This document shows, one piece after another, positions 1 to 64,000 of a stretch of DNA of 64,000 nt. Numbering within the stretch: position 1 is the stretch's first letter; each line of letters starts with the position of its first letter. A model generated the notes under the pieces. The model was not told where the DNA came from. It was given only the letters and a program-made list of their open reading frames with translations, and did no database searches. The stretch covers positions 1,240,001 through 1,304,000 of the forward strand of contig NZ_MVDI01000001.1 in assembly GCF_002939305.1 (NCBI RefSeq). Reading direction: 5' to 3'. The translations under genes and the position numbers were made by a program. The stretch is from Chroococcidiopsis sp. TS-821. Its GTDB lineage: Bacteria; Cyanobacteriota; Cyanobacteriia; Cyanobacteriales; Chroococcidiopsidaceae.

Positions 1-568
1 CGCGTTTAGTAATCAGCTGCTCTTGGACTGCATTTGCTTGGCGTTGCAGAATATTTTGTAGTTTTTGCGTGATTTGACTGCGGATTTGCCGCAGCGAACT
101 GCGAATATTTGATAGAGTTGTGCTGGCGCGATCGCTGACTTGTCCGCGTTCGTCGATGCAACGATGAATTTCCTGTTCGATTTCGGGATAAGTACGAATA
201 TCAGCAACTAAGGCACTGAGAACGGGCACGTCAGGCTGATTATCAATTGCACGGCGTAGTTGGCGAGTTCCTGCAAGCGTCGTTGCGATCGCTAAAAGTT
301 CTTCCCCAGCTAAAATGCCTTGGCGTTGTACGCGCGCTAACGAATCGCCAATATCTTGAATACCTTCAAACGATAAACCACCCGTGAGGCTATTTTCTAA
401 CTTGTATGCTTCCTGCGTTTGGGCAAGAAGTTCTTCACTTTGTTTTTGGGATTGCGGAATTTGCAAGTTCCGCGCTGCGGTTGCCCCTAATTTAGTTGCC
501 GCAAAAGTAGACAAGTGCTGACACAGGCGCGACCATTCGAGTAATTCTAGCGTCTCTGATTGAATCAA
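1..568 (-). CDS. mutS2: Endonuclease MutS2, N-terminal part (cut by window edge)
   Basis: Reading the minus strand from a TTG at 568 gives about 189 codons without a stop, running off the left edge. It begins LIQSETLELLEW, a form I recognise as the usual start of cyanobacterial MutS2. Only the N-terminal core/lever part of this MutS-like ATPase is present; the Walker motifs and the C-terminal Smr nuclease domain lie outside. MutS2 is known as an anti-recombination nuclease or, in Bacillus, a collided-ribosome splitting factor. An in-frame TAA lies two codons upstream of the TTG, so no ATG start is possible upstream. It is divergent from guaB3, with a 197-nt shared spacer. The identification rests on the N-terminal sequence alone. 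Confidence 0.8.
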   Translation of the reverse strand, partial: MIQSETLELLEWSRLCQHLSTFAATKLGATAARNLQIPQSQKQSEELLAQTQEAYKLENSLTGGLSFEGIQDIGDSLARVQRQGILAGEELLAIATTLAGTRQLRRAIDNQPDVPVLSALVADIRTYPEIEQEIHRCIDERGQVSDRASTTLSNIRSSLRQIRSQITQKLQNILQRQANAVQEQLITKR

Positions 569-765
569 AGCTTAACCGTTATGCAGATGCGATAAGTGAG
601 TGAATAGCTTGTTATTATTAAGCAAACAGCTATTTCTATTGTAGCGAATTCGCAAAAATTCTTTTGCAGCAATAATTACCTAGCGTATCTAGAAGTAAAA
701 TAAATTTCCTTGCAATTTGGTACGCTAACAAAAACAGTAGTGGAACTTAATAAGAAGTAACAGGC

Positions 766-1929
766 GTGGATATTCAGATTGGGCGTGGGAAGATGGCTCG
801 CCGAGCCTACGGAATTGATGAAATTGCGCTCGTTCCTGGACAGCGCACGCTAGACCCAAGTTTAGCAGAGACACATTGGCAAATTGGCAGCATCAAGCGG
901 GAAATTCCCATTATTGCCAGCGCGATGGATGGTGTTGTCGATGTCCGCATGGCAGTACTTTTGTCACAGTTGGGTGCGTTGGGTGTCTTAAATTTAGAGG
1001 GCATTCAAACGCGTTATGCTGACCCAAACCCTATTTTAGAAAGAATTGCTTCGGTAGGTTCGCAAGAATTTGTGCCGCTGATGCAAGAACTTTATGCTGA
1101 ACCTGTTAAACCCGAACTCATCACGCAACGCATTCAAGAAATCAAACAACAAGGCGGTATTGCCGCAGTCAGTGCTACCCCAGCGGGCGCAAGTAAATAT
1201 GGCTCGATTGTCGCGAATGCAGGTGCTGATTTGTTTTTTGTTCAAGCAACAGTGGTTTCTACGGCACATTTATCACCGGAATCAATGGCTAACTTGGATT
1301 TAGCTGAATTCTGCCGCGAAATGCCCATGCCAGTAGTATTGGGAAATTGCGTAACGTATGAAGTGACGCTCAATTTAATGAAAGCTGGTGCAGCAGCTGT
1401 GCTTGTGGGAATTGGCCCTGGCGCTGCGTGTACCTCACGGGGTGTTCTGGGTGTAGGTGTACCGCAAGCAACGGCGATCGCCGACTGTGCCGCTGCGCGC
1501 GATGATTACCATCGAGAAACGGGTAATTATGTTCCGGTGATTGCTGATGGTGGTTTGATTACTGGCGGTGACATTTGTAAGTGTATCGCCTGCGGTGCTG
1601 ATGGCGTGATGATTGGATCTCCCTTCGCACGCGCAGCTGAGGCTCCTGGACGCGGTTTTCACTGGGGTATGGCAACACCTAGCCCTGTATTACCTCGTGG
1701 CACTCGCATTCGAGTTGGTACGACGGGTACGTTAGAACAAATTCTCCGCGGTCCTGCACAGCTTGATGACGGAACGCATAATTTTTTAGGCGCTTTAAAA
1801 ACTAGCATGGGTACGCTGGGGGCTAAGAATCTTAAAGAAATGCAGCAAGTTGAAGTTGTGATTGCCCCTTCGCTGTTAACTGAAGGAAAGGTTTATCAAA
1901 AAGCACAACAGTTAGGCATGGGCAAGTAG
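766..1929 (+). CDS. guaB3: GuaB3 family IMP dehydrogenase-related protein
   Basis: A 387-residue TIM-barrel protein of the IMPDH/GMP reductase superfamily, without the CBS-domain insert of classical GuaB. It starts at GTG and opens MDIQIGRGKMARRAYGIDE, the conserved start of cyanobacterial GuaB3; no ATG gives this N-terminus. The catalytic loop reads GPGAACTSRG, with the presumed nucleophilic Cys at residue 222. A later GADGVMIGSPFARAAEAPG stretch fits the phosphate-binding region. IMPDH oxidises IMP to XMP, the committed step of GTP synthesis. Cyanobacterial GuaB3 has been reported as an active IMPDH-like enzyme, though many databases call it only 'IMPDH-related'. It lies directly upstream of the Yfr1 RNA and trxA. 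Confidence 0.92.
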   Translation: MDIQIGRGKMARRAYGIDEIALVPGQRTLDPSLAETHWQIGSIKREIPIIASAMDGVVDVRMAVLLSQLGALGVLNLEGIQTRYADPNPILERIASVGSQEFVPLMQELYAEPVKPELITQRIQEIKQQGGIAAVSATPAGASKYGSIVANAGADLFFVQATVVSTAHLSPESMANLDLAEFCREMPMPVVLGNCVTYEVTLNLMKAGAAAVLVGIGPGAACTSRGVLGVGVPQATAIADCAAARDDYHRETGNYVPVIADGGLITGGDICKCIACGADGVMIGSPFARAAEAPGRGFHWGMATPSPVLPRGTRIRVGTTGTLEQILRGPAQLDDGTHNFLGALKTSMGTLGAKNLKEMQQVEVVIAPSLLTEGKVYQKAQQLGMGK

Positions 1930-2004
1930 ATCTACTTGGGTAAAACGCCTAATAAAGTCTGCAGGAATTGTTAAGTAAATTCGGAAAAAAGCTAACCTGT
2001 CGCC

Positions 2005-2010
2005 TACAAT
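2005..2010 (+). promoter_or_regulatory. Probable -10 box of the Yfr1 small RNA
   Basis: TACAAT lies about 6-10 nt upstream of the expected 5' end of Yfr1 (AAAAAGCGG). I see no good TTGACA-type -35 at the right spacing, so the promoter is inferred from position. Confidence 0.5.
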
Positions 2011-2015
2011 AGAAA

Positions 2016-2090
2016 AAGCGGAGACGCATGTTTCCGTTCACTCCTCACACCACACTCCGCTCGGACTCCTGTTCGGGCGGTTCCTTATTA
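2016..2090 (+). ncRNA. yfr1: Yfr1 small regulatory RNA
   Basis: The invariant unpaired motif ACTCCTCACAC is at 2040-2050. It is flanked by a 5' hairpin (CGGA...TCCG, about 2020-2037) and by a 3' hairpin of seven pairs (2057-2063 CCGCTCG with 2074-2080 CGGGCGG, one G-U), followed by a T-rich tail. This two-stem architecture with the central motif defines Yfr1, a roughly 60-70-nt cyanobacterial sRNA that base-pairs with mRNAs, including porin-type outer membrane protein messages. The position between a guaB-type gene and trxA is the conserved Yfr1 location. The 5' and 3' ends are estimates. Confidence 0.92.
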
Positions 2091-2400
2091 TTAGGAGCTA
2101 GCAATGAGTTAACAGTAGCTAGAGTGACTAGTAAGAGTGTAGGTAATCGAGTTTTGAATGCGTAAATTTTGAGTTTTGATTCTTCTATGAGTGTTTGAGT
2201 TGTGGAAAGCCCTCTGGCGTTTTGAATTAAAGAGATTTTCAACTCAGCACCCATTACTCTCTTGCACTCCTGCTCGCCAGTCTACTTCTATGGGTATAAC
2301 CACTTAAGATCTATCTAAATATAGACCGTTGATAAAGCAGAACGCAGCATACGGCTATGGTAGAATTTCAGCAAAGTAAGAGATATAGCTTAAGGATTTC
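2091..2400. other. Intergenic spacer, Yfr1 to trxA
   Basis: About 310 nt with no gene. On the reverse strand it carries low-complexity strings of the type 'caaaactcaaaattt', a dispersed cyanobacterial intergenic style. TAGAAT with an upstream TATGG (about 2357-2367) could be an extended -10 for trxA; no clear -35 is seen. Confidence 0.5.
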
Positions 2401-2405
2401 TAGGC

Positions 2406-2729
2406 ATGTCAGTAGCCGCACAAGTTACAGACTCGACGTTTAAACAAGAAGTACTCGAAAGCGATGTTCCAGTTCTAGTGGACTTTTGGGCACCTTGGTG
2501 TGGTCCGTGCCGGATGGTAGCTCCGGTGGTGGATGAAATTGCGCAGCAATACGACGGTCAGGTGAAAGTTGTAAAACTTAACACAGATGAAAACCCAAAT
2601 GTTGCTAGTCAATACGGTATTCGCAGTATCCCAACGTTAATGATTTTTAAGGGTGGGCAACGAGTCGATATGGTTGTTGGTGCAGTTCCTAAGAGTACTT
2701 TGTCTAACACGCTGGAAAAGTATTTGTAA
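2406..2729 (+). CDS. trxA: Thioredoxin
   Basis: A 107-residue single-domain thioredoxin, the full family length. The redox motif WCGPC is at residues 31-35 and the cis-proline loop is SIPT with Pro76. The protein is cytosolic, receives electrons from a thioredoxin reductase and reduces disulfides in target enzymes. In cyanobacteria these include Calvin-cycle and nucleotide-synthesis enzymes. The m-type-like sequence and the position after guaB3 and Yfr1 match the conserved cyanobacterial arrangement. The ATG at 2406 gives the standard N-terminus. A short palindrome, TTGCCTATAGGCAA (2732-2745), follows the stop but lacks a T-run, so it is a weak terminator candidate. Confidence 0.96.
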
Positions 2730-2806
2730 ACTTGCCTATAGGCAAATAACTTGTCGTTTAGCAGTGCTGCACCTGAAGTGAACTGTTAAAGTAAAGTAAG
2801 TTGTAT

Positions 2807-2856
2807 TTCGCTCAAATACCATGCTTAGAAGTGCTATTGAGCTTTATTTGAGCGAA
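2807..2856. repeat. 12-bp perfect inverted repeat downstream of trxA
   Basis: The arms TTCGCTCAAATA (2807-2818) and TATTTGAGCGAA (2845-2856) are perfectly complementary and separated by 26 nt. There is no T-run after it, so an ordinary terminator is unlikely. It could be an RNA hairpin, an operator or a remnant of a small mobile repeat. Confidence 0.6.
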
Positions 2857-3073
2857 TCAAATAGTGTATGTTATGCGATCCTGCGTGGTGAGAGCTAAAG
2901 ATAAAGTTCTCTGCTACCATATTGTTGTCTTTTGACCTCAGCCTTACAGCAGAACAGCGTAAGGCGATCGCCAAATGCGCAAAATAGCAATATTAAAAAA
3001 TTATGAAGCTACGGCTTGACAAATAACCCCCAAAATATCGATAAAATAGAGTGCCACTTGTGCGGAAGCACTC

Positions 3074-4141
3074 ATGACCTCATCTTCGCATTTTCCATCA
3101 TTAGAGTCCCTCGAATCAGACCTGGCTGACTTGCTTGAAAAGCTGCCGCATCATAAGCATCGGCAACTAATTCAGTACGCGCTGGCAACAGTCGTCAAGC
3201 TAGCCAATAGTGACATCGAACGCCTTGATTGGAAAATCTTATCAGCCTCATTAGCTGACATGGAGCAAGGCTTCAATATTTTTTACCCGTACCGACACGT
3301 GCGCAAAGTAACGATTTTTGGCTCAGCGCGCACATCACCAGAAGCACCCGAGTATCGCATGGCGTTTGATTTTGCACGATGTGTGACGCAGTTAGGCTTT
3401 ATGGTGATGACGGGAGGTGGCGGTGGAATCATGCAAGCAGGGAATGAAGGTGCTGGGCGAGAAAACTCGTTTGGGTTAAACATTCAATTGCCGTTTGAAC
3501 AAGAAGCGAATCATGTTATTCAAGGCGACGGAAAGCTGATTCATTTTAAGTACTTTTTTACCCGCAAACTATTTCTACTGCGTGAAAGTGATGCGATCGC
3601 GCTTTTTCCTGGTGGGTTTGGTACGCAGGATGAAGCTTTTGAGTGCATGACGCTGAGTCAAACAGGTAAGTTTGGTCCAGTACCTGTCGTGTTAATCGAT
3701 CGCCCAGGAGGCGACTATTGGCGGGCTTGGAATGAGTATATCGATAAGCACCTCCGCCAACAAGGTTTAATCAGTCCCGAAGACGACAGCTTATACACAA
3801 TTACAGATAATCTGGAAGTTGCTTGTAATGCGATTACGCGGTTTTACCAGGTTTATCACTCTAGCCGCTATGTAGGTGACAAACTCGTGATTCGGATGAA
3901 AACAGATATCTCGGATGCGGATGTCGAAACGTTGAATACTAACTTTAGCGATATTCTTGTAAAGGGACGCATCGAAAAAAGCAAAGCTTTACCCCAAGAA
4001 GCCCAAGATGAAACTGCTGAACTACCCCGCTTAGTTTTGTATTTTAATCAGCGAGATTTGGGGCGTCTCTATCAGATGATTGCAACTATCAATGAAATGG
4101 GTACTCCTTCACCTGTAGAAGCGCATCCAGAGCGAAAATGA
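3074..4141 (+). CDS. LOG-family protein (TIGR00730-like Rossmann fold)
   Basis: A 355-residue protein with the LOG/lysine-decarboxylase-like fold. The nucleotide-binding loop GGGGGIMQAGNEGA begins at residue 114, and the signature PGGFGTQDE is at residues 179-187; these form the active site of nucleoside-5'-monophosphate phosphoribohydrolases. It is longer than minimal LOG proteins (about 190-230 aa), with extra segments at residues 1-75 and after 260. This is the long form common in cyanobacteria. The likely role is nucleotide/cytokinin-riboside-monophosphate hydrolysis or PpnN-like nucleotide salvage; the substrate cannot be read from sequence. A small GNRA-type hairpin, GTGC-GGAA-GCAC (3060-3071), sits just before the ATG. 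Confidence 0.85.
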   Translation: MTSSSHFPSLESLESDLADLLEKLPHHKHRQLIQYALATVVKLANSDIERLDWKILSASLADMEQGFNIFYPYRHVRKVTIFGSARTSPEAPEYRMAFDFARCVTQLGFMVMTGGGGGIMQAGNEGAGRENSFGLNIQLPFEQEANHVIQGDGKLIHFKYFFTRKLFLLRESDAIALFPGGFGTQDEAFECMTLSQTGKFGPVPVVLIDRPGGDYWRAWNEYIDKHLRQQGLISPEDDSLYTITDNLEVACNAITRFYQVYHSSRYVGDKLVIRMKTDISDADVETLNTNFSDILVKGRIEKSKALPQEAQDETAELPRLVLYFNQRDLGRLYQMIATINEMGTPSPVEAHPERK

Positions 4142-4403
4142 GTATTCGTTCGCTCGTGTCGCATCCTTTTGAAGACTGATGATGCCTAAGATTAGTTAAT
4201 TGGTAATAAAAGTAAATATATTACTGATTACCAGCTGTATGTAGTTGCAGGGGATTTTTCAATCAGAAAGTCTAACACAATGCGATCGCGCATACCTCAG
4301 CGTAAGTTGCCACAATAGATAGGGAGGGCGATCCATTGCAGCGGGCATTAATGATAGGCAATGCGATCCCTGACCCTAACCTCTAATCTCTGAATTTAAT
4401 GGC

Positions 4404-5186
4404 ATGGAATGGAAGGAAATTGCTGGTAACTGGGTTCTAGTTCCCCGACATCCTGTGGGAATCGTGCATTTTTTGGGAGGTGCTTTTGTGGCGACCGCAC
4501 CTCAATTAACCTACCGCTGGTTGTTAGAACAACTAGGAAAAGAGTATGCTGTTGTTGCGACCCCGTTTGTCAATACACTAGACCACGCAGCAATCGCCCA
4601 AACAGTTTTAAATAGCTTTGAAAAGGCAATTGCCGAATTACACGATCGCGCGCTGTTACGTCGACGCTATTTGCCAACCTACGGTTTAGGACACAGTATG
4701 GGCTGTAAACTACACTTACTCATCGGTAGTCTTTTTGACGTGGAACGCGCGGGAAATATTCTCATTTCTTATAACAACTACGCAGCACGCGACGCGATTC
4801 CTTTAGTACAACAGTTTACACCTACCTTTGCGGTTGAGTTTACACCTTCTCCCCTCGAAACAATAAACTTAGTCCGCGAGCGCTATCGCGTTCGTCGCAA
4901 TTTGCTGATTCGATTTACTAATGACACAATAGACCAATCTACCGCGCTTTACCAACTCTTACAGCAGCGGTTTCCAGACATGGTGACGTTACAGACACTA
5001 CCAGGAAGTCATACAACCCCATTAGGACAAGACGTAAGTTGGCAAACTGGAACGAATTTTACACCCTTTGATGCGATGGGACAGTGGTTTAAGCAAGAGA
5101 TCTATCGCGATTTAAACCAACTCAAGCGCACTATTGTTTTGTGGCTCAATCCTTTTTCCCATGTCTCTAATCTTAGTCATCGATGA
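4404..5186 (+). CDS. DUF1350 family protein (alpha/beta-hydrolase-like)
   Basis: A 260-residue protein of the DUF1350 family, found in cyanobacteria and plant chloroplasts. The opening MEWKEIAGNWVLVPRHPVGI and the FLGGAFV stretch are characteristic. GHSMG at residues 96-100 resembles the nucleophile elbow of alpha/beta hydrolases (Ser98), and a late GSHTTPLGQD could supply the His. Catalysis is therefore plausible but unproven. The 3' end overlaps the next gene by 26 nt in a different frame, which suggests translational coupling with the phosphatase that follows. No signal peptide is seen. Confidence 0.85.
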   Translation: MEWKEIAGNWVLVPRHPVGIVHFLGGAFVATAPQLTYRWLLEQLGKEYAVVATPFVNTLDHAAIAQTVLNSFEKAIAELHDRALLRRRYLPTYGLGHSMGCKLHLLIGSLFDVERAGNILISYNNYAARDAIPLVQQFTPTFAVEFTPSPLETINLVRERYRVRRNLLIRFTNDTIDQSTALYQLLQQRFPDMVTLQTLPGSHTTPLGQDVSWQTGTNFTPFDAMGQWFKQEIYRDLNQLKRTIVLWLNPFSHVSNLSHR

Positions 5187-6294
5187 TGACCCAACAGTGC
5201 AAACTCTGCTCTCGAGGGTACTAAAAAACCAAGGTTATCAAGTTGTTTTAACTAACAACGGTGAAGAAGGAATTAGGCTGGCGCGCCAGTTGTATCCTGG
5301 GTTAGTAATTTGTGAATGGACGATGCAATCCATAAGCGGGTTGGAGATATGTCGTCGCATCAAAGCGGAACCGAGTTTATCGACAGTATTTTTCATTTTT
5401 CTCACGAGTTTAGGCTCAGTATCTGACTGTGTTCGAGCCTTCAATGCGGGTGCAGACGATTTTATTACCAAGCCAATCGAACAAAATGAACTAACCGCGC
5501 GGGTACGTGCTGGATTGCGCTTGCATCAAATGAGTCGAGATTTACAAAAACAAAAGCAATTACTCGAAGCTGAATTAGCTGAAGCTGCTGACTACGTGCG
5601 ATCGCTACTTCCACCGCAGCTAAAAGAACCACTCGAAATTAATTCTCGGTTTATTCCTTCGCTGCGTTTAGGTGGAGACTGCTTTGATTACTACTGGTTA
5701 GATCCTGACTATTTAGCTGTTTACTTACTTGATACGGCGGGACACGGATTAGGAGCCACACTTCCTTCCATTTCAGTCCTTAACATGTTACGTTCCCGCG
5801 CGCTTGATGGAATTAATTACTACCAACCAACCGAGGTACTGAAAGCTTTAAATAGTACGTTTCAAATGACTTCTCAAAACTCGAAGTATTTTACGATTTG
5901 GTATGGAGTTTATAATCGAGTCAACCGTCAATTAATTTACTCTAACGCTGGACATCCACCTGCTGTTTTGCTGTCAGAAAAACCGACAATTCAAGTAACA
6001 AAACTCGAAACTCCAAGCATACCAATCGGGATGTTTCCTGATACAAATTATATAGATAAATTTTGTCAAATTCCTGAATCAAGTACGCTTTATATTTTTA
6101 GCGATGGAGTTTATGAACTGCATTTAGCCAATGGTTCAATTTGGGAACTTGATTCTTTTATCGACTTACTCAAAACGGAGCATATATTAGGTAACTGCAA
6201 GCTAGATAATATTTTAGCTCAGCTGAGTCAAATCAATTCTAAAGATAGTTTTGATGATGATTTATCGATTCTTCAAATTAGATTTGATAATTGA
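5161..6294 (+). CDS. Receiver domain-SpoIIE/PP2C-type protein phosphatase
   Basis: A 377-residue protein. Residues 1-120 form a response-regulator receiver: acidic cluster DDD at 8-10, Thr82, and Lys104 in TKP. A short helical linker follows (about 120-150). The rest is a SpoIIE/RsbU-type Ser/Thr phosphatase domain with GGD at 171-173, DTAGHG at 191, SDG and a terminal DDDLS. It should dephosphorylate an anti-sigma-antagonist-like partner. The ATG at 5161 (MSLILVIDDD) is preferred over an upstream ATG at 5134, which would add nine non-conserved residues. The residue at the normal phospho-acceptor position is Glu52 (GAA, 5314-5316) in place of Asp, so the switch may be locked or phosphorylation-independent. 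Confidence 0.88.
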   Translation: MSLILVIDDDPTVQTLLSRVLKNQGYQVVLTNNGEEGIRLARQLYPGLVICEWTMQSISGLEICRRIKAEPSLSTVFFIFLTSLGSVSDCVRAFNAGADDFITKPIEQNELTARVRAGLRLHQMSRDLQKQKQLLEAELAEAADYVRSLLPPQLKEPLEINSRFIPSLRLGGDCFDYYWLDPDYLAVYLLDTAGHGLGATLPSISVLNMLRSRALDGINYYQPTEVLKALNSTFQMTSQNSKYFTIWYGVYNRVNRQLIYSNAGHPPAVLLSEKPTIQVTKLETPSIPIGMFPDTNYIDKFCQIPESSTLYIFSDGVYELHLANGSIWELDSFIDLLKTEHILGNCKLDNILAQLSQINSKDSFDDDLSILQIRFDN

Positions 6295-6360
6295 AAGTAT
6301 GGATAAAATTTAATAAATTAGCTAACGTAACACAACAGTTTAAGTGTTAATTTGAGTATT

Positions 6361-6384
6361 AAAAAATGAGAGCGATCGCTCTTC
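6361..6384 (-). terminator. Terminator of acs built on a HIP1 palindrome
   Basis: The palindrome AGAGCGATCGCTCT (6369-6382) is followed, in the acs direction, by C, A and a run of six T (CATTTTTT). This gives a short GC-rich stem plus U-tract between the convergent phosphatase and acs genes. A second HIP1 copy lies at about 6394-6403. Confidence 0.65.
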
Positions 6385-6412
6385 ATTGTCGAGGGCGATC
6401 GCATCTTAAAAA

Positions 6413-8380
6413 TTAAGCTCCCTCGCGTAATTTATCGAGAACACTGCGATCTTCTAATGTAGAGGTATCTCCAGAAACTTCTTGCCCAGCCGCGAGATTG
6501 CGTAACAACCGTCGCATGATTTTACCCGAACGAGTTTTTGGTAACGCATCAGTAAAGCGAATTTCACCAGGACGCGCGATCGCGCCGATTTCATTGACAA
6601 CGTGCTGTTTGAGTTCTTTACTGAGTGCTTCACTCGGTTGATACGTACTTTCTAGAGTGACAAAAGCAACAATTTCTTCTCCCTTTACCTCATCAGGTTT
6701 ACTGACAATTGCTGCTTCAGCGACGGCAGGGTGCGACACCAATGCCGATTCAACTTCCATAGTTCCTAAACGGTGTCCTGAAACATTGATGACGTCATCA
6801 ACGCGTCCCATGACCCAAAAGTAGCCATCTTCATCGCGCCTTGCACCATCACCCGCAAAATAGACGTGTTTACCATCTCGCGGCGGAATGTGTTCCCAAT
6901 ACGTACGCCGGAAGCGGTCAGGATCGCCATATACCGTACGCATCATGCCAGGCCAAGGATGACGAATAACTAAATAGCCGCCCTCATTGTCGCCTACAGG
7001 ATTGCCTTCTAAATCCACAATATCTGCGAGAATACCAGGGAAGGGGCGCGTTGCGGAACCTGGCTTTGTAGGAATCGCACCAGGTAGCGGGGTAATCATA
7101 ATTCCCCCAGTTTCCGTTTGCCACCAGGTATCGACAATCGGACAGCGATCGCCGCCAATCACGCGGTAATACCACATCCAAGCTTCAGGATTAATTGGTT
7201 CGCCGACGGTTCCGAGTAAGCGCAAAGAAGACAGATTTCGAGCTTTAGGCAAGTGTTCGCCCATCTTGATAAACGCCCGAATTGCGGTAGGTGCCGTGTA
7301 GAAAATCGTTACGCCGTACTTTTCAATGACATCCCAGAAGCAACCAGGATTTGACGCTCGCGGCGCACCTTCGTACATGACCGTTGTCGCACCGTTGGAA
7401 AGAGGACCGTAAACAATATAACTATGTCCAGTAATCCAACCCACGTCAGCCGTACACCAATAAACATCAGTATCTTGCAGGTCAAAAATCCATTTAGTAG
7501 TGATGTGCGCGTACAAGTTGTAACCACCGGTGGTGTGTACGACTCCTTTAGGTTTACCCGTACTACCCGAAGTGTAGAGGATAAATAACATATCTTCGCT
7601 GTCCATCGGTTCAGCGGGGCAATCTGCTGAAACACCTTGTTGCAGATCGTGCCACCAATGATCGCGCCCTGGTAGCATTTGCACTTCTTGCCCAGTACGC
7701 CGCACAACTAAGACATTTTCGACACTGGTGACATCGCCACTGGCTAAGGCTTTATCAACTTGTTCTTTCAGCGGAACCGCCGTATCTTTGCGATAACCAC
7801 CATCTGCTGTGACAACAACTTTAGCTTGCCCGTCGATTAAGCGATCGCGCAACGCTTCAGCGCTAAAACCACCAAAAACAACTGTATGCGGCGCACCAAT
7901 TCGCGCACAGGCTAACATCGCAATTGCTGCTTCGGGAATCATCGGCATATAAATTCCGACGCGATCGCCTTTTTGCACGCCCAACTGCTTTAATACATTG
8001 GCAAATTGACACACTTCGCGATGTAGCTGCGCATAAGTTAACGTACGCGAGTCTCCTGGTTCGCCTTCCCAAATCAACGCTGCTTTGTTCTTACGCCAGG
8101 TTGTGAGATGACGGTCGAGACAGTTGTATGAAATATTAATCTTGCCGTTGACAAACCACTTCGCAAACGGCGGTTGCCAATCGAGTACTTTGTCCCACTT
8201 TTGAAACCAGTGCAACTCTTGTTCAGCAAGTTCTGCCCAAAATTTTTCTGGGTCAGAAGATGCTTTATCGTACAGTTGCTGGTAATCTTCTAGGCTCTTG
8301 ATATGGGCATTTTGCGAAAATTCAGCTGGAGGATGAAATAAACGTTTTTCTTGCAGAATTGATTCGATTGTGAGAGACAT
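6413..8380 (-). CDS. acs: Acetyl-coenzyme A synthetase
   Basis: A 655-residue AMP-forming acetyl-CoA synthetase, the full family length. The P-loop-like motif [19 protein letters not shown] and the downstream [10 protein letters not shown], which forms part of the adenylate/acetate pocket, are present. Near the C-terminus, [15 protein letters not shown] carries the catalytic Lys620, the site that is reversibly acetylated in this family. The enzyme activates acetate to acetyl-CoA via acetyl-AMP in the cytosol. It is monocistronic, convergent with the phosphatase gene, and divergent from terC across a 325-nt spacer. The ATG at 8380 gives [15 protein letters not shown], normal for cyanobacterial Acs. 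Confidence 0.96.
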
Positions 8381-8705
8381 AATTTCAATTGGCGTTGCTA
8401 CTCAAAACCATTTTGCGCGTAGATTTGCTCGAAGTGTTTTGAATTTCTTTAAGCTTCAGAATTGTTTACTCGCATTTTGCGATCGCAGCTCGATCTTGGT
8501 CTGTTACCGATCCCGTTATCAATACTTAACTCACCGAGTGCAGCACACACCCCATAATGTAAGGATAACGAAGTGCGTGATTCTTGCCTCGCTACGGATT
8601 TCATGTCTAAAGGTTAATTACTTAAAGTATGGCAATTTGTTAAGATTCTGAGACTGATGTATTTATTGCGATTAGGTTTGCGAGTTCAGGTGCGAAAAAT
8701 TATTA
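8381..8705. other. Divergent spacer between acs and terC
   Basis: 325 nt that must hold both promoters. I found no riboswitch-like conserved core (in particular no yybP-ykoY manganese element before terC), no strong inverted repeat and no credible small gene. Confidence 0.5.
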
Positions 8706-9458
8706 ATGATAGACCAAGTTTTTAATTCTCCCTTCAATATAGGGATTGAGGCAACTTTAGTTTTAATTATCCTGATTTTTTTAGAATCAGTACTTTCTGC
8801 AGACAATGCTATTGCGCTAGCGGCGATCGCCCAAGGACTAGAAGATAAAAAGTTAGAACGCCAAGCACTCAACTTTGGTTTAATAGTCGCTTACGTCTTG
8901 CGGATTAGCCTAATTCTGACAGCGACATGGGTAACCAAGTTTTGGCAGTTTGAACTTTTAGGCGCTGCTTATTTACTTTGGCTGGTATTTCAGTATTTTA
9001 CGTCTGATGACAATCCGGAACACGAACATCACGGTCCGCGCTTCGCGAACTTATGGCAAGCTATTCCGGTCATTGCCTTTACTGACTTAGCTTTTTCGCT
9101 CGATAGCGTGACAACAGCGATCGCGGTTTCGCAAGAAAAGTGGCTAGTCATTACAGGTGCCACAATTGGCATTATTACGCTGCGATTTATGGCAGGATTA
9201 TTTATTCGTTGGTTAGATGAATTCGTTCACCTAGAAGACGCCGGTTACGTCACCGTAGCGCTAGTTGGCTTGCGATTGCTATTAAGAGTTGTCAACGAAG
9301 ATTTAGTGCCACCTGAATGGTTGATGATTAGCGCGATCGCGATCGTCCTTGCCTGGGGATTTTCCCGGCGAACCAAACCTGAGATTGCTAACGACGAACC
9401 AGCACAAAATCAACGAGAAGTTGTGCAAGTCGGGGAATCTGAAGGAAATCAGCCTTAA
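8706..9458 (+). CDS. TerC family integral membrane protein
   Basis: A 250-residue polytopic membrane protein. The TerC signature FLESVLSADNAIALAAIAQGL-type segment lies near residues 24-45. A second acidic membrane motif, TDLAFSLDSVTTAIAVS, is near 128-145. About seven hydrophobic segments are visible, with a charged cytoplasmic loop (DNPEHEHHGPR) in the middle and a polar tail. Characterised TerC/Alx/YkoY members export manganese, in part to metallate secreted enzymes, or are associated with tellurite resistance. Mn export fits cyanobacteria, which carry high Mn quotas, but is an inference here. The ATG at 8706 is the natural start. Confidence 0.9.
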   Translation: MIDQVFNSPFNIGIEATLVLIILIFLESVLSADNAIALAAIAQGLEDKKLERQALNFGLIVAYVLRISLILTATWVTKFWQFELLGAAYLLWLVFQYFTSDDNPEHEHHGPRFANLWQAIPVIAFTDLAFSLDSVTTAIAVSQEKWLVITGATIGIITLRFMAGLFIRWLDEFVHLEDAGYVTVALVGLRLLLRVVNEDLVPPEWLMISAIAIVLAWGFSRRTKPEIANDEPAQNQREVVQVGESEGNQP

Positions 9459-9683
9459 AAAAGTAGAAGTATAAAAGCAGAAGGCAGAATATATTCGCCA
9501 TCATACAGTAGGCTAAAGGGTTAAAGGCTCATCCAACTGCTGGTTTTCGAAGTGCCAGTACTTTCGCTTATAGGTTAAATGAATTTAAGGGCTCCAAATT
9601 ATGCGGCAGTGGGAGGAATGATTTTCTAGAAGAATAACACCTTTTGCCTCCTGCCTCCTGCCTTCTGCCTTACTTTAGCTTAT

Positions 9684-10133
9684 TTACTCTCGAATCCAGG
9701 AACTTAAACTAGATTGCCAACTCACAAGTTCTTCGTCTTTAAACCAGAGACTAACTTCTTGGGTTGCGGTTTCGGGAGCATCCGAACCATGAATAATATT
9801 GCGTCCAATATCAACGCCGAAATCACCGCGAATTGTTCCTGGCTCGGCGTTTAAAGGGTTTGTTGCACCAATCATTTTGCGGGCGGCGGCGATTACGCCA
9901 TCACCTTCCCAAACCATCGCCACAACAGGACCAGAGGTAATAAAATCGACGAGTCCTGCAAAAAAGGGCTTTTCCCGATGAACGCCATAATGCTGTTCAG
10001 CAAGTTCGCGGCTAACTTGCATAAACTTTAAGCCAACAAGGGTAAACCCCTTTGCTTCAAAGCGGCTAATAATTTCGCCTACGAGTCCGCGTTGTACGCC
10101 ATCGGGCTTAATGGCTAAAAACGTGCGTTCCAA
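9684..10133 (-). CDS. ndk: Nucleoside diphosphate kinase
   Basis: A 149-residue protein, the full length for Ndk. The active-site stretch [13 protein letters not shown] carries the phospho-accepting His115, and the N-terminal [18 protein letters not shown] is diagnostic. The enzyme transfers the gamma phosphate between NTPs and NDPs through phosphohistidine. It is monocistronic and divergent from speA. The spacer downstream of its stop (toward terC) contains 'gcctcctgcct'-type short direct repeats, a common low-complexity style in this genome. Confidence 0.97.
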
Positions 10134-10378
10134 GGTTATCTCCTGTAAAGATGAACAACAAAGCGATTAGCATATTAGCTGTTGAAATTTTAAAGCGTTC
10201 AGGAATCAACCTGAAGGTTAACCACAGGTTAAGTTTCAACGCTAACAGCTGAATATTACCGCCATACAACAACAAAAAACAGATTATCTTAGAAAGTCTC
10301 TCTTAGTTCAGAATTCGTTTTGAAATAGATGAGTTAAACTGGCTATTCGTGGGTGAAACTATACGAGGTCAAGACATA

Positions 10379-12442
10379 ATGGGTGTTGAGTTAAGCACAA
10401 ATTCAGCATTAGAGAGCCAGCCGCCTCTTGAACTCCAACCGCAGAAGCAGGAACAAGCTTCTGAAGCTAAAAAGGCAGCAGACAACGGATACAAAGCAAA
10501 GCCAAATCCTAAGAAGTCATTGTCAAATTCTCAAACCGAGTCTTTGCCACAGAGAAAATGGAAAATAGAGGACAGCGAAGCTCTATATCGAATTGATGGC
10601 TGGGGCGAACCTTACTTTTCCATCAATGCTGCTGGTCATGTGACAGTTTCCCCAAAAGGCGATCGCGGTGGCTCTTTAGATTTGTACGAGTTGGTCAACG
10701 CGCTCAAGCAGCGTAATTTATCACTACCATTGCTGATTCGTTTTTCAGATATTTTGGAAGATCGAATTCAGCGATTAAATGCTTGTTTTGCCAAAGCGAT
10801 CGCGCGCTATAACTACCCTGGTGTTTACCGTGGCGTTTATCCTGTCAAGTGCAATCAACAAAAGCACTTAATCGAGGATCTCGTGCGATTTGGTCAACCG
10901 CATCAATTCGGTTTGGAAGCCGGATCGAAGCCGGAACTCATGATTGCTTTGGCTATGCTTAATACCCCTGGTGCGCTTCTCATCTGTAATGGTTATAAGG
11001 ATCGCGAATACATCGAAATTGCCATGCTAGCGACACGCCTAGGGCAAACTCCGATCATTGTCTTAGAGCAGATAGAAGAAGTCGATCTCGTCATCAACGC
11101 GAGTCATCAGCTAGGAATTCGACCGATTTTAGGCGTGCGGGCAAAATTAAGTACGCAAGGAATGGGACGCTGGGGAACATCAAGCGGCGATCGCGCTAAA
11201 TTTGGTCTGACGATTCCTGAAATTATTCAAGCAGTCGATAAGTTACGCGAAGCTAATCTTCTCGATTCATTGCAACTTCTTCACTTCCACATCGGTTCGC
11301 AAATTTCGGCAATTAACGTCATTAAAGATGCGATTCAAGAAGCTAGCCGTATTTATGTCGAGTTAGCTCAACTAGGGGCGAACATGAAGTATCTTGATGT
11401 CGGTGGTGGCTTAGGCGTAGACTACGACGGCTCGCAAACGAACTTCTACGCCTCGAAAAACTACAATATGCAAAATTATGCCAACGACATCGTTGCCGAG
11501 CTAAAAGACGCCTGTGCGGAGCGGAAAATGCCCGTACCAACACTGATTAGTGAAAGTGGTAGAGCGATCGCATCGCATCAATCGATTCTCATTTTTGATG
11601 TGCTGAGTACTTGTGATGTTCCTTCCGGTTCGCCCGAACCACCGCGTCCCGAAGAACCACCCCTAATTCACAACCTGTGGGAAACGTATCAATCGATCAA
11701 CGTTGAAAACTACCAAGAAGCCTATCACGACATTACTCAATTCAAAGAAGAATCGATTAGCCGCTTTAACTTGGGGATTCTAAGCCTGACGGAACGCGCC
11801 CGTGTCGAGCGGATTTACTGGGCTTGCTGCGAGAAGATTATGAGCATTACACGCCAGCAAGAATACGTTCCAGATGACTTGGAAGAACTCGAAAAAATCA
11901 TGGCTTCGATCTACTACGTCAATTTGTCGGTTTTTCAATCAGCACCGGATTGTTGGGCAATCGATCAGTTATTCCCCATCATGCCGATTCACCGCTTGGA
12001 TGAAGAACCAACGCGACGCGGTATTCTAGCCGATTTAACGTGCGATAGTGATGGTAAGATTGACAAGTTTATTGACCTGCGGGATGTCAAGTCAGTTTTA
12101 GAGCTACACGCGTTCAAACCTGACGAACCCTACTACTTAGGAATGTTTCTCAGCGGTGCTTACCAAGAAATTATGGGCAACCTCCACAATTTGTTTGGTG
12201 ACACAAATGCGGTTCACATTCAACTGACGCCCAAAGGCTACCAAATTGAGCACGTTGTTAAAGGTGACACGATGACTGAGGTTGTTGGTTACGTGCAGTA
12301 TGACTCTGAAGATTTGGTAGAAAGTATCCGCCAGCGAACTGAGCAGGCGCTCGAAGAAAAGCGGATTACGCTTGCTGAATCGCAACGACTGCTACAAACT
12401 TATGAGCAGAGCTTGAGTCGATATACTTACTTGTCTCCGTAG
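10379..12442 (+). CDS. speA: Biosynthetic arginine decarboxylase
   Basis: A 687-residue PLP enzyme of the SpeA type (fold III). The PLP lysine lies in YPVKCNQQKHL (Lys157). HFHIGSQ and the SESGRAIASHQ motif form the cofactor/substrate site. It converts arginine to agmatine for polyamine synthesis. I choose the ATG at 10379 (MGVELSTNSALESQ) because GAGG lies about ten bases upstream. A GTG at 10349 would add ten residues with no support. The first roughly 60 residues are polar, low-complexity and probably disordered. The gene is divergent from ndk. Confidence 0.95.
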   Translation: MGVELSTNSALESQPPLELQPQKQEQASEAKKAADNGYKAKPNPKKSLSNSQTESLPQRKWKIEDSEALYRIDGWGEPYFSINAAGHVTVSPKGDRGGSLDLYELVNALKQRNLSLPLLIRFSDILEDRIQRLNACFAKAIARYNYPGVYRGVYPVKCNQQKHLIEDLVRFGQPHQFGLEAGSKPELMIALAMLNTPGALLICNGYKDREYIEIAMLATRLGQTPIIVLEQIEEVDLVINASHQLGIRPILGVRAKLSTQGMGRWGTSSGDRAKFGLTIPEIIQAVDKLREANLLDSLQLLHFHIGSQISAINVIKDAIQEASRIYVELAQLGANMKYLDVGGGLGVDYDGSQTNFYASKNYNMQNYANDIVAELKDACAERKMPVPTLISESGRAIASHQSILIFDVLSTCDVPSGSPEPPRPEEPPLIHNLWETYQSINVENYQEAYHDITQFKEESISRFNLGILSLTERARVERIYWACCEKIMSITRQQEYVPDDLEELEKIMASIYYVNLSVFQSAPDCWAIDQLFPIMPIHRLDEEPTRRGILADLTCDSDGKIDKFIDLRDVKSVLELHAFKPDEPYYLGMFLSGAYQEIMGNLHNLFGDTNAVHIQLTPKGYQIEHVVKGDTMTEVVGYVQYDSEDLVESIRQRTEQALEEKRITLAESQRLLQTYEQSLSRYTYLSP

Positions 12443-12525
12443 ATAGGAGTAGAGGAGCAGGGGAGAATTAATGACACCGATCGCTAGTCGCTAATCGCCA
12501 TTTTCTTACTCCTCGCTCCTTGCCC

Positions 12526-13689
12526 TTAGTTGCCGTTTCCCAGCAATTCAACGATCGCGCGGTGTTCTAATGGCGGTTGTGAGGGTTGGGGATGGCGGGC
12601 GTCAGTAATCAACCAATCGAGAGCTGCGGCTTGCACGTCGATTGTTGCGCCATTTTTATCGACGCAATAACGTCCAAACACTAACTTATCAACCAAGCGA
12701 ACTCCAGGTCCGAGACGAGAATAATCGAAAATCACGCTGTTATCGACCGTAGCGCCGCTGCAGATCCAGCAATTTGGGCCAATCATCGCTGGTCCAATAA
12801 TTTTAGCGCCATCTTCGATGCGCGTCATACCGCCGATGTAAACAGGACCTGTAATATCAACTTTGTCCCAGTTCACTGCCACATTCAGTCCAGTGTAAAT
12901 CCCTGGCGCAACTTCATGACCAGGAATCTCGACATTCTTGATTTCGCGCGAAAGAACACCGCGAATCGCGTGCCAATAGTCAGGGACTTTACCAATATCG
13001 ACCCATTGAAAGTCCATCACTAATCCATAAAATGGCGCGCCGATTTCTACAAGTTTCGGGAATAATTGGCTACCAATATCGTACTGCTCGCCTGAAGGAA
13101 TGTAATCTAAAACTTCTGGTTCAAAAATGTAGATACCTGTACTGATGTTGGTACTTAGCGCTTCTTCAACCGTCGGCTTTTCTTGGAAAGCTTTAACGCG
13201 CCCTGTATCATCGGTGACAACGATACCGTAACTGGAAACTTCCTCGCGGGGAACGGAGCGCATAATCACAGTCGCGATCGCACCTTTGGCTTTGTGCCAT
13301 TTCACTGCGGCAGTGAGATCCAAGTCAATCAACGCATCACCGCACAATACCACAAATGTATCGTCGAAAAATGGGTAAAAATCCTGAATGCGCCGCATTC
13401 CTCCAGCCGATCCAATCGCTTCCCCCACTAATTCACCGTCTTCGATACGCCCTTCAAACGAGTACGCAATCTGTACGCCAAAACGCTGTCCGTCACGAAA
13501 ATAACTTTCAATTTCACCAGCTAGGTGGCTAACGTTGACCATGATTTGGTCAAAACCGTGCTGGCGTAGCAATTCTAAAAGAAACTCCATCACTGGTTTT
13601 TGCAGGATGGGAATCATTGGCTTAGGAATTGTGTAAGTAATTGGACGCACTCGTGTTCCTTTGCCAGCCGCCAAAATCATGGCTTTCAT
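12526..13689 (-). CDS. NDP-sugar synthase (mannose-/glucose-1-phosphate nucleotidyltransferase-like)
   Basis: A 387-residue sugar nucleotidyltransferase. The N-terminal MKAMILAAGKGTRVRPIT is the nucleotide-binding signature; KPMIPILQKPVMEF follows, with GDALIDLDL near residue 115. The C-terminal third (after about 255) has the hexapeptide-like spacing of a left-handed beta-helix (IGGMTRIEDGAKIIGPAMIG). Cyanobacterial homologues are variously annotated as mannose-1-phosphate guanylyltransferase or glucose-1-phosphate thymidylyl/uridylyltransferase; the base and sugar cannot be assigned from sequence. It supplies an activated sugar for envelope polysaccharides. It is monocistronic. Confidence 0.88.
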   Translation of the reverse strand: MKAMILAAGKGTRVRPITYTIPKPMIPILQKPVMEFLLELLRQHGFDQIMVNVSHLAGEIESYFRDGQRFGVQIAYSFEGRIEDGELVGEAIGSAGGMRRIQDFYPFFDDTFVVLCGDALIDLDLTAAVKWHKAKGAIATVIMRSVPREEVSSYGIVVTDDTGRVKAFQEKPTVEEALSTNISTGIYIFEPEVLDYIPSGEQYDIGSQLFPKLVEIGAPFYGLVMDFQWVDIGKVPDYWHAIRGVLSREIKNVEIPGHEVAPGIYTGLNVAVNWDKVDITGPVYIGGMTRIEDGAKIIGPAMIGPNCWICSGATVDNSVIFDYSRLGPGVRLVDKLVFGRYCVDKNGATIDVQAAALDWLITDARHPQPSQPPLEHRAIVELLGNGN

Positions 13690-13796
13690 AAATATTTGCT
13701 CCTCAACCTCATATTTTTATACCTAAGTTAACGGATTGATACTTAATAATCGCTTAAATTTGAGTCTTTAGTCATCATTGAAACCACTGACAGCTA

Positions 13797-13885
13797 TAAG
13801 TAGGTAGCTAGTGGCTAGTTATCAGTTTTGAGAGGTAAAGGGTAAGTGGCTAGTGACTAGTTATTTAATGGCTAGCGATCAATTA
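13797..13885. repeat. Dispersed 'GTGGCTAGTGGCTAGT' type intergenic repeat
   Basis: Short overlapping direct repeats of the type TGGCTAGT / TGACTAGT / TGGCTAGC fill this gap upstream of the sugar nucleotidyltransferase. Related strings occur near 15740-15765, 34155-34180, 40160-40190 and, inverted, 56262-56285. They do not encode protein. Confidence 0.6.
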
Positions 13886-13939
13886 TTGAGTATATGTAGC
13901 AAACAATATTCTTCTCTGCTGCTTCAACTCCCTGACCTC

Positions 13940-14743
13940 TCATGTTGCAGTAATTGTCCGAATTTTAATTTCTTGATAAAACTCATCTTGGGATAATTCT
14001 ACTTTTGACTGTGCTGATAGAAGTAATAATGCCCAGAAAACACTAACGCGTTCTTGGACGGACGCATGGTTTGAGGTTGCAATTGCATGAGAATATTTCG
14101 CTTGAGTCCACAACTCTACCAATTGATCCAGATTAAGCCATTGCTGTTCCTGTAGTTGAGTGTTGTACGTACAAGAATTTAAAAATTGTTCGATCTCTCC
14201 TGCGACCTCGGTGAGATTTTCCTGATGCGCTAACTCTAACGCCTGACGCAGTTGCATACGCGATTGCGGAGAGAACTTACGCGTGCGGGTGTTACTCAAT
14301 GCTGCTTGTTGGGAAAGTTGCAATTGATTTGCCATTAATTGCAGTTGCGCGATCAGTTCTTGCACGGTGACTCGGCGTTTTGGTGGTGGTAAAGCTGCTG
14401 GGCGGCGGCGTAATTGCTGTTCTAAGGGTAAACGGACTCGCGTGCAAGTATCGTTGGTATCTAAAAAATCATCTTCAGCTGGCTGCAGTTCAGCTTGCTG
14501 AGATTCTAGCTCAACTAGAGTGTTGGCCTTGAACAACACAAGCATTGAAGCCGATAAGAAGGCTTGCCCTGATTGTGATAAGTTTCTTTCCGAGGCTGTT
14601 TGTGTTGTTTCATCAATGGCAAAAACCACACTTAAGTAACGATCGATGACGTCAATTACTTGAACATCCCAAGGATCAATTTCTCCTTTTTCGGCAAGCT
14701 CAATCAAGTGCGTGATTTTTGCTAGTAGTTGCGCAGCGTCCAT
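13940..14743 (-). CDS. scpA: Segregation and condensation protein A (ScpA)
   Basis: A 267-residue kleisin-like protein. The N-terminal part (AAQLLAKITHLIELAEKGEIDPWDVQVIDVIDRYL) shows the ScpA motif of a helix followed by an acidic I-D-x-x-D/V segment. The middle is Gln-rich and helical (VTVQELIAQLQLMANQLQLSQQ). The C-terminal part resembles a winged-helix region (VSVFWALLLLSAQSKVELSQDEFYQEI) that would bind the SMC head. ScpA bridges SMC heads in chromosome condensation. No scpB is adjacent. Cyanobacterial ScpA is divergent, so the assignment is good but not certain. Confidence 0.85.
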   Translation of the reverse strand: MDAAQLLAKITHLIELAEKGEIDPWDVQVIDVIDRYLSVVFAIDETTQTASERNLSQSGQAFLSASMLVLFKANTLVELESQQAELQPAEDDFLDTNDTCTRVRLPLEQQLRRRPAALPPPKRRVTVQELIAQLQLMANQLQLSQQAALSNTRTRKFSPQSRMQLRQALELAHQENLTEVAGEIEQFLNSCTYNTQLQEQQWLNLDQLVELWTQAKYSHAIATSNHASVQERVSVFWALLLLSAQSKVELSQDEFYQEIKIRTITAT

Positions 14744-15083
14744 AGGTTAGAGGTCAAAGATCAGCGCTTGGACTCAGGGGATAACAGCGATTCAAAATTT
14801 CTAGTGTCATATTACTTACAACTTTTCTGCTTGCGTACTCTCAATACGTTATTGAAGAGAATTGTAGGGAATAGTAATGTTTTAAACAACGGAGAAAACA
14901 TCTGAAAGTTCAGTAATAGTTGCGATCGCATTCGGACGTAGCATACAGAATGCCAGCGCCATTGCCAAAATCTTCTAAATTTTACAGGGGAATAAATCAG
15001 TCAGAGTTATCTCGTTATGATTCGGTAAGTTATCCTAACCCGTTTTAAGATCCAAATTAGGGTACAAGTAACGAGCGAGCAAT
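14744..15083. other. Divergent spacer between scpA and pdxH
   Basis: 340 nt without a gene. It contains a short inverted repeat (ATGTTTT...AAAACAT, about 14877-14904) and one HIP1 site. No known RNA element was recognised. Confidence 0.5.
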
Positions 15084-15728
15084 ATGAGTATCAGCGTAGC
15101 AGATCTTCGTAAAGACTATACTTTACAAGGCTTTCAAGAAAAAGACGCCGATCCTAATCCGTTTAAACAGTTTCAAACATGGTTTGACCAAGCATTAGCT
15201 GCTGAGTTACCTGAACCCAACGCAATGACTTTAGCAACTGCTACTCCTGATGGGTGTCCTTCGGCGCGAATGGTTCTGTTGAAAGACTTTGACGAACGCG
15301 GCTTTGTCTTTTTCACAAACTACCACAGTCAAAAAGGACAAGAACTCGCAGCAAATCCGCAAGCCGCTCTCGTTTTTTGGTGGGCAGAACTCGAACGCCA
15401 AGTCCGCATCGAAGGGCGCGTAGAAAAAACGTCTGATGCGGAATCTGAAGCATATTTTCAAAGTCGCCCGTTAAATAGTCGTTTGGGGGCTTGGGCGTCG
15501 GAACAAAGTCAAGTTATCGCAAATCGTGAAGTTTTGGAACAGCGCATGCAGGAACTTAAAAGTAAGTACGAACACGAGGAAGTTCCGCGACCACCTCACT
15601 GGGGAGGATATCGTGTCATTCCCAACACGATTGAATTTTGGCAAGGACGCCCTAGCCGACTGCACGATCGCCTGAACTATCGCCGTCAGGAAGATGGTAG
15701 TTGGTTGATTGAGCGTTTGTCTCCGTGA
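15084..15728 (+). CDS. pdxH: Pyridoxine/pyridoxamine 5'-phosphate oxidase
   Basis: A 214-residue FMN-dependent oxidase, the full family length. Conserved parts visible are the N-terminal [10 protein letters not shown] and the FMN-binding [21 protein letters not shown] with [11 protein letters not shown]. Also visible are [10 protein letters not shown] and the C-terminal signature [17 protein letters not shown]. It makes pyridoxal 5'-phosphate from PNP or PMP, supplying PLP enzymes such as SpeA in this window. The ATG start gives the standard N-terminus. It stands alone, convergent with the DUF3153 gene. Confidence 0.96.
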
Positions 15729-15800
15729 CTAGGGGTGAGGGAAAGAGTGGTGAGGGGTTAGTGGCTAGAGAAATTTATATTAGTTTTCTTGCCAAGCTTT

Positions 15801-16634
15801 TTAGGTTGTTTTACTCTCAGGAGTTAAGCTTTGTGCTACTTGAGTGGTGGGATCGGGCATGAAACGGTAGCGTAAGTAGATTCCGGAAGCGACGAATAGG
15901 ATGATGATGAAACCCCCAATTCCTAACGGGTTAGGTAGCCAGAAAATAGCTTCGAGGTGATTGAGTTCCCCAGGAAGCAGTCGCCATACGAGTTGTTTTT
16001 CGACAATTTCAGGCGATATGGCATTTTCGTCGGTTTCGACGCTTCTTGCGCCCCAAGGAGTATTTAAGCGAAACTCTAAATCCAGAATCTCGGTGGGGTT
16101 AACGAGGACGTTACCGTTCGTCGAGATTAAGGAAAGCGATCGCAAATCTAATTCATAAACTAAGCGATTGCGGAGCAAGAATATAAAGTTATTTTGATTG
16201 AGGTCGAGTTGCGATTGAACAACAGGTAATTCGGATGATTGGGTAACAGCAGTATTTGTTTTAGCCGTTGGATGAAAGAATTCATTAAATTTAGATACGA
16301 GTTCTGCACCGTTATTAAAAGGAATTGTGACGGTGAGTTCTTCACTAGAAACGCGCTTAACTTTGCCATCGAGTTTGCGCGCGCGACGTTCGATGCTATT
16401 TAACCATTCTGTTGCTGAATCGCCGCTAAAAGTCATGAGGCGATCGCTGAGTTTGATATGCTGGACAATTTCGCCATGATTGGGGCTATCAAAGTTGATG
16501 CTAGCTTGATACTGCACGCACCCTGAAAGCAGCAGCGATGCTAAGAGGATAATCCACAGTATCCGCCATCGTGCTAAAAATCGAAGTACTTTACGCAAAA
16601 TGCGAGTTTTATGCATTGTCAAAATCGCGGACAT
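15801..16634 (-). CDS. DUF3153 lipoprotein
   Basis: A 277-residue protein of the cyanobacterial DUF3153 family. A positively charged N-terminus and hydrophobic stretch (about 20-38) end in the lipobox LLLSGC, so it is probably lipid-modified. A second hydrophobic segment near 240-260 (GIGGFIIILFVASGIYLRYRF) anchors the C-terminus. AGGAGG ends four nt before the ATG at 16634, supporting this start over an internal ATG at 16616. Only 16 nt separate it from the TPR gene upstream, so the two form an operon. The function is unknown; homologues occur in cyanobacteria and plastid-bearing organisms. Confidence 0.82.
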   Translation of the reverse strand: MSAILTMHKTRILRKVLRFLARWRILWIILLASLLLSGCVQYQASINFDSPNHGEIVQHIKLSDRLMTFSGDSATEWLNSIERRARKLDGKVKRVSSEELTVTIPFNNGAELVSKFNEFFHPTAKTNTAVTQSSELPVVQSQLDLNQNNFIFLLRNRLVYELDLRSLSLISTNGNVLVNPTEILDLEFRLNTPWGARSVETDENAISPEIVEKQLVWRLLPGELNHLEAIFWLPNPLGIGGFIIILFVASGIYLRYRFMPDPTTQVAQSLTPESKTT

Positions 16635-16650
16635 TCATCCTCCTATCGAT

Positions 16651-17172
16651 TTAAATCGACCATATTAACCCAGCAAGTGTTAACGCGATCGCAATGAGCG
16701 CTACCCAGATAAAGCGATTATCTTTTGTATTCACTTTACTTGGATCGAGCGGTTCAGGAATTGCGGGTGTTGGCGATGGGCGTTTTCTACTCACCGTACT
16801 ACTACTTAATCGCGTTTGACTTTCATTATCAGGTAACGCGCCCAAGTCAGGAATTTGTGTTAACCATTCTTGAGGGCGTTTAAGTTGTGGTGCTTGTAAT
16901 ATGTAAAGTAATCGCCGCGCTTGTTTGCTGGTTTCTGGATGCGGATGGCGTTTGAGTTGTTCGCACAGTGCAATGGCTTGCTGTTGTTGTCCAGCGGCTT
17001 CATACGCTGTGACTAGCCATATTTGAATTTCTCCTCCTAACCGAGTATTTCGGGCAATAAGGGCGCTGGCTTTTTCCAAATGTTGTACCGATTCGCGGTA
17101 CTTTCCCCGTTCAAACGCGGCTTTTCCTGCTTGATACTCCGTTTTTGCGATCGCTTGTGGTTCAGAAGTCAC
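16651..17172 (-). CDS. TPR-repeat protein with C-terminal membrane anchor
   Basis: A 173-residue protein. Residues about 8-90 contain two to three TPR-like helix pairs (AGKAAFERGKYRESVQHLEK; WLVTAYEAAGQQQQAIALCEQL). A polar linker follows, and a single C-terminal transmembrane helix (FIWVALIAIALTLAGLIWSI) faces the N-terminal domain toward the cytosol. It lies directly upstream of the DUF3153 lipoprotein gene (16 nt), so a shared envelope or thylakoid-related role is plausible. No specific function is recognised. Confidence 0.78.
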   Translation of the reverse strand: MTSEPQAIAKTEYQAGKAAFERGKYRESVQHLEKASALIARNTRLGGEIQIWLVTAYEAAGQQQQAIALCEQLKRHPHPETSKQARRLLYILQAPQLKRPQEWLTQIPDLGALPDNESQTRLSSSTVSRKRPSPTPAIPEPLDPSKVNTKDNRFIWVALIAIALTLAGLIWSI

Positions 17173-17378
17173 TTTTCCTATTTACAATACCTTCTTTCTT
17201 GATATTGCCACTTTCAGAAGGTTTGCGGAATCTCCAGAAGTAAAATTCTGAGAATTTTGAGTTTTAGGTAGCTGAGCTTCTACGTTCGTGCAATTTTCAA
17301 TGTGCAGTTGATCGAGGTTATTTTTTTATTTCTTTGAGTATTCTAAACTAGAGTGAGCGATCGCAACTTTTGAATTTT

Positions 17379-17407
17379 GTTTAGTATATATTTTATACAT
17401 ACTAAAC
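17379..17407. repeat. AT-rich inverted repeat at the methyltransferase stop
   Basis: GTTTAGTAT (17379-17387) and ATACTAAAC (17399-17407) are perfectly complementary and span the stop codon of the minus-strand gene. No T-run follows in the gene's direction. It may stabilise the mRNA 3' end or act as a weak terminator. Confidence 0.45.
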
Positions 17408-18190
17408 TTTTCGAGCAAAGAAAATCTTCCGATAGTTAGTTGCTAAAGGATTTTTTGAAAGCACAGGTGGAAATAAAACATGTTTATTAACTAATTTTTG
17501 AGAAAAGTTCTTTTCCTGCACTACTCTTACTACAAAACCAACTGATTCTAGCAACGAGGGAAAGTTATCTCCATATATTCGTAAGTGATCCCACTGACCA
17601 AATACCCTTTTTCGTTCTTCTGGAGTAATAATAGTTGAATCTTCAAATGTTTCTTTTAAATTATCTTGTTGAGGCACTGTTATTATTGCGCATCCGCCTA
17701 CACTTAAAACCCGATAAATTTCTTGCATGGCCTTAGTATCATTAGGAACATGCTCGAGAACATCACAAGCTATTACCAGGTCAAAAGCTTCATCTTGTAC
17801 AGCAGACATATCTGATATGTCTAGTTTCATGTCTAATCCTTCAACAAGATAGTCCGCAGTTACATACTTAGAAGCATATTTGGGAAAAGTGCTTTTGAGT
17901 GCTTTCTCAGGAGCAAAATGAAGTACTCTTTTATTTTGAACAATATCCTGGTAAGTTAATCCATTAATAGATGATAAAGCGGCAACAAGTAATCGATGGC
18001 GAACTTCTGAGCGACATTCAGGACATATGGTATACGGATGCCAACAATCACTGATAAAATGCCGACCTTGCCAACCACAAAGATTGCATTCTACAATTTT
18101 AGGATATGCAAGATAAGCGCGCTTTGATACTAACTTTAATTGGCGAAATACTTGACTTGGAAGCTTCAATACATCAGAGGAAACAGCCAT
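17402..18190 (-). CDS. Class I SAM-dependent methyltransferase with N-terminal zinc-knuckle-like motif
   Basis: A 262-residue protein. Residues about 33-65 hold two CxxC pairs (CNLCGW ... CPEC) typical of a small zinc-binding module. A Methyltransf_11-type Rossmann domain follows: motif I is degenerate (VLHFAPEKALK), then DISDMSAVQDEAFDLVIACDVLEHVPND. DVLEHV is the motif IV of this family. Similar proteins occur in polysaccharide or lipid modification clusters; the substrate is not predictable. Codon usage looks more AT-rich than the neighbours and the gene stands alone, which could mean transfer. It is divergent from gap. Confidence 0.8.
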   Translation of the reverse strand: MAVSSDVLKLPSQVFRQLKLVSKRAYLAYPKIVECNLCGWQGRHFISDCWHPYTICPECRSEVRHRLLVAALSSINGLTYQDIVQNKRVLHFAPEKALKSTFPKYASKYVTADYLVEGLDMKLDISDMSAVQDEAFDLVIACDVLEHVPNDTKAMQEIYRVLSVGGCAIITVPQQDNLKETFEDSTIITPEERKRVFGQWDHLRIYGDNFPSLLESVGFVVRVVQEKNFSQKLVNKHVLFPPVLSKNPLATNYRKIFFARKV

Positions 18191-18362
18191 AAGTCAATTC
18201 AACCTTACTTTGGTAAAGTTTGTACTATCCTGCTACAAAAATTCTATGAAGTCAATTAAGATTTATTACAAATAATTCTTATTTTTGTCGTGTTATAGGT
18301 TACTGCAACAATGGCTATTAGCTGTTAGTAGTAAGCAATTCATACTAAATAACAGTAAAGCA

Positions 18363-19361
18363 ATGAAACGAGTAGCAATTAACGGATTTGGACGAATTGG
18401 ACGCGCATTTTTGCGTATTGCTTATGGCAAACCAGATTTGGAAGTTGTCGCAATCAACGATATTGTCTTGAAACCTGACTTAGCGGCGTATTTGCTGCAA
18501 TACGACTCAGTATATCGGCAGTTTCCTGCACAAGTCGGCTATGACGATACAGGGTTGATCGTTGACGGGAAGAAGATTGAACTTGTCGCGGAAAAAGATC
18601 CAGCGGCGCTTCCGTGGAAACAGATGGATATCGATGTTGTTATCGAATCTACGGGAATTTTCCGCAGTGCAGATAAAGCCGGATTGCATCTAGAAGCAGG
18701 ATGTAAAAAAGTCATTATCAGTGCGCCAGCGAAGGGTTCATCTGTACCCACGTTTGTCTATGGAGTGAATCATGAAAGTTACCAGCGCGAGCGCGATTCT
18801 GTAATTTCTGCGGCTTCTTGTACAACTAACTGTCTTGCGCCGATCGCCAAAATTTTGAACGATGAATTTGGCATTGAGAAGGCGTTGATGACAACAGTTC
18901 ACGCTTATACAGCCGATCAGCGGTTAGTAGATACCGGACATCCTTCCGAATGGACGCGGGGACGTGGTGCAGCGCAAAACATTGTACCAACAACAACTGG
19001 TGCAGCAACAGCAGTGGCTTTAGTATTACCGGAACTCAAAGGAAAACTCGATGGAATGGCGTTGCGCGTACCAACTCCCACAGGTTCAGTAACAGACTTA
19101 AATGCAGTGTTGCAAAAATCGGTATCGGTAGAAGAAGTAAATGATGCGTTACGCAAGTACGCAACGAAGGGAATGCGCGAGATCCTCAAAGTCAGTGAAG
19201 TTCCTTTAGTTTCTTCCGATTGTATTGGCGATCCGCATTCAGCAATTGTCAATCTTTCTTCTACAAGTGTTCTCGGCGACAACTTTGTCAAGGTGCTTGC
19301 TTACTATGACAACGAGTGGGGTTATGCAAGTCGTTTAGTAGATTTAGCAAGTTACATTTAA
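18363..19361 (+). CDS. gap: Type I glyceraldehyde-3-phosphate dehydrogenase
   Basis: A 332-residue GAPDH of full family length, starting MKRVAINGFGRIGRAFLR at the ATG 18363. The reading frame is open 78 nt further upstream but that part is not conserved. Catalytic Cys153 is in SAASCTTNC and His180 in TTVHAYTADQ. The NAD(P)-binding region has IND at residues 31-33, as in type I enzymes. Cyanobacteria have several GAPDH paralogues. Sequence alone does not tell the NAD-dependent glycolytic type from the dual-cofactor Calvin-cycle type, so no number is assigned. It is followed 95 nt later by ppsA on the same strand. Confidence 0.93.
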   Translation: MKRVAINGFGRIGRAFLRIAYGKPDLEVVAINDIVLKPDLAAYLLQYDSVYRQFPAQVGYDDTGLIVDGKKIELVAEKDPAALPWKQMDIDVVIESTGIFRSADKAGLHLEAGCKKVIISAPAKGSSVPTFVYGVNHESYQRERDSVISAASCTTNCLAPIAKILNDEFGIEKALMTTVHAYTADQRLVDTGHPSEWTRGRGAAQNIVPTTTGAATAVALVLPELKGKLDGMALRVPTPTGSVTDLNAVLQKSVSVEEVNDALRKYATKGMREILKVSEVPLVSSDCIGDPHSAIVNLSSTSVLGDNFVKVLAYYDNEWGYASRLVDLASYI

Positions 19362-19436
19362 AACAGGGTAATAGGTAATGGGTAATGGGTAGAGAACAAA
19401 CAACACTTACCTGTTACCAGTTACTAAATTATCGAT
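19362..19436. repeat. 'GGTAATGGGTAAT' intergenic repeat able to fold back
   Basis: Direct copies of GGTAAT(G) are followed by complementary TTACCTGTTACCAGTTAC, so the RNA could form an imperfect hairpin between gap and ppsA. Related strings occur at 35772-35825, 50760-50830 and 56165-56225. Confidence 0.6.
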
Positions 19437-19456
19437 ATCATCAGTAAAAAAGATTT

Positions 19457-21889
19457 ATGGTAAAAGTAGCTGAAGATCATTTCCCTTCTGCACAAGCGCG
19501 ATCGCTGATTCTTTGGTTCGATCGAGTTGGTATTGCGGATATCCCTTTGGTAGGTGGTAAAAATGCCTCGTTGGGAGAGATGATTCAACAGCTAGCATCA
19601 CAAGGTGTTAATGTACCGCACGGTTTTGCCACAACAGCGACAGCGTATCGCTACTTTATTCAAGCAGCAGGGTTAGACGCGAAACTACGATCGCTGTTTT
19701 CTGGTCTTGATGTTGCTGATGTGAATAATTTACGCCAAGTTGGCAAACAAGCGCGATCGCTGATTTTAAAGACGCCGTTTCCTGAAGATTTGCAGCAAGC
19801 AATTACAGATGCTTATCAAACCCTGTGCGATCGCTACGGCGCTGATACTGATGTTGCAGTACGTTCGAGTGCGACTGCTGAAGATCTACCTGATGCCAGT
19901 TTTGCCGGACAACAGGAAACTTATCTTAATATTAGTGGCATTCAAAACGTTTTAGAGGCTTGCCATCGTTGCTTTGCTTCCTTATTTACCGACCGCGCGA
20001 TTTCCTATCGGCAAATTAAAGGATTCAATCACTTTGATGTAGCGCTTTCTGTCGGCGTCCAAAAAATGGTGCGTTCTGATTTAGCAACTTCTGGGGTGAT
20101 GTTTTCGATTGATACGGAAACAGGTTTTTCAGATGCTGCATTAATTACAGCCGCCTATGGATTAGGTGAAAATGTTGTTCAAGGTGCGGTGAATCCAGAT
20201 GAATACTATGTGTTTAAACCAACTTTAAAAGCTGGGTTTCGCCCAATTTTAGATAAAAGATTGGGAAGTAAAGAATTTAAAATGGTGTACGATGATGGTT
20301 CTAAACTCACCAAAAATATCAAAGTATCACCTGAAGAAAAAAATCAATTCGCGCTGAATGATGAAGAAATTTTACAACTCGCGCGGTGGGCGTGTTTGAT
20401 TGAAGACCATTATTCGCAAGTTCGCGGTAAACCAACACCGATGGATATTGAATGGGCAAAAGATGGCATTACCCAAGAATTATTCATTGTCCAAGCACGT
20501 CCTGAAACAGTACAGTCGCAAAAAAGTACGAATGTGCTGCGTAGTTATGAGTTTACCACCGAAGTCGAGGCACAACCATTAGCAATCGGGCGGGCGGTGG
20601 GAAGTGCGATCGCCCAAGGTAAAGCTCATGTAATTACCGATGCAAGTAAAATCGATCAATTCCTACCAGGAGAAGTTTTAGTTACCGATCGCACCGATCC
20701 TGACTGGGAACCGATTATGAAAAAAGCTAGCGCCATGATTACCAATCAAGGCGGGCGGACGTGTCATGCAGCAATTATTGCACGCGAATTGGGAATTCCG
20801 GCGATCGTTGGTTGCGGTAATGCGACAACTGTGTTGCAAACAAATCAAGATATTACTATTTCTTGCGCCGAAGGTGAAGAAGGAAAAGTCTACGCAGGAT
20901 TAATACCTTTTGAAGTCAAAGAAATTCCCCTAGAAAACTTACCGCGTACCCGCACGCAAATTTTAATGAATGTGGGTAATCCACAAGAAGCCTTTCGCTT
21001 AGCAGCAATTCCCAATGATGGGGTAGGATTAGCGCGATTTGAATTTATTATTGCTAACCATATTCAAGTTCACCCGCTAGCTTTATTAAAATACGACCAA
21101 TTAGATCAATTTGTTAAAGTCAAAATTGCTGAATTAACAGCATTATACGACGATAAACCACAATATTTTGTCGATAAATTAGCGCAAGGTGTTGGCAGAA
21201 TTGCTGCGGCTTTTTATCCAAAACCTGTGATTGTGCGGATGTCAGATTTTAAGAGTAATGAATATGCAAATCTTTTAGGGGGAAAACAATTTGAACCTGA
21301 GGAAGAAAACCCTATGTTAGGGTGGCGGGGTGCTGCTAGATACTACGATGAAGGATATCGTGACGGTTTTGCTTTAGAGTGTCAAGCAATTTTACGCGTC
21401 CGTGAGGATATGGGGTTAATAAACGTTATTCCCATGATTCCTTTTTGTCGCACTCCTGATGAAGGGCGAATGGTACTCGCAGAAATGGCAAAAAATGGTT
21501 TGAAGCAAGGTGAAAATGGCTTGCAAGTTTATGTAATGTGCGAGTTACCGAATAATATTATTATGGCAGAAGAATTTGCTGAAATTTTTGATGGATTTTC
21601 GATTGGTTCTAATGATTTAACGCAGTTGACTTTAGGAATTGACCGCGATTCTGCACTTGTTGCACGGTTATTTGACGAACGTAGCGAAGGTGTTAAGCGG
21701 ATGGTAAAAATGGCGATCGCCGCTGCAAAAAAATACAATCGCAAAATTGGTATTTGCGGACAAGCACCTAGCGACTATCCTGAATTTGCTCAGTTTTTAG
21801 TTGAACAAGGTATTGATTCAATTAGTTTGAATCCTGACTCGGTGTTAAAAACAATGTTGATGGTAGCAGAAGCCGAGAAGAATAATTAA
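19457..21889 (+). CDS. ppsA: Phosphoenolpyruvate synthase
   Basis: An 810-residue enzyme of standard length. The N-terminal ATP-binding domain (VGGKNASLGEMIQQL; AVRSSATAEDLPDASFAGQ) is followed by the swivelling phosphohistidine domain with GGRTCHAAIIAREL (His437). The C-terminal PEP/pyruvate barrel contains VYVMCELPNN and IGICGQAPSD with the catalytic Cys. It makes PEP, AMP and phosphate from pyruvate and ATP, driving gluconeogenesis. With acs and gap nearby it suggests capacity to feed acetate or pyruvate into sugar synthesis. Regulation is not visible. Confidence 0.96.
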   Translation: MVKVAEDHFPSAQARSLILWFDRVGIADIPLVGGKNASLGEMIQQLASQGVNVPHGFATTATAYRYFIQAAGLDAKLRSLFSGLDVADVNNLRQVGKQARSLILKTPFPEDLQQAITDAYQTLCDRYGADTDVAVRSSATAEDLPDASFAGQQETYLNISGIQNVLEACHRCFASLFTDRAISYRQIKGFNHFDVALSVGVQKMVRSDLATSGVMFSIDTETGFSDAALITAAYGLGENVVQGAVNPDEYYVFKPTLKAGFRPILDKRLGSKEFKMVYDDGSKLTKNIKVSPEEKNQFALNDEEILQLARWACLIEDHYSQVRGKPTPMDIEWAKDGITQELFIVQARPETVQSQKSTNVLRSYEFTTEVEAQPLAIGRAVGSAIAQGKAHVITDASKIDQFLPGEVLVTDRTDPDWEPIMKKASAMITNQGGRTCHAAIIARELGIPAIVGCGNATTVLQTNQDITISCAEGEEGKVYAGLIPFEVKEIPLENLPRTRTQILMNVGNPQEAFRLAAIPNDGVGLARFEFIIANHIQVHPLALLKYDQLDQFVKVKIAELTALYDDKPQYFVDKLAQGVGRIAAAFYPKPVIVRMSDFKSNEYANLLGGKQFEPEEENPMLGWRGAARYYDEGYRDGFALECQAILRVREDMGLINVIPMIPFCRTPDEGRMVLAEMAKNGLKQGENGLQVYVMCELPNNIIMAEEFAEIFDGFSIGSNDLTQLTLGIDRDSALVARLFDERSEGVKRMVKMAIAAAKKYNRKIGICGQAPSDYPEFAQFLVEQGIDSISLNPDSVLKTMLMVAEAEKNN

Positions 21890-21981
21890 GTAGACAAAAA
21901 CATAACTGCGAAAACAGCTCGCTATTAAACAGCATAAGTTTAATAAACAATTACGAACTACGAATTAAGAATTACCAATTA

Positions 21982-22719
21982 ATGATTATCTATCTCCAAT
22001 CTCATCCTTCTGCCAATATTCGGCTGTTTTGCTTTCCTTATGCTGGCGGAGGGACAATCAGCTTTCGTTCTTGGAAACGCAACTTACCCGGTCTCGAAGT
22101 TTGTGCGATTGAACTTCCAGGGCGAGGAACGCAAAGAAAATTGCCACCATTCACGCAGATAGAACCACTCGTTCAGGCGATCACTGCCAGTATTCTACCG
22201 CACTTAAATAAACCTTTTGCATTTTTTGGTCATAGTATGGGAGCGATTGTTAGCTTTGAACTAACGCGATTCTTACGCAAAAACTACGGAATAGAACCGA
22301 TACATTTATTTGTTTCTGGTCGTCGCGCCCCGCAAATTTCTTCTGAAGCACCATTTATCCACACTTTACCAGAACCAGAGTTTCTCGCCAAACTGCGTCA
22401 CCTTAATGGTACGCCGGAAGTGGTACTAAACAACGCTGAATTGATGGAATTACTATCTCCAATAATACGTGCAGACTTTGCAGTCGTTGAAACGTATGTC
22501 TATACCGAAGAATCGCCACTAAATTGTCCAATTACAGCTTTTGGTGGGTTACAAGATCCAGAAGTTAATTTGACTGAACTAGAAGCTTGGGGACAACAAA
22601 CAAATGCAACCTTTTCTGTGGAAATGCTTCCTGGAGATCATTTCTTTTTACATTCTGCGGAAAATTTGCTATTACGTAGTATTGAAAAATCTTTGCAGAT
22701 AGGTAATAGCAAAGCATGA
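21982..22719 (+). CDS. Type II thioesterase (GrsT/TesA-like alpha/beta hydrolase)
   Basis: A 245-residue alpha/beta hydrolase with the features of editing thioesterases of non-ribosomal peptide and polyketide synthesis. It opens with RLFCFPYAGGGTISFRSW, carries the oxyanion/nucleophile motif FFGHSMGAIVSFE (Ser85), and ends with PGDHFFLHS (likely catalytic His). Such enzymes free blocked carrier proteins of mis-primed acyl groups. It sits six nt before a Sfp-type phosphopantetheinyl transferase gene and the two are certainly co-transcribed. No synthetase lies in this window, so the partners are elsewhere. Confidence 0.9.
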   Translation: MIIYLQSHPSANIRLFCFPYAGGGTISFRSWKRNLPGLEVCAIELPGRGTQRKLPPFTQIEPLVQAITASILPHLNKPFAFFGHSMGAIVSFELTRFLRKNYGIEPIHLFVSGRRAPQISSEAPFIHTLPEPEFLAKLRHLNGTPEVVLNNAELMELLSPIIRADFAVVETYVYTEESPLNCPITAFGGLQDPEVNLTELEAWGQQTNATFSVEMLPGDHFFLHSAENLLLRSIEKSLQIGNSKA

Positions 22720-22725
22720 TATTGC

Positions 22726-23478
22726 ATGAATACTGCTGATTTATGGGTGAATCCACCGGTAGATATCGCATTATCCGGTGACGAAGTTCATGTATGGCGC
22801 GTGGCTTTAGATGTCGATGCAACGATCGTGCATCACCTTTTTTCTACTTTATGCGCTACAGAACAGCAGCGAGCCGAACGTTTTTATTTACAATTACATC
22901 GCGATCGCTTTATTGTTGGTCGTGGAGTACTGCGACAAATACTTGCAAACTATCTTCAAATTCACCCCAGCGAAATTAACTTTAGCTACAACGCCTACGG
23001 TAAACCAAGTGTTGTTGTCGCCGATGCAGAACCTTTACGCTTTAACTTGTCGCATTCGCAGGAACTCGCCTTAATTGCAGTTACGCAAAATAGCAATGTC
23101 GGAGTCGATCTAGAATTCATGCGCAATGATTTTCCTTGTCAAGAAATTGCAGCGAAATTCTTTTCACCAACCGAAGTAGCAGTACTGCGATCGCTTCCTC
23201 CAAATTTACAAACAACCGCATTTTTCACCTGTTGGACGCGCAAAGAAGCCTTTATCAAAGCAACAGGTAAAGGTTTATCACTACCACTAGACAAATTTGA
23301 TGTTTCATGCATTCCAGGAGAACCCGCAAAGTTACTATACACTGCTTGGGATGAATCTGAAGTTCAGCTTTGGACACTGCGAGAAATTATTCCTGATGCT
23401 AGATATGTGGGGGCGTTAGCTGTAGCAGGAAAAAATTGGCACTTAAGGCAGTATCAGTTTTCTTGGTTAGAGAAATAA
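22726..23478 (+). CDS. 4'-phosphopantetheinyl transferase (Sfp/HetI-type)
   Basis: A 250-residue PPTase of the two-domain Sfp type. The magnesium-binding motif VGVDLE (Asp128, Glu130) and WTRKEAFIKATGKGL (Trp170, Lys173, Glu174, Lys179) are intact, as is the upstream FNLSHS. It transfers phosphopantetheine from CoA onto carrier-protein serines. Cyanobacteria often have a single broad Sfp-type enzyme that serves fatty acid, NRPS and PKS carriers, sometimes named HetI. Pairing with the thioesterase six nt upstream points to secondary-metabolite support. It converges with the acylase gene across 133 nt. Confidence 0.92.
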   Translation: MNTADLWVNPPVDIALSGDEVHVWRVALDVDATIVHHLFSTLCATEQQRAERFYLQLHRDRFIVGRGVLRQILANYLQIHPSEINFSYNAYGKPSVVVADAEPLRFNLSHSQELALIAVTQNSNVGVDLEFMRNDFPCQEIAAKFFSPTEVAVLRSLPPNLQTTAFFTCWTRKEAFIKATGKGLSLPLDKFDVSCIPGEPAKLLYTAWDESEVQLWTLREIIPDARYVGALAVAGKNWHLRQYQFSWLEK

Positions 23479-23611
23479 AACTTGTAATCAACTGCAAAAG
23501 CGTTTTTAATGTTGAATTTTCAGCCGAGAATCGGATACTTGCTGTTTGATCAAGCTATGCATCCTATATTTATCTGAAGTTTGGCAAGGTTGTCGTCGGT
23601 CAAGATAGAGT

Positions 23612-25720
23612 TTAACGCTGAGTCCTGACCCCTGCTGTGAATACCTTGCGTTCTTCCAAATGTGCTTGAATTTCTTGACGCGATCGCCACACTGGACGTA
23701 ATTGCTTTTGCGCAAACAACGATAATTGATCGCCGTTATGCCGCGAATTGGGTTGCGTTGAATTACCATAGCTGTTGAGCGTCATTGCTCGAATCGGATT
23801 GGAAAATTCAATCGCTGCAACATACGAATCGCCACCAATTGATGTAAAAGTACCGTCTTTTTGGGGCGCAAACCAAACTGTGCGAAACACGCCCAAATCG
23901 TCAAAACCGCCATTACCAGGTAACTTTTGCTTTCCGTACTCTAAGCGAAAAACGTCTCCCCAACGAACATTCAATGCACCGTACGCTTGTCTCACTTTAC
24001 CAGCAGCCGTTTCTAACGCTTTAACTGCACTTTGCGGATTGACGAGTCCGTGGGGTGTAGTTAGAGGAGAATCAGCTTGCCAAGGAGTTGCAAACACTTC
24101 GGGAAATTTGACTTCTTGTGTCCACGCCGCAAACAACACTGCGCCTCTACTATCTGCTTCGGTTTGCCGATCCCAAGCTTCTAGAACATCCGCCGCTTGA
24201 CGTGCTAATTCATTACCATATTGACGCGCCGCCGCAATTACATCAGCAACTAGGCGATCGCCCAGCTCCATGCGTGTGGAGTGCTTGTATTGCACCATCT
24301 CCTCAAAAGAAATTTGCGGATCTTCCTCGAGCATCCGTGCGGATCGCTGCGCCCGAAAATGCATGAATTGCGGTGCCATATATGCGGGAAAATTCGCCGG
24401 ATCTAATGCTTGGGGAAACGTTGTCGTCCATGGTGGATCGTTGGCGTTTTGTAACCAACCACTTGCCGGATCGATGACTCGCGGTAAATCATGATAAGGA
24501 TGATATTTTGTCCATAATGTCTTTGAGGTGTCACCAGGAATGACACCCGACCAATACTTGTAGTCTCCTGCACGCCGAATTGGAACTTGACCATTAAACA
24601 GATGCATAATATGACCTGCACGGTCAGCATACATCACGGTAAACATGGGTAATTGCAAGCGTTGCAATGCCGTTTCAAACTGCGCAAGATTTTTTGCCCG
24701 CGCCATATCCCACCATTGTTCTAGTACGCCTGGTTGATCTAACCCGACAACGCGTAACGCCAATGCTTTGTTATCTTGTTGTGATATGACAGGTCCGTGA
24801 ATTGAACGTCGTACTACAAGCGGTTGCGATCGCGCGCTACCATCAGGTTGCTTCACTCTTAGCGTTAGATTTTCCGTTTCAAACGCCTGTACCTTGCCAT
24901 CAAACAGATAGCCACCATCTTGCAGCTGCAATTCGTACGCATCCCAACCGTCGTGCGTGTTAACGGTGTACGTCCATCCCAGATGATTGTTAAATGCGAT
25001 CGCTAGCCCAGGAAACCCGACAAGCGTCGCGCCGTAAATATCTACTTCAGGAGCCTGGATCTGCGCTTCGTACCACAAAAACTGCTCTGACCACAACAAA
25101 TGTGGATTGGCAAGTAGCATAGCATGACCATTTGCCGAACGCGAAGGGGCGATCGCCCACGCATTAGATCCTGAAGCGTGTTTTTCCACCCCTCTAACTC
25201 GCGCCGGATTGACAACAAATGTAAAATACAGCACGCGTTGTAAGTGCGCTAACACATCTTCCGGCTTAACAGGTAACACCACCTCAACATCATCATCAAT
25301 CAAGTCGGGATGTTCCTGCGCATACGCATTAATTCCCGCCGCGAATGCTTCAAGATAACTTTGAAAAGCCGGACTTTGTAACTGATACCAACGACGCGCG
25401 CGATCGGGTACGCCCATTGTCAACACCCAGCGGTCTGAATCTAAATAATCCTCTCCCCAATACTCCGCCGCCCGTCCCCGTGCTTGTCCGTAAAGCCGTA
25501 GCAACAAATCGCCATGACTTTGCATCTGCGCCCACCCAAAAGCCTGAAACGCATCCCGCGCATCTCGAGCAAACACGTGAGGAACTCCATAGGTATCCCA
25601 AAGAATCTCCGTTGCTGTTGGCAAAAGTGCTTTACCATACCCGCCAACCAACAATACAATCATCAATCCTAAGATGGCTAAGCCAAACTCCCACAACTTC
25701 CTAGTAGCTGCGACACGCAA
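23612..25720 (-). CDS. Penicillin-acylase-family (Ntn) amidase
   Basis: A 702-residue Ntn-hydrolase precursor. A signal-anchor (about residues 10-30) is followed by the alpha chain, an autocleavage site in ASGSNAWAI with Gly184/Ser185 (Ser is the expected beta-chain N-terminal nucleophile), and the long beta chain. It hydrolyses amides; characterised cyanobacterial relatives (AiiC type) cleave acyl-homoserine lactones, so quorum quenching or amide scavenging is possible. The start is TTG at 25720, supported by AAGGAGGT (25726-25733) five nt upstream. The gene begins only 35 nt after the second crcB stop on the same strand, so it may share the fluoride-riboswitch transcript. Confidence 0.9.
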   Translation of the reverse strand: MRVAATRKLWEFGLAILGLMIVLLVGGYGKALLPTATEILWDTYGVPHVFARDARDAFQAFGWAQMQSHGDLLLRLYGQARGRAAEYWGEDYLDSDRWVLTMGVPDRARRWYQLQSPAFQSYLEAFAAGINAYAQEHPDLIDDDVEVVLPVKPEDVLAHLQRVLYFTFVVNPARVRGVEKHASGSNAWAIAPSRSANGHAMLLANPHLLWSEQFLWYEAQIQAPEVDIYGATLVGFPGLAIAFNNHLGWTYTVNTHDGWDAYELQLQDGGYLFDGKVQAFETENLTLRVKQPDGSARSQPLVVRRSIHGPVISQQDNKALALRVVGLDQPGVLEQWWDMARAKNLAQFETALQRLQLPMFTVMYADRAGHIMHLFNGQVPIRRAGDYKYWSGVIPGDTSKTLWTKYHPYHDLPRVIDPASGWLQNANDPPWTTTFPQALDPANFPAYMAPQFMHFRAQRSARMLEEDPQISFEEMVQYKHSTRMELGDRLVADVIAAARQYGNELARQAADVLEAWDRQTEADSRGAVLFAAWTQEVKFPEVFATPWQADSPLTTPHGLVNPQSAVKALETAAGKVRQAYGALNVRWGDVFRLEYGKQKLPGNGGFDDLGVFRTVWFAPQKDGTFTSIGGDSYVAAIEFSNPIRAMTLNSYGNSTQPNSRHNGDQLSLFAQKQLRPVWRSRQEIQAHLEERKVFTAGVRTQR

Positions 25721-25725
25721 ACAAC

Positions 25726-25733
25726 ACCTCCTT
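25726..25733 (-). promoter_or_regulatory. Strong Shine-Dalgarno fixing the TTG start of the acylase
   Basis: AAGGAGGT on the minus strand ends five nt before the TTG at 25720-25718. It is one of the best SD matches in the window and decides the start in the absence of an ATG at this position. Confidence 0.75.
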
Positions 25734-25755
25734 TTTTATGTAGTTCTTCGTAATC

Positions 25756-26178
25756 TTAAAACAACCTACGTGCCAAATAGCTGCCGAGTTCTAAGCATAA
25801 TACTCCTAATAACGCAGTACTGATCCAATACAGTAAGGTCATGTTCCAATGCCTAGCTAGCAAGAGTTGTTCTGCATCCAGTTCGTAAGTAGAAAACGTC
25901 GTGTACGACCCGATAAACCCTACCGCAACAATCAGCCGCAAATCGGGTGAAATGAAACTTTGTTCCACAGACAAAGTTGTGAAAAAGCCCATCATCAAAG
26001 CACCGCATAAATTAACAAAAAACGTACCGAACGGAAAAGTCGTTCCCAACCATTGCGTTAAGCCCAATGTCATATAGTAACGGCTCAAAGCTCCGGCGAT
26101 CGCCCCTAGACTGATCGCTATAGGCACTCGTACAATTGAAGCTAAGTGCAATACTCGCCCTTGTCGTCGGTCATTCAT
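25756..26178 (-). CDS. crcB: Fluoride ion channel CrcB/FluC (second copy of a tandem pair)
   Basis: A 140-residue membrane protein with four hydrophobic segments. Family motifs are GALSRYYM near residue 30, the pore asparagine in FFVNLCGALMMGFF, and GSYTTFSTYELD with the phenylalanine-box/sodium-site region. FluC proteins work as dual-topology dimers exporting F- from the cytosol. This copy starts six nt after the stop of the first crcB. Tandem, diverged copies (clearly not identical) are usual where the channel is an obligate heterodimer of oppositely oriented subunits. Expression is probably under the fluoride riboswitch at 26726-26804. Confidence 0.93.
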   Translation of the reverse strand: MNDRRQGRVLHLASIVRVPIAISLGAIAGALSRYYMTLGLTQWLGTTFPFGTFFVNLCGALMMGFFTTLSVEQSFISPDLRLIVAVGFIGSYTTFSTYELDAEQLLLARHWNMTLLYWISTALLGVLCLELGSYLARRLF

Positions 26179-26184
26179 TTTCAG

Positions 26185-26628
26185 CTACCTCACCATTTGC
26201 GCTAAACTAATTCCGATCGCCAGACAAATTCCACCAAGTACCACGCTTCCAGCCCAGTAGAAAAATGCTTTAACGCGATTGCCGCTGTGCCACAAAATTG
26301 AAGTATCAAGCGCATATGTAGAAAATGTCGTGTAAGAGCCAAGAAATCCTGTAGTAATGAGCAGTTGCAGCTTTGATGAAGTGATGACTTGCTCGATGAA
26401 TAATGTTGTAAAAAAGCCCATCAGCAATGCACCAGATAGATTAATCGCCAGCGTGCCATAGGGGAAATTATTTCCCCAGCGCTGTACTAAGTAAAGCATT
26501 AGGTAATATCGGCTTAAGGCACCGGGAATAGCTCCTAAACTGATCGCGATCGCTGTACTGAGCAAAGGATCGTTCTGAGTTAGAATCAGAGCCTGAGTTG
26601 CAGCCAGCGAATCAAGAAGGACAACCAC
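26185..26628 (-). CDS. crcB: Fluoride ion channel CrcB/FluC (first copy of a tandem pair)
   Basis: A 147-residue four-helix membrane protein with GALSRYYLM, LAINLSGALLMGFF (pore Asn) and GSYTTFSTYALD. The GTG at 26628 is the start; no in-frame ATG gives a full first helix. It is the promoter-proximal gene of the crcB-crcB(-acylase) unit, 97 nt downstream of the fluoride riboswitch aptamer. The leader between aptamer and start contains short hairpins (CACAG...CTGTG; GTGAT...ATCAC near the start) that could form the expression platform. Confidence 0.93.
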   Translation of the reverse strand: MVVLLDSLAATQALILTQNDPLLSTAIAISLGAIPGALSRYYLMLYLVQRWGNNFPYGTLAINLSGALLMGFFTTLFIEQVITSSKLQLLITTGFLGSYTTFSTYALDTSILWHSGNRVKAFFYWAGSVVLGGICLAIGISLAQMVR

Positions 26629-26725
26629 ACATTATTCCTAAGAAGTAGATTAACCGTGATTCGCCATCACAGAAAGACTGTGTTGTTTGTACAACTCCTT
26701 CTTTCCAATGAAGCGATTTGGAAAA

Positions 26726-26804
26726 GTAGGAGCTATCAGCCTTATCTGAAAACAAATTATTCTCTATGTTCTCACTAGTGGCGGTTTTGGCAAGCTCCAT
26801 TACC
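26726..26804 (-). promoter_or_regulatory. Fluoride riboswitch (crcB motif)
   Basis: Read on the minus strand, the conserved aptamer parts appear in order. Stem 1 is GGTA...TGCC (from 26804), enclosing AATGGAGCT, then AAAACCGCC. A variable arm (GAGAACA pairing with TGTTTTC) follows, then AGGCTGAT and AGCTCCTAC (ending 26726). GGAGCT (26798-26793) is perfectly complementary to AGCTCC (26734-26729), forming the defining pseudoknot. The order matches the crystal-structure fluoride riboswitch core (GATG, pseudoknot arm, CTGATGG..CCTCTAC). Location upstream of tandem crcB channels makes the call secure. Confidence 0.92.
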
Positions 26805-26862
26805 AATAAGATATGTTATAGCACTGAAGATTTTAGTTGGGACTGACTTTCTAGATTTTACA

Positions 26863-27684
26863 CTAAGCGATCGCATCTCTTACCTTGCGACTTAACGGAA
26901 TACACATCGGCGTTCCCGCAACCGGATCGACAATAATCCGCGAATCTAAGCCAAACACCTCGCGCACAACTTCCTCTGTCATTACGTCTTTAGGAGTTCC
27001 ATGCGCGTAAATTCCTCCTTCTTTCAACGCCACCAAATAATCTGCATAGCGACAAGCTTGATTGAGATCGTGCAGTACCATCACCAAAGTTCTACCCTGC
27101 GTATGATTTAACTCTTGCAACAAGTCTAATACTTCAATTTGGTGCGCCAAGTCCAAAAAAGTCGTTGGTTCATCCAACAGCAAAATTTCTGTATCTTGGG
27201 CTAGTGCCATGGCAATCCAGGCGCGTTGTCGCTGTCCACCCGATAGCGTATCAAGTTCGCGCTCGGCAAATTGAGTCATTCCCGTGATACTCAGCGCCAA
27301 TTCTACCAACCGTTCATCTTCTGGCGACCACTGCTGCAACCAACTTTGATAAGGATACCGCCCGCAAGCTACTAAATCCCGCACGGTTAAGCCTTCTGGT
27401 GCAACGGGTGATTGCGAGAGAATACCTAATTGCTTGGCAACCTCTTTGGTAGATAACTTGAATACATCTACTGCATCGAGATAGACGGCTCCTGATTTTG
27501 GTTTGAGTAATCTTGCTAAACCGCGTAAGAGCGTCGATTTACCACAACCGTTCGCACCCACTAATGCAGTTATTTTCCCTTTTGGTATTGCCAAATCTAA
27601 GTTTTTGATAATTGCTGCTTTGTCGTAAGCAAGTGTGAGGCGGCGAGTTGCGAGTCGATTTGGCGAGGTAGCTTTTACAGTCAT
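26863..27684 (-). CDS. FecE/FepC-type iron-siderophore/cobalamin ABC transporter ATPase
   Basis: A 273-residue ABC ATPase of the FecCDE/BtuD type. The Walker A motif is GANGCGKST, the signature is [17 protein letters not shown], Walker B is ILLLDEPT and the H-loop is VLHDLNQ. The phrase [16 protein letters not shown] is typical of iron-chelate importers. It should pair with FecB/FecCD-type binding protein and permeases, but none is adjacent: the next genes are the riboswitch unit downstream and a divergent glycosyltransferase upstream. It is therefore an orphan subunit whose partners are elsewhere. Confidence 0.9.
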
Positions 27685-28007
27685 TTTTTGCAGTTTGGCA
27701 CCAACAAAGCGTTGTAGTAGTACAGATAATCAACTACAAACAGTTTCGAGTTCGTAAGTTAATCAACAACAATATTTGTCACTTCAACGATACAGAGCCT
27801 GTATTGTTTTCTCTGTACCATCATCATGCAAGACGATCGCTAAAAATCACTTTATACTTATTGCAACTTATTATCAAGTTTTCTGCAAGGCGAACGCTCA
27901 ACGGATAACATCTGCGATAGACTCCATTAAATGCGCTAATTTTCAGTACCATAAGTAACGCCTTTAGGCAAAATATTAAGATGCTGTGAGCTCAAAAGCG
28001 TCGTTCT
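27685..28007. other. Divergent spacer between the ABC ATPase and the PMT glycosyltransferase
   Basis: 323 nt with no gene. On the ATPase-proximal side a TGATAATAAGTTGCAATAAG string (minus strand) loosely resembles an iron-box hexamer array, but only one hexamer fits well. A GCCTTTAGGC palindrome (about 27960-27970) precedes the glycosyltransferase. Nothing else is recognised. Confidence 0.4.
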
Positions 28008-29465
28008 ATGTCATTTGCAAAAAAATCTCTCCAGCGATCGCCGTGGTTTTGGCTAGGAATGTTAGCAGTCTTTCTAGTGTCGCTTGGGCTGCGGTTTTGG
28101 CAACTAGGTCGATTTAATACCTTAGTCTTTGATGAAGTTTACTACGCTATTTTCGCCAACAATTATTTGACTCGCACGCCCTTTTTTGACGGACATCCAC
28201 CTTTGAGCAAATACATCATTGCGATCGGAATGTGGATTGGCAGTCATCTTCCTATTGGACAAGATACAGTAAATAGCCTGACAGGTTCGTTGCGCTCTAC
28301 GTGGAGTTATCGCTGGCTAAACGCGCTTACGGGTTCTTTTATTCCCCTCGTCATCGCTGGCATCGCGTACCAAATAAGCTACAATCGCACCTATGCTTTC
28401 ATTGCAGCTCTGTTCGCTGCTGCTGATGGCTTGTTTTTAGTCGAGTCGCGTTATGCACTAAACAATATTTATCTAGTGCTTTTCGGGCTGTTAGGACAGT
28501 TGTGTTTTCTACTTGCCATACAGCATAAAAGACAACGCCCGATTTGGCTAACGCTTGCAGGAATTGCTTTTGGCGCAACTGTATCAGTCAAGTGGAATGG
28601 TTTATGGTTTTTATTGGGAGCATATGCTATCTGGGCAGCAGCGTGGTTAAATAGGCTACTACCACAACGCTACACCTCTTACCACAATGATGTGCCTGCG
28701 CCTTTAGTCAACCTTACACAAATCAATCTTTGGCAAGTTGTCTTTTATTTAGGTGTTATTCCCGTTGCTTTTTATAGCATTCAATGGATTCCGCACTTAC
28801 AACTGAATCCATCGCCAAACTTTTGGGAAGTACAGCAGAAAATATTGTCTTACCATCAAAACATTGGTAGCGGTGCGGATGTTCATCCTTACTGTTCTTC
28901 TTGGTTCAGTTGGCTGTTTATGATTAGACCTGTAGCCTACTTTTACTACGTTGCGCAGTCAACAACTGCACCTATATCAATTGTAGGACCGCCACTACCG
29001 GCAAGCTACGCCCGCGTGATTTATGACGTTCACGCGATGGGGAATCCGGTTTTATGGTGGTTATCCACAGTAGGAATTTTCACTTTGCTTTGGAGACTGC
29101 TCAGACGTTTCATCAGTTGGGTAACGAACAATACTAATCGTTTACTCTACCGCGCGTCACCTGCCGAGACTTGGATTGCGCTGTACCTGGCGTTCAACTG
29201 GTTAGCAAATCTATTGCCTTGGGTAAGAGTAACCCGCTGTACTTTTATCTATCACTACATGGGAGCTTCCGTTTTTGCGGGACTGGCGATCGCTTGGTTG
29301 GTGACGCGCTGGTTACAAAGTTATTCATTACTGTTGAGAAGCATCGCAGTGACAATCATTTTCCTGATTCTGGCAGCATTTGTCTTTTGGATGCCCATTT
29401 ACCTTGGTTTACCCTTAACTCCTGAAAGTTATCGTTTGCGAATGTGGTTTCCTACATGGGTCTAG
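28008..29465 (+). CDS. PMT-type (phospholipid carrier-dependent) glycosyltransferase
   Basis: A 485-residue polytopic membrane protein. After the first helix the acidic motif FDEVYYAIFANNYL and DGHPPLSKY mark the first extracytoplasmic loop of PMT/GT39 enzymes, where Asp-Glu is catalytic. About ten hydrophobic segments follow. The C-terminal region (RVTRCTFIYHYMGA) matches the conserved late-loop segment of PMTs. It transfers a sugar, commonly mannose, from a polyprenyl phosphate to protein or an envelope acceptor. It is convergent with trmB (21 nt between the stops). Confidence 0.88.
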   Translation: MSFAKKSLQRSPWFWLGMLAVFLVSLGLRFWQLGRFNTLVFDEVYYAIFANNYLTRTPFFDGHPPLSKYIIAIGMWIGSHLPIGQDTVNSLTGSLRSTWSYRWLNALTGSFIPLVIAGIAYQISYNRTYAFIAALFAAADGLFLVESRYALNNIYLVLFGLLGQLCFLLAIQHKRQRPIWLTLAGIAFGATVSVKWNGLWFLLGAYAIWAAAWLNRLLPQRYTSYHNDVPAPLVNLTQINLWQVVFYLGVIPVAFYSIQWIPHLQLNPSPNFWEVQQKILSYHQNIGSGADVHPYCSSWFSWLFMIRPVAYFYYVAQSTTAPISIVGPPLPASYARVIYDVHAMGNPVLWWLSTVGIFTLLWRLLRRFISWVTNNTNRLLYRASPAETWIALYLAFNWLANLLPWVRVTRCTFIYHYMGASVFAGLAIAWLVTRWLQSYSLLLRSIAVTIIFLILAAFVFWMPIYLGLPLTPESYRLRMWFPTWV

Positions 29466-29486
29466 GTGTCAAGATCCATGATGTAC

Positions 29487-30125
29487 TCACTCCTCACCCC
29501 TAATAAACACTGCCCGATACACAGGTTGTCCGCGTGACAGCGTTGATTTTTCTCTTTCAGTTTGAATTGGTAGGGGATTTTCGGCTAACCATTGCGTTGC
29601 TTGGCGATGAAAAGCAGGATGTGCAGCAAAGCGATCGCACATTTCTACAGCAATTGATTCGATATCTGATTGTAAAAAGACAATACCACCCGCAGCCAAG
29701 TGTTTTGCCAACTCTGTGACTAACTCTGGTTGCACGACGCGCCGTTTAGCGTGACGATTTTTAAACCAAGGATCGGGAAATTGAATTGTGACTCGTTGTA
29801 GTGTATTGGGGGCTAAATTACTTAAAAGTGGTGCCAGCGAATTGTTGACATTACAGAACAAATAATGCAAATTTGATAGCCCTAATTTATCGCGCCATTG
29901 ATTTGCTTCGACGACAAGCGGTTCGCGAATTTCTAGCCCTAAAAAATTCCAGTGTGGGTCGTTGGCTGCCATTTCCAGTAAAAATCGCCCTCTACCACAA
30001 CCAATATCTAGGTGCAACGGTTGAGTAACCTTTGCATACACTTTTTCCCAATCTAAAGGTTGAACGGGTGTTTGATACTTCTGCGATAATGGATTGACGT
30101 GTTGACGTACGCGCACAGGTGCCAA
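29487..30125 (-). CDS. trmB: tRNA (guanine-N7-)-methyltransferase
   Basis: A 212-residue SAM-dependent methyltransferase of full TrmB length. The SAM-binding motif [21 protein letters not shown], and the family motif [17 protein letters not shown] are diagnostic. It makes m7G46 in the variable loop of tRNAs. The start is an ATG giving [15 protein letters not shown]. It is divergent from the metallophosphoesterase gene. Confidence 0.95.
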
Positions 30126-30235
30126 TGTTTGTCCTCCTAAAAATTACAATTAATTTTTGAGTCGATCGTTATCAAGAGTATCTATTTCTTAATTAGGCTT
30201 ACTGAATTCATCAACGGCTACAACCAATTTGCACT

Positions 30236-31336
30236 ATGAGCTTAAATTTTCGCTTTGCCGTAGTTAGTGACTTACACGTCGCCCTTCCACACACTGTCTG
30301 GAGTCATCCGAGTCGATTTCATATGGTGGAAGTGAGTATTCCTGCATTAGAGCTTGTATTTGAGCATTTAGAACAACAACAACTTGATTTTGTTTTACTA
30401 CCAGGCGATTTAACCCAGGATGGCGAACCAGATAATCATGCGTGGTTACAACAACGTTTGGCAAAGTTGCCTTTTCCAGTTTATGTAATTCCTGGCAATC
30501 ACGACTTTGAGACAGCAATTCCAGGCAAAAAGGCGATCGCCGCTAGTGATTTTCCGCAGTATTATCGCAAGTTTGGTTACGAAAATTCGCAGCAACTTTA
30601 CTACACTACTCAAGTGTTACCTGGGCTAAGACTCATCAGCTTAAATTCCAACTATTTCAATGCACAAGGGCAAATCGTCGGGCGCGTGGATGACGAGCAA
30701 ATGAATTGGTTACAGCGCGTTCTTGCCCAAAGTGCAGAAGATGTTGTGTTTGTCATGGTACATCATAATGTTATCGAACACATACCGCATCAATCACACC
30801 ATCAACTCGGTCGGCGGTATATGTTAGAAAATGCACCGGATTTGCTGCAGCTACTCCAAAAATTTGGCGTACAGTTGATTTTTACTGGACATTTGCACGT
30901 TCAGGATATTGCGCAGTGGCAAAATATTTATGAAATCACAACGGGTTCGCTCGTCAGCTATCCTCATCCTTATCGCATCTTGCAATTTTATCAAGACGAT
31001 ACCGGTCAAAATCGCTTAAAAATTGAATCGCATCGTGTCGAAGCTTTGCCAGATATTCCGCAATTGCAAGAAATATCGCGCCAATGGATTGGCGATCGCA
31101 GTTTTCCGTTTATGCTTAAGCTATTGACTCAGCCGCCTTTGAACTTACCGCAAGTCGAAGCCGAAAAACTTGCTCCTCATCTGCGCTATTTCTGGGCAGA
31201 TATCGCTGCTGGAGATGCACTATTTGAATTTTCTGATTTCCCTGTTTCTGCGCAACAGTACTTTGCCAAATTTGGCGCAATTTCCCCCGATGGCAAACCA
31301 CTGTTAATTGATAACAATACAATACTAAAACTTTAA
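30236..31336 (+). CDS. Metallophosphoesterase (cyclic-nucleotide phosphodiesterase-like)
   Basis: A 366-residue calcineurin-like phosphoesterase. All metal-binding blocks are present in order: VVSDLHV, PGDLTQDGEPDNH, IPGNHD, MVHHN, and FTGHLHVQD. This resembles class III cAMP phosphodiesterases (CpdA-type). The C-terminal roughly 100 residues (after IESHRV) are an extra domain of unknown role. No signal peptide is apparent, so it is probably cytosolic. Substrate cannot be decided from sequence. Confidence 0.86.
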   Translation: MSLNFRFAVVSDLHVALPHTVWSHPSRFHMVEVSIPALELVFEHLEQQQLDFVLLPGDLTQDGEPDNHAWLQQRLAKLPFPVYVIPGNHDFETAIPGKKAIAASDFPQYYRKFGYENSQQLYYTTQVLPGLRLISLNSNYFNAQGQIVGRVDDEQMNWLQRVLAQSAEDVVFVMVHHNVIEHIPHQSHHQLGRRYMLENAPDLLQLLQKFGVQLIFTGHLHVQDIAQWQNIYEITTGSLVSYPHPYRILQFYQDDTGQNRLKIESHRVEALPDIPQLQEISRQWIGDRSFPFMLKLLTQPPLNLPQVEAEKLAPHLRYFWADIAAGDALFEFSDFPVSAQQYFAKFGAISPDGKPLLIDNNTILKL

Positions 31337-31835
31337 TGGGTAAGTTATGTGGCAAGACAAAGCAATATTAGAAGTAATTCTATATCACTACTAGTTTTCC
31401 CCTACCCAAGGTTTCATCTGGAATAATTTAAGCCAACCTTTGGTTTATGTTGAATAACACTATTCCATCTCTGATTTTACTTGATATTTTTGTATTCTTT
31501 AATTTATCTTGGCTTTAGGTGATTTTTGTTAGAAGTGGTATAAATGCGACCGCGTATTTAAATATGTTTCATTAAAATTTGATGAATGGGATAAATTTAG
31601 CTATCTAAATTAAGGTTTTATCAAGCTACACGAAATAACACAATTTAGGCTACAGGTGTATCGCCGAGTAGCGCGCGATCGCTACAAAGTGTCTATATAA
31701 ATGTTCCAAAAGAAGGGACAATAACACTAAATATAATGTAGAAATTACCCACCTATAAACTATGAACGCAGATAGTTGATTGCCTGCTAATTGCGTTATA
31801 TTAAGTAATATAAAGATGTTTTTCACAAATGACTT
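31337..31835. other. Intergenic spacer before msrA
   Basis: 499 nt of AT-rich sequence. One HIP1-like GCGCGATCGC (about 31675) and a TATAAA-type string about 110 nt before msrA are seen. I found no gene remnant and no strong hairpin. Confidence 0.45.
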
Positions 31836-32486
31836 ATGCTGTTTGGATTAGGCAAAAAATTAACGCTACCTAAGCCTGAAGAAGCCTTACCAGGACGTGC
31901 TGAAAAAATGCCAGTTCCTGAACGCCACTATGTTAACGGCAATCCTTTGCAACCTCCGTATCCTGAAGGCATGGAAATTGCCATGTTTGGTATGGGCTGC
32001 TTCTGGGGGGCAGAGCGCAAATTCTGGCAGCAAGAGGGAGTTTTTGTCACAGCAGTAGGTTACGCAGGTGGCTTTACACCCAATCCTACTTATCAAGAAG
32101 TGTGTAGTGGAATGACAGGACACAACGAAGTTGTACGCGTTGTGTTTGACCCTAAAGTGGTAAGTTACGAGCAACTGTTGAAAATCTTTTGGGAAAACCA
32201 CGATCCTACGCAAGGAATGCGTCAAGGCAATGATGTGGGTACGCAATACCGCTCTGGGATTTATGTTTACTCCGAAGCACAAAAAAAATTAGCCGAAGCG
32301 ACAAAAGCCGCTTATCAACAAGCACTGAGTGCTGCGGGTTATAAGACGATTACAACAGAAATTTTGGAAGCTCCAGAGTTCTACTTTGCGGAAGGCTATC
32401 ATCAACAGTATTTAGCAAAAAACCCTAATGGTTATTGCGGTTTAGGTGGAACAAACGTCGCTTGTCCTGTTGGAGTCAACGTTTAG
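31836..32486 (+). CDS. msrA: Peptide-methionine (S)-S-oxide reductase
   Basis: A 216-residue MsrA. The active-site stretch [13 protein letters not shown] has the catalytic Cys55. The YAGG, EVCSG and HDPTQ segments of the family follow, and the C-terminus has resolving cysteines at about 201 (YCGLGG) and 210. It reduces methionine-S-sulfoxide in proteins using thioredoxin, so it is functionally linked to trxA in this window. The first roughly 45 residues are an N-terminal extension usual in plant/cyanobacterial forms. A good terminator follows. Confidence 0.96.
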
Positions 32487-32546
32487 TTTTGCATTCTTAC
32501 GCGATCTAGCACGCAGTAATTGTAATAATAAATACATAAATCTTTC

Positions 32547-32581
32547 CCTCGTTAGCATTAGTCGTCTAGCGAGGACTTTTT
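32547..32581 (+). terminator. Rho-independent terminator of msrA
   Basis: The arms CCTCGTTAG (32547-32555) and CTAGCGAGG (32566-32574) pair over nine bases with one G-U, followed by AC and five T. Confidence 0.82.
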
Positions 32582-32689
32582 GTATTCAAAACTAGTTGTC
32601 AGCAAAGCAATGTTAAAAGTGGCGAAAGTGGGTGAGAGCAACTCACAAAGCATCTTTACAAACATAGAGCGAATTGTAACTTTAACGGC

Positions 32690-32990
32690 TAGCAGCAGTT
32701 AAATCAGCTAATCGCGAATACGGAATTGGGTACGTCTTGAGTGACGCTAACCGCGTGCAGCAAGTTTTTGGAATCTACTACTGTATGAATGCGATCGTTG
32801 CAAAGAATTAAGGTACTCGTTGACAAGTATGGAATTAGTGTCCGCGCCGTGATATCGGCAAAAAACTTATCGAAGTGTTTGCGCGCGACAATTGGGCTGA
32901 TATTCTGTTAAGTGATATTCAGATGCTCGAAATGGATGATTGTGTATTAATTCAGACACCGCGATCGCATTTACCGTCTGCGCAAGTAAC
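32690..32990 (+). pseudogene. Decayed hybrid sensor histidine kinase/response regulator
   Basis: Within the msrA-to-reductase gap, translation of 32692 onward in one frame gives a degenerate histidine-kinase N-box (VLSDANRVQQVFG, compare the common form GDANRLQQVVWNLLSNA). A shifted frame at 32807 then gives KVLVD, like the receiver start KVLVVDD. The first frame resumes near 32896 as ADILLSDIQMLEMDD, which resembles the receiver phospho-acceptor region (SDIQMPEMDG), and then LIQ. The order N-box, then receiver, is that of hybrid kinases. There are stops and at least two frameshifts and most of the gene is missing. It is a relic and not a gene in use. Confidence 0.68.
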
Positions 32991-33013
32991 TTGTATCACC
33001 TCTGACCCCTCCA

Positions 33014-34141
33014 TTAGTCCCACAATCGCCGTCCTTCACGTCCATTAAGTCTGCTATGAGTATCGTAGAGTAAAGTCGGAATATCAAGCTGTTCTGGACA
33101 ACGCGAAAGACAATCACCGCATTCGGTGCAACGATTTGCTTTCGTTCCAGGAAACCAGTGTCCGGCATTTTCAAACATTCCATAACGATATTTGCCGTAT
33201 TCCGTCATGTCATAAGCTACCGCAAGATTGCGCAACCGTAGAACTTCGGGAATATTGATGTTTTCCGGACAAGGTAAACAAGCGTTGCATTGGCTACAGC
33301 GATCGCTTCCTAACGTATCTTTTTGAGTTGTTTCTAATCGTTGAAATACAGTAATTTCTTGCGGTGTTAAATTTTCTGTGCGATCGCTGACACTGAGTGG
33401 CACTGCAAGTTCTGTTGGGTTTGCGGCTCCGACACTCAGCGTTGTTATGCGCGGATCGCAAAGCAAGAAGCGATAAGTTAACTCTAATGGGGAGAAAGGT
33501 TGACACAACGCTTGTAACTTTGGCGGTGGCGTGTAAAGCAGTCCGCCTTTATCAGCAGGTGAGATAATAAAAACTCCCATGTCCTTTTGCGCGGCGAGGG
33601 CGATCGCTGCTGCATTACGCTGGGAAAAATAGTAATAATGCAGATTGACAAATTCAAATAAATCTGTTTCTATTGCTGCTAAGATAATTTCGAGTGGTGC
33701 ATGGGTAGAAAAACCTACATGCCGAACTCTGCCATCTGCAACAGCTTGCTGAACTGCTTGCATACAGCCTGGCTGTTGGATTGTGTGGAGGTGCTCCCAA
33801 GTATTGATACCATGAATGGCTAGACAATCTAGATAATCTAAACCTAACCGCGCGAGCGATTCGTCAATCCATCGCTGCATACTATCCGCATCGGACGTTG
33901 GGGCGATTTTAGTGGTAATGTACAGCTGCGATCGCGGTTTTGGTAATCCGGCTTTAATTGCTGCCCCTAGATACTGCTCGCTTTTGCCATAACCTTTAGC
34001 AGTTTCTAAATGGTTTACACCTTGTAAGACTGCTTGATAAACCGTTTGCCGCGCATTTTCCTCTGAGGCTAGATAGCGCATTGTTCCCAAGGAGAACACA
34101 GACAAATTAAGATTAGTTTTCCCAAACCGGCGGTAGCGCAT
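33014..34141 (-). CDS. Aldo/keto reductase with C-terminal dicluster ferredoxin motifs
   Basis: A 375-residue protein. The N-terminal TIM barrel has the AKR signs FGKTNLNLSVFSLGTMR and TAKGYGKSE (catalytic Tyr). YITTKIAP (Lys) and LAIHGINTW (His) complete the site, with ETA in place of the more common DTA. From about residue 285 two cysteine clusters appear, CSQCNACLPCP and CTECGDCLSRCP, each able to hold a 4Fe-4S cluster. This AKR-ferredoxin fusion is widespread in cyanobacteria and is probably ferredoxin-linked; its substrate is unknown. It is monocistronic. Confidence 0.87.
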   Translation of the reverse strand: MRYRRFGKTNLNLSVFSLGTMRYLASEENARQTVYQAVLQGVNHLETAKGYGKSEQYLGAAIKAGLPKPRSQLYITTKIAPTSDADSMQRWIDESLARLGLDYLDCLAIHGINTWEHLHTIQQPGCMQAVQQAVADGRVRHVGFSTHAPLEIILAAIETDLFEFVNLHYYYFSQRNAAAIALAAQKDMGVFIISPADKGGLLYTPPPKLQALCQPFSPLELTYRFLLCDPRITTLSVGAANPTELAVPLSVSDRTENLTPQEITVFQRLETTQKDTLGSDRCSQCNACLPCPENINIPEVLRLRNLAVAYDMTEYGKYRYGMFENAGHWFPGTKANRCTECGDCLSRCPEQLDIPTLLYDTHSRLNGREGRRLWD

Positions 34142-34252
34142 TTTAATAGGGATGAGGAGTGAGTGGCTAGTGGTTAGTGAAAGGGAAGTATCATTATAGT
34201 ATTTCTCCCTTGCCCCTCTGCTCCCCTGCCCCTGAAGCCCCTCTGCTTTCTT

Positions 34253-34753
34253 CTAGCTTTCGCCTGTAAAGCCTCCTCCCTTGATTAAATCTTCAGGGCG
34301 GAGATTGGCAAGAAATTCGCGAAATGCTTGCTGTTCGGCTTCATCCGCATCGCGATCGACGGGAATCGAGGCATCAGCTACGACTTCTTCCATCACCCAG
34401 ATCGGGCTATTGGTACGCAGCGCGATTGCGATCGCATCACTCGGACGAGCATCGATTTCTTTTCTAACTTCCCCTTGGCTAACAGTGAGTAGCGCATAGA
34501 AGGTACCGTCTTGGATAGCATTAATCACAATCCGTTCTAAAGTCATGCCCCACGCTTCCAAGATATTAGCGATTAAATCATGCGTTAGAGGACGCGGAGG
34601 CTTTTGATTTTCCAAAGCACCAATAATTGCCTTTGCCTGATCTTGGTTGATATAAATGGGTAAAGCACGTCGCTCTTGACCATCTTTCAAAAGCACGATT
34701 GGGCTGCGGTTTACGGCATCTATTGCAATGCCAGCGACTCTCATTTCAATCAT
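34253..34753 (-). CDS. Bifunctional nuclease family protein (BFN/DUF151)
   Basis: A 166-residue protein of the DUF151/BFN family. The opening MIEMRVAGIAIDAVNRSPIV, LKDGQERRALPIYI, PRPLTHDLIANILEAWG and DARPSDAIAIALR stretches are all conserved. Plant members were reported to have both DNase and RNase activity; bacterial members are structurally known but poorly characterised. The C-terminal FLANLRPEDLIKGG tail is also typical of cyanobacterial copies. It is monocistronic and divergent from ribE. Confidence 0.9.
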   Translation of the reverse strand: MIEMRVAGIAIDAVNRSPIVLLKDGQERRALPIYINQDQAKAIIGALENQKPPRPLTHDLIANILEAWGMTLERIVINAIQDGTFYALLTVSQGEVRKEIDARPSDAIAIALRTNSPIWVMEEVVADASIPVDRDADEAEQQAFREFLANLRPEDLIKGGGFTGES

Positions 34754-35105
34754 TGGCGTAGCCTCTAGAATCCTTGGTCATAGCAGTCAGAAGGAAACAC
34801 ATAAATTTCTATATACTTCTATTTTTGGCTGTCACAGAACTAATTGCCCTTCTTACGCAGAAATTAGGTAGCAATACTCTGTAAGTCATTCCAGCATAGA
34901 CAAATCAAAATGTACCTATCCCAAGTATGCCCTGATCTTGATGTAGATAGATTAAACTGACTGGGACAAGATATAAGTTAAATAAAAGTAAGAAAACACG
35001 CCTTCTCAGGTCAGGTCGTTCCTCCTCTTACTAAATACGTTCTCAAACTCAAAAAAGACACTTGCTGCATACTGCTTTTAACCGACGTTTTTTCTTTCAA
35101 ATGCT
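34754..35105. other. Divergent spacer between BFN and ribE
   Basis: 352 nt without a gene. I looked for an FMN riboswitch before ribE (conserved AGGATCGGGGC-type blocks) and do not see one. No strong hairpin was noted. Confidence 0.5.
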
Positions 35106-35771
35106 ATGTTTACAGGATTAATTCAAGCATTAGGAACTATGCGACCGCTAGGGGGCGATCGCTGGCAAATTAATTGTCATCACAGTAGTGACGCTATTCT
35201 ACAGGATCTTGCCACAGGTGATAGCGTTGCGGTTGATGGCGTCTGTTTAACGGTTACAGAGGTATTACCGCAAGGGTTTGTTGCCACTGCATCGCCAGAA
35301 ACCCTGCGACGCACAACTTTAGGACAACATCCCGATCGCTTTGTCAATCTCGAAGCCGCGTTAAGAGTTGGCAGTAAACTCGGCGGTCATTTTGTGATGG
35401 GTCACGTCGATGGTGTAGGTTACTTGCAAAGCGCTGAGCAAACAGCGACGTCGTGGGAAATGACCTTTAGTGCACCTGATGCGATCGCGCGTTACATTGT
35501 TCCGAAAGGAAGTATTGCCGTTAACGGTGTCAGCTTGACAATTGCCGATTGGCAGCCAGCGACTAATTTATTTAAAGTAGCAGTGATTCCACTGTCTTAT
35601 GCTGAAACAAACTTACAGTATCTCCGCCCTGGTGATGGAGTTAATTTGGAAGGAGATATTTTAGGCAAATACGTCGAGAAGTTAATTCAAGCGGGAACTC
35701 ACTATCAAGTTGCTGATGCGGTCGCTGATGCTGTGACACCTACTTTTTTAGTAGAAAACGGGTACTTGTAA
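35106..35771 (+). CDS. ribE: Riboflavin synthase alpha chain
   Basis: A 221-residue protein made of two homologous lumazine-binding repeats. The first starts MFTGLIQALG. Each repeat carries the SVAVDGVCLTV / SIAVNGVSLTI motif, and the linker holds HFVMGHVDGVG. It dismutates two 6,7-dimethyl-8-ribityllumazines into riboflavin plus a pyrimidine, the last step of the pathway, which supplies FMN for PdxH and flavoproteins. It is not in a rib operon here. A GGTAAT-type repeat follows the gene. Confidence 0.95.
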   Translation: MFTGLIQALGTMRPLGGDRWQINCHHSSDAILQDLATGDSVAVDGVCLTVTEVLPQGFVATASPETLRRTTLGQHPDRFVNLEAALRVGSKLGGHFVMGHVDGVGYLQSAEQTATSWEMTFSAPDAIARYIVPKGSIAVNGVSLTIADWQPATNLFKVAVIPLSYAETNLQYLRPGDGVNLEGDILGKYVEKLIQAGTHYQVADAVADAVTPTFLVENGYL

Positions 35772-35877
35772 ATTGGGGAACGGGTAATAGGTAATGGGTA
35801 ATAGATTCTTTTTACCAATTATCAACTTAGTTACTGTCTGCGGCACACTAGAGAAAATAAGCATTACTATCTAACTT

Positions 35878-37401
35878 ATGCAGACGCTGGAAAAAACCCA
35901 TCCCAAACTACAAGAATTAAAAACCCGTCTGAGTGAAATTAACGATATTGAGTCAGCCGCATCACTGCTTTACTGGGATCAAGCAACGTATATGCCCCCA
36001 GGAGGTGCAGCCGCGCGGGGACGCCAACTTGCAACGCTACGCCACATCGCGCATACAAAATTCACCGATCCAGCCATTGGACAACTTTTAGAAGATTTAA
36101 GTTCTTATGAAAGAAGTTTACCGCCTGATTCGGACGAAGCAAGCTTAATTCGCGTCACGCGCCGCGATTACGAACGTGCTGTTAAAATTCCTGCTGACTT
36201 TACCGCACGATTTTCACAGCATTCGACTGAAACGTATGAAGTGTGGGCAAAAGCGCGGAGTGCGAATGATTTTGCGGCGGTTCAACCGTATCTCGAAAAA
36301 ACACTGGAACTGAGTCGAGAACTTGCCAATTTCTTTCCTGGTTATGAGCATATCGCCGATCCGTTGATTGCGGAAGCGGATTATGGCATGAAAGCAACTA
36401 GCGTTAGAGAACTATTTGCTGAATTACGCCAGCAACTTGTACCAATTGTGGAAGCGATTTCCGCACAGCCTGTGACAGATGCTTCGTGTTTGCATCAGCA
36501 TTTTCCTGAAGCCGAACAAATCGCGTTTAGCTTGAAGGTAATTGAGAAACTCGGCTACGACTTTCAGCGAGGTCGACAAGATAAAACGTTGCATCCGTTT
36601 ATGACAAAGTTCTCGACGGGTGACGTGCGGATTACGACGCGGATTCGCGAAAATGATTTGAATGAAGGGCTATTTAGTACAATTCATGAAACAGGTCATG
36701 CGTTGTACGAGCAAGGTGTGAATCGCGATTTTGAAGCAACGCCGTTAGCGGGTGGAACTTCTTCAGGCGTTCATGAAAGTCAATCGCGATTGTGGGAAAA
36801 CATGGTGGGGCGCAGTCGTCCTTTTTGGAAGTTTTTCTATCCGCAATTGCAAGCGCAGTTTCCACAACAACTAGGTGATGTTTCTTTGGAGACGTTTTAT
36901 CGGGCGATTAATAAAGTTGAGCGATCGCTGATTCGCACCGATGCGGATGAAGTTACTTACAACCTGCACGTAATGATTCGCTTCGACTTAGAGTTGCAAC
37001 TTCTCGAAGGAACTTTAGCTGTCCGCGATTTGCCGCAAGCATGGAACGAGCGCTATCGTAGTGACTTGGGTATCGTACCACCAAACGACTCTAATGGTGT
37101 TTTACAAGATGTTCATTGGTATGGTGGCGCGATCGGGGGAATGTTTCAAGGTTATACACTTGGTAACTTGATGAGTGCGCAATTTTTTCAAGCCGCGTTA
37201 CAAGCCCATCCCCACATTTCTACGGAAATTGAGCAAGGTAATTTTGATACATTACATAACTGGTTGAAAACAAATATCTATCAGCATGGACGTAAGTATA
37301 CTGCTGCTGAGATTGTAGAACTAGCAACAGGAAAAGCTTTGAGTATTGAGCCATTTATCAGTTACATCCAGCAAAAATTCGGCGAACTGTACTCTTTGTA
37401 A
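35878..37401 (+). CDS. Carboxypeptidase M32 (thermostable carboxypeptidase 1-like)
   Basis: A 507-residue M32 metallocarboxypeptidase, the family length. The zinc motif HETGH (His270, Glu271, His274) is intact. The later DEVTYNLHVMIRFDLE (third ligand region) and GIVPPNDSNGVLQDVHW match the family. It removes C-terminal amino acids with broad specificity in the cytosol. No signal peptide is present. The gene stands alone and is closed by a strong terminator. Confidence 0.94.
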   Translation: MQTLEKTHPKLQELKTRLSEINDIESAASLLYWDQATYMPPGGAAARGRQLATLRHIAHTKFTDPAIGQLLEDLSSYERSLPPDSDEASLIRVTRRDYERAVKIPADFTARFSQHSTETYEVWAKARSANDFAAVQPYLEKTLELSRELANFFPGYEHIADPLIAEADYGMKATSVRELFAELRQQLVPIVEAISAQPVTDASCLHQHFPEAEQIAFSLKVIEKLGYDFQRGRQDKTLHPFMTKFSTGDVRITTRIRENDLNEGLFSTIHETGHALYEQGVNRDFEATPLAGGTSSGVHESQSRLWENMVGRSRPFWKFFYPQLQAQFPQQLGDVSLETFYRAINKVERSLIRTDADEVTYNLHVMIRFDLELQLLEGTLAVRDLPQAWNERYRSDLGIVPPNDSNGVLQDVHWYGGAIGGMFQGYTLGNLMSAQFFQAALQAHPHISTEIEQGNFDTLHNWLKTNIYQHGRKYTAAEIVELATGKALSIEPFISYIQQKFGELYSL

Positions 37402-37440
37402 CAAGTAGCTCTGCACGAGTTATATTACAGTAGAATCTAG

Positions 37441-37471
37441 GCGAGACGCGCAAATGTCTCGTCTATTTTTT
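37441..37471 (+). terminator. Rho-independent terminator of the M32 carboxypeptidase
   Basis: GCGAGAC (37441-37447) pairs with GTCTCGT (37456-37462; last pair G-U), followed by CTATTTTTT. Confidence 0.82.
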
Positions 37472-37738
37472 CATTGAGTGATTACTGAAAAGGTACAAGA
37501 ATAAAGGTAAATTATTTTACCAATTAGTAGCAGCATGGCTAAAATATATTCAGTTTCTGAAACGAAATCTTGCTGAGATATAAGTTGGCGAAACATTTGT
37601 ACTAATAAAAAGTCACTTTGAATAGTGATGTTGTAGAACCACAGGCGATCGCAATATTTTTGATTTGAAATGAGTTATCGGCTGAAAATTCTGCCGTTTA
37701 GTTGCTATAAAGGTAATGTTTTAATGTAGGGAGTGCTC

Positions 37739-40159
37739 ATGTCGGAGTTAATCCAGGCTGTCATTAATAGTGAAGAGAAAAGCGATCTACGCTCGTTTGT
37801 TAGTGAAATTCGTCATCAGGAAAAGCGTTATTTATTGCGTAATGATATCTTGAGTGCTTACGCAGATTATTGTGATAAGCATCAAAAATCAGAAGATTTT
37901 ATTCAGTCCTCTAATTTAAGTAAATTGATCTACTATACACAGGAAATATTACAAGAAGATGGCAACCTGTGTTTAATTATTCGTCCCAAAATTGCCAGTC
38001 AAGAAGTTTATCGATTGACTGAGGATCTCAATGCTGAAGAATTGAGCGTGCAAGAGCTTTTAGATGTACGCGATCGCTTCGTAAACCGCTATCATCCTAA
38101 CGAAGGTGATATCTTAGAACTAGATTTTCAGCCGTTTTACGATTACTCTCCTGCGATTCGCGATCCCAAAAATATTGGTAAAGGCGTTCAATACCTTAAC
38201 CGCTATCTATCAAGCAAACTCTTCCAAGATCCAAGACAGTGGTTAGAAAGTTTATTTAACTTTCTCCGCTTGCATCAATACGAAGGTAGCCAGCTGCTAA
38301 TTAACGGACAAATTCAATCGCAGCAACAACTTTCAGACCAAATTAAAAAAGCGCTAGCCTACGTCAGTAAATTAGATAGCGACGAACCCTACGAACAGTT
38401 TCGCTACGCACTGCAAGCGATGGGTTTTGAACCTGGTTGGGGAAATACTGCGGGTCGAGTCGCCGAAACGTTAGAAATTCTTGATGAACTCATCGATTCT
38501 CCAGACCACCAAACATTGGAAGCATTTATTTCGCGGATTCCAATGGTGTTTAAAATTGTATTAGTGTCCGCGCACGGTTGGTTTGGTCAAGAAGGAGTTT
38601 TAGGAAGACCTGATACAGGCGGTCAAGTTGTGTATGTCCTTGACCAAGCAAGAAGTTTAGAAAAACAATTACAAGAAGATACGACCCTTGCAGGCTTAGA
38701 TGTCCTCAACGTTCAACCTAAAGTTATTATCCTCACGCGGTTGATTCCTAATAGTGATGGGACTCTGTGTAACCAACGCCTAGAAAAAGTTCACGGGACA
38801 GAAAATGCGTGGATTTTGCGCGTACCGTTGCGAGAATTTAATCCTAAAGTAACGCAAAATTGGATTTCGCGCTTTGAATTTTGGCCTTATTTAGAAACGT
38901 TTGCGATTGATTCGGAAAAAGAACTGCGTTCTGAGTTGCGCGGCAATCCCGATTTGATTATTGGTAATTATACTGATGGCAATCTGGTGGCATTTTTACT
39001 TGCGCGACGGATGAAGGTGACGCAGTGTAATATTGCTCACGCGTTGGAAAAGTCGAAGTACTTATTTAGTAACTTATACTGGCAAGATCTAGAAGATAAA
39101 TACCATTTCTCCTTGCAATTCACTGCTGATTTAATTGCGATGAACGCAGCGAATTTTATCATCAGCAGCACATATCAAGAAATTGTTGGGACACCTGATA
39201 GTGTAGGACAGTACGAGTCGTACAAGTGCTTTACGATGCCAGAGTTGTATCACGTTGTCAGTGGTATTGAGTTATTCAGCCCTAAATTCAACGTTGTACC
39301 GCCTGGGGTGAATGAGACATACTATTTCCCGTATTCGCGGTGGGAAGATCGTGTCGAAAGCGATCGCGCCCGCCTAGAAGAAATGCTGTTTACCCAAGAA
39401 GATTCGAGTCAAATCTTTGGTAAACTTGACGACCCAAGCAAGCGCCCAATTTTTTCGATGGCGCGTCTTGACCGCATTAAAAACTTGACGGGTTTAGCAG
39501 AATGTTTTGGTAAAAGCCCAGAACTACAAGAACATTGTAATTTAATCTTAGTTGCAGGTAAATTACGCGTCGAAGAGTCCAGCGACAACGAAGAACGCGA
39601 CGAAATTGAGAAGCTTTACCGCATTATTGACCAATACAATTTATATGGTAAGTTTCGCTGGTTAGGGGTACGCCTTTCTAAAACTGACTCCGGTGAAATT
39701 TATCGCGTCATTGCCGATCGCCAAGGTATTTTTGTGCAACCAGCATTATTCGAGGCGTTTGGTTTAACGATTCTCGAAGCGATGATTTCCGGATTACCAA
39801 CATTTGCGACGCAGTTTGGCGGTCCCCTCGAAATTATTAACGACAAAGTGAATGGCTTCTACATTAATCCGACACACTTAGAAGAAACCGCCGAGAAAAT
39901 TCTCGATTTCGTTACCAAATGCGAACAAAATCCCAACTATTGGTACGAGATTTCTACGCGGGCGATGGATCGCGTTTACAGCACCTATACGTGGAAGATC
40001 CACACGACAAGGCTACTATCTTTGGCGCGAATCTACGGTTTTTGGAACTTTATTTCCAAGGAAAACCGCGAGGATTTGTTACGCTACATTGAGGCAATAT
40101 TTTATCTGATTTACAAGCCGAGAGCGAAACAGTTGTTAGAGCAACACATGCATCGTTAG
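37739..40159 (+). CDS. susA: Sucrose synthase
   Basis: An 806-residue GT4/GT-B enzyme, full length for SuS. The N-terminal half (MSELIQAVINSEEKSDLRSF) is the cellular-targeting/EPBD-type region. The GT-B core starts around residue 275 (KIVLVSAHGWFGQEGVLGRPDTGGQVVYVLDQ). The nucleotide-sugar donor site is at EAFGLTILEAM near 680. It reversibly cleaves sucrose with UDP or ADP to fructose and NDP-glucose, feeding glycogen or polysaccharide synthesis. The ATG at 37739 is preferred over a GTG six nt upstream because GGGAG lies just before it. Cyanobacterial SuS is mostly in filamentous and some unicellular lineages. Confidence 0.95.
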   Translation: MSELIQAVINSEEKSDLRSFVSEIRHQEKRYLLRNDILSAYADYCDKHQKSEDFIQSSNLSKLIYYTQEILQEDGNLCLIIRPKIASQEVYRLTEDLNAEELSVQELLDVRDRFVNRYHPNEGDILELDFQPFYDYSPAIRDPKNIGKGVQYLNRYLSSKLFQDPRQWLESLFNFLRLHQYEGSQLLINGQIQSQQQLSDQIKKALAYVSKLDSDEPYEQFRYALQAMGFEPGWGNTAGRVAETLEILDELIDSPDHQTLEAFISRIPMVFKIVLVSAHGWFGQEGVLGRPDTGGQVVYVLDQARSLEKQLQEDTTLAGLDVLNVQPKVIILTRLIPNSDGTLCNQRLEKVHGTENAWILRVPLREFNPKVTQNWISRFEFWPYLETFAIDSEKELRSELRGNPDLIIGNYTDGNLVAFLLARRMKVTQCNIAHALEKSKYLFSNLYWQDLEDKYHFSLQFTADLIAMNAANFIISSTYQEIVGTPDSVGQYESYKCFTMPELYHVVSGIELFSPKFNVVPPGVNETYYFPYSRWEDRVESDRARLEEMLFTQEDSSQIFGKLDDPSKRPIFSMARLDRIKNLTGLAECFGKSPELQEHCNLILVAGKLRVEESSDNEERDEIEKLYRIIDQYNLYGKFRWLGVRLSKTDSGEIYRVIADRQGIFVQPALFEAFGLTILEAMISGLPTFATQFGGPLEIINDKVNGFYINPTHLEETAEKILDFVTKCEQNPNYWYEISTRAMDRVYSTYTWKIHTTRLLSLARIYGFWNFISKENREDLLRYIEAIFYLIYKPRAKQLLEQHMHR

Positions 40160-40322
40160 AGAGTAACTAATGGCTAGTAGTTAGTGAAGGAGTGGGAGAG
40201 TGGGAACGTTGTGAAGTAGGTGAGTTGTCTGAGATTGAGAAATTTAATTGCTATTCTCTCATATGCAATCATCCTACTACTCAACTACCCGCCTACCCGC
40301 CTAACCTCTGAGCCTCTTGTCT

Positions 40323-41411
40323 CTAGCCGATACCGTCGATGATTGGGTGGAAGTAGAAAGCAAGTCCTAGTACTGCGTAGGTAGCGAGCAGTAACGTCCC
40401 TTCTAGCCAATTGGAACGACCATCGGAACTTATCGAATTGGCAATAAGTACTGAGACAGCAACGGCGACGAGTTCAAAAGGATTGAAATCTAAATCCATC
40501 GGTTGACCAAGTAACCAACCAACTAACACTAGAACTGGGGCGACAAATAGCGCGATTTGTAGACTCGATCCCACAGCAACAGAAAGCGAAAGATCCATCT
40601 TGTTTTTCATCGCTACGGTAACTGCGGTAGCATGTTCAGCGGCGTTACCAATAATTGGAACCAAAATGACTCCGGTAAAAAGTGCTGTTAATCCTAGTTG
40701 TGAGGTGGCGACTTCGAGGGAATCAACTAAAAATTCTGACTCAATGGCAACTAACACGGTTGCGGTGAATAACACTCCAATCCACAGCCAGAGATTAGGC
40801 TTTGTGGTGTGTGCTTCTGCTTCGGTTTCTGCGACACCTACATCATACAGATACGAATGAGTTTTCATCGAGAACAGTAACGTGAGTGCGTAGACCAACA
40901 CCAACACTACAGCAACGGCGATTGAAAGGTTTTGGATTGTAGCTTCGGTAATACCGCTTGAGGTAATATCAACTGTAGTCGGGACTAAAATTGCAATGAC
41001 AGCTAAGTTCATTGAGGCAGCATTGACTCGCGCCACAACAGGTTGAAATTCTTGTTCTTTGTGGCGCAAGCCTCCAAGTAACATAGAAAGCCCCATCACT
41101 AAAAGCAAGTTGCCAATGATCGAACCTGTAATACTTGCTTTGACAACATCAACAAGACCTGATTTCAGCGCAATTAACGCAATAATAAGTTCAGTAGCGT
41201 TTCCAAAGGTTGCATTAAGTAATCCTCCGAGAATTGGTCCTACTACGACAGCAATTTCTTCAGTAGCAGTCCCCATCCACGCCGCTAATGGTAAAATTGC
41301 AAGTCCGGCTGTGATAAAAACTGCTAACTCACCCCACTCTAAAAAATGGGCAGCAAAAGAAATAGGGACAAATAGCAGTAGGACTGAGAATAGAATATTT
41401 TTAACTGACAT
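40323..41411 (-). CDS. cax: Calcium/proton antiporter (CaCA family, Cax)
   Basis: A 362-residue membrane protein of about eleven helices. The two inverted alpha-repeats are clear: GNATELIIALIALKSGLVDVVKASITGSIIGN and GNAAEHATAVTVAMKNKMDLSLSVAVGSSLQIA, with the ion-binding GNA-T/A-E signature in each. An acidic cytoplasmic loop (VAETEAEAHTT) separates them. It exchanges Ca2+ for H+ and in Synechocystis this family aids salt tolerance. The start ATG is at 41411. An inverted repeat lies about 25-50 nt upstream. Confidence 0.93.
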   Translation of the reverse strand: MSVKNILFSVLLLFVPISFAAHFLEWGELAVFITAGLAILPLAAWMGTATEEIAVVVGPILGGLLNATFGNATELIIALIALKSGLVDVVKASITGSIIGNLLLVMGLSMLLGGLRHKEQEFQPVVARVNAASMNLAVIAILVPTTVDITSSGITEATIQNLSIAVAVVLVLVYALTLLFSMKTHSYLYDVGVAETEAEAHTTKPNLWLWIGVLFTATVLVAIESEFLVDSLEVATSQLGLTALFTGVILVPIIGNAAEHATAVTVAMKNKMDLSLSVAVGSSLQIALFVAPVLVLVGWLLGQPMDLDFNPFELVAVAVSVLIANSISSDGRSNWLEGTLLLATYAVLGLAFYFHPIIDGIG

Positions 41412-41893
41412 TTTCTACTTTGAGCAAGGGTAATCGTTGCAATCAATGCTTGATTGCTGCAACTCGACTCTAGGATACTCGCTTTTTCCAGAGGTCAAGG
41501 AGCGGGGATCGGAGTTTAGAAAACTATCAGGAATTTTCGATAGGGTTGCTGTGTTAAGTTTTTATGTCAGTTGTAACTAAAAGTGAAGCTTTATTTAACA
41601 AATCAAAGTCTGATTGTCAAAACATTAAGATAGTCTTAAATTCAGTCGATTTATAGAGTTTAATGGCGATTGTAGAGGTTTGTTGCGGATTTAGACCTCT
41701 GGAGTGAGGCAACGCTCTCGTCGAGGTTAATAAAATACGATGATGACTGAAAAGACACTGATCTACCGCAACCAGTGCCCAGGCTCTAACTAGATCTTTT
41801 TACCCTAAATGCTGACTTGAGTATCGAGTTCGGCTGTGATGGCATCAGGTACAGCATTAGGCTCCCTTCATATTGAATTTGGATAGTATTATT
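41412..41893. other. Divergent spacer between cax and the GH57 gene
   Basis: About 480 nt. It holds an inverted repeat (GTTGCAATCAA and TTGATTGCTGCAAC, 41437-41461) near cax, and a 6-bp hairpin AGAGGT...ACCTCT (about 41675-41700). No gene, tRNA or known RNA element was recognised. Confidence 0.45.
41437..41461. promoter_or_regulatory. Inverted repeat upstream of cax, operator candidate
   Basis: GCAATCAA (41439-41446) and TTGATTGC (41450-41457) are perfect complements with a three-nt spacer, extended by GTT/CAAC-like flanks with one bulge. The position just upstream of the minus-strand cax start suits a regulator site or a leader hairpin. Inference only. Confidence 0.45.
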
Positions 41894-44524
41894 ATGATTG
41901 CTTCTTCTCAAACGGCTGGGGATCAAAGCGTTCAAGCAGGTGCTACGCGAAATCCTCTTCAGACAGCAACTGGTGTTTACGTTACGGTTCACGGTCATTT
42001 CTATCAACCACCACGCGAAAATCCTTATCTTGATGCAATTGAGCGCCAGCCGAGTGCAACACCTTTTCACGACTGGAATGAACGCATTCACTACGAATGT
42101 TATCGCCCAAATGCGTTTGCCAGAGTGTTAAACGATCGCGGTGAGATCGTGGGGATCGTTAATAATTACGAGTATTTGAGCTTTAATATTGGTCCAACGC
42201 TGATGTCGTGGTTAGAACGCTACGATGTTGAAGTTTATCAACGAATTTTAGAAGCTGACCGCAAAAGTTGCGATCGCCTCAACGGTCATGGTAATGCGAT
42301 CGCGCAGGTGTACAACCACATCATTATGCCGCTTGCCAATGAGAGAGACAAATATACGCAAATTCGTTGGGGTAAAGCAGACTTTCGTTCGCGGTTTGGA
42401 CGCGATCCCGAAGGAATGTGGTTAGCGGAAACAGCAGTAGACTACGCAACCTTAGAAGCATTAGTCGCAGAAGGCATCAAGTTTATTATTCTTGCACCAT
42501 CCCAAGCCCAGCGTTGTCGAGCGATCCCCACCGAAGATCAACCTGTGACGCAATGGCATGAAGTTGGTGGAAGTCAGATCGATCCCACACGCCCGTATCG
42601 TTGTTATCTGAAGAAAAGCGAAGAAATTACGCCGGATACTCCTTATATTGATATCTTTTTCTACGATGGTCCGATCTCGCGCGATATGGGATTTAGCGAC
42701 GTGCTATTTAATGCGCAGCACCTTGCAGGGCGAATTGGTTCAGCAGTACGCGGGGATCGCCGCCCTGCGCAGTTAATTTCGGTGGCGACGGATGGCGAAA
42801 CATTTGGTCATCACAAAGGTGGAACCGAGAAAACTTTAGCGTATGCGTTTACAGAGGAGTTTCCCCGTCGCGGATGGACAGTCACGAATTTTGCACATTA
42901 CCTCAGTTTAAACCCACCGACGTGGGAAGTTGAACTCAAGCCTGTTACTGCGTGGAGTTGCGCGCATGGTGTCGATCGCTGGCAAGATGATTGTGGCTGT
43001 GGTGGTGAAGGTGGTGTTTGGCATCAAAAATGGCGTCGTCCTTTGCGTCAAGCTTTAGATTGGTTGCGAGATCAGTTAATTAAGGTGTATGAGGAAGCTG
43101 GTAGACAGTTTTTCCGCGATCCCTGGGGTGCAAGAGATGAGTATATTCAAGTCATCCGCGATCGCTCTCCAGCAAATATCAATCGTTTTCTGTGTCGCCA
43201 TCAAACACGGAAATTGAGTGCAGCAGAACAAATCGACGCTCTACGTTTATTAGAAATGCAGCGTCACGCTTTGTTGATGTATACAAGTTGCGGTTGGTTT
43301 TTTGAAGAGATTTCCCGCCCAGAAGGAACGCAAATTTTACGCTATGCGGCGCGGGCGTTGGAATTAGCTGGAGATGTCACAGGCGTACAACTAGAAAAAG
43401 CATTTATTAAGCGGCTGACGCAAGCACCGAGTAACGTTGACTTTTTTAAACATGGTGGTGAAGTTTATCGACATTTAGTCGTTTCTGCTCAAATTAGTTT
43501 TCTGCAAGTCGCCGCACAGTACGCAATTACTTCGTTGTTCAACAACCATAAACTAGAACGCAGTCAAAATAATGGCTTCGTACCTGCTTGCAGTGTTCGC
43601 TATTCTTCACAACAGCACGTCTATTGCTACACCGCTCAACAATTAGATTACCAGTTGCAACGCATGGGGGCGTTGACGCTAGCTGTAGGACAGCTACGGT
43701 TGACTTCAGAAATTACTTGGGAAAGCGAACATTTAGTGTTTGCGGTGTTGCATTTGGGAGGCTGGGATTTTCATTGCTGCATTCAGCCTTTTAATGGACG
43801 TCGTGCTTATAGCCAGATGAAAGATAAATTGTTTGAAGCGTTGCAACAAGCAAGTGCAGCGCAGACAATTTTAGCAATGACGCAGATGTTCGGGGATCAG
43901 TCGTTTAATTTACAACATCTGTTTGCAGAAGAACGTCACAGAATTATGCGCTTGTTGAGTCAGGAAACGCTGACGCGGTTGGATCAGTTGTATACGCAAG
44001 TTTACCGCGATAATTACGGCGTAGTGATGGCATTTCATCGCGATGAATTAGCAGTACCGCAAGAATTACAAGTCGCAGCAGAAATTGCCTTGGGAAATCG
44101 CTGTTTAAATACACTGCGATCGCTGTCTGATGTGAGTGGAGTACAAGAAAGTAGTAATTATTTACTTGAACTGCAAGCGATCGCAACAGAAGCACAGCAT
44201 TTACGCTGTCGGTTAAATATTCCTGAAGGTAAGCAAATTTTAGAGCAGTTGATCGTGCGATCGCTTTGGCAATTACTGTATGACACGAATCCTGCCACAG
44301 TTGAAGTAGAGGTTCAATACTTAGAACGTTTGATTGATATCGCCTATCAGTTACAACTGGGTTGGTCTTTAGAACGCGCGCAAGAGTTGTATTTTAGCTG
44401 TTTACACAGTCAAATTCTACCTTTGTGCGAATCTAAGCAAGCTCAATTTGATTACTTGCGTCCATTACTCCAGTTAGGACAAAAGTTAGGAGTCGATGTC
44501 AGTGCTTGGTTACATCAACTTTAA
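41894..44524 (+). CDS. GH57-family glycoside hydrolase with DUF3536 domain
   Basis: An 876-residue protein. The N-terminal half is the GH57 (beta/alpha)7 barrel: VYVTVHGHFYQPPRENPYLD at the start and MWLAETAVDYATLEAL, containing the likely catalytic Glu. ATDGETFGHHKGGTEKT carries the second acidic residue. The C-terminal half is DUF3536. GH57 members include alpha-amylases, amylopullulanases and branching enzymes, so glycogen/alpha-glucan remodelling is likely, but the activity of the DUF3536 class is not established. The ATG at 41894 (MIASSQTAGDQ) is taken over a TTG seven codons earlier. It is closed by a terminator. Confidence 0.9.
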   Translation: MIASSQTAGDQSVQAGATRNPLQTATGVYVTVHGHFYQPPRENPYLDAIERQPSATPFHDWNERIHYECYRPNAFARVLNDRGEIVGIVNNYEYLSFNIGPTLMSWLERYDVEVYQRILEADRKSCDRLNGHGNAIAQVYNHIIMPLANERDKYTQIRWGKADFRSRFGRDPEGMWLAETAVDYATLEALVAEGIKFIILAPSQAQRCRAIPTEDQPVTQWHEVGGSQIDPTRPYRCYLKKSEEITPDTPYIDIFFYDGPISRDMGFSDVLFNAQHLAGRIGSAVRGDRRPAQLISVATDGETFGHHKGGTEKTLAYAFTEEFPRRGWTVTNFAHYLSLNPPTWEVELKPVTAWSCAHGVDRWQDDCGCGGEGGVWHQKWRRPLRQALDWLRDQLIKVYEEAGRQFFRDPWGARDEYIQVIRDRSPANINRFLCRHQTRKLSAAEQIDALRLLEMQRHALLMYTSCGWFFEEISRPEGTQILRYAARALELAGDVTGVQLEKAFIKRLTQAPSNVDFFKHGGEVYRHLVVSAQISFLQVAAQYAITSLFNNHKLERSQNNGFVPACSVRYSSQQHVYCYTAQQLDYQLQRMGALTLAVGQLRLTSEITWESEHLVFAVLHLGGWDFHCCIQPFNGRRAYSQMKDKLFEALQQASAAQTILAMTQMFGDQSFNLQHLFAEERHRIMRLLSQETLTRLDQLYTQVYRDNYGVVMAFHRDELAVPQELQVAAEIALGNRCLNTLRSLSDVSGVQESSNYLLELQAIATEAQHLRCRLNIPEGKQILEQLIVRSLWQLLYDTNPATVEVEVQYLERLIDIAYQLQLGWSLERAQELYFSCLHSQILPLCESKQAQFDYLRPLLQLGQKLGVDVSAWLHQL

Positions 44525-44542
44525 TCTTGTTGCAAGCAGCAG

Positions 44543-44574
44543 GGAGACTTGTATTAGTCTCCTTTTAGTTTTTT
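44543..44574 (+). terminator. Rho-independent terminator of the GH57 gene
   Basis: GGAGAC (44543-44548) pairs with GTCTCC (44557-44562), followed by TTTTAGTTTTTT. Confidence 0.85.
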
Positions 44575-44575
44575 G

Positions 44576-44794
44576 TTAGGCATTTTTGGCGCGATCGCTG
44601 TGACAATAATAAGGATATAGCCACTCACATTTCACAATGCCGTTGGTATACTTCTCGATAACAGTTCCAGCGTGAACTTCGGGAATAATATCAATACCTG
44701 CTTTTGATTTCATTTCATATAGCCACGGAAAGGCTGCTACAAGTAACGCAATAACAATTGCAATGTGTAGAAGCGTTTGCAGGTAATTTTTCAT
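44576..44794 (-). CDS. Small membrane or secreted protein, unknown function
   Basis: A 72-residue reading frame with a hydrophobic N-terminal segment (YLQTLLHIAIVIALLVAAFPWLYEM) after two lysine/asparagine residues, so it is a signal peptide or single membrane anchor. The remaining 45 residues contain two cysteines (KCEWLYPYYC) and a charged tail. The composition is protein-like and the gene fits in the gap, but no Shine-Dalgarno is seen and I recognise no family. It could be a small envelope protein. Confidence 0.5.
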   Translation of the reverse strand: MKNYLQTLLHIAIVIALLVAAFPWLYEMKSKAGIDIIPEVHAGTVIEKYTNGIVKCEWLYPYYCHSDRAKNA

Positions 44795-45167
44795 AGATCG
44801 TTGAGTTTTAATCTAATTACTGGTTTGGCGTGTCAGTTCGTTTTATGGGCGACCACCATATTAATAGAAAAGAAGCATTACTTTGTATACTTAGTAACTA
44901 AGTCAGCGATCGCCCCCGAAAATAATCAAGACTGAAGAAGGTTTTCTAAAGCACCAAGAACAATTCCTGATTCGGTAAATCGCGCTCAATATTTGCAAAT
45001 TTATATCAAAGCCGAGCGCCAATCTACAGGAAGAGTTATAGTTCCGGTCTTGGGGAATAAGCAATCTTTAACAATCGTAAATAACCAGTCTCGCAAAATC
45101 ATGCGGATATTTGAAACACAGTATGTTTCCCTTGGTGCTTTTGCTGGAGGACTGATAATTTTTACTC

Positions 45168-45935
45168 TTAAGGAACTATGGGAACCTTAGTGTTTGTAGC
45201 TTGGAAAAAGGCTTTCTTTTCAAACCCAAAAGTGTTTGCAACTAAGATATTAGGAAAACTTTGAATTTGTTGATTATAAGCTTGCACTGCTTGGTTATAT
45301 CGCATTCTTTCGACAGCTAATCGATTTTCTGTACCTGTGAGTTCGTATTGAAGATTGATAAATAATTGACTTGATTGCAATTGAGGATTGACAGTAGCAT
45401 AATTGCGGAAACGATCGATAGCTTGATTCACTTGTACTGTGGCAGCAACTTTTTCTTCAGGAGTCGTCGCTTGTAAATACGATTGACGCGATCGCACTAA
45501 TAAATTAACTAGTTCTTGTTCCTGTCTAGCATAGGCTTGAGTAACATTGACAAGATTAGGAATCAAATCAGCACGACGCTGAAGTTGATTTTCGACTTGT
45601 GCCCAAGCGGCTTCGACTCTAGAATGACTGCTAGAAATAGAGTTATAAGTCCAGATACTCCAAACACCCAAGGTAGCTACTACCCCAGCGCCAACAATAA
45701 GTAATTTTTGACGCAGATGGGCTAAATGCTGTTGTTGGTGTTGCTGTTGTTTGCGCTTTGTTTGGACGTCTAGAATGGCTTGTTGAATGAATTCAGCAGG
45801 AATGTCAACTTCTTTGCCTGCGGCGACCAACTCTGAAGCAGAATAACTTTGAGTGTAATTAGAATAATTGCGCGCAGCTAACTCTAGCACTTCTGGGGCA
45901 ATATCTTCAGGGATTCTTTTATCTTGATTGCTCAT
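45168..45935 (-). CDS. LemA family protein
   Basis: A 255-residue protein. Residues about 75-97 form a single transmembrane helix (LLIVGAGVVATLGVWSIWTYN). It is followed by the LemA helical bundle: AWAQVENQLQRRADLIPNLVN, the family hallmark, and the C-terminal YNQAVQAYNQQIQSFPN. The first 70 residues are a cytoplasmic-type extension with a Gln-rich stretch just before the helix. LemA proteins are membrane-associated and of uncertain function. The gene starts six nt after the TPM-domain gene stop, a pairing seen in many bacteria. Confidence 0.92.
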   Translation of the reverse strand: MSNQDKRIPEDIAPEVLELAARNYSNYTQSYSASELVAAGKEVDIPAEFIQQAILDVQTKRKQQQHQQQHLAHLRQKLLIVGAGVVATLGVWSIWTYNSISSSHSRVEAAWAQVENQLQRRADLIPNLVNVTQAYARQEQELVNLLVRSRQSYLQATTPEEKVAATVQVNQAIDRFRNYATVNPQLQSSQLFINLQYELTGTENRLAVERMRYNQAVQAYNQQIQSFPNILVANTFGFEKKAFFQATNTKVPIVP

Positions 45936-45941
45936 AAGCTT

Positions 45942-47108
45942 TTACCAACTCCCACCAGCACCGCCACCACCAGAACTACCACCACCAAAGTTATTATCGC
46001 TACTACTATAACTATCCGAACTACTAGAAGAAGGCGGTAAGGGAGGAATTATCTCCTCATACTGGTAACGGTAAGAACAACAGTGACACTGATCGGTAAT
46101 GAGTTGTCTTCCAGAACTATATTCAGTTGGAGATTGAATGGTTCGCTGTTGACGAGTAACAGTTAATTCTTGACAGTGAGGACATTGCTGAAATCGAGAG
46201 GAACGAGATTCTTGGGCAACAAGGTGAAATTTATCGCCAGTTTGCTTTTGAGTGCAACTGAGACATTGCCAACCCTCAAACTTAACACTTCCTAATTTTT
46301 GTGCTGTAACCGCTGGTTGACTCAAATAGAATTGAATTCTTTGTTTGTCTACTTTTGCCATCGGTTGTTGGCAATTAGCACATAAAAAAGTATAGTTGCC
46401 TTGACTTTTACGGGTGTATCCTTCTGGTGCGAGCGAGATTTTACGCGGACGACTGGCGTAAATAGCACTTCCTACGACTACAGCTAATACCCCACCTCCA
46501 GCTAAAACTATCAATATTCCACTATCTGTGTTATGCGGAGATATTTGCGTATTCGGATATACTACTTGATTTTCAGATATTGATTGCTCGGAGTTAAGAA
46601 CCGCGATTAATGCTTGAGTTCCTGCAAGTGTACCGCCTGCAAAATCTCCTTGTTTGAAACGAGGAATAATTTGAGTATCAATAATATTGCCGACTTTAGC
46701 ATCTGGTAATATTGCTTCTACACCATAACCTGTCTCAATTTCGACGCGGCGATCGCCTACAGAAATCAAAAACAATACGCCATTATCTTGTCCTTGCTTG
46801 CCAATTCCCCAATAATTGAATAATTCTGTAGCAAATGTTTTTGGTGATGTAGCAGGGCTTGTTTCTGGTACGGTCACTACCGCCATTTCCGTACCTTTTT
46901 CTACCTCTAATTCAGAAATCATCTGGTTAATTTGGGCTTCAGTCTCGTCGTTCAGAATTCCTGCCATATCAGTTACCCAACCACCATATTCTTTGCGGGG
47001 ATTTGGCACTTCTTGTACAGTAACAGCCCAACCAGCAAGAGGAAAGAGATTGACACAGAAGATACTCGCCAAAAAAATACGTTTCGGTTGAAGTAGATTA
47101 AACTTCAT
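45942..47108 (-). CDS. TPM-domain protein (YgcG/TPM_phosphatase type) with CxxC modules
   Basis: A 388-residue exported protein. A signal peptide (about 1-29) is followed by the TPM domain (VTDMAGILNDETEAQINQ; GIGKQGQDNGVLFLISVGDRRVEIETGYGVE; DFAGGTLAGTQALIAVL). A transmembrane helix is at about 198-220. The cytosolic part contains four CxxC motifs (CANC, CLSC, CPHC, CHCC) that could form two zinc ribbons, and the C-terminus is a Ser-rich then Gly-rich tail (GGGSSGGGGAGGSW) typical of this family. Chloroplast TPM proteins aid photosystem II repair. It is transcribed with lemA (six nt apart). Confidence 0.9.
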   Translation of the reverse strand: MKFNLLQPKRIFLASIFCVNLFPLAGWAVTVQEVPNPRKEYGGWVTDMAGILNDETEAQINQMISELEVEKGTEMAVVTVPETSPATSPKTFATELFNYWGIGKQGQDNGVLFLISVGDRRVEIETGYGVEAILPDAKVGNIIDTQIIPRFKQGDFAGGTLAGTQALIAVLNSEQSISENQVVYPNTQISPHNTDSGILIVLAGGGVLAVVVGSAIYASRPRKISLAPEGYTRKSQGNYTFLCANCQQPMAKVDKQRIQFYLSQPAVTAQKLGSVKFEGWQCLSCTQKQTGDKFHLVAQESRSSRFQQCPHCQELTVTRQQRTIQSPTEYSSGRQLITDQCHCCSYRYQYEEIIPPLPPSSSSSDSYSSSDNNFGGGSSGGGGAGGSW

Positions 47109-47199
47109 GGCTTTCGCCCCTCATCAATATGGTCTGGGGTTTACTTTAATGATAGTTGTGTTACTACAGTGCCCTGCTTTTAAAGGCGGAGAACACGCG

Positions 47200-47345
47200 G
47201 GAAATTAGAGATTATAGTGGCGCTGATATCGGGAATCGAGATGATGCGTTTCGCGCTGGTTGCAGTAACGACAGAGAGTTTGTAAGTTACTAATATCGTT
47301 TACGAGCAAGAGGAAGGATGCGATCAATGGTGAGTGTCTCTATTG
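47200..47345 (-). pseudogene. Remnant of an HNH endonuclease
   Basis: On the minus strand from about 47334 a frame gives LTIDRILPLAR, like the HNH motif LTIDHIIPLSRGG. The next frame gives NDISNLQTLCRYCNQRE, like the end of the domain (NDISNLQ.LCR.CN..K). One frameshift plus a TAG interrupts the join, and no start or remaining gene is present. It is a decayed copy of the small HNH proteins common in cyanobacteria. The rest of the 334-nt gap shows nothing else. Confidence 0.7.
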
Positions 47346-47442
47346 CAGTTTTATCACAGCTTTAACATAGAGGCGATCGCGTTCAAATACATACCTCATT
47401 AGCCCTCGCGGAATCAGAATAGCATTTTAGGCATAAAGTTTA

Positions 47443-47799
47443 CTATTGCCCATTTTTAGGCATCATTTGCCGAATATCATCGAGAGGTGAGTTATCACTA
47501 ATAACTGGCAATTCATTATTATTTTTCACCTCAAGTTCTTCTGGACAAAATTCTAGAGTAATTCTTACTTTTCCCCGTTGCCAACTTTTAGCACCTGGCT
47601 TTAATACCTTACATTCTATTCCTTCTCCAAACCAGTTAGCTTTTTCTTCTGTCCAAGTTGAGCCTATTTTGTCTTTGAGCATCGGCATCATAGCTGAAAT
47701 AAACTCATGAATTGTAAAAGTTCGGTTACTTACAAAAATTTGGTTAGAGTACACAGATACAACATCTTCACGTTCTAAATTATTAAACTCAGAGTTCAT
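47443..47799 (-). CDS. KGK-domain protein (second of a tandem pair)
   Basis: A 118-residue protein of the cyanobacterial KGK family (PF08872-like). The motif PGAKSWQRGKVRITLEFCPEELEV is the hallmark, near residues 75-95, and the C-terminus ends LDDIRQMMPKNGQ. Function of the family is unknown. It starts 35 nt after the annotated stop of a diverged paralogue and shares its motifs PGAK-WQ-G and EFCP. It is probably co-transcribed with that copy and with the dynamin-like gene upstream. Confidence 0.82.
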   Translation of the reverse strand: MNSEFNNLEREDVVSVYSNQIFVSNRTFTIHEFISAMMPMLKDKIGSTWTEEKANWFGEGIECKVLKPGAKSWQRGKVRITLEFCPEELEVKNNNELPVISDNSPLDDIRQMMPKNGQ

Positions 47800-47834
47800 C
47801 TTTATTTTTCCTAATATTTCTTAGTTAACCTGGT

Positions 47835-48224
47835 TTATCTTTTGCCGAATATCATCAAGTGATTGTTCTTTGTGATTGGTTCGTGTATGATTTTTTCCGG
47901 TGTTTCTTCTAGTTCTACTTCATCAGGACAAAATTCTAAAACTACCTTAATTCTTAATCTTCCTTTCTGCCAACCTTTAGCACCAGGAACAAGTATTTCG
48001 CATTCTTTACCATTCTCAATCCACTCATGACTATCTTTGATTAATGGTATCTGTCCTCTTCCCCAACCCTTTAGCTTGTTGTTTAACTCTTGCAGCCCTA
48101 TATTGCGAAATATGTAACTTGAGAATAAAGCAAGTTCACCAACTTTAAATATTGATGTAGAGAAGGAAACAACAGTGTCTTTATGTAAAAAATCAGCATC
48201 GAGAATTTTAAACTTATTACTCAT
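47835..48224 (-). CDS. KGK-domain protein with apparent C-terminal frameshift (first of a tandem pair)
   Basis: A 129-residue frame with the KGK hallmark PGAKGWQKGRLRIKVVLEFCPDEVEL. After a run of six A (plus-strand T at 47891-47896) the frame ends with the non-conserved ITKNNHLMIFGKR. In the frame entered by adding one base in that run, the sequence reads TNHKEQSLDDIRQKINQVN and stops at 47821. That restores the SLDDIRQ ending shared with the neighbouring paralogue. So this copy has a one-base deletion, a sequencing slip, or transcriptional slippage at the A-run. It lies 54 nt after the dynamin gene stop. Confidence 0.78.
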   Translation of the reverse strand: MSNKFKILDADFLHKDTVVSFSTSIFKVGELALFSSYIFRNIGLQELNNKLKGWGRGQIPLIKDSHEWIENGKECEILVPGAKGWQKGRLRIKVVLEFCPDEVELEETPEKIIHEPITKNNHLMIFGKR

Positions 48225-48278
48225 GGTTTCTCACGCTTTCTCATTCATATCAATTTAACTATCAATCAAAAAAACAAT

Positions 48279-50726
48279 TTAGCTATACATAAAATTATCT
48301 TCTATCACTTTGATTCCATTGAGTTTAGAATCAGCAAAATTTAAAGACGTAGTATCATAAATAATTACAGGTAACGAATGCTCGTGTAAATGCATTGCTT
48401 GCAAACAACTATTTATTCCAGTAACAACTTGATTGTAGTTGGCGATTTTATCTTGCAATTCTCTTAGAAGTCGCTCATTTCTGCTAATTTTTTCTTTTAC
48501 TTCCTGCTCTAGTGTTTGCTCTAAATAAGCACGGGCTTGAGTGTATTGCTGTAGAATGTCATTAGCTTGTTGATTAACTACTGGTAATAACAGCGTTTTT
48601 AGAGTTTGATTAATTGTTTGGCGGAAGTTTCTGCGAATTGTGGCAGAAACCTTGGGTTCACAGTCTAATTTTAATAATTGGCGAATTGCAGGTTCGGCTT
48701 CTACCATGCTTTCGCAGTCATAACCTTGCGATGTTTGCTGTAGTGTTTGACGGAAGTGGTAGATTGAAAAAGTGCCTTCGTCATAAAATCTGGGGCTTTC
48801 GCCCACAAAGCGATCGCATTCAACTCTTGCAGCACTAATTAAAGCTTGTTTGACATCTTTTTCTAATAGTTTTAATTGCTGTTCAATACCACTATCGTTA
48901 CCGAGAAGTCGATATAGATTGCGATAATAGTCAGACTTACGTACTCGTTCAATTAAACGTTGAAACAAACTAGTAATAACTTCTTGACACGAAGCAACTA
49001 AAACATCTTCAAGCTGATTGGCTAAGTAATATAACGCCTCGACTAAAATGGCAATTAAGGGTGCAGTTGCATTGCGAGGATGACTCAATGTAGCGCGACT
49101 ATACGCATCACTTACCGAAAATGTATCGAGTAATTCGTCTAAACGGCGAATCATTCGCGCTTGAAGTTTGCGAAAATCTTCTTCAAAAGCTGTACAAGCA
49201 TTCGTCACTATTGCATTAACTTCAGCTTCGATATGTGTTAGATACTCCTTACTAATTTGTTGTAGTTGTTGACTCAGAAGTTCAAGTTCCCGCGCTTTCA
49301 TGGCGTCAATTTCACGCGGTTGACTATCTAATTCGCGTTGTGCATCCATATAATGTTTCCGCAGACTGATGCACAATGGTTGTAAATCGTTGGCTAAAGT
49401 GGCAAATAACTGCGGGCGTTTCTCTTCGGTAAGATACTTAGTAATCGCACTGCGAAATTCTTCAATACCACTATCGGCAATTAACTGATCGATTAATGGC
49501 GTTCCTTGTTCTGCTAAAATTCGGACATAGTTTTCATTAGGTGTTTCGTAATTATGAACTGAAACTCGAAACGTACTTGCTGTTAATTTACCAGAAGTAG
49601 AACAGTAGCGATTAAATTCGTGAACAAACTGTGGTGTTTCCTCTTTTGTGTCGATACCTTTGACACTCTCAGCAAAGATAGAATCTAAACCAAAGCGATC
49701 GCTGCTACTGGTATGCTTGATCTGACTGCCATAAAAGCCAAGTAACCCACTCGTTTTATAAACGCGGCTGGTATCTTGAAACTGCGAGATAACTAGATCG
49801 TCCAACCGTTGCCGTAGTTGCGTATTCTACCAAGTTTCATCAATGCGATTGAAGACATAAAAAACGCGATCGCGGATTCCTGAATTACCCCGCATCGTCT
49901 CTAGCAACTCAGTTTCTTCCTTCGTCATATCGCCAGCAGCAGCGGGTTTGAGTACGCAGACAACCGCAGAAGTATCAGGATGTTCGATCTTGCGATACGT
50001 CAATTCCGCATCTTTTTGTACCGGCGCATCAATTCCTGGGGTATCTATAAGAATATTGCCATCTTGCAAGAGTGGATGATGACAGTAGTACTCGACACGC
50101 TTTAAAACCGCACTATTACTACCACGACGCGCATAACTTGCAGCTTCCTTGAGGTTTGAAAAATTAAACTGCTCCATCGAATACGTAGTATGATTCGTAC
50201 TGTGGATGCGATCGCGATTTTCCTCAAAACCTTTTAGCAGCAAAATCAACGCCTTTGCTTGCTTAGCGCGTTCGGATTTACTCTCGCCACCTTCCTGTTG
50301 AATAATCAGTTCGCATCCTTGACGCAGCAAATTAATGACTTCTGGTTGATTTATTCTCACCTGCGTAGTTAAGCCTAACCGCTGACACAACGCCTCAGCT
50401 TGTGCGCTAATTTCCGCTTCGCTTAAAAAAGTCAGAATAACTTTCTCTGCTTCAGGTTCAGCATAAGCAATATAGCACTCAGTTCCCGTAGCGTGTCCTT
50501 CAGCACTATAAAGCAGTTCCCGTTCTAACAGCGCATTAATCAACATTGATTTACCAGCGCTAAACGCCCCAGCAAACACAATCTCAAACGTTGGTGAAAC
50601 AACTTTACGAAGCGAAGACTGTACCGAAGATGTATCTTGAGTACGCAGCGTAGGTTCTTGATGCAACAATTGCAAGAGACTCTCAACCTGCGCTGACAAA
50701 TTCTCACACTGCGGAAACTGAGACAT
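48279..50726 (-). CDS. Bacterial dynamin-like GTPase interrupted by one in-frame TAG
   Basis: Two back-to-back frames (50726-49827 and 49805-48279) are a single frame: after FNRIDETW, TAG at 49829-49827 is followed in frame by NTQLRQRLDDLVISQF. The uninterrupted protein would be about 815 residues. Residues near 45-60 give the P-loop GAFSAGKS, then DTPGIDAP (G3) and NRID (G4, at 294-297), three residues before the TAG. The distal part is helical and coiled-coil-rich with a late assembly/membrane-like region, as in dynamin-like proteins. Homologues usually have Tyr at the TAG position, one base away. It is a nonsense pseudogene, a sequencing error, or a readthrough case. It is followed by two KGK genes. 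Confidence 0.85.
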
Positions 50727-50970
50727 ATAACTTAGTAGGTAAATACTTAAAAATAAACGTAATATTGAAATTAGTAATTGGTCATTGGTAATTGCGGAAA
50801 ATATCTTTCCTAGTCACCGATTACCTGAAATAAACAAGCGTGACTTTTTTCGCTCACTACTCAGAATAAAAACTTTATTACGTTCATTTTATAAATCTCA
50901 ATTAAAAATTACGTTAGTAAAATCACTGAAAAGAAATTTATTCACAGTTGACAAAATTAAGTAAAAACCG

Positions 50971-51369
50971 ATGGAAGTACTAGCTTTAAGACTAAAACCC
51001 GAAACAGATTTACGCCAAAGTTTAAAAAACATTACTCTTCAAAAAAACATTAAAGCAGGTTTTATTTTGAGCGCAATAGGTAGCCTCAGACAAGCAACGA
51101 TTCGCTTCGCAGATCGAGACAAAAGTACTGTATTAACTGATAAATTTGAAATACTTTCTCTCAATGGTACACTAACCACAAACGGTATTCATCTCCATAT
51201 TTGTATATCAGACAAACATGGTAAAACCATCGGCGGACATTTAGACAACGGTTGTATCGTCTACACCACCGCAGAAATCGTTATCGGAACCACAAAAGAC
51301 TTCACCTTTACGCGCACTCTCGATCCTCAAACAGGCTACAACGAACTAGAAATCCTCCCCCATCAATAA
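50971..51369 (+). CDS. PPC/DUF296-domain DNA-binding-like protein
   Basis: A 132-residue protein of the PPC (DUF296) family. The conserved GIHLHICISDKHGKTIGGHL...GCIVYTTAEIV run is intact, with the metal-binding histidines (HLH, GGHL) expected for prokaryotic PPC trimers. In plants the domain sits beside AT-hooks, but bacterial stand-alone proteins lack the hook and their role is unclear. The last 24 nt overlap the 3' end of the convergent rRNA-methyltransferase-like gene. Confidence 0.9.
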   Translation: MEVLALRLKPETDLRQSLKNITLQKNIKAGFILSAIGSLRQATIRFADRDKSTVLTDKFEILSLNGTLTTNGIHLHICISDKHGKTIGGHLDNGCIVYTTAEIVIGTTKDFTFTRTLDPQTGYNELEILPHQ

Positions 51370-52362
51370 ACTCTCCGTAACCTGTTGCTCTACGTCTCTA
51401 CGGTTCGCATTCTCCAACTTATACCTAATCCCTAACCGTTGCAACATCTCAACATTCAAATTCTCAACCTTCCCTACCTCTGTGTTTTGAAACAACACCG
51501 TAAACGCCCCCGCCCCCAATCTACTTTGCGGAAACAACCGATAACAAGGAATATCAGAAAGACGAGATTGATACTCTACTAACGCAGGAATCTCCACTGC
51601 TTGAAACTGCGGAAACTTACTTAAAAACCACTCACACACTTGCTCATTTTCTTCAATCGAATACGTACAAGTCATATAAGTTAAATAGCCTTGTGGTGCT
51701 ACTAACTGTGCTGAATTAGCAATAATTCGCTTTTGACGATTCGCATTTTTATTAATTGTAGTAGGATGAAAGCATCCTGGTGCTTTCCCACCTTTTGCTA
51801 ACAAAGATTGACCTGTACAAGGAGCATCAACAATAACTAATTGAGTTGAATTGGAAAGAACTTTTGCTAAAGAGTTTGAATCTTTATTTAAAACTATTGA
51901 AGAATGAATTTGACACCGCTTCAAATTAGAAATGAGCATTCCCACACGTTTACTAATCGTTTCATTACAAACAAGTAATTTCGGTTGTAGTGCCTGCCAA
52001 GCAAAAATACTTTTACCACCTGGTGCAGCACACATATCAAGCACAGTATCTATGGGCGATCGCACTGCCAATAAACTCATCGCCGCAAAGACGGAGGAAA
52101 AGTCTAAACAGTAATAATAACCTTCATTATGTAAAGAATGCTGACCTGGTTTTTCACCAAAAGATAAACGATCGATAAAATCTGGTTGCCAGGAGATTGA
52201 TGATTCTACCTTAAAAGGCGATCGCTTTTCTCGACACCAAAGAATACAAGGATGAAACGGTTGAGGATGAATTAGCGCATCAACAAATTTTTCTTGTTCT
52301 ATTGCATCATCAAACAAGCGATGACTTAATTTTAATAATAAATTTGAAGGTTTGTCCATCAT
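51346..52362 (-). CDS. RsmB/NOP-family RNA (cytosine-5) methyltransferase
   Basis: A 338-residue SAM-dependent RNA m5C methyltransferase. The SAM-binding motif DMCAAPGGK is at the start of the Rossmann domain. VDAPCTGQS (a catalytic Cys region) and MTCTYSIEENE, which replaces the usual TCS..P.ENE, follow. I start at ATG 52362 (MMDKPSNLLLKLSHRLF); a longer frame to 52479 adds 39 residues unlike the family. Without an N-terminal NusB-like domain it is an RsmF/NSUN-like rather than classical RsmB enzyme. The RNA target is not predictable. Confidence 0.86.
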   Translation of the reverse strand: MMDKPSNLLLKLSHRLFDDAIEQEKFVDALIHPQPFHPCILWCREKRSPFKVESSISWQPDFIDRLSFGEKPGQHSLHNEGYYYCLDFSSVFAAMSLLAVRSPIDTVLDMCAAPGGKSIFAWQALQPKLLVCNETISKRVGMLISNLKRCQIHSSIVLNKDSNSLAKVLSNSTQLVIVDAPCTGQSLLAKGGKAPGCFHPTTINKNANRQKRIIANSAQLVAPQGYLTYMTCTYSIEENEQVCEWFLSKFPQFQAVEIPALVEYQSRLSDIPCYRLFPQSRLGAGAFTVLFQNTEVGKVENLNVEMLQRLGIRYKLENANRRDVEQQVTESLLMGEDF

Positions 52363-52655
52363 TATAATCTTAAAATAAGTATGTAGATACTGCCTAGGCA
52401 CCTTGCCTGTGCATATGTTGTAGATACCACAGATAAAACTGTCACATCCCAAGTCTCTAGCTTTCAATACTCGCTTCACAATATATATATTGAATAATAA
52501 GTATCATTAAAACAGCAGGCACTGAGCTTATCAACAAATGCTATCAAATATTACTTGCGGAGAACTGCAAACTGAAAATGAAGTAAATAATAACTTACTC
52601 ACTTTTTTATTATCTATTACTAGAATCTAAACTTTTATAAAAGTAGGAGGCTGAC

Positions 52656-54089
52656 GTGACTTCAGATAAGTTTCGTCACCAGTTACGCCATGAAGCCCAA
52701 ATATGGCAAGCTGAGGGACTCATTAATGAATTGCAGTACGAACAGCTAGCACAACGCTATCAATTTAACACGCTTGATAGCACTGCTCGTAATAGTTTTG
52801 TCGCAATTTTAGTTGGTTTAGGTAGTATTCTAATCGGTTTAGGAGTGATTACCTTTGTTGCTGCTAATTGGCAAGAATTACCGCGTGTTGGGAAGGTAAC
52901 GCTGCTATTAAGTTTATTTATCGCCGTTAATGTTGCGGGTTTCTGGTTGTGGAAACACCCCAAAGAATCGCGACAACGTCTAGGACATGGCTTACTACTT
53001 TTGGGGGCGCTGATTCTAGGTGCAAACATGGGATTGATGGGGCAAATGTTTCATATTGATGCGCCATTTTACGAATTAATGTTTGCTTGGGGTATTGGCG
53101 TGTTAGCAATGGCATACAGCTTACGGCTAACTTCGTTGGGCATTTTGTCAACTATCTTACTATGGTTAGGATACTGGGGATATTGGGGAAGCGCGATCGC
53201 CCAAAGTTGGTCAACGACTGCAATGACAGAAGTAACATGGTCGTTGCTGATGGGGCAGCATATGCCACTATTATCGGTAGTGTTATTTATCCCATTGGCT
53301 TATTGGTGTCGTTCTGGCTGGATTTTTGCACTAGGTGCGATCGCCGTTGTCACATCCTTAGAAGCAAACCTTCAAACTTTCATTTGGGGAAAATTTCAAA
53401 GCGGTTGGGTAGCAAGTATCGCGTTTGCACTACCAGCAGCGTTGTTGTGGAGTTACGATGATTCACCGCTGGTGCATGGTAATTTTCTTAGATTATACAG
53501 ACACAGCGATCGCCATCTCCAATTCGGTTCGTTTCAAGCGATCGCGCGCAACTTAGCCTTAGTTACGCTAGGTGTCTTATTCCTCTTTGCTGCGACAACG
53601 GCTTTTTGGGACACTTTAGCGCAACCTAACGAGTATACCCCATCAGGACAAAACTACTTGCTGCTAATCGATGCAGTCATCTTAACTGGTGTTGCTATTT
53701 GGCAATGGGCGATCGTTCTTTCCCAGAGTCGTCGCCGTCGTCAACAATTTACCACTTATGCTGTTGGTATCTGTATTTGCATAATTGCGTTAGTCACGAT
53801 TTGGCATATCGAAATCACTAATATCTCGCGATTCGCTGCATTTATCTTCAATATCATGTTATTCCTCTTGGCAGCAGAGTTAATTCGTACAGGATTAGCC
53901 AAAGGAGGAAGACGCGCCTTTTGGGGAGGAATGCTGTTATTGAGCTTGCGAATTTTCTACGTATTTTTACTCTCTGCAACCGGACTACTTTTTAAATCGT
54001 TAGTTTTCATTTTATGTGGCATTGGTGTCATGGTTGTAGGGCTATGGTTTGAACGCCACATCCGCATTCACCATCCAACAAAATCGTAA
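52656..54089 (+). CDS. DUF2157 multi-pass membrane protein
   Basis: A 477-residue polytopic protein. The N-terminal roughly 50 residues are a soluble helical segment (FRHQLRHEAQIWQAEGLINELQYEQLAQRY) diagnostic of DUF2157. It is followed by at least ten hydrophobic segments starting with VAILVGLGSILIGLGVITFVAANW. The GTG at 52656 is preceded by an AGGAGG ending about six nt upstream, a strong ribosome site. Function is unknown. It forms a pair with the GDYXXLXY gene, 17 nt downstream, as in many bacteria. Confidence 0.87.
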   Translation: MTSDKFRHQLRHEAQIWQAEGLINELQYEQLAQRYQFNTLDSTARNSFVAILVGLGSILIGLGVITFVAANWQELPRVGKVTLLLSLFIAVNVAGFWLWKHPKESRQRLGHGLLLLGALILGANMGLMGQMFHIDAPFYELMFAWGIGVLAMAYSLRLTSLGILSTILLWLGYWGYWGSAIAQSWSTTAMTEVTWSLLMGQHMPLLSVVLFIPLAYWCRSGWIFALGAIAVVTSLEANLQTFIWGKFQSGWVASIAFALPAALLWSYDDSPLVHGNFLRLYRHSDRHLQFGSFQAIARNLALVTLGVLFLFAATTAFWDTLAQPNEYTPSGQNYLLLIDAVILTGVAIWQWAIVLSQSRRRRQQFTTYAVGICICIIALVTIWHIEITNISRFAAFIFNIMLFLLAAELIRTGLAKGGRRAFWGGMLLLSLRIFYVFLLSATGLLFKSLVFILCGIGVMVVGLWFERHIRIHHPTKS

Positions 54090-54106
54090 CTTTAAAAGGA
54101 TTCACT

Positions 54107-54751
54107 ATGACATCTCGCGTTAAAACAACACCTGAAGCAATAAAGCCGCAACGACTTGCTCAAATTCCATTTTGGCGACTTTGGCTGCCGCTGCTATTTC
54201 AAACAGGTATCATTTTAGCTGCACCAGCGCAGCCGTTTTATACGCAACTTACCGGAAAAACGGCAATTCTGCAAACTGTCCCTGTCGATCCTTACGATCC
54301 ACTGCGGGGTTACTCGCAAACACTCAGTTATGACATTTCTCGGATTGACAACTTGCAGCAACTTCCAGGTTGGCAAGAGTTAATGCAACAAAACACTAGC
54401 GAATCTTCAGTTCGCGATGTACCCGTAGGAACAAATCTTTATGTTACCCTCGAAGCGCCTACATCGAGTTCTATACCACCAAGCGCGTGGAAACCTGTAC
54501 GCGTCAGTCGCGACCGCCCACGAAACCTCGCTGCAAATCAAGTTGCTATCAAAGGAAAATTCACTGGTAACTCAATTACGTACGGCTTAGAAACATATTA
54601 TATGCCTGAAGCCCAACGCGATGAAATTAATCAAAGCATTGCACAAGCCCAACGCGATCAACAGCACTTTGTCGTCGAAGTTAAAGTAGATAACCAAGGT
54701 CGTGCAGTACCAATTAGTCTTTGGGTAGACCGACGTAATTATCGCTTTTAG
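54107..54751 (+). CDS. GDYXXLXY-domain protein
   Basis: A 214-residue protein with an N-terminal membrane segment (FWRLWLPLLFQTGIILAAPAQPF). The motif DPLRGYSQTLSYDISRI matches the family signature GDYxxLxYxI, with Arg at the first position. The C-terminal part (NQVAIKGKFTGNSITYGLETYYMPE) is also conserved. It follows the DUF2157 gene by 17 nt, an arrangement common enough that the two are presumed to act together. The exported part faces the periplasm or lumen. Function is unknown. Confidence 0.87.
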   Translation: MTSRVKTTPEAIKPQRLAQIPFWRLWLPLLFQTGIILAAPAQPFYTQLTGKTAILQTVPVDPYDPLRGYSQTLSYDISRIDNLQQLPGWQELMQQNTSESSVRDVPVGTNLYVTLEAPTSSSIPPSAWKPVRVSRDRPRNLAANQVAIKGKFTGNSITYGLETYYMPEAQRDEINQSIAQAQRDQQHFVVEVKVDNQGRAVPISLWVDRRNYRF

Positions 54752-54758
54752 CGTTAAT

Positions 54759-55070
54759 TTGCTGGAGTTATCAGAACTAGAAAAACAAATTATTGTTCAT
54801 TCTTGGTTGTTTCTCACCGAGATGATCCTAGAACCGACAAGTCAGGGAGGAAGTCATACAACATACTTCGTTCGCACGCCAACAAATCAATTTGTTCTAA
54901 AAATCTACTTTGCGACAACAGCAAATTCTCAAACTGAATACGAACACTCGTTATTCTTGTTTTTGCAACAAGCGAATTTATCGTTTGCGATTCCAACCCC
55001 AGTTTTGACGTCATCGGGTGAGACTCTAATTCAGCTCGAAACCCGACAGCGAGTTACTTTCTCAATCTTC
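54759..55070 (+). pseudogene. Truncated APH-type phosphotransferase remnant
   Basis: From TTG 54759, eight nt after the GDYXXLXY stop, about 100 residues resemble the N-lobe of aminoglycoside-phosphotransferase/homoserine-kinase-type enzymes. GGSHTTYFVRTPTNQFVLKIYF is followed by YEHSLFLFLQQANLSFAIPTP and a GETLIQLE stretch. After that the frame continues only through the antisense of era, and the catalytic HGD loop and the C-lobe are absent. The fragment is therefore the 5' relic of a deleted gene; the deletion endpoint is near 55030-55080. Confidence 0.65.
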
Positions 55071-55128
55071 TCAGTGGTATATAATCTCTTAGCTTGCGCA
55101 GCTGGGCTTTGTCATTGTAGTCGCGGGT

Positions 55129-56088
55129 TTATTCCTCTACGCGATAGCCTAACTCTGATAAGCGAAAACGCGATTGTCGCCACTTGGGTTGCACTTTCAC
55201 AAATAATTCAAGGTAGACTTTACCTGCAATTAACTTTTGCATTTGTTCTCGCGCCGCCGAACCGATCGCTTTTAGCATCGTACCGCCTTTGCCGATTAAA
55301 ATGCCTTTTTGCGAGTCGCGTTCCACATGAATCGTCGCCAAGACGCGCGTAATTGCTGTATCTTCCTCAACGCGGTCAATTGTGACAGCTACCGAGTGGG
55401 GAACTTCTTCGCGTGTCAGCAGCAGAATTTGTTCGCGAATTAATTCGCCCATGATAAACCTTTCAGGTTGATCGGTGACTAAATCGGGTGGATAGTAGTA
55501 TGGTCCTGGTTCTAAGTGCGCGATCAGCAGTTGTTGTAGCGCGTCTAACCCTTCACCTGTCAGTGCAGAAAACTTGACAATTTGCCATTGATGAGGTGCG
55601 GCTAACTCTTCATACGTACGATCGAGTTGCTGCGCATCAGCTTGTCGATCGATTTTATTAATCCCTAAAATCACAGGGTTTTCTGTGCGACTAAGAAGAT
55701 CGACAATAAAGCGATCGCCGCCGCCTGCGGGTTGCGATCCATCGACGACAAATAAAATGACATCCACTGCATCAATTGCAATCTTGGCATTGCGGACTAA
55801 AACTTCGCCAAGCTGGTGGTGTGGCTTGTGAATTCCTGGCGTATCGACAAAAATGAGTTGCGCTTCTGGTGTGGTTAAAATTCCCTGCAACCGATTTCGC
55901 GTGGTTTGCGCTACAGGTGAAGTAATCGCAATTTTTTGCCCTACGAGTTGATTCATCAATGTAGACTTACCTACATTCGGACGACCAATAATACCAATAA
56001 ATCCTGATTTGTACCCGCTAGGTGCTTGCGGAATACTCCACCCTTCAGAAAAGCTAAAACTATCAATATCGCTCACTTTCGCAGTCAT
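55129..56088 (-). CDS. era: GTPase Era
   Basis: A 319-residue GTPase of full Era length. Residues about 27-200 hold G1 GRPNVGKST, the G2 region, G3 DTPG and G4 NKID. The C-terminal part contains the KH domain with ILIGKGGTMLKAIG near 265. Era binds the 3' end of 16S rRNA and assists 30S assembly and cell-cycle progression. The first roughly 20 residues (TAKVSDIDSFSFSEGW) are an extension common in cyanobacteria. The ATG at 56088 is the start. Confidence 0.96.
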   Translation of the reverse strand: MTAKVSDIDSFSFSEGWSIPQAPSGYKSGFIGIIGRPNVGKSTLMNQLVGQKIAITSPVAQTTRNRLQGILTTPEAQLIFVDTPGIHKPHHQLGEVLVRNAKIAIDAVDVILFVVDGSQPAGGGDRFIVDLLSRTENPVILGINKIDRQADAQQLDRTYEELAAPHQWQIVKFSALTGEGLDALQQLLIAHLEPGPYYYPPDLVTDQPERFIMGELIREQILLLTREEVPHSVAVTIDRVEEDTAITRVLATIHVERDSQKGILIGKGGTMLKAIGSAAREQMQKLIAGKVYLELFVKVQPKWRQSRFRLSELGYRVEE

Positions 56089-56423
56089 CCCACATTACAA
56101 CACAAAAATAAAAGCAATTTGCTAAGTAGATGGGCAAAATTAAATATCACGCGTATTGGCATTGGGTAACGAGTAATAGGGAGTGTGGGAGGAAACAATT
56201 ACCGATTACCAATTACCAGTTACCAGCCCTTAATATTGTTTATCTTTACCCAATTACTGACAACTAGCCGTTAGCCACTTACTCCTCGCGTACCCATTTG
56301 CAAGTTTTAATTTAGTTTCTTTACCAAAAATCACAAATAATAAAATCCTGCAGTAATTTATAAAAAGTGTCTACCTAATCTAGTTTAATCATCTTCTAAA
56401 GAGGACTTTTAGCTTAAGTCAAA
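56089..56423. repeat. Spacer with ATTACC/TTAGCC-type low-complexity repeats before pfkA
   Basis: 335 nt with no gene. The middle (about 56165-56285) contains GGGTAACGAGTAATAGGG and its near-complement TTACCGATTACCAATTACCAG, then CTAGCCGTTAGCCAC, matching the dispersed repeat families elsewhere. A pfkA promoter must be in the last 100 nt, but no clear box is seen. Confidence 0.55.
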
Positions 56424-57506
56424 ATGGGAGAACACAAACGCATTGGTATTCTTACCAGTGGCGGTGATTGCGCTGGATTAAATGCTGTAATTCGGGCAGT
56501 GGTAAATCGCGCGGTAGGTACTTACGGTTGGGAAGTATTGGGGATTCGCCAAGCTACGTTGGGGTTGATGCAGCATCCTCCGAAGTACATCGCTTTAGAC
56601 ATCGAGAAGGTCAATTCTTTGCTGACTGCTGGCGGTACAGTTTTAGGTACAACCAATAAAGGCAATCCGTTTGCTTACCCAATGGCAGATGGTAGCGTAT
56701 GCGATCGCTCTGAAGAAATTATCGCAGGTTATCGCCAACTTGGCTTAGATGCATTAATTGGTATCGGTGGCGATGGTAGTTTAGCAATTTTGCGTCGTCT
56801 TGCCCAGCAGGGGGGAATTAACTTAGTTGCCATTCCCAAAACAATTGATAACGATGTCGGAGTGACTGAACTTTCGATTGGTTTTGAAACTGCGGTAAGT
56901 ATTGCAACCGAAGCCCTGGATCGATTGCATTTTACTGCTGCAAGTCACAGCCGCGTCATGATTTTGGAAGTCATGGGGCGCGATGCGGGACACATTGCCA
57001 TTAGCGCCGGAATTGCTGGTGGTGCCGATATTATCCTGATTCCTGAAATTCCCTATACGCTTGACCGAGTTTGCCGTAATATCAAAGAACGTCAAGAACA
57101 AGGAAAAAACTACTGTTTAATCGTCGTTTCTGAAGCTGTACGCAATGAAACTGGTGATTCTGTTGTCAGTACTGACCGCTTCGGTGAATGCAGATATGGC
57201 GGTATTGGTCAATATTTAGCAGACGAAATCTGCCATCGCATTGGCGCTGAAACTCGCGTTACCGTTTTAGGACATATTCAGCGCGGCGGAACTCCTTCAC
57301 CGTTAGAGAGACTCATCGCTTCTGCGTTTGGTGTTGCTGCCGTTGATTTGATTGCCGAACAAAAGTACGATCAAATGGTAACATGGCAAAATCGTCGAGT
57401 TGTAAGCGTCCCAATTGCCGATGCGATCGCCCAATACCGCGCGGTTGACCCGCATGGTACTCTCGTCAAAACTGCCAGAGGATTAAATATCTGTTTAGGC
57501 GATTAA
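56424..57506 (+). CDS. pfkA: 6-phosphofructokinase
   Basis: A 360-residue phosphofructokinase. GILTSGGDCAGLNAVIRAVV opens the protein, and the ATP-site motif GIGGDGSL has the Gly-Asp-Gly-Ser typical of ATP-dependent (not PPi-dependent) enzymes. The catalytic segment is PKTIDNDV and the later EVMGRDAGH binds fructose 6-phosphate. It makes fructose 1,6-bisphosphate, the committed glycolytic step. The ATG at 56424 has a purine-rich AGAGGA about 20 nt upstream. Cyanobacteria often have two pfkA genes; only one is here. Confidence 0.95.
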   Translation: MGEHKRIGILTSGGDCAGLNAVIRAVVNRAVGTYGWEVLGIRQATLGLMQHPPKYIALDIEKVNSLLTAGGTVLGTTNKGNPFAYPMADGSVCDRSEEIIAGYRQLGLDALIGIGGDGSLAILRRLAQQGGINLVAIPKTIDNDVGVTELSIGFETAVSIATEALDRLHFTAASHSRVMILEVMGRDAGHIAISAGIAGGADIILIPEIPYTLDRVCRNIKERQEQGKNYCLIVVSEAVRNETGDSVVSTDRFGECRYGGIGQYLADEICHRIGAETRVTVLGHIQRGGTPSPLERLIASAFGVAAVDLIAEQKYDQMVTWQNRRVVSVPIADAIAQYRAVDPHGTLVKTARGLNICLGD

Positions 57507-57544
57507 ATACCCTGTGGGATAGGTATCTTGCTTGTCCTGAAAAA

Positions 57545-58663
57545 TTACATCACTGCTAATACGTATTCGCCTTCATTTACTGCATAATTAGTAGAAACAT
57601 CATAAACTAAACCATCTTTTTCTGCACAAATATCAATAACACAAGGCATTTCCCCAATTTTATTAAACGTCAGAATTTGATACAGCCTTTCTCCTGCTTT
57701 AACCGTGCTACCTAGTGGAACTCGCGCTTGCACCATACCACCAACAGGAGCATAATATTTCGTTATTTGACTTTTTAACGTAAAAGTCATTTCGCGCGCG
57801 ATCGCTTTTGTATTAGCAATAGCTAACATGCCTTTGTGTATTAAATAATTCTTCACTCCGGCAACGCCTTTTTCTACCGACTGCGGTTGCATTTGCATTC
57901 CTGAACCAAGTTCTAATGTCCAAGCTTCTATATCAAAAAGAATTTCTCGCCCTAGCTGCTGAAAAGTATTTTCTAAGGCTAACCAGGGTTTGATAAAAGC
58001 TTCATCAAAAGCATCGCCGTCATAATCGTCAAGTAAAATTCCATAGTCAAGTAAAAAGTATTGCGCACTGAGTTCGCGGCGAGGAAAATAGTAAAAATAA
58101 TTGAGACCTTGGTCGCTAGAAGTGTGGATATCGATTAAGTAATCGGCATCAATACTTAGTGATTGTAATCGGTAGCGAAAAAGTTCGGTAAACGGTACGC
58201 TACTAGACGAATGAATTTTTTCAGCAAGTGTGGCAAAGCAGTTGATAATTTTATTTAAATAGTTTATTCTAATAGTATCTCTGTCTAAATTGATTTGCGC
58301 TTGAGCAAATTCTTTTAAATTTTCTTGGCTTTTTTCATAATCCCAAAAAATGCGATTCCAATCTTTGCCTTCGTAAACAGAATAGCGCCCAGAAGCAAAA
58401 TGATGCGATCGCTGATTAACTCCTAGGGGATTGCATACTGGTACCAGCCAAACTTCACCAGTCAACTCAGTATTTTGTAAAGTTTGAAAAAACTCAATAA
58501 GCTGGTGAATGACGGCATTACCAGCAATTTCCGCACCGTGTAAATTTGCTTGGATATATGCTTTTTTACCAGATTTAGCACCAACGAATCGATAAACTTG
58601 CAGCGACAAGCGATCGCCCGAAGCTAATTGGATGAGAGGAATTGTGTAGACACTAGGAATCAT
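57545..58663 (-). CDS. Succinylglutamate desuccinylase/aspartoacylase-family deacylase
   Basis: A 372-residue M14-like zinc deacylase. The zinc-binding motif ANLHGAEIAGNA (His and Glu ligands) and later DIHTSSDQG (third ligand His) are intact. A helix after TLELGSG carries the likely catalytic Glu. The C-terminal roughly 90 residues are a beta-sandwich tail of the AstE/AspA superfamily. The natural substrate is unknown; N-acyl amino acids are the usual guess. It is monocistronic and divergent from the metal transporter operon. Confidence 0.85.
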   Translation of the reverse strand: MIPSVYTIPLIQLASGDRLSLQVYRFVGAKSGKKAYIQANLHGAEIAGNAVIHQLIEFFQTLQNTELTGEVWLVPVCNPLGVNQRSHHFASGRYSVYEGKDWNRIFWDYEKSQENLKEFAQAQINLDRDTIRINYLNKIINCFATLAEKIHSSSSVPFTELFRYRLQSLSIDADYLIDIHTSSDQGLNYFYYFPRRELSAQYFLLDYGILLDDYDGDAFDEAFIKPWLALENTFQQLGREILFDIEAWTLELGSGMQMQPQSVEKGVAGVKNYLIHKGMLAIANTKAIAREMTFTLKSQITKYYAPVGGMVQARVPLGSTVKAGERLYQILTFNKIGEMPCVIDICAEKDGLVYDVSTNYAVNEGEYVLAVM

Positions 58664-58881
58664 AGCAGAACCGTGAACTATATCATAAAAAATAGATATT
58701 TAATAAAAATTAAATCTAACTTAAAGATAATTAGCTAGCTCAAACATTTATTACCAATTACCGATTTTTTTAGCAAAAAATTGTTTTACTTTACCAAAAA
58801 TTAAAGTTCACTTACTGATTCATTAATCTAATAGTTGCTAATCTGCACAAGGATTCATTTAATGTATTCCGTGTCAGGGTA

Positions 58882-58965
58882 ATGGAAGTTGAGTTGCCTG
58901 TTGAGAAACATTATGCTTCTCTAGAGCAACTGATACTACATAAGGTTGCCATTTTTACTTTGTGA
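58882..58965 (+). other. Possible 27-codon leader peptide in the CDF operon leader
   Basis: ATG 58882 opens a frame reading MEVELPVEKHYASLEQ, then LILHKVAIFTL, ending at TGA 58963-58965, three nt before the CDF ATG and in the same frame as the CDF gene. AGGG lies close upstream. It could be a leader peptide, a nonsense-interrupted N-terminal extension, or chance. A nested inverted repeat overlaps it. Confidence 0.3.
58892..58931 (+). promoter_or_regulatory. Nested inverted repeat in the CDF operon leader
   Basis: The outer arms AGTTGC (58892-58897) and GCAACT (58926-58931) enclose inner arms GAGAA and TTCTC with a nine-nt loop. The RNA could form a two-part hairpin, or the DNA could bind a dimeric regulator. 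It lies 37 nt before the CDF start. Confidence 0.5.
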
Positions 58966-58968
58966 ATA

Positions 58969-59676
58969 ATGCCAAAATTGCACTCAAACACGCGGAAAAT
59001 CCAAATACTGCAACTAGCAATTGGGCTGGAAATCAGTTTTTTTGCGGTTGAACTTGGTGTTGGGTTATGGATCCACAGTTTGTCGCTGGTAGCAGATGCA
59101 AGTCATCTCCTTTCAGATGTCGCAGCATTAGGAGTCACGCTGGTAGCAAGCTGGATGGCGCAAAGCGCTAAACGTCATGCGAAGTACGGACGTCGCATTG
59201 AATTATATGCCGCACTGCTAAATAGTCTTAGCTTAGTGATTTTGGCAAGTTGGGTAGCAACCGAAGCAATTGCCAGGATGCAATCTCCAACTTCCTCAGA
59301 TATTCTTAGCTTACCAATGTTGCTAACTGCAGTAGTTGGTTTAGGAATTAATGGTTGCAATGCTTTTTGGTTACACGAGTGCAGTCACTGTGACTTGAAC
59401 TTCAAAGCAGCCTTCTTGCACGTACTATCAGATTTATTTAGTTCGGTGGGCGTAATTATAGCCGCGATCGCAATTTCTTGGCTCGGTTGGATGTGGGCTG
59501 ATAGTGCAATTAGTCTTTTAGTCTCAGGACTTGTTGCGATTTCGGCTACAGCGCTACTGTTGCAAAGCCTCTGGATGCTATTTGGCAAAGCCTCTCCTAC
59601 GACAAATGCTTGCGACTGTGAAAAACGCGACATGGAAAAACTGTTATTTCCATCATTAGAGGAGATTTTACGATGA
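58969..59676 (+). CDS. Cation diffusion facilitator (CDF) transporter, short form
   Basis: A 235-residue membrane protein with about six helices. The metal-binding motif in helix 2 reads SLVADASHLLSD (His/Asp), and helix 5 has ACHVLSD-like LHVLSDLFSS. These give the DxxxD/HxxxD tetrahedral zinc site of CDF proteins, so it should export Zn2+ or a related divalent cation against protons. A His/Cys-rich stretch (LHECSHCDLNF) sits in a loop. The usual roughly 80-residue cytoplasmic C-terminal domain is missing; the protein ends CDCEKRDMEKLLFPSLEEILR. Its TGA overlaps the alkaline phosphatase ATG (ATGA). Confidence 0.87.
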   Translation: MPKLHSNTRKIQILQLAIGLEISFFAVELGVGLWIHSLSLVADASHLLSDVAALGVTLVASWMAQSAKRHAKYGRRIELYAALLNSLSLVILASWVATEAIARMQSPTSSDILSLPMLLTAVVGLGINGCNAFWLHECSHCDLNFKAAFLHVLSDLFSSVGVIIAAIAISWLGWMWADSAISLLVSGLVAISATALLLQSLWMLFGKASPTTNACDCEKRDMEKLLFPSLEEILR

Positions 59677-61721
59677 GCAGTTTATGCTCAGTTCAGTTGG
59701 TGTGGAAGCGATGGAAAGTCATTAGCACTTTCGTTATTACAGCGATAATTTGGCTAGCTACGGTATTACCCGTACAAGCGCAAGGTGCAGACGAAGAATT
59801 AGTCCGCATCTGGCCTACGAATAATACAACTTTACTGGTCGGGCAACGCTTTGACTTGCGTGTAGAAAGTTTAATTCCGGCACAGTCACCACCAAAATTA
59901 GAATCAATCACAATCAACGGCAACAACTTTACTGGTACGTTTAGAAAGCGGATTGACGAACAACTGCAACTTCCTGGTGGTTCCATCGAAGTAGGATTAC
60001 CAGAGGAAGGCTCAAACCTTTTTGGTCAAACGTTACGCAACTGGAGTTTACCCAAGCCAGGGCGTTATGAAATTGTAGCTACTTTGAACATCGACGGGCG
60101 TCAAGTTTCTGCACGTAACACTTATCGCGTTCAACCATTTCAACAGCGAGGTAATTTAAACAAAATTATCTTCTTTGTGGGTGATGGAATGGGAACGCCG
60201 TTGCGTACAGGGGCGCGAATCATGAAATTCGGTGTCCGAGATGGTCAACCTGGTGGTTATCTTGAGATGGAGCAAATGCCATTTACAGGCTTAGTGGCTA
60301 CGCACTCACTTGATAGTATTATTCCTGATTCTGCCAATACTGCTGCTGCATGGGTGTCTGGAGCAAAAACGATTAATAATGCCCTGAATGCCTTTCCTGA
60401 CAATACACCAGAAAATCCGCTTGATAATCCTCGGATTGAAACATTACCGCAGTACATGAAGCGGAGATACAATTGGGGGATTGGATTGGCAACGACAGCA
60501 TTTTTAACTGATGCTACACCTGCAGCCTTTGGCGCAAACCAACGCCTGCGCTTTTCATACGAACAAATTGCGCAACAATATTTTGACTTTTTTAGAGATG
60601 GTTGGGCTTTACCAGAAACCGGATATCGTAGCTTAAAAGAATTATCACAACCTGTTGATGTTCTTCTAGGTCCAGGAGCGCGTCATTTTGTGCCAAATGA
60701 AGAGCGTGCTGCTGAGTTCAGAGACACCGTATTTCGCCGCGATAATCAAGATTTAGTTGCTGTTGCTCAACAACAAGGTTACACCATTGTCACCGATGTA
60801 AATAGCATGAATCAAGCTCCTAACGATCGGAAAATTTTAGGTTTGTTTTTAGGAGATTTTCGTGAAGGAGCGGCTCTAGGTGCACAGAATATTCCCTCCG
60901 TATTAGATTTATTGATTGCGCGTGGTAGAGCAACAATTGACGGTAGAGGTGCAAGTCAACTCAATCCCCCTATCCCACCAGAATTTGCGACGATTCCTAA
61001 GCTAGAAGAAATGACTAGAAAAGCGATCGCGGTTCTCGAAGCTGTATCGCCCCAAGGTTGGATATTGCAAGTTGAGTCCTCGCAATCTGATAAACTAGCT
61101 CACCCTCTCGATCCTGACCGGACACTTTACGAAGTCCTGACTTTAGATAAATCTGTGGAAGTAGCACGACAATTTGTTGCGGAAAATCCAAATACACTAA
61201 TTATCGTGACTGCCGACCACGCTCAAGGTCAAACTGTCGGTGGTACAGTAGATTCACGCGCAATCCGCGAAGGCAGAATTGATTTAAATGATGCCATGCA
61301 GTCATTTGGAGATGCAGGGTTCACAACTTATCAAGATACAGATGGCGATGGCTATCCCAATGAAGCTAATCCCGACACTAAGTTAGCGATTGGAATTTCT
61401 GCGCGACCAACATTCCGTACTGACTTTCTCACCGACGACTTAAATTTACCTCCTTCTGGTGAGGATGGTACTGAGCCTAATCCAGAACGCGATCCCAATG
61501 GCTTATTGCTAACCAATGACTTAGAACGCGGTACAACTGTTGCCAATCACACGGGAGATGATGTTCCGATCGCTGTCCAAGGACCTGGAGCCAGATTATT
61601 TACTGGTGTCATGGATAATATCGAAGTTTTCCAACGCATGGCTGCTGCCATCTCTGGCGTGAGAAACCGTCAAGACTTAGCGACTGGTAGACCATTTACT
61701 GCTACGGAGACTGAATCATGA
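59673..61721 (+). CDS. Alkaline phosphatase (PhoA family) with calcium-loop-like insert
   Basis: A 682-residue exported alkaline phosphatase. A signal peptide (about 1-36, ending VQAQG) and a roughly 110-residue beta-rich N-terminal region precede the PF00245 domain. It starts at FFVGDGMG (metal Asp); DSANTAAAW holds the phosphoseryl nucleophile, TADHAQ gives metal ligands and ANHTGDDVP the last His. An insert around residue 555 has DTDGDGYPNEANPDTK, a calcium-loop/thrombospondin-3-like motif. It releases phosphate from organic esters outside the cell. Its ATG overlaps the CDF stop, and its stop overlaps the next start (ATGA both times), so the three genes form one operon. Confidence 0.93.
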   Translation: MSSLCSVQLVWKRWKVISTFVITAIIWLATVLPVQAQGADEELVRIWPTNNTTLLVGQRFDLRVESLIPAQSPPKLESITINGNNFTGTFRKRIDEQLQLPGGSIEVGLPEEGSNLFGQTLRNWSLPKPGRYEIVATLNIDGRQVSARNTYRVQPFQQRGNLNKIIFFVGDGMGTPLRTGARIMKFGVRDGQPGGYLEMEQMPFTGLVATHSLDSIIPDSANTAAAWVSGAKTINNALNAFPDNTPENPLDNPRIETLPQYMKRRYNWGIGLATTAFLTDATPAAFGANQRLRFSYEQIAQQYFDFFRDGWALPETGYRSLKELSQPVDVLLGPGARHFVPNEERAAEFRDTVFRRDNQDLVAVAQQQGYTIVTDVNSMNQAPNDRKILGLFLGDFREGAALGAQNIPSVLDLLIARGRATIDGRGASQLNPPIPPEFATIPKLEEMTRKAIAVLEAVSPQGWILQVESSQSDKLAHPLDPDRTLYEVLTLDKSVEVARQFVAENPNTLIIVTADHAQGQTVGGTVDSRAIREGRIDLNDAMQSFGDAGFTTYQDTDGDGYPNEANPDTKLAIGISARPTFRTDFLTDDLNLPPSGEDGTEPNPERDPNGLLLTNDLERGTTVANHTGDDVPIAVQGPGARLFTGVMDNIEVFQRMAAAISGVRNRQDLATGRPFTATETES

Positions 61722-62164
61722 CACTGAGTAAACCAAGCGCAACTATGTTCAAACTCAAAAAATTACTACGTTCTAAGCAAATGCGGCTAGTAATGGGAGT
61801 AGTCATTGCAGTAACAGTGTTTGCCGTATTGACGCTACAACCTACCCTGGCGTTTCGGGCGCAGCCGCAAGGAGACAGTTTACTTTATGGTAAATTGGCT
61901 GACTCTCGTGCTATACATGGCGGTCGTGGCGTCGTGGCAAATGCCAAGGTCACAATTAACTCTATTCCACCACAAACAACTCGTACCGATGACCAAGGTC
62001 AATTTTGGTTTAAAGGATTGCGAGATATTCATTATGTCCTCAAGGTAGAACTACCTTACGATCGCAGCAACGTCTACTCTCTATCTACTAGAGTGCATGG
62101 TCGAACGGGTGAATTTTTCGAGATTGGTGATAACGTACAACACAATCACGAAATCGACTACTGA
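61718..62164 (+). CDS. Small exported protein with carboxypeptidase-regulatory-like fold
   Basis: A 148-residue protein with a membrane/signal segment (about 24-46, MRLVMGVVIAVTVFAVLTLQPTLA). A single beta-sandwich-like domain follows: ANAKVTINSIPPQTTRTDDQGQFWFKGL is the pattern of CarboxypepD_reg/Cna-B-like domains (turn DxxGxFxF). Its start overlaps the alkaline phosphatase stop by four nt, so it belongs to the CDF-phosphatase operon. It may bind or scaffold the phosphatase; that is inference from context. A terminator follows. Confidence 0.8.
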   Translation: MTLSKPSATMFKLKKLLRSKQMRLVMGVVIAVTVFAVLTLQPTLAFRAQPQGDSLLYGKLADSRAIHGGRGVVANAKVTINSIPPQTTRTDDQGQFWFKGLRDIHYVLKVELPYDRSNVYSLSTRVHGRTGEFFEIGDNVQHNHEIDY

Positions 62165-62219
62165 TACCGTTTTATTTCAAAGTTGATACAAGTAGACTGA
62201 ACAGGAATAAGTAGGTAGT

Positions 62220-62250
62220 AGCTGGGGAAGAGTTAAACCCCCAGCTTTTT
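62220..62250 (+). terminator. Rho-independent terminator of the CDF-phosphatase operon
   Basis: AGCTGGGG (62220-62227) pairs with CCCCAGCT (62239-62246) followed by TTTTT. Confidence 0.87.
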
Positions 62251-62252
62251 AG

Positions 62253-62891
62253 TTAAGTTCCAGGTAGCGATCGCAAACGATCATTCAGGTGAGTGCGATC
62301 GGCTAAAGCATGAAGCAGTGGACCGTGCGTTCCAAATTCTACAATACTAATTGAACCCACAGGGCATGCTAAGCGATAACGAAAGCGTCCAACATCGATT
62401 CCGAGTAAGCTACATAACATGATGCGAATCGTTGCTTTGTGCGAGACAATTAAAATATTGCCACCACTGTAACGATTTTTGATTTCTTCAATAACTTGCA
62501 TCGCACGGGAAGCGATCGCCACGGCTAATTCACCACCTGTTGGTGGATACCATGCGGGATCTGCTGACCAGCGAATATAATCATCGTGATAATCGCGGGC
62601 TACAGTATCAACTGATAAGCCTTCCCACTTGCCAAAGTTAATTTCTTTTAAGCCTTCACGTAGCTGTGGTTCTATTCCGATCGCTGTGCATAAAGGTTGA
62701 GCAGTTGCGAGCGTGCGTTGCATCGGGCTAGAAAAAACCGCAGTCCAAGAAGTATCGCGATAAGCCATAGCAAAAGCTTGTGCCATCTCTAGTCCTTCTG
62801 GTGTCAAGCCTGGATCAATCGCACCACAAAAAGCATTATTTCGACTGCATTCAGTTTGTCCATGTCGCAAGAAATAAAGCGAGATAGCCAC
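62253..62891 (-). CDS. Histidine phosphatase superfamily protein (phosphoglycerate mutase-like)
   Basis: A 212-residue protein. LRHGQTECSRNNAFCGAIDPGLTPEG carries the phospho-accepting His in the RHG motif (His10). Other family parts follow: FSSPMQRTLATAQPL, EINFGKWEG, and IVSHKATIRIML (second catalytic His). The family covers cofactor-dependent mutases and broad phosphatases such as GpmB/CobC types; the short length and sequence fit a phosphatase. It is convergent with the phosphatase operon and cytosolic (no signal peptide). Confidence 0.93.
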   Translation of the reverse strand: MAISLYFLRHGQTECSRNNAFCGAIDPGLTPEGLEMAQAFAMAYRDTSWTAVFSSPMQRTLATAQPLCTAIGIEPQLREGLKEINFGKWEGLSVDTVARDYHDDYIRWSADPAWYPPTGGELAVAIASRAMQVIEEIKNRYSGGNILIVSHKATIRIMLCSLLGIDVGRFRYRLACPVGSISIVEFGTHGPLLHALADRTHLNDRLRSLPGT

Positions 62892-63344
62892 AATTACCTC
62901 TTAATTAACCGTTTATCTTTGAACCGCCAGAATTAGCATTCCAAATAACAAACCTCTTGTTTCAAAGCTCAAATTGCTTTAATCTAATAGACCTTAAGCA
63001 GCTGCTTGAACAAAGATAGCGAAGAACTCTACTAATCTGCTGTTCAAGTCTTAACCAATTGCATAAACGAACAATTCAACTACATTGTTCTAATTTATGT
63101 ATAAAAAAATACAATGAATTTTTAGTAAATTATGGTAAAAGTGACGCTGAATGATAGTGTTAAGTAGAAATAACGCCGAAAAGATAAAAAAATTATACAC
63201 TGTAGCAAAAGGAAAATTCTTGAGATATTAAGCTCATTCCTCGCACGATATCTGAATAGCTAGAAGAGAAGTGAACGCTGGTTGCTCAAAATTTTTAGTG
63301 ATAGCAACTGAACTTGAATCAGCAGTGTCAGTAGAAGAATTAAC
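62892..63344. other. Divergent spacer before the protease gene
   Basis: 453 nt, AT-rich. It should contain promoters for both neighbours. I see no gene relic, no long inverted repeat and no known RNA. Confidence 0.45.
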
Positions 63345-64000
63345 ATGATTTCAAAAGTTATTCGTACGTATGCGTCATCATTTGTAGCGATCGCCAGTTT
63401 ATTTCCATCAGCAGTCGTAGCTTCGGATTTAATCTTTCACGACAACGATAGCGTTACTCCCAACAATAGTAGAAGTTACTGGACGCCACGACGACTACAA
63501 AATGCTAAACCACTACCAATGCCTAAACCTACTCGTGGAGTAACAACACAAGCTACACCTGCAGTAGGAACTCCGGTAAGTGGGAGGGGTCAACCACCAA
63601 CGGTTAATATTAAACCTGATTTCAACAATCGACTATTTCAACCTCCTCAAACGAATTTTCAGGCAAACGAACAAGAAGTCCAACCTAACAATGTAGGTTC
63701 AGTAGGTGCGTTTTTTACAAGTTCCCGACTTATTCCTTTATCTGCGGATGTTGTCTATCCTTATAGACCAGTAGGAAAGCTTTTCTTTACAATACCTAAC
63801 GAAGGCGATTTTGTTTGCTCTGGTGCAGTTCTCAAGCCAAGAATTGTTCTGACAGCGGGTCACTGCGTTCATAGCGGTAGTGGAGGTCAAAGTGGTTTCT
63901 TTACCAATTTCTTGTTTGTTCCTGCTTATCGAGATGGTATAGCACCTTTCCAAGCTTGGAGTTGGAGTCACGTTGTTACCACTAATGCTTGGTCGCAAGG
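63345..64000 (+). CDS. Trypsin-like serine protease, secreted, N-terminal part (cut by window edge)
   Basis: ATG 63345 opens an unbroken frame to the window end (218 codons). A signal peptide (about 1-26, ending PSAVVAS) is followed by a roughly 110-residue Pro/Asn/Gln-rich linker. A trypsin/V8-like domain then begins (residue about 135 on), with DFVCSGAVLKPRIVLTAGHCVHSG giving the catalytic His in AGHC. The Asp and Ser of the triad lie beyond the window. Likely a secreted or periplasmic protease. Confidence 0.85.
   Translation, partial: MISKVIRTYASSFVAIASLFPSAVVASDLIFHDNDSVTPNNSRSYWTPRRLQNAKPLPMPKPTRGVTTQATPAVGTPVSGRGQPPTVNIKPDFNNRLFQPPQTNFQANEQEVQPNNVGSVGAFFTSSRLIPLSADVVYPYRPVGKLFFTIPNEGDFVCSGAVLKPRIVLTAGHCVHSGSGGQSGFFTNFLFVPAYRDGIAPFQAWSWSHVVTTNAWSQ

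Follow-up and report, generated by a model that had tools for sequence, protein, structure and literature searches.

A fluoride riboswitch and crcB pair lie, probably as an insertion, between a FecE-like ATPase gene and a penicillin-amidase-family acylase gene in Chroococcidiopsis sp. TS-821

The window, the 64,000-nucleotide stretch of DNA that was analyzed here, carries on its minus strand a FecE-like ABC ATPase gene followed in order by 49 nt, a fluoride riboswitch aptamer, crcB-1, 6 nt, crcB-2, 35 nt, and an acylase gene. The features of this locus are as follows.

26863..27684, minus strand: FecE-like ABC transporter ATPase (PF00005 profile match)
26814..26862, minus strand: 49 nt separating the ATPase stop from the aptamer, the left junction of the proposed insert (sequence comparison)
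26720..26813, minus strand: fluoride riboswitch aptamer RF01734 with a GGAGCU/AGCUCC pseudoknot (cmscan, 40.5 bits, gathering threshold 34)
26691..26736, bounds approximate, minus strand: probable switching hairpin (leader RNA folds; putative role)
26185..26628, minus strand: crcB-1, predicted Fluc subunit, 147 aa, GTG start (PF02537, TIGR00494, charge count)
25756..26178, minus strand: crcB-2, predicted Fluc subunit, 140 aa, ATG start (PF02537, TIGR00494, charge count)
25721..25755, minus strand: crcB-2/acylase spacer of 35 nt with the ribosome-binding site AAAAAAGGAGGTG, the right junction of the proposed insert (sequence; comparison with empty sites)
23612..25720, minus strand: penicillin-amidase-family Ntn-hydrolase, 702 aa, TTG start at 25720 (PF01804, 459.5 bits)

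A sequence-only reading of this DNA had described a full crcB-motif aptamer with a six-pair pseudoknot, two crcB genes 6 nt apart, and a 35-nt gap with AAAAAAGGAGGTG ahead of an acylase TTG start, and our analysis bore out this description. The RF01734 match was above gathering with six perfect pairs, both crcB frames (26628-26185 and 26178-25756) exceeded the PF02537 cut-off, and the gap at 25755-25721 leads into an open frame of 702 aa. The same reading had seen no terminator between crcB-2 and the acylase, and in a scan of low power we likewise found no minus-strand terminator-like site in 25721-25755. The parts and their order thus support its claim that read-through from the crcB pair into the acylase is physically possible in the window genome. 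The ABC ATPase gene, which lies on the same strand and stops 49 nt before the aptamer, did not figure in that reading.

The aptamer (E 9e-08) shares with the known fluoride riboswitch of the crcB motif its fold, its pseudoknot (six perfect pairs by eye), and its placement ahead of fluoride-channel genes, but differs from it in an expression platform that has no recognizable U-tract terminator. In the modelled leader, AGCUCCU, the 3' strand of the pseudoknot, can pair with a downstream AGGAGUU and so replace the pseudoknot. Neither RNA folds nor terminator scans found a U-tract after this alternative hairpin, and the window scans found no terminator in the switch and no U-tract terminator before the acylase. 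The terminator scan has little power, given that it returned 6 sites in 4.7 kb where shuffled sequences predicted 4.9; a weak minus-strand terminator-like site falls within crcB-2 (26045-26029). A terminator rule of our own design flagged 13 of 30 other riboswitch loci and is too permissive for conclusions to be drawn from it. In a test of translational control by start hiding, accessibility of the crcB-1 start codon was low in both modelled leader states. The leader folds suggest an alternative hairpin without a terminator. Fluoride, bound with magnesium, would hold the GCUCC strand in the pseudoknot and prevent this hairpin, and the pseudoknot-held state would raise crcB expression. The window genome has a second, stronger fluoride riboswitch elsewhere (58.8 bits). 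Across the sample of the order, crcB is the rarer riboswitch partner, given that a cation/proton antiporter relative is the next gene at the 30 best-scoring fluoride-riboswitch loci.

Both crcB products were well above their profile cut-offs: crcB-1 scored 92.7 bits against PF02537 (cut-off 32.9) and 99 bits against TIGR00494 (cut-off 80.45), and the corresponding scores for crcB-2 were 84.6 and 92.5 bits. The Lactobacillus acidophilus proteins La1 and La2 form a paired, antiparallel Fluc/CrcB channel according to PMC3755343, which gives GxxGGxTTFSTFxxE as the TM3 motif. The window pair, which is cyanobacterial, resembles La1/La2 in consisting of two tandem homologous genes. Its TM3 segments, GFLGSYTTFSTYALD and GFIGSYTTFSTYELD, keep the core of the motif with three substitutions each (by eye). 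The opposite arginine/lysine bias described for La1/La2 in PMC3755343 is clear in the window for crcB-2 (balance +6) and weak for crcB-1, where the sign is opposite and the bias small (-1). We compared 22 further loci of the order, selected for the presence of crcB pairs or of a crcB riboswitch; two CrcB frames were found in 19 and one in 3, which with the window makes 20 pairs. In 18 of the 20 pairs, one member had a positive balance and the other a zero or negative one, the exceptions being G002 (-2, 0) and G025 (+4, +1). These balances fit the paired antiparallel channels of PMC3755343, and the two window proteins would be the two halves of such a fluoride channel. Between the window genome (G000) and its congener G067, dN/dS was 0.09 for crcB-1 and 0.23 for crcB-2. 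A riboswitch-crcB-crcB unit whose proteins are 68% and 75% identical to those of the window is also present in G102, a genome from another genus of the family, where it occupies a different contig from the acylase locus and has no acylase match in 14 kb of sequence.

The acylase has a hydrophobic N-terminal segment (by eye), and among solved structures the closest to it are those of cephalosporin / glutaryl-7-ACA acylases (PDB 4e57, E 4.4e-203), with PvdQ next. It matches these acylases (PDB 4e57, 3s8r, 1keh) over residues 32-695 with the beta-chain serine retained: Ser185 sits where the beta chain of its relatives begins, and the His at beta-23 is kept. What sets it apart from them is its cyanobacterial gene neighborhood. 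PvdQ, the pyoverdine-maturing acylase, belongs to the same superfamily, but identity with PvdQ itself was rejected, since it scored 235.6 bits with the NF051460 equivalog model, whose cut-off is 950. The nearest named relative is from Gloeocapsopsis crepidinum LEGE 06123. Against its three intact orthologues, the window acylase had a dN/dS of 0.08-0.105, compared with 0.099-0.116 among those three, although such pairwise values also span the time before the proposed insertion; on these values, decay of the window acylase was rejected. Being intact and constrained, the acylase is presumably still expressed, and a crcB transcript is one candidate source. A second acylase match at E <= 1e-20 was absent from the window genome and present in each of the five relatives examined at the locus, two of which have a broken copy at the locus itself. 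The acylase may therefore matter in the window genome, given that it is the sole copy there.

We then asked how widely crcB and the acylase are adjacent, in 195 sampled genomes of the order, many of them fragmented assemblies in which some adjacencies could be missed. crcB was present in 108, acylase relatives at E <= 1e-60 in 68, and fluoride riboswitches in 43, a count from which strict search filters lose some weak matches. The acylase and crcB occurred together in 49 genomes and lay within 20 kb on one contig only in the window genome and G067; in the other 47 they did not. The acylase and a riboswitch occurred together in 21 genomes and within 20 kb only in the window genome. Among 19 examined genomes of the family, coordinates read by eye gave the same two adjacency cases. 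A named collection yielded 91 stretches encoding an acylase relative, of which 80 were kept with flanks of up to 6 kb, and we found crcB in the flanks of none of the 80. crcB was likewise near none of 109 acylase loci at E <= 1e-6, a set that does not include the window and G067 loci. No second genome among those examined had the riboswitch, crcB pair, and acylase all intact. A conserved fluoride-acylase operon was therefore rejected, on an adjacency in 2 of 195 genomes and crcB at 0 of 80 named loci. The sequence-only reading had named adjacency in a single genome as the finding that would speak against its proposal, and two in 195 comes close to that. The link it had raised between fluoride response and acylase is unsupported beyond the window genome, given this rarity and a second case with half an aptamer and a broken acylase; our literature search found no paper linking fluoride with this acylase. 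This locus clearly illustrates how weak a guide to function gene adjacency is when seen in a single genome.

Placing the window proteins on the loci of relatives revealed both empty and filled sites. In G085, of the same genus as the window, and in G017, G102, and G119, which belong to another genus of the family, the acylase (in G119, its remnant) comes directly after the ATPase gene with no crcB between them, and PMT, trmB, and phosphoesterase-like genes flank the other side as they do in the window. The ATPase-acylase joins read GATCGCTTAAACGAACC in G085, GATCGCTTAGACGAACC in G017 and G102, and GATCGCTTGAACAAACC in G119. At the filled sites of the window genome and G067, GATCGCTTAG precedes the crcB unit and ACGAAGAACT or ACGAACCACA follows it. 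Of the 49 nt that separate the ATPase stop from the aptamer, the first 33 have a counterpart in G067, with 28 of 33 identical. In G067 the aptamer lacks its 5' half, in agreement with the absence of any Rfam match there; this loss was read by eye, the program alignment of the two leaders being poor. G067 retains two open crcB frames, of 141 and 140 aa, and loss of the crcB-1 start in that genome was rejected because an in-frame ATG gives the 141-aa frame. The G067 acylase is broken, lacking about the first 190 residues and carrying stops. Given the empty joins in four relatives, the crcB unit is most simply an insert, and the simplest reading is that the acylase took its place behind the ATPase before the fluoride genes arrived. 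With filled and empty sites both present in close relatives, it is probably the fluoride unit that came later.

Synonymous divergence (dS) between the window genome and G067 was about 0.51 for crcB-1 and 0.52 for crcB-2, against 0.47 and 0.58 for the ATPase and PMT genes, so the age of the crcB unit is close to that of the split between the two lineages. Dating the insertion by tree was abandoned because a tree of four flank genes placed G067 with G085 (support 59) and the antiporter-gene tree placed it with the window genome (support 97). Given this conflict, two histories can be drawn for the three genomes: either one insertion followed by flank recombination, or insertion already in the ancestor of the genus, with G085 reverting to the empty site.

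The surroundings of the acylase may point toward siderophore uptake. Of the 80 kept acylase loci, 30 had a FecC/D, FecE, FecB, or TonB receptor gene (E <= 1e-20) and 50 had none in their flanks; a thioesterase like that of the window was found at 20, and a siderophore-uptake gene or thioesterase at 44. Among the 55 loci with near-full flanks, the corresponding counts were 23, 12, and 29 for either. These 80 loci are not independent: some come from the same genome as others, G017's own locus is among them, and three are of proteobacterial origin. None of these genes appeared at 55 control loci with crcB or a riboswitch, a weak control of ~175 kb in total versus 997 kb. At one locus (L167), the acylase sits within a complete uptake operon, in the row receptor, FecB, MFS, acylase, two FecCD, and FecE. 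The best NCBIfam matches of the window's upstream ATPase (26863-27684) were FecE and an iron-enterobactin ATPase, both below their cut-offs, and a FecE-like gene adjoins the acylase in the four close relatives with empty sites. The PvdQ gene lies within the pyoverdine siderophore operon according to PMC5474475, and the window acylase's relatives are often near siderophore-uptake genes in a comparable way. The two genes flanking the fluoride cassette probably belong to iron uptake. We put the chance that the acylase substrate is a siderophore or lipopeptide at about even. This repeated, though not universal, neighborhood of acylase relatives with ferric-siderophore uptake genes offers a testable idea of the substrate; our literature search found no description of this acylase in cyanobacterial siderophore loci. 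Thioesterase and phosphopantetheinyl transferase genes sit just past the acylase in the window.

Very probably, a fluoride unit was inserted into an older ATPase-acylase pair, leaving the acylase downstream as a bystander. The riboswitch and two crcB genes would have entered the short spacer of an older FecE-like ATPase-acylase unit, whose acylase, an exported or membrane-anchored Ntn-hydrolase, would act on a siderophore or other acylated peptide and is now perhaps read in part, by accident, from crcB transcripts. The parts are known ones, and their arrangement is probably accidental. The empty sites bear directly on the converse history, in which the crcB unit was ancestral at the site and was cleanly lost in G085, G017, G102, and G119. 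The flank genes, which put G067 nearer to G085 than to the window genome, would allow one clean loss inside the genus, but the short ATPase-acylase join is nearly identical in the empty sites of both genera, which makes the same precise loss in both unlikely, and we regard this history as highly improbable.

Insertion with a bystander acylase must also be weighed against a role for the acylase under fluoride control. It could have been recruited in the window lineage, with transcription from the riboswitch promoter after insertion so that fluoride sets its level. Such recruitment accords with the shared strand, the 35-nt gap with its good ribosome-binding site and no terminator-like site (25721-25755), and an acylase that is intact, constrained, and the sole copy found in the window genome. 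We nevertheless consider it unlikely: none of the other examined genomes has an intact set of the three parts, transcription starting at the ATPase promoter could run regardless of fluoride through a switch in which our scans found no U-tract terminator, and a promoter inside crcB-2 is possible. A related idea, to which we give very little weight, is that the riboswitch captured a siderophore-processing acylase by its insertion, such that fluoride raises an iron-uptake enzyme and selection has kept the arrangement. Fluoride binds ferric iron, so such a rise could be useful. Finally, the acylase might act in fluoride resistance itself, perhaps cleaving a fluorinated amide, with the gene order a selected fluoride operon; this accords with the adjacency in the window genome but is barely credible. 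crcB is absent from all 80 and all 109 surveyed acylase loci, the genes are apart (>20 kb or on other contigs) in 47 of the 49 genomes with both, the only other adjacent acylase, in G067, is broken, and the literature search on fluoride, riboswitch, and penicillin acylase brought up a single paper, a review of pollutant degradation. Apart from this locus, the window also contains the cyanobacterial RNA Yfr1.

The usual gene behind the fluoride riboswitch in the sampled loci is an antiporter-like gene and not crcB. As the reference for this comparison, we used the protein behind the second riboswitch of the window's genome (fetched locus L099, 7147-8775), which is similar to potassium/proton and CPA2 antiporters and scores under their NCBIfam cut-offs. 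An antiporter-like relative was located downstream of the riboswitch in all 30 of the best-scoring riboswitch loci from the order sample (L033-L062), with only partial matches in L041 and L048. No such relative was found in three additional crcB-riboswitch loci that were checked.

The crcB locus of G067, a genome of the same genus, has changed as follows.

L097 8880-9860: crcB locus of G067, aptamer 5' half gone, two crcB frames open

Given the loss of this aptamer half next to two open frames, judging from sequence, the pair may be expressed free of fluoride control.

The acylase has undergone reciprocal loss. The copy at the studied locus is the only one found in the window's genome, whereas in G067 and G119 (another genus of the family) the copy at this locus is broken and a second, elsewhere, is apparently whole. 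Cyanobacterial acylase relatives lie within or adjoin FecBCDE-type or TonB-receptor gene sets in L167, L176, L130, L134, L161, L174, and L180, and the gene neighborhood in these seven loci therefore suggests a role in siderophore use. The interval between Sfp and the acylase is a short gap in the window, whereas G085, also of the same genus, carries additional sequence.

L093 3169-6312: extra ~3 kb between Sfp and acylase in G085

Translations of this segment, identified by eye, comprise two regulators similar to TetR and two further proteins, one resembling a Rieske-type oxygenase and the other a thioesterase. The window also contains a small RNA.

Window 2018-2082, plus strand: Yfr1 cyanobacterial small RNA, 58.4 bits
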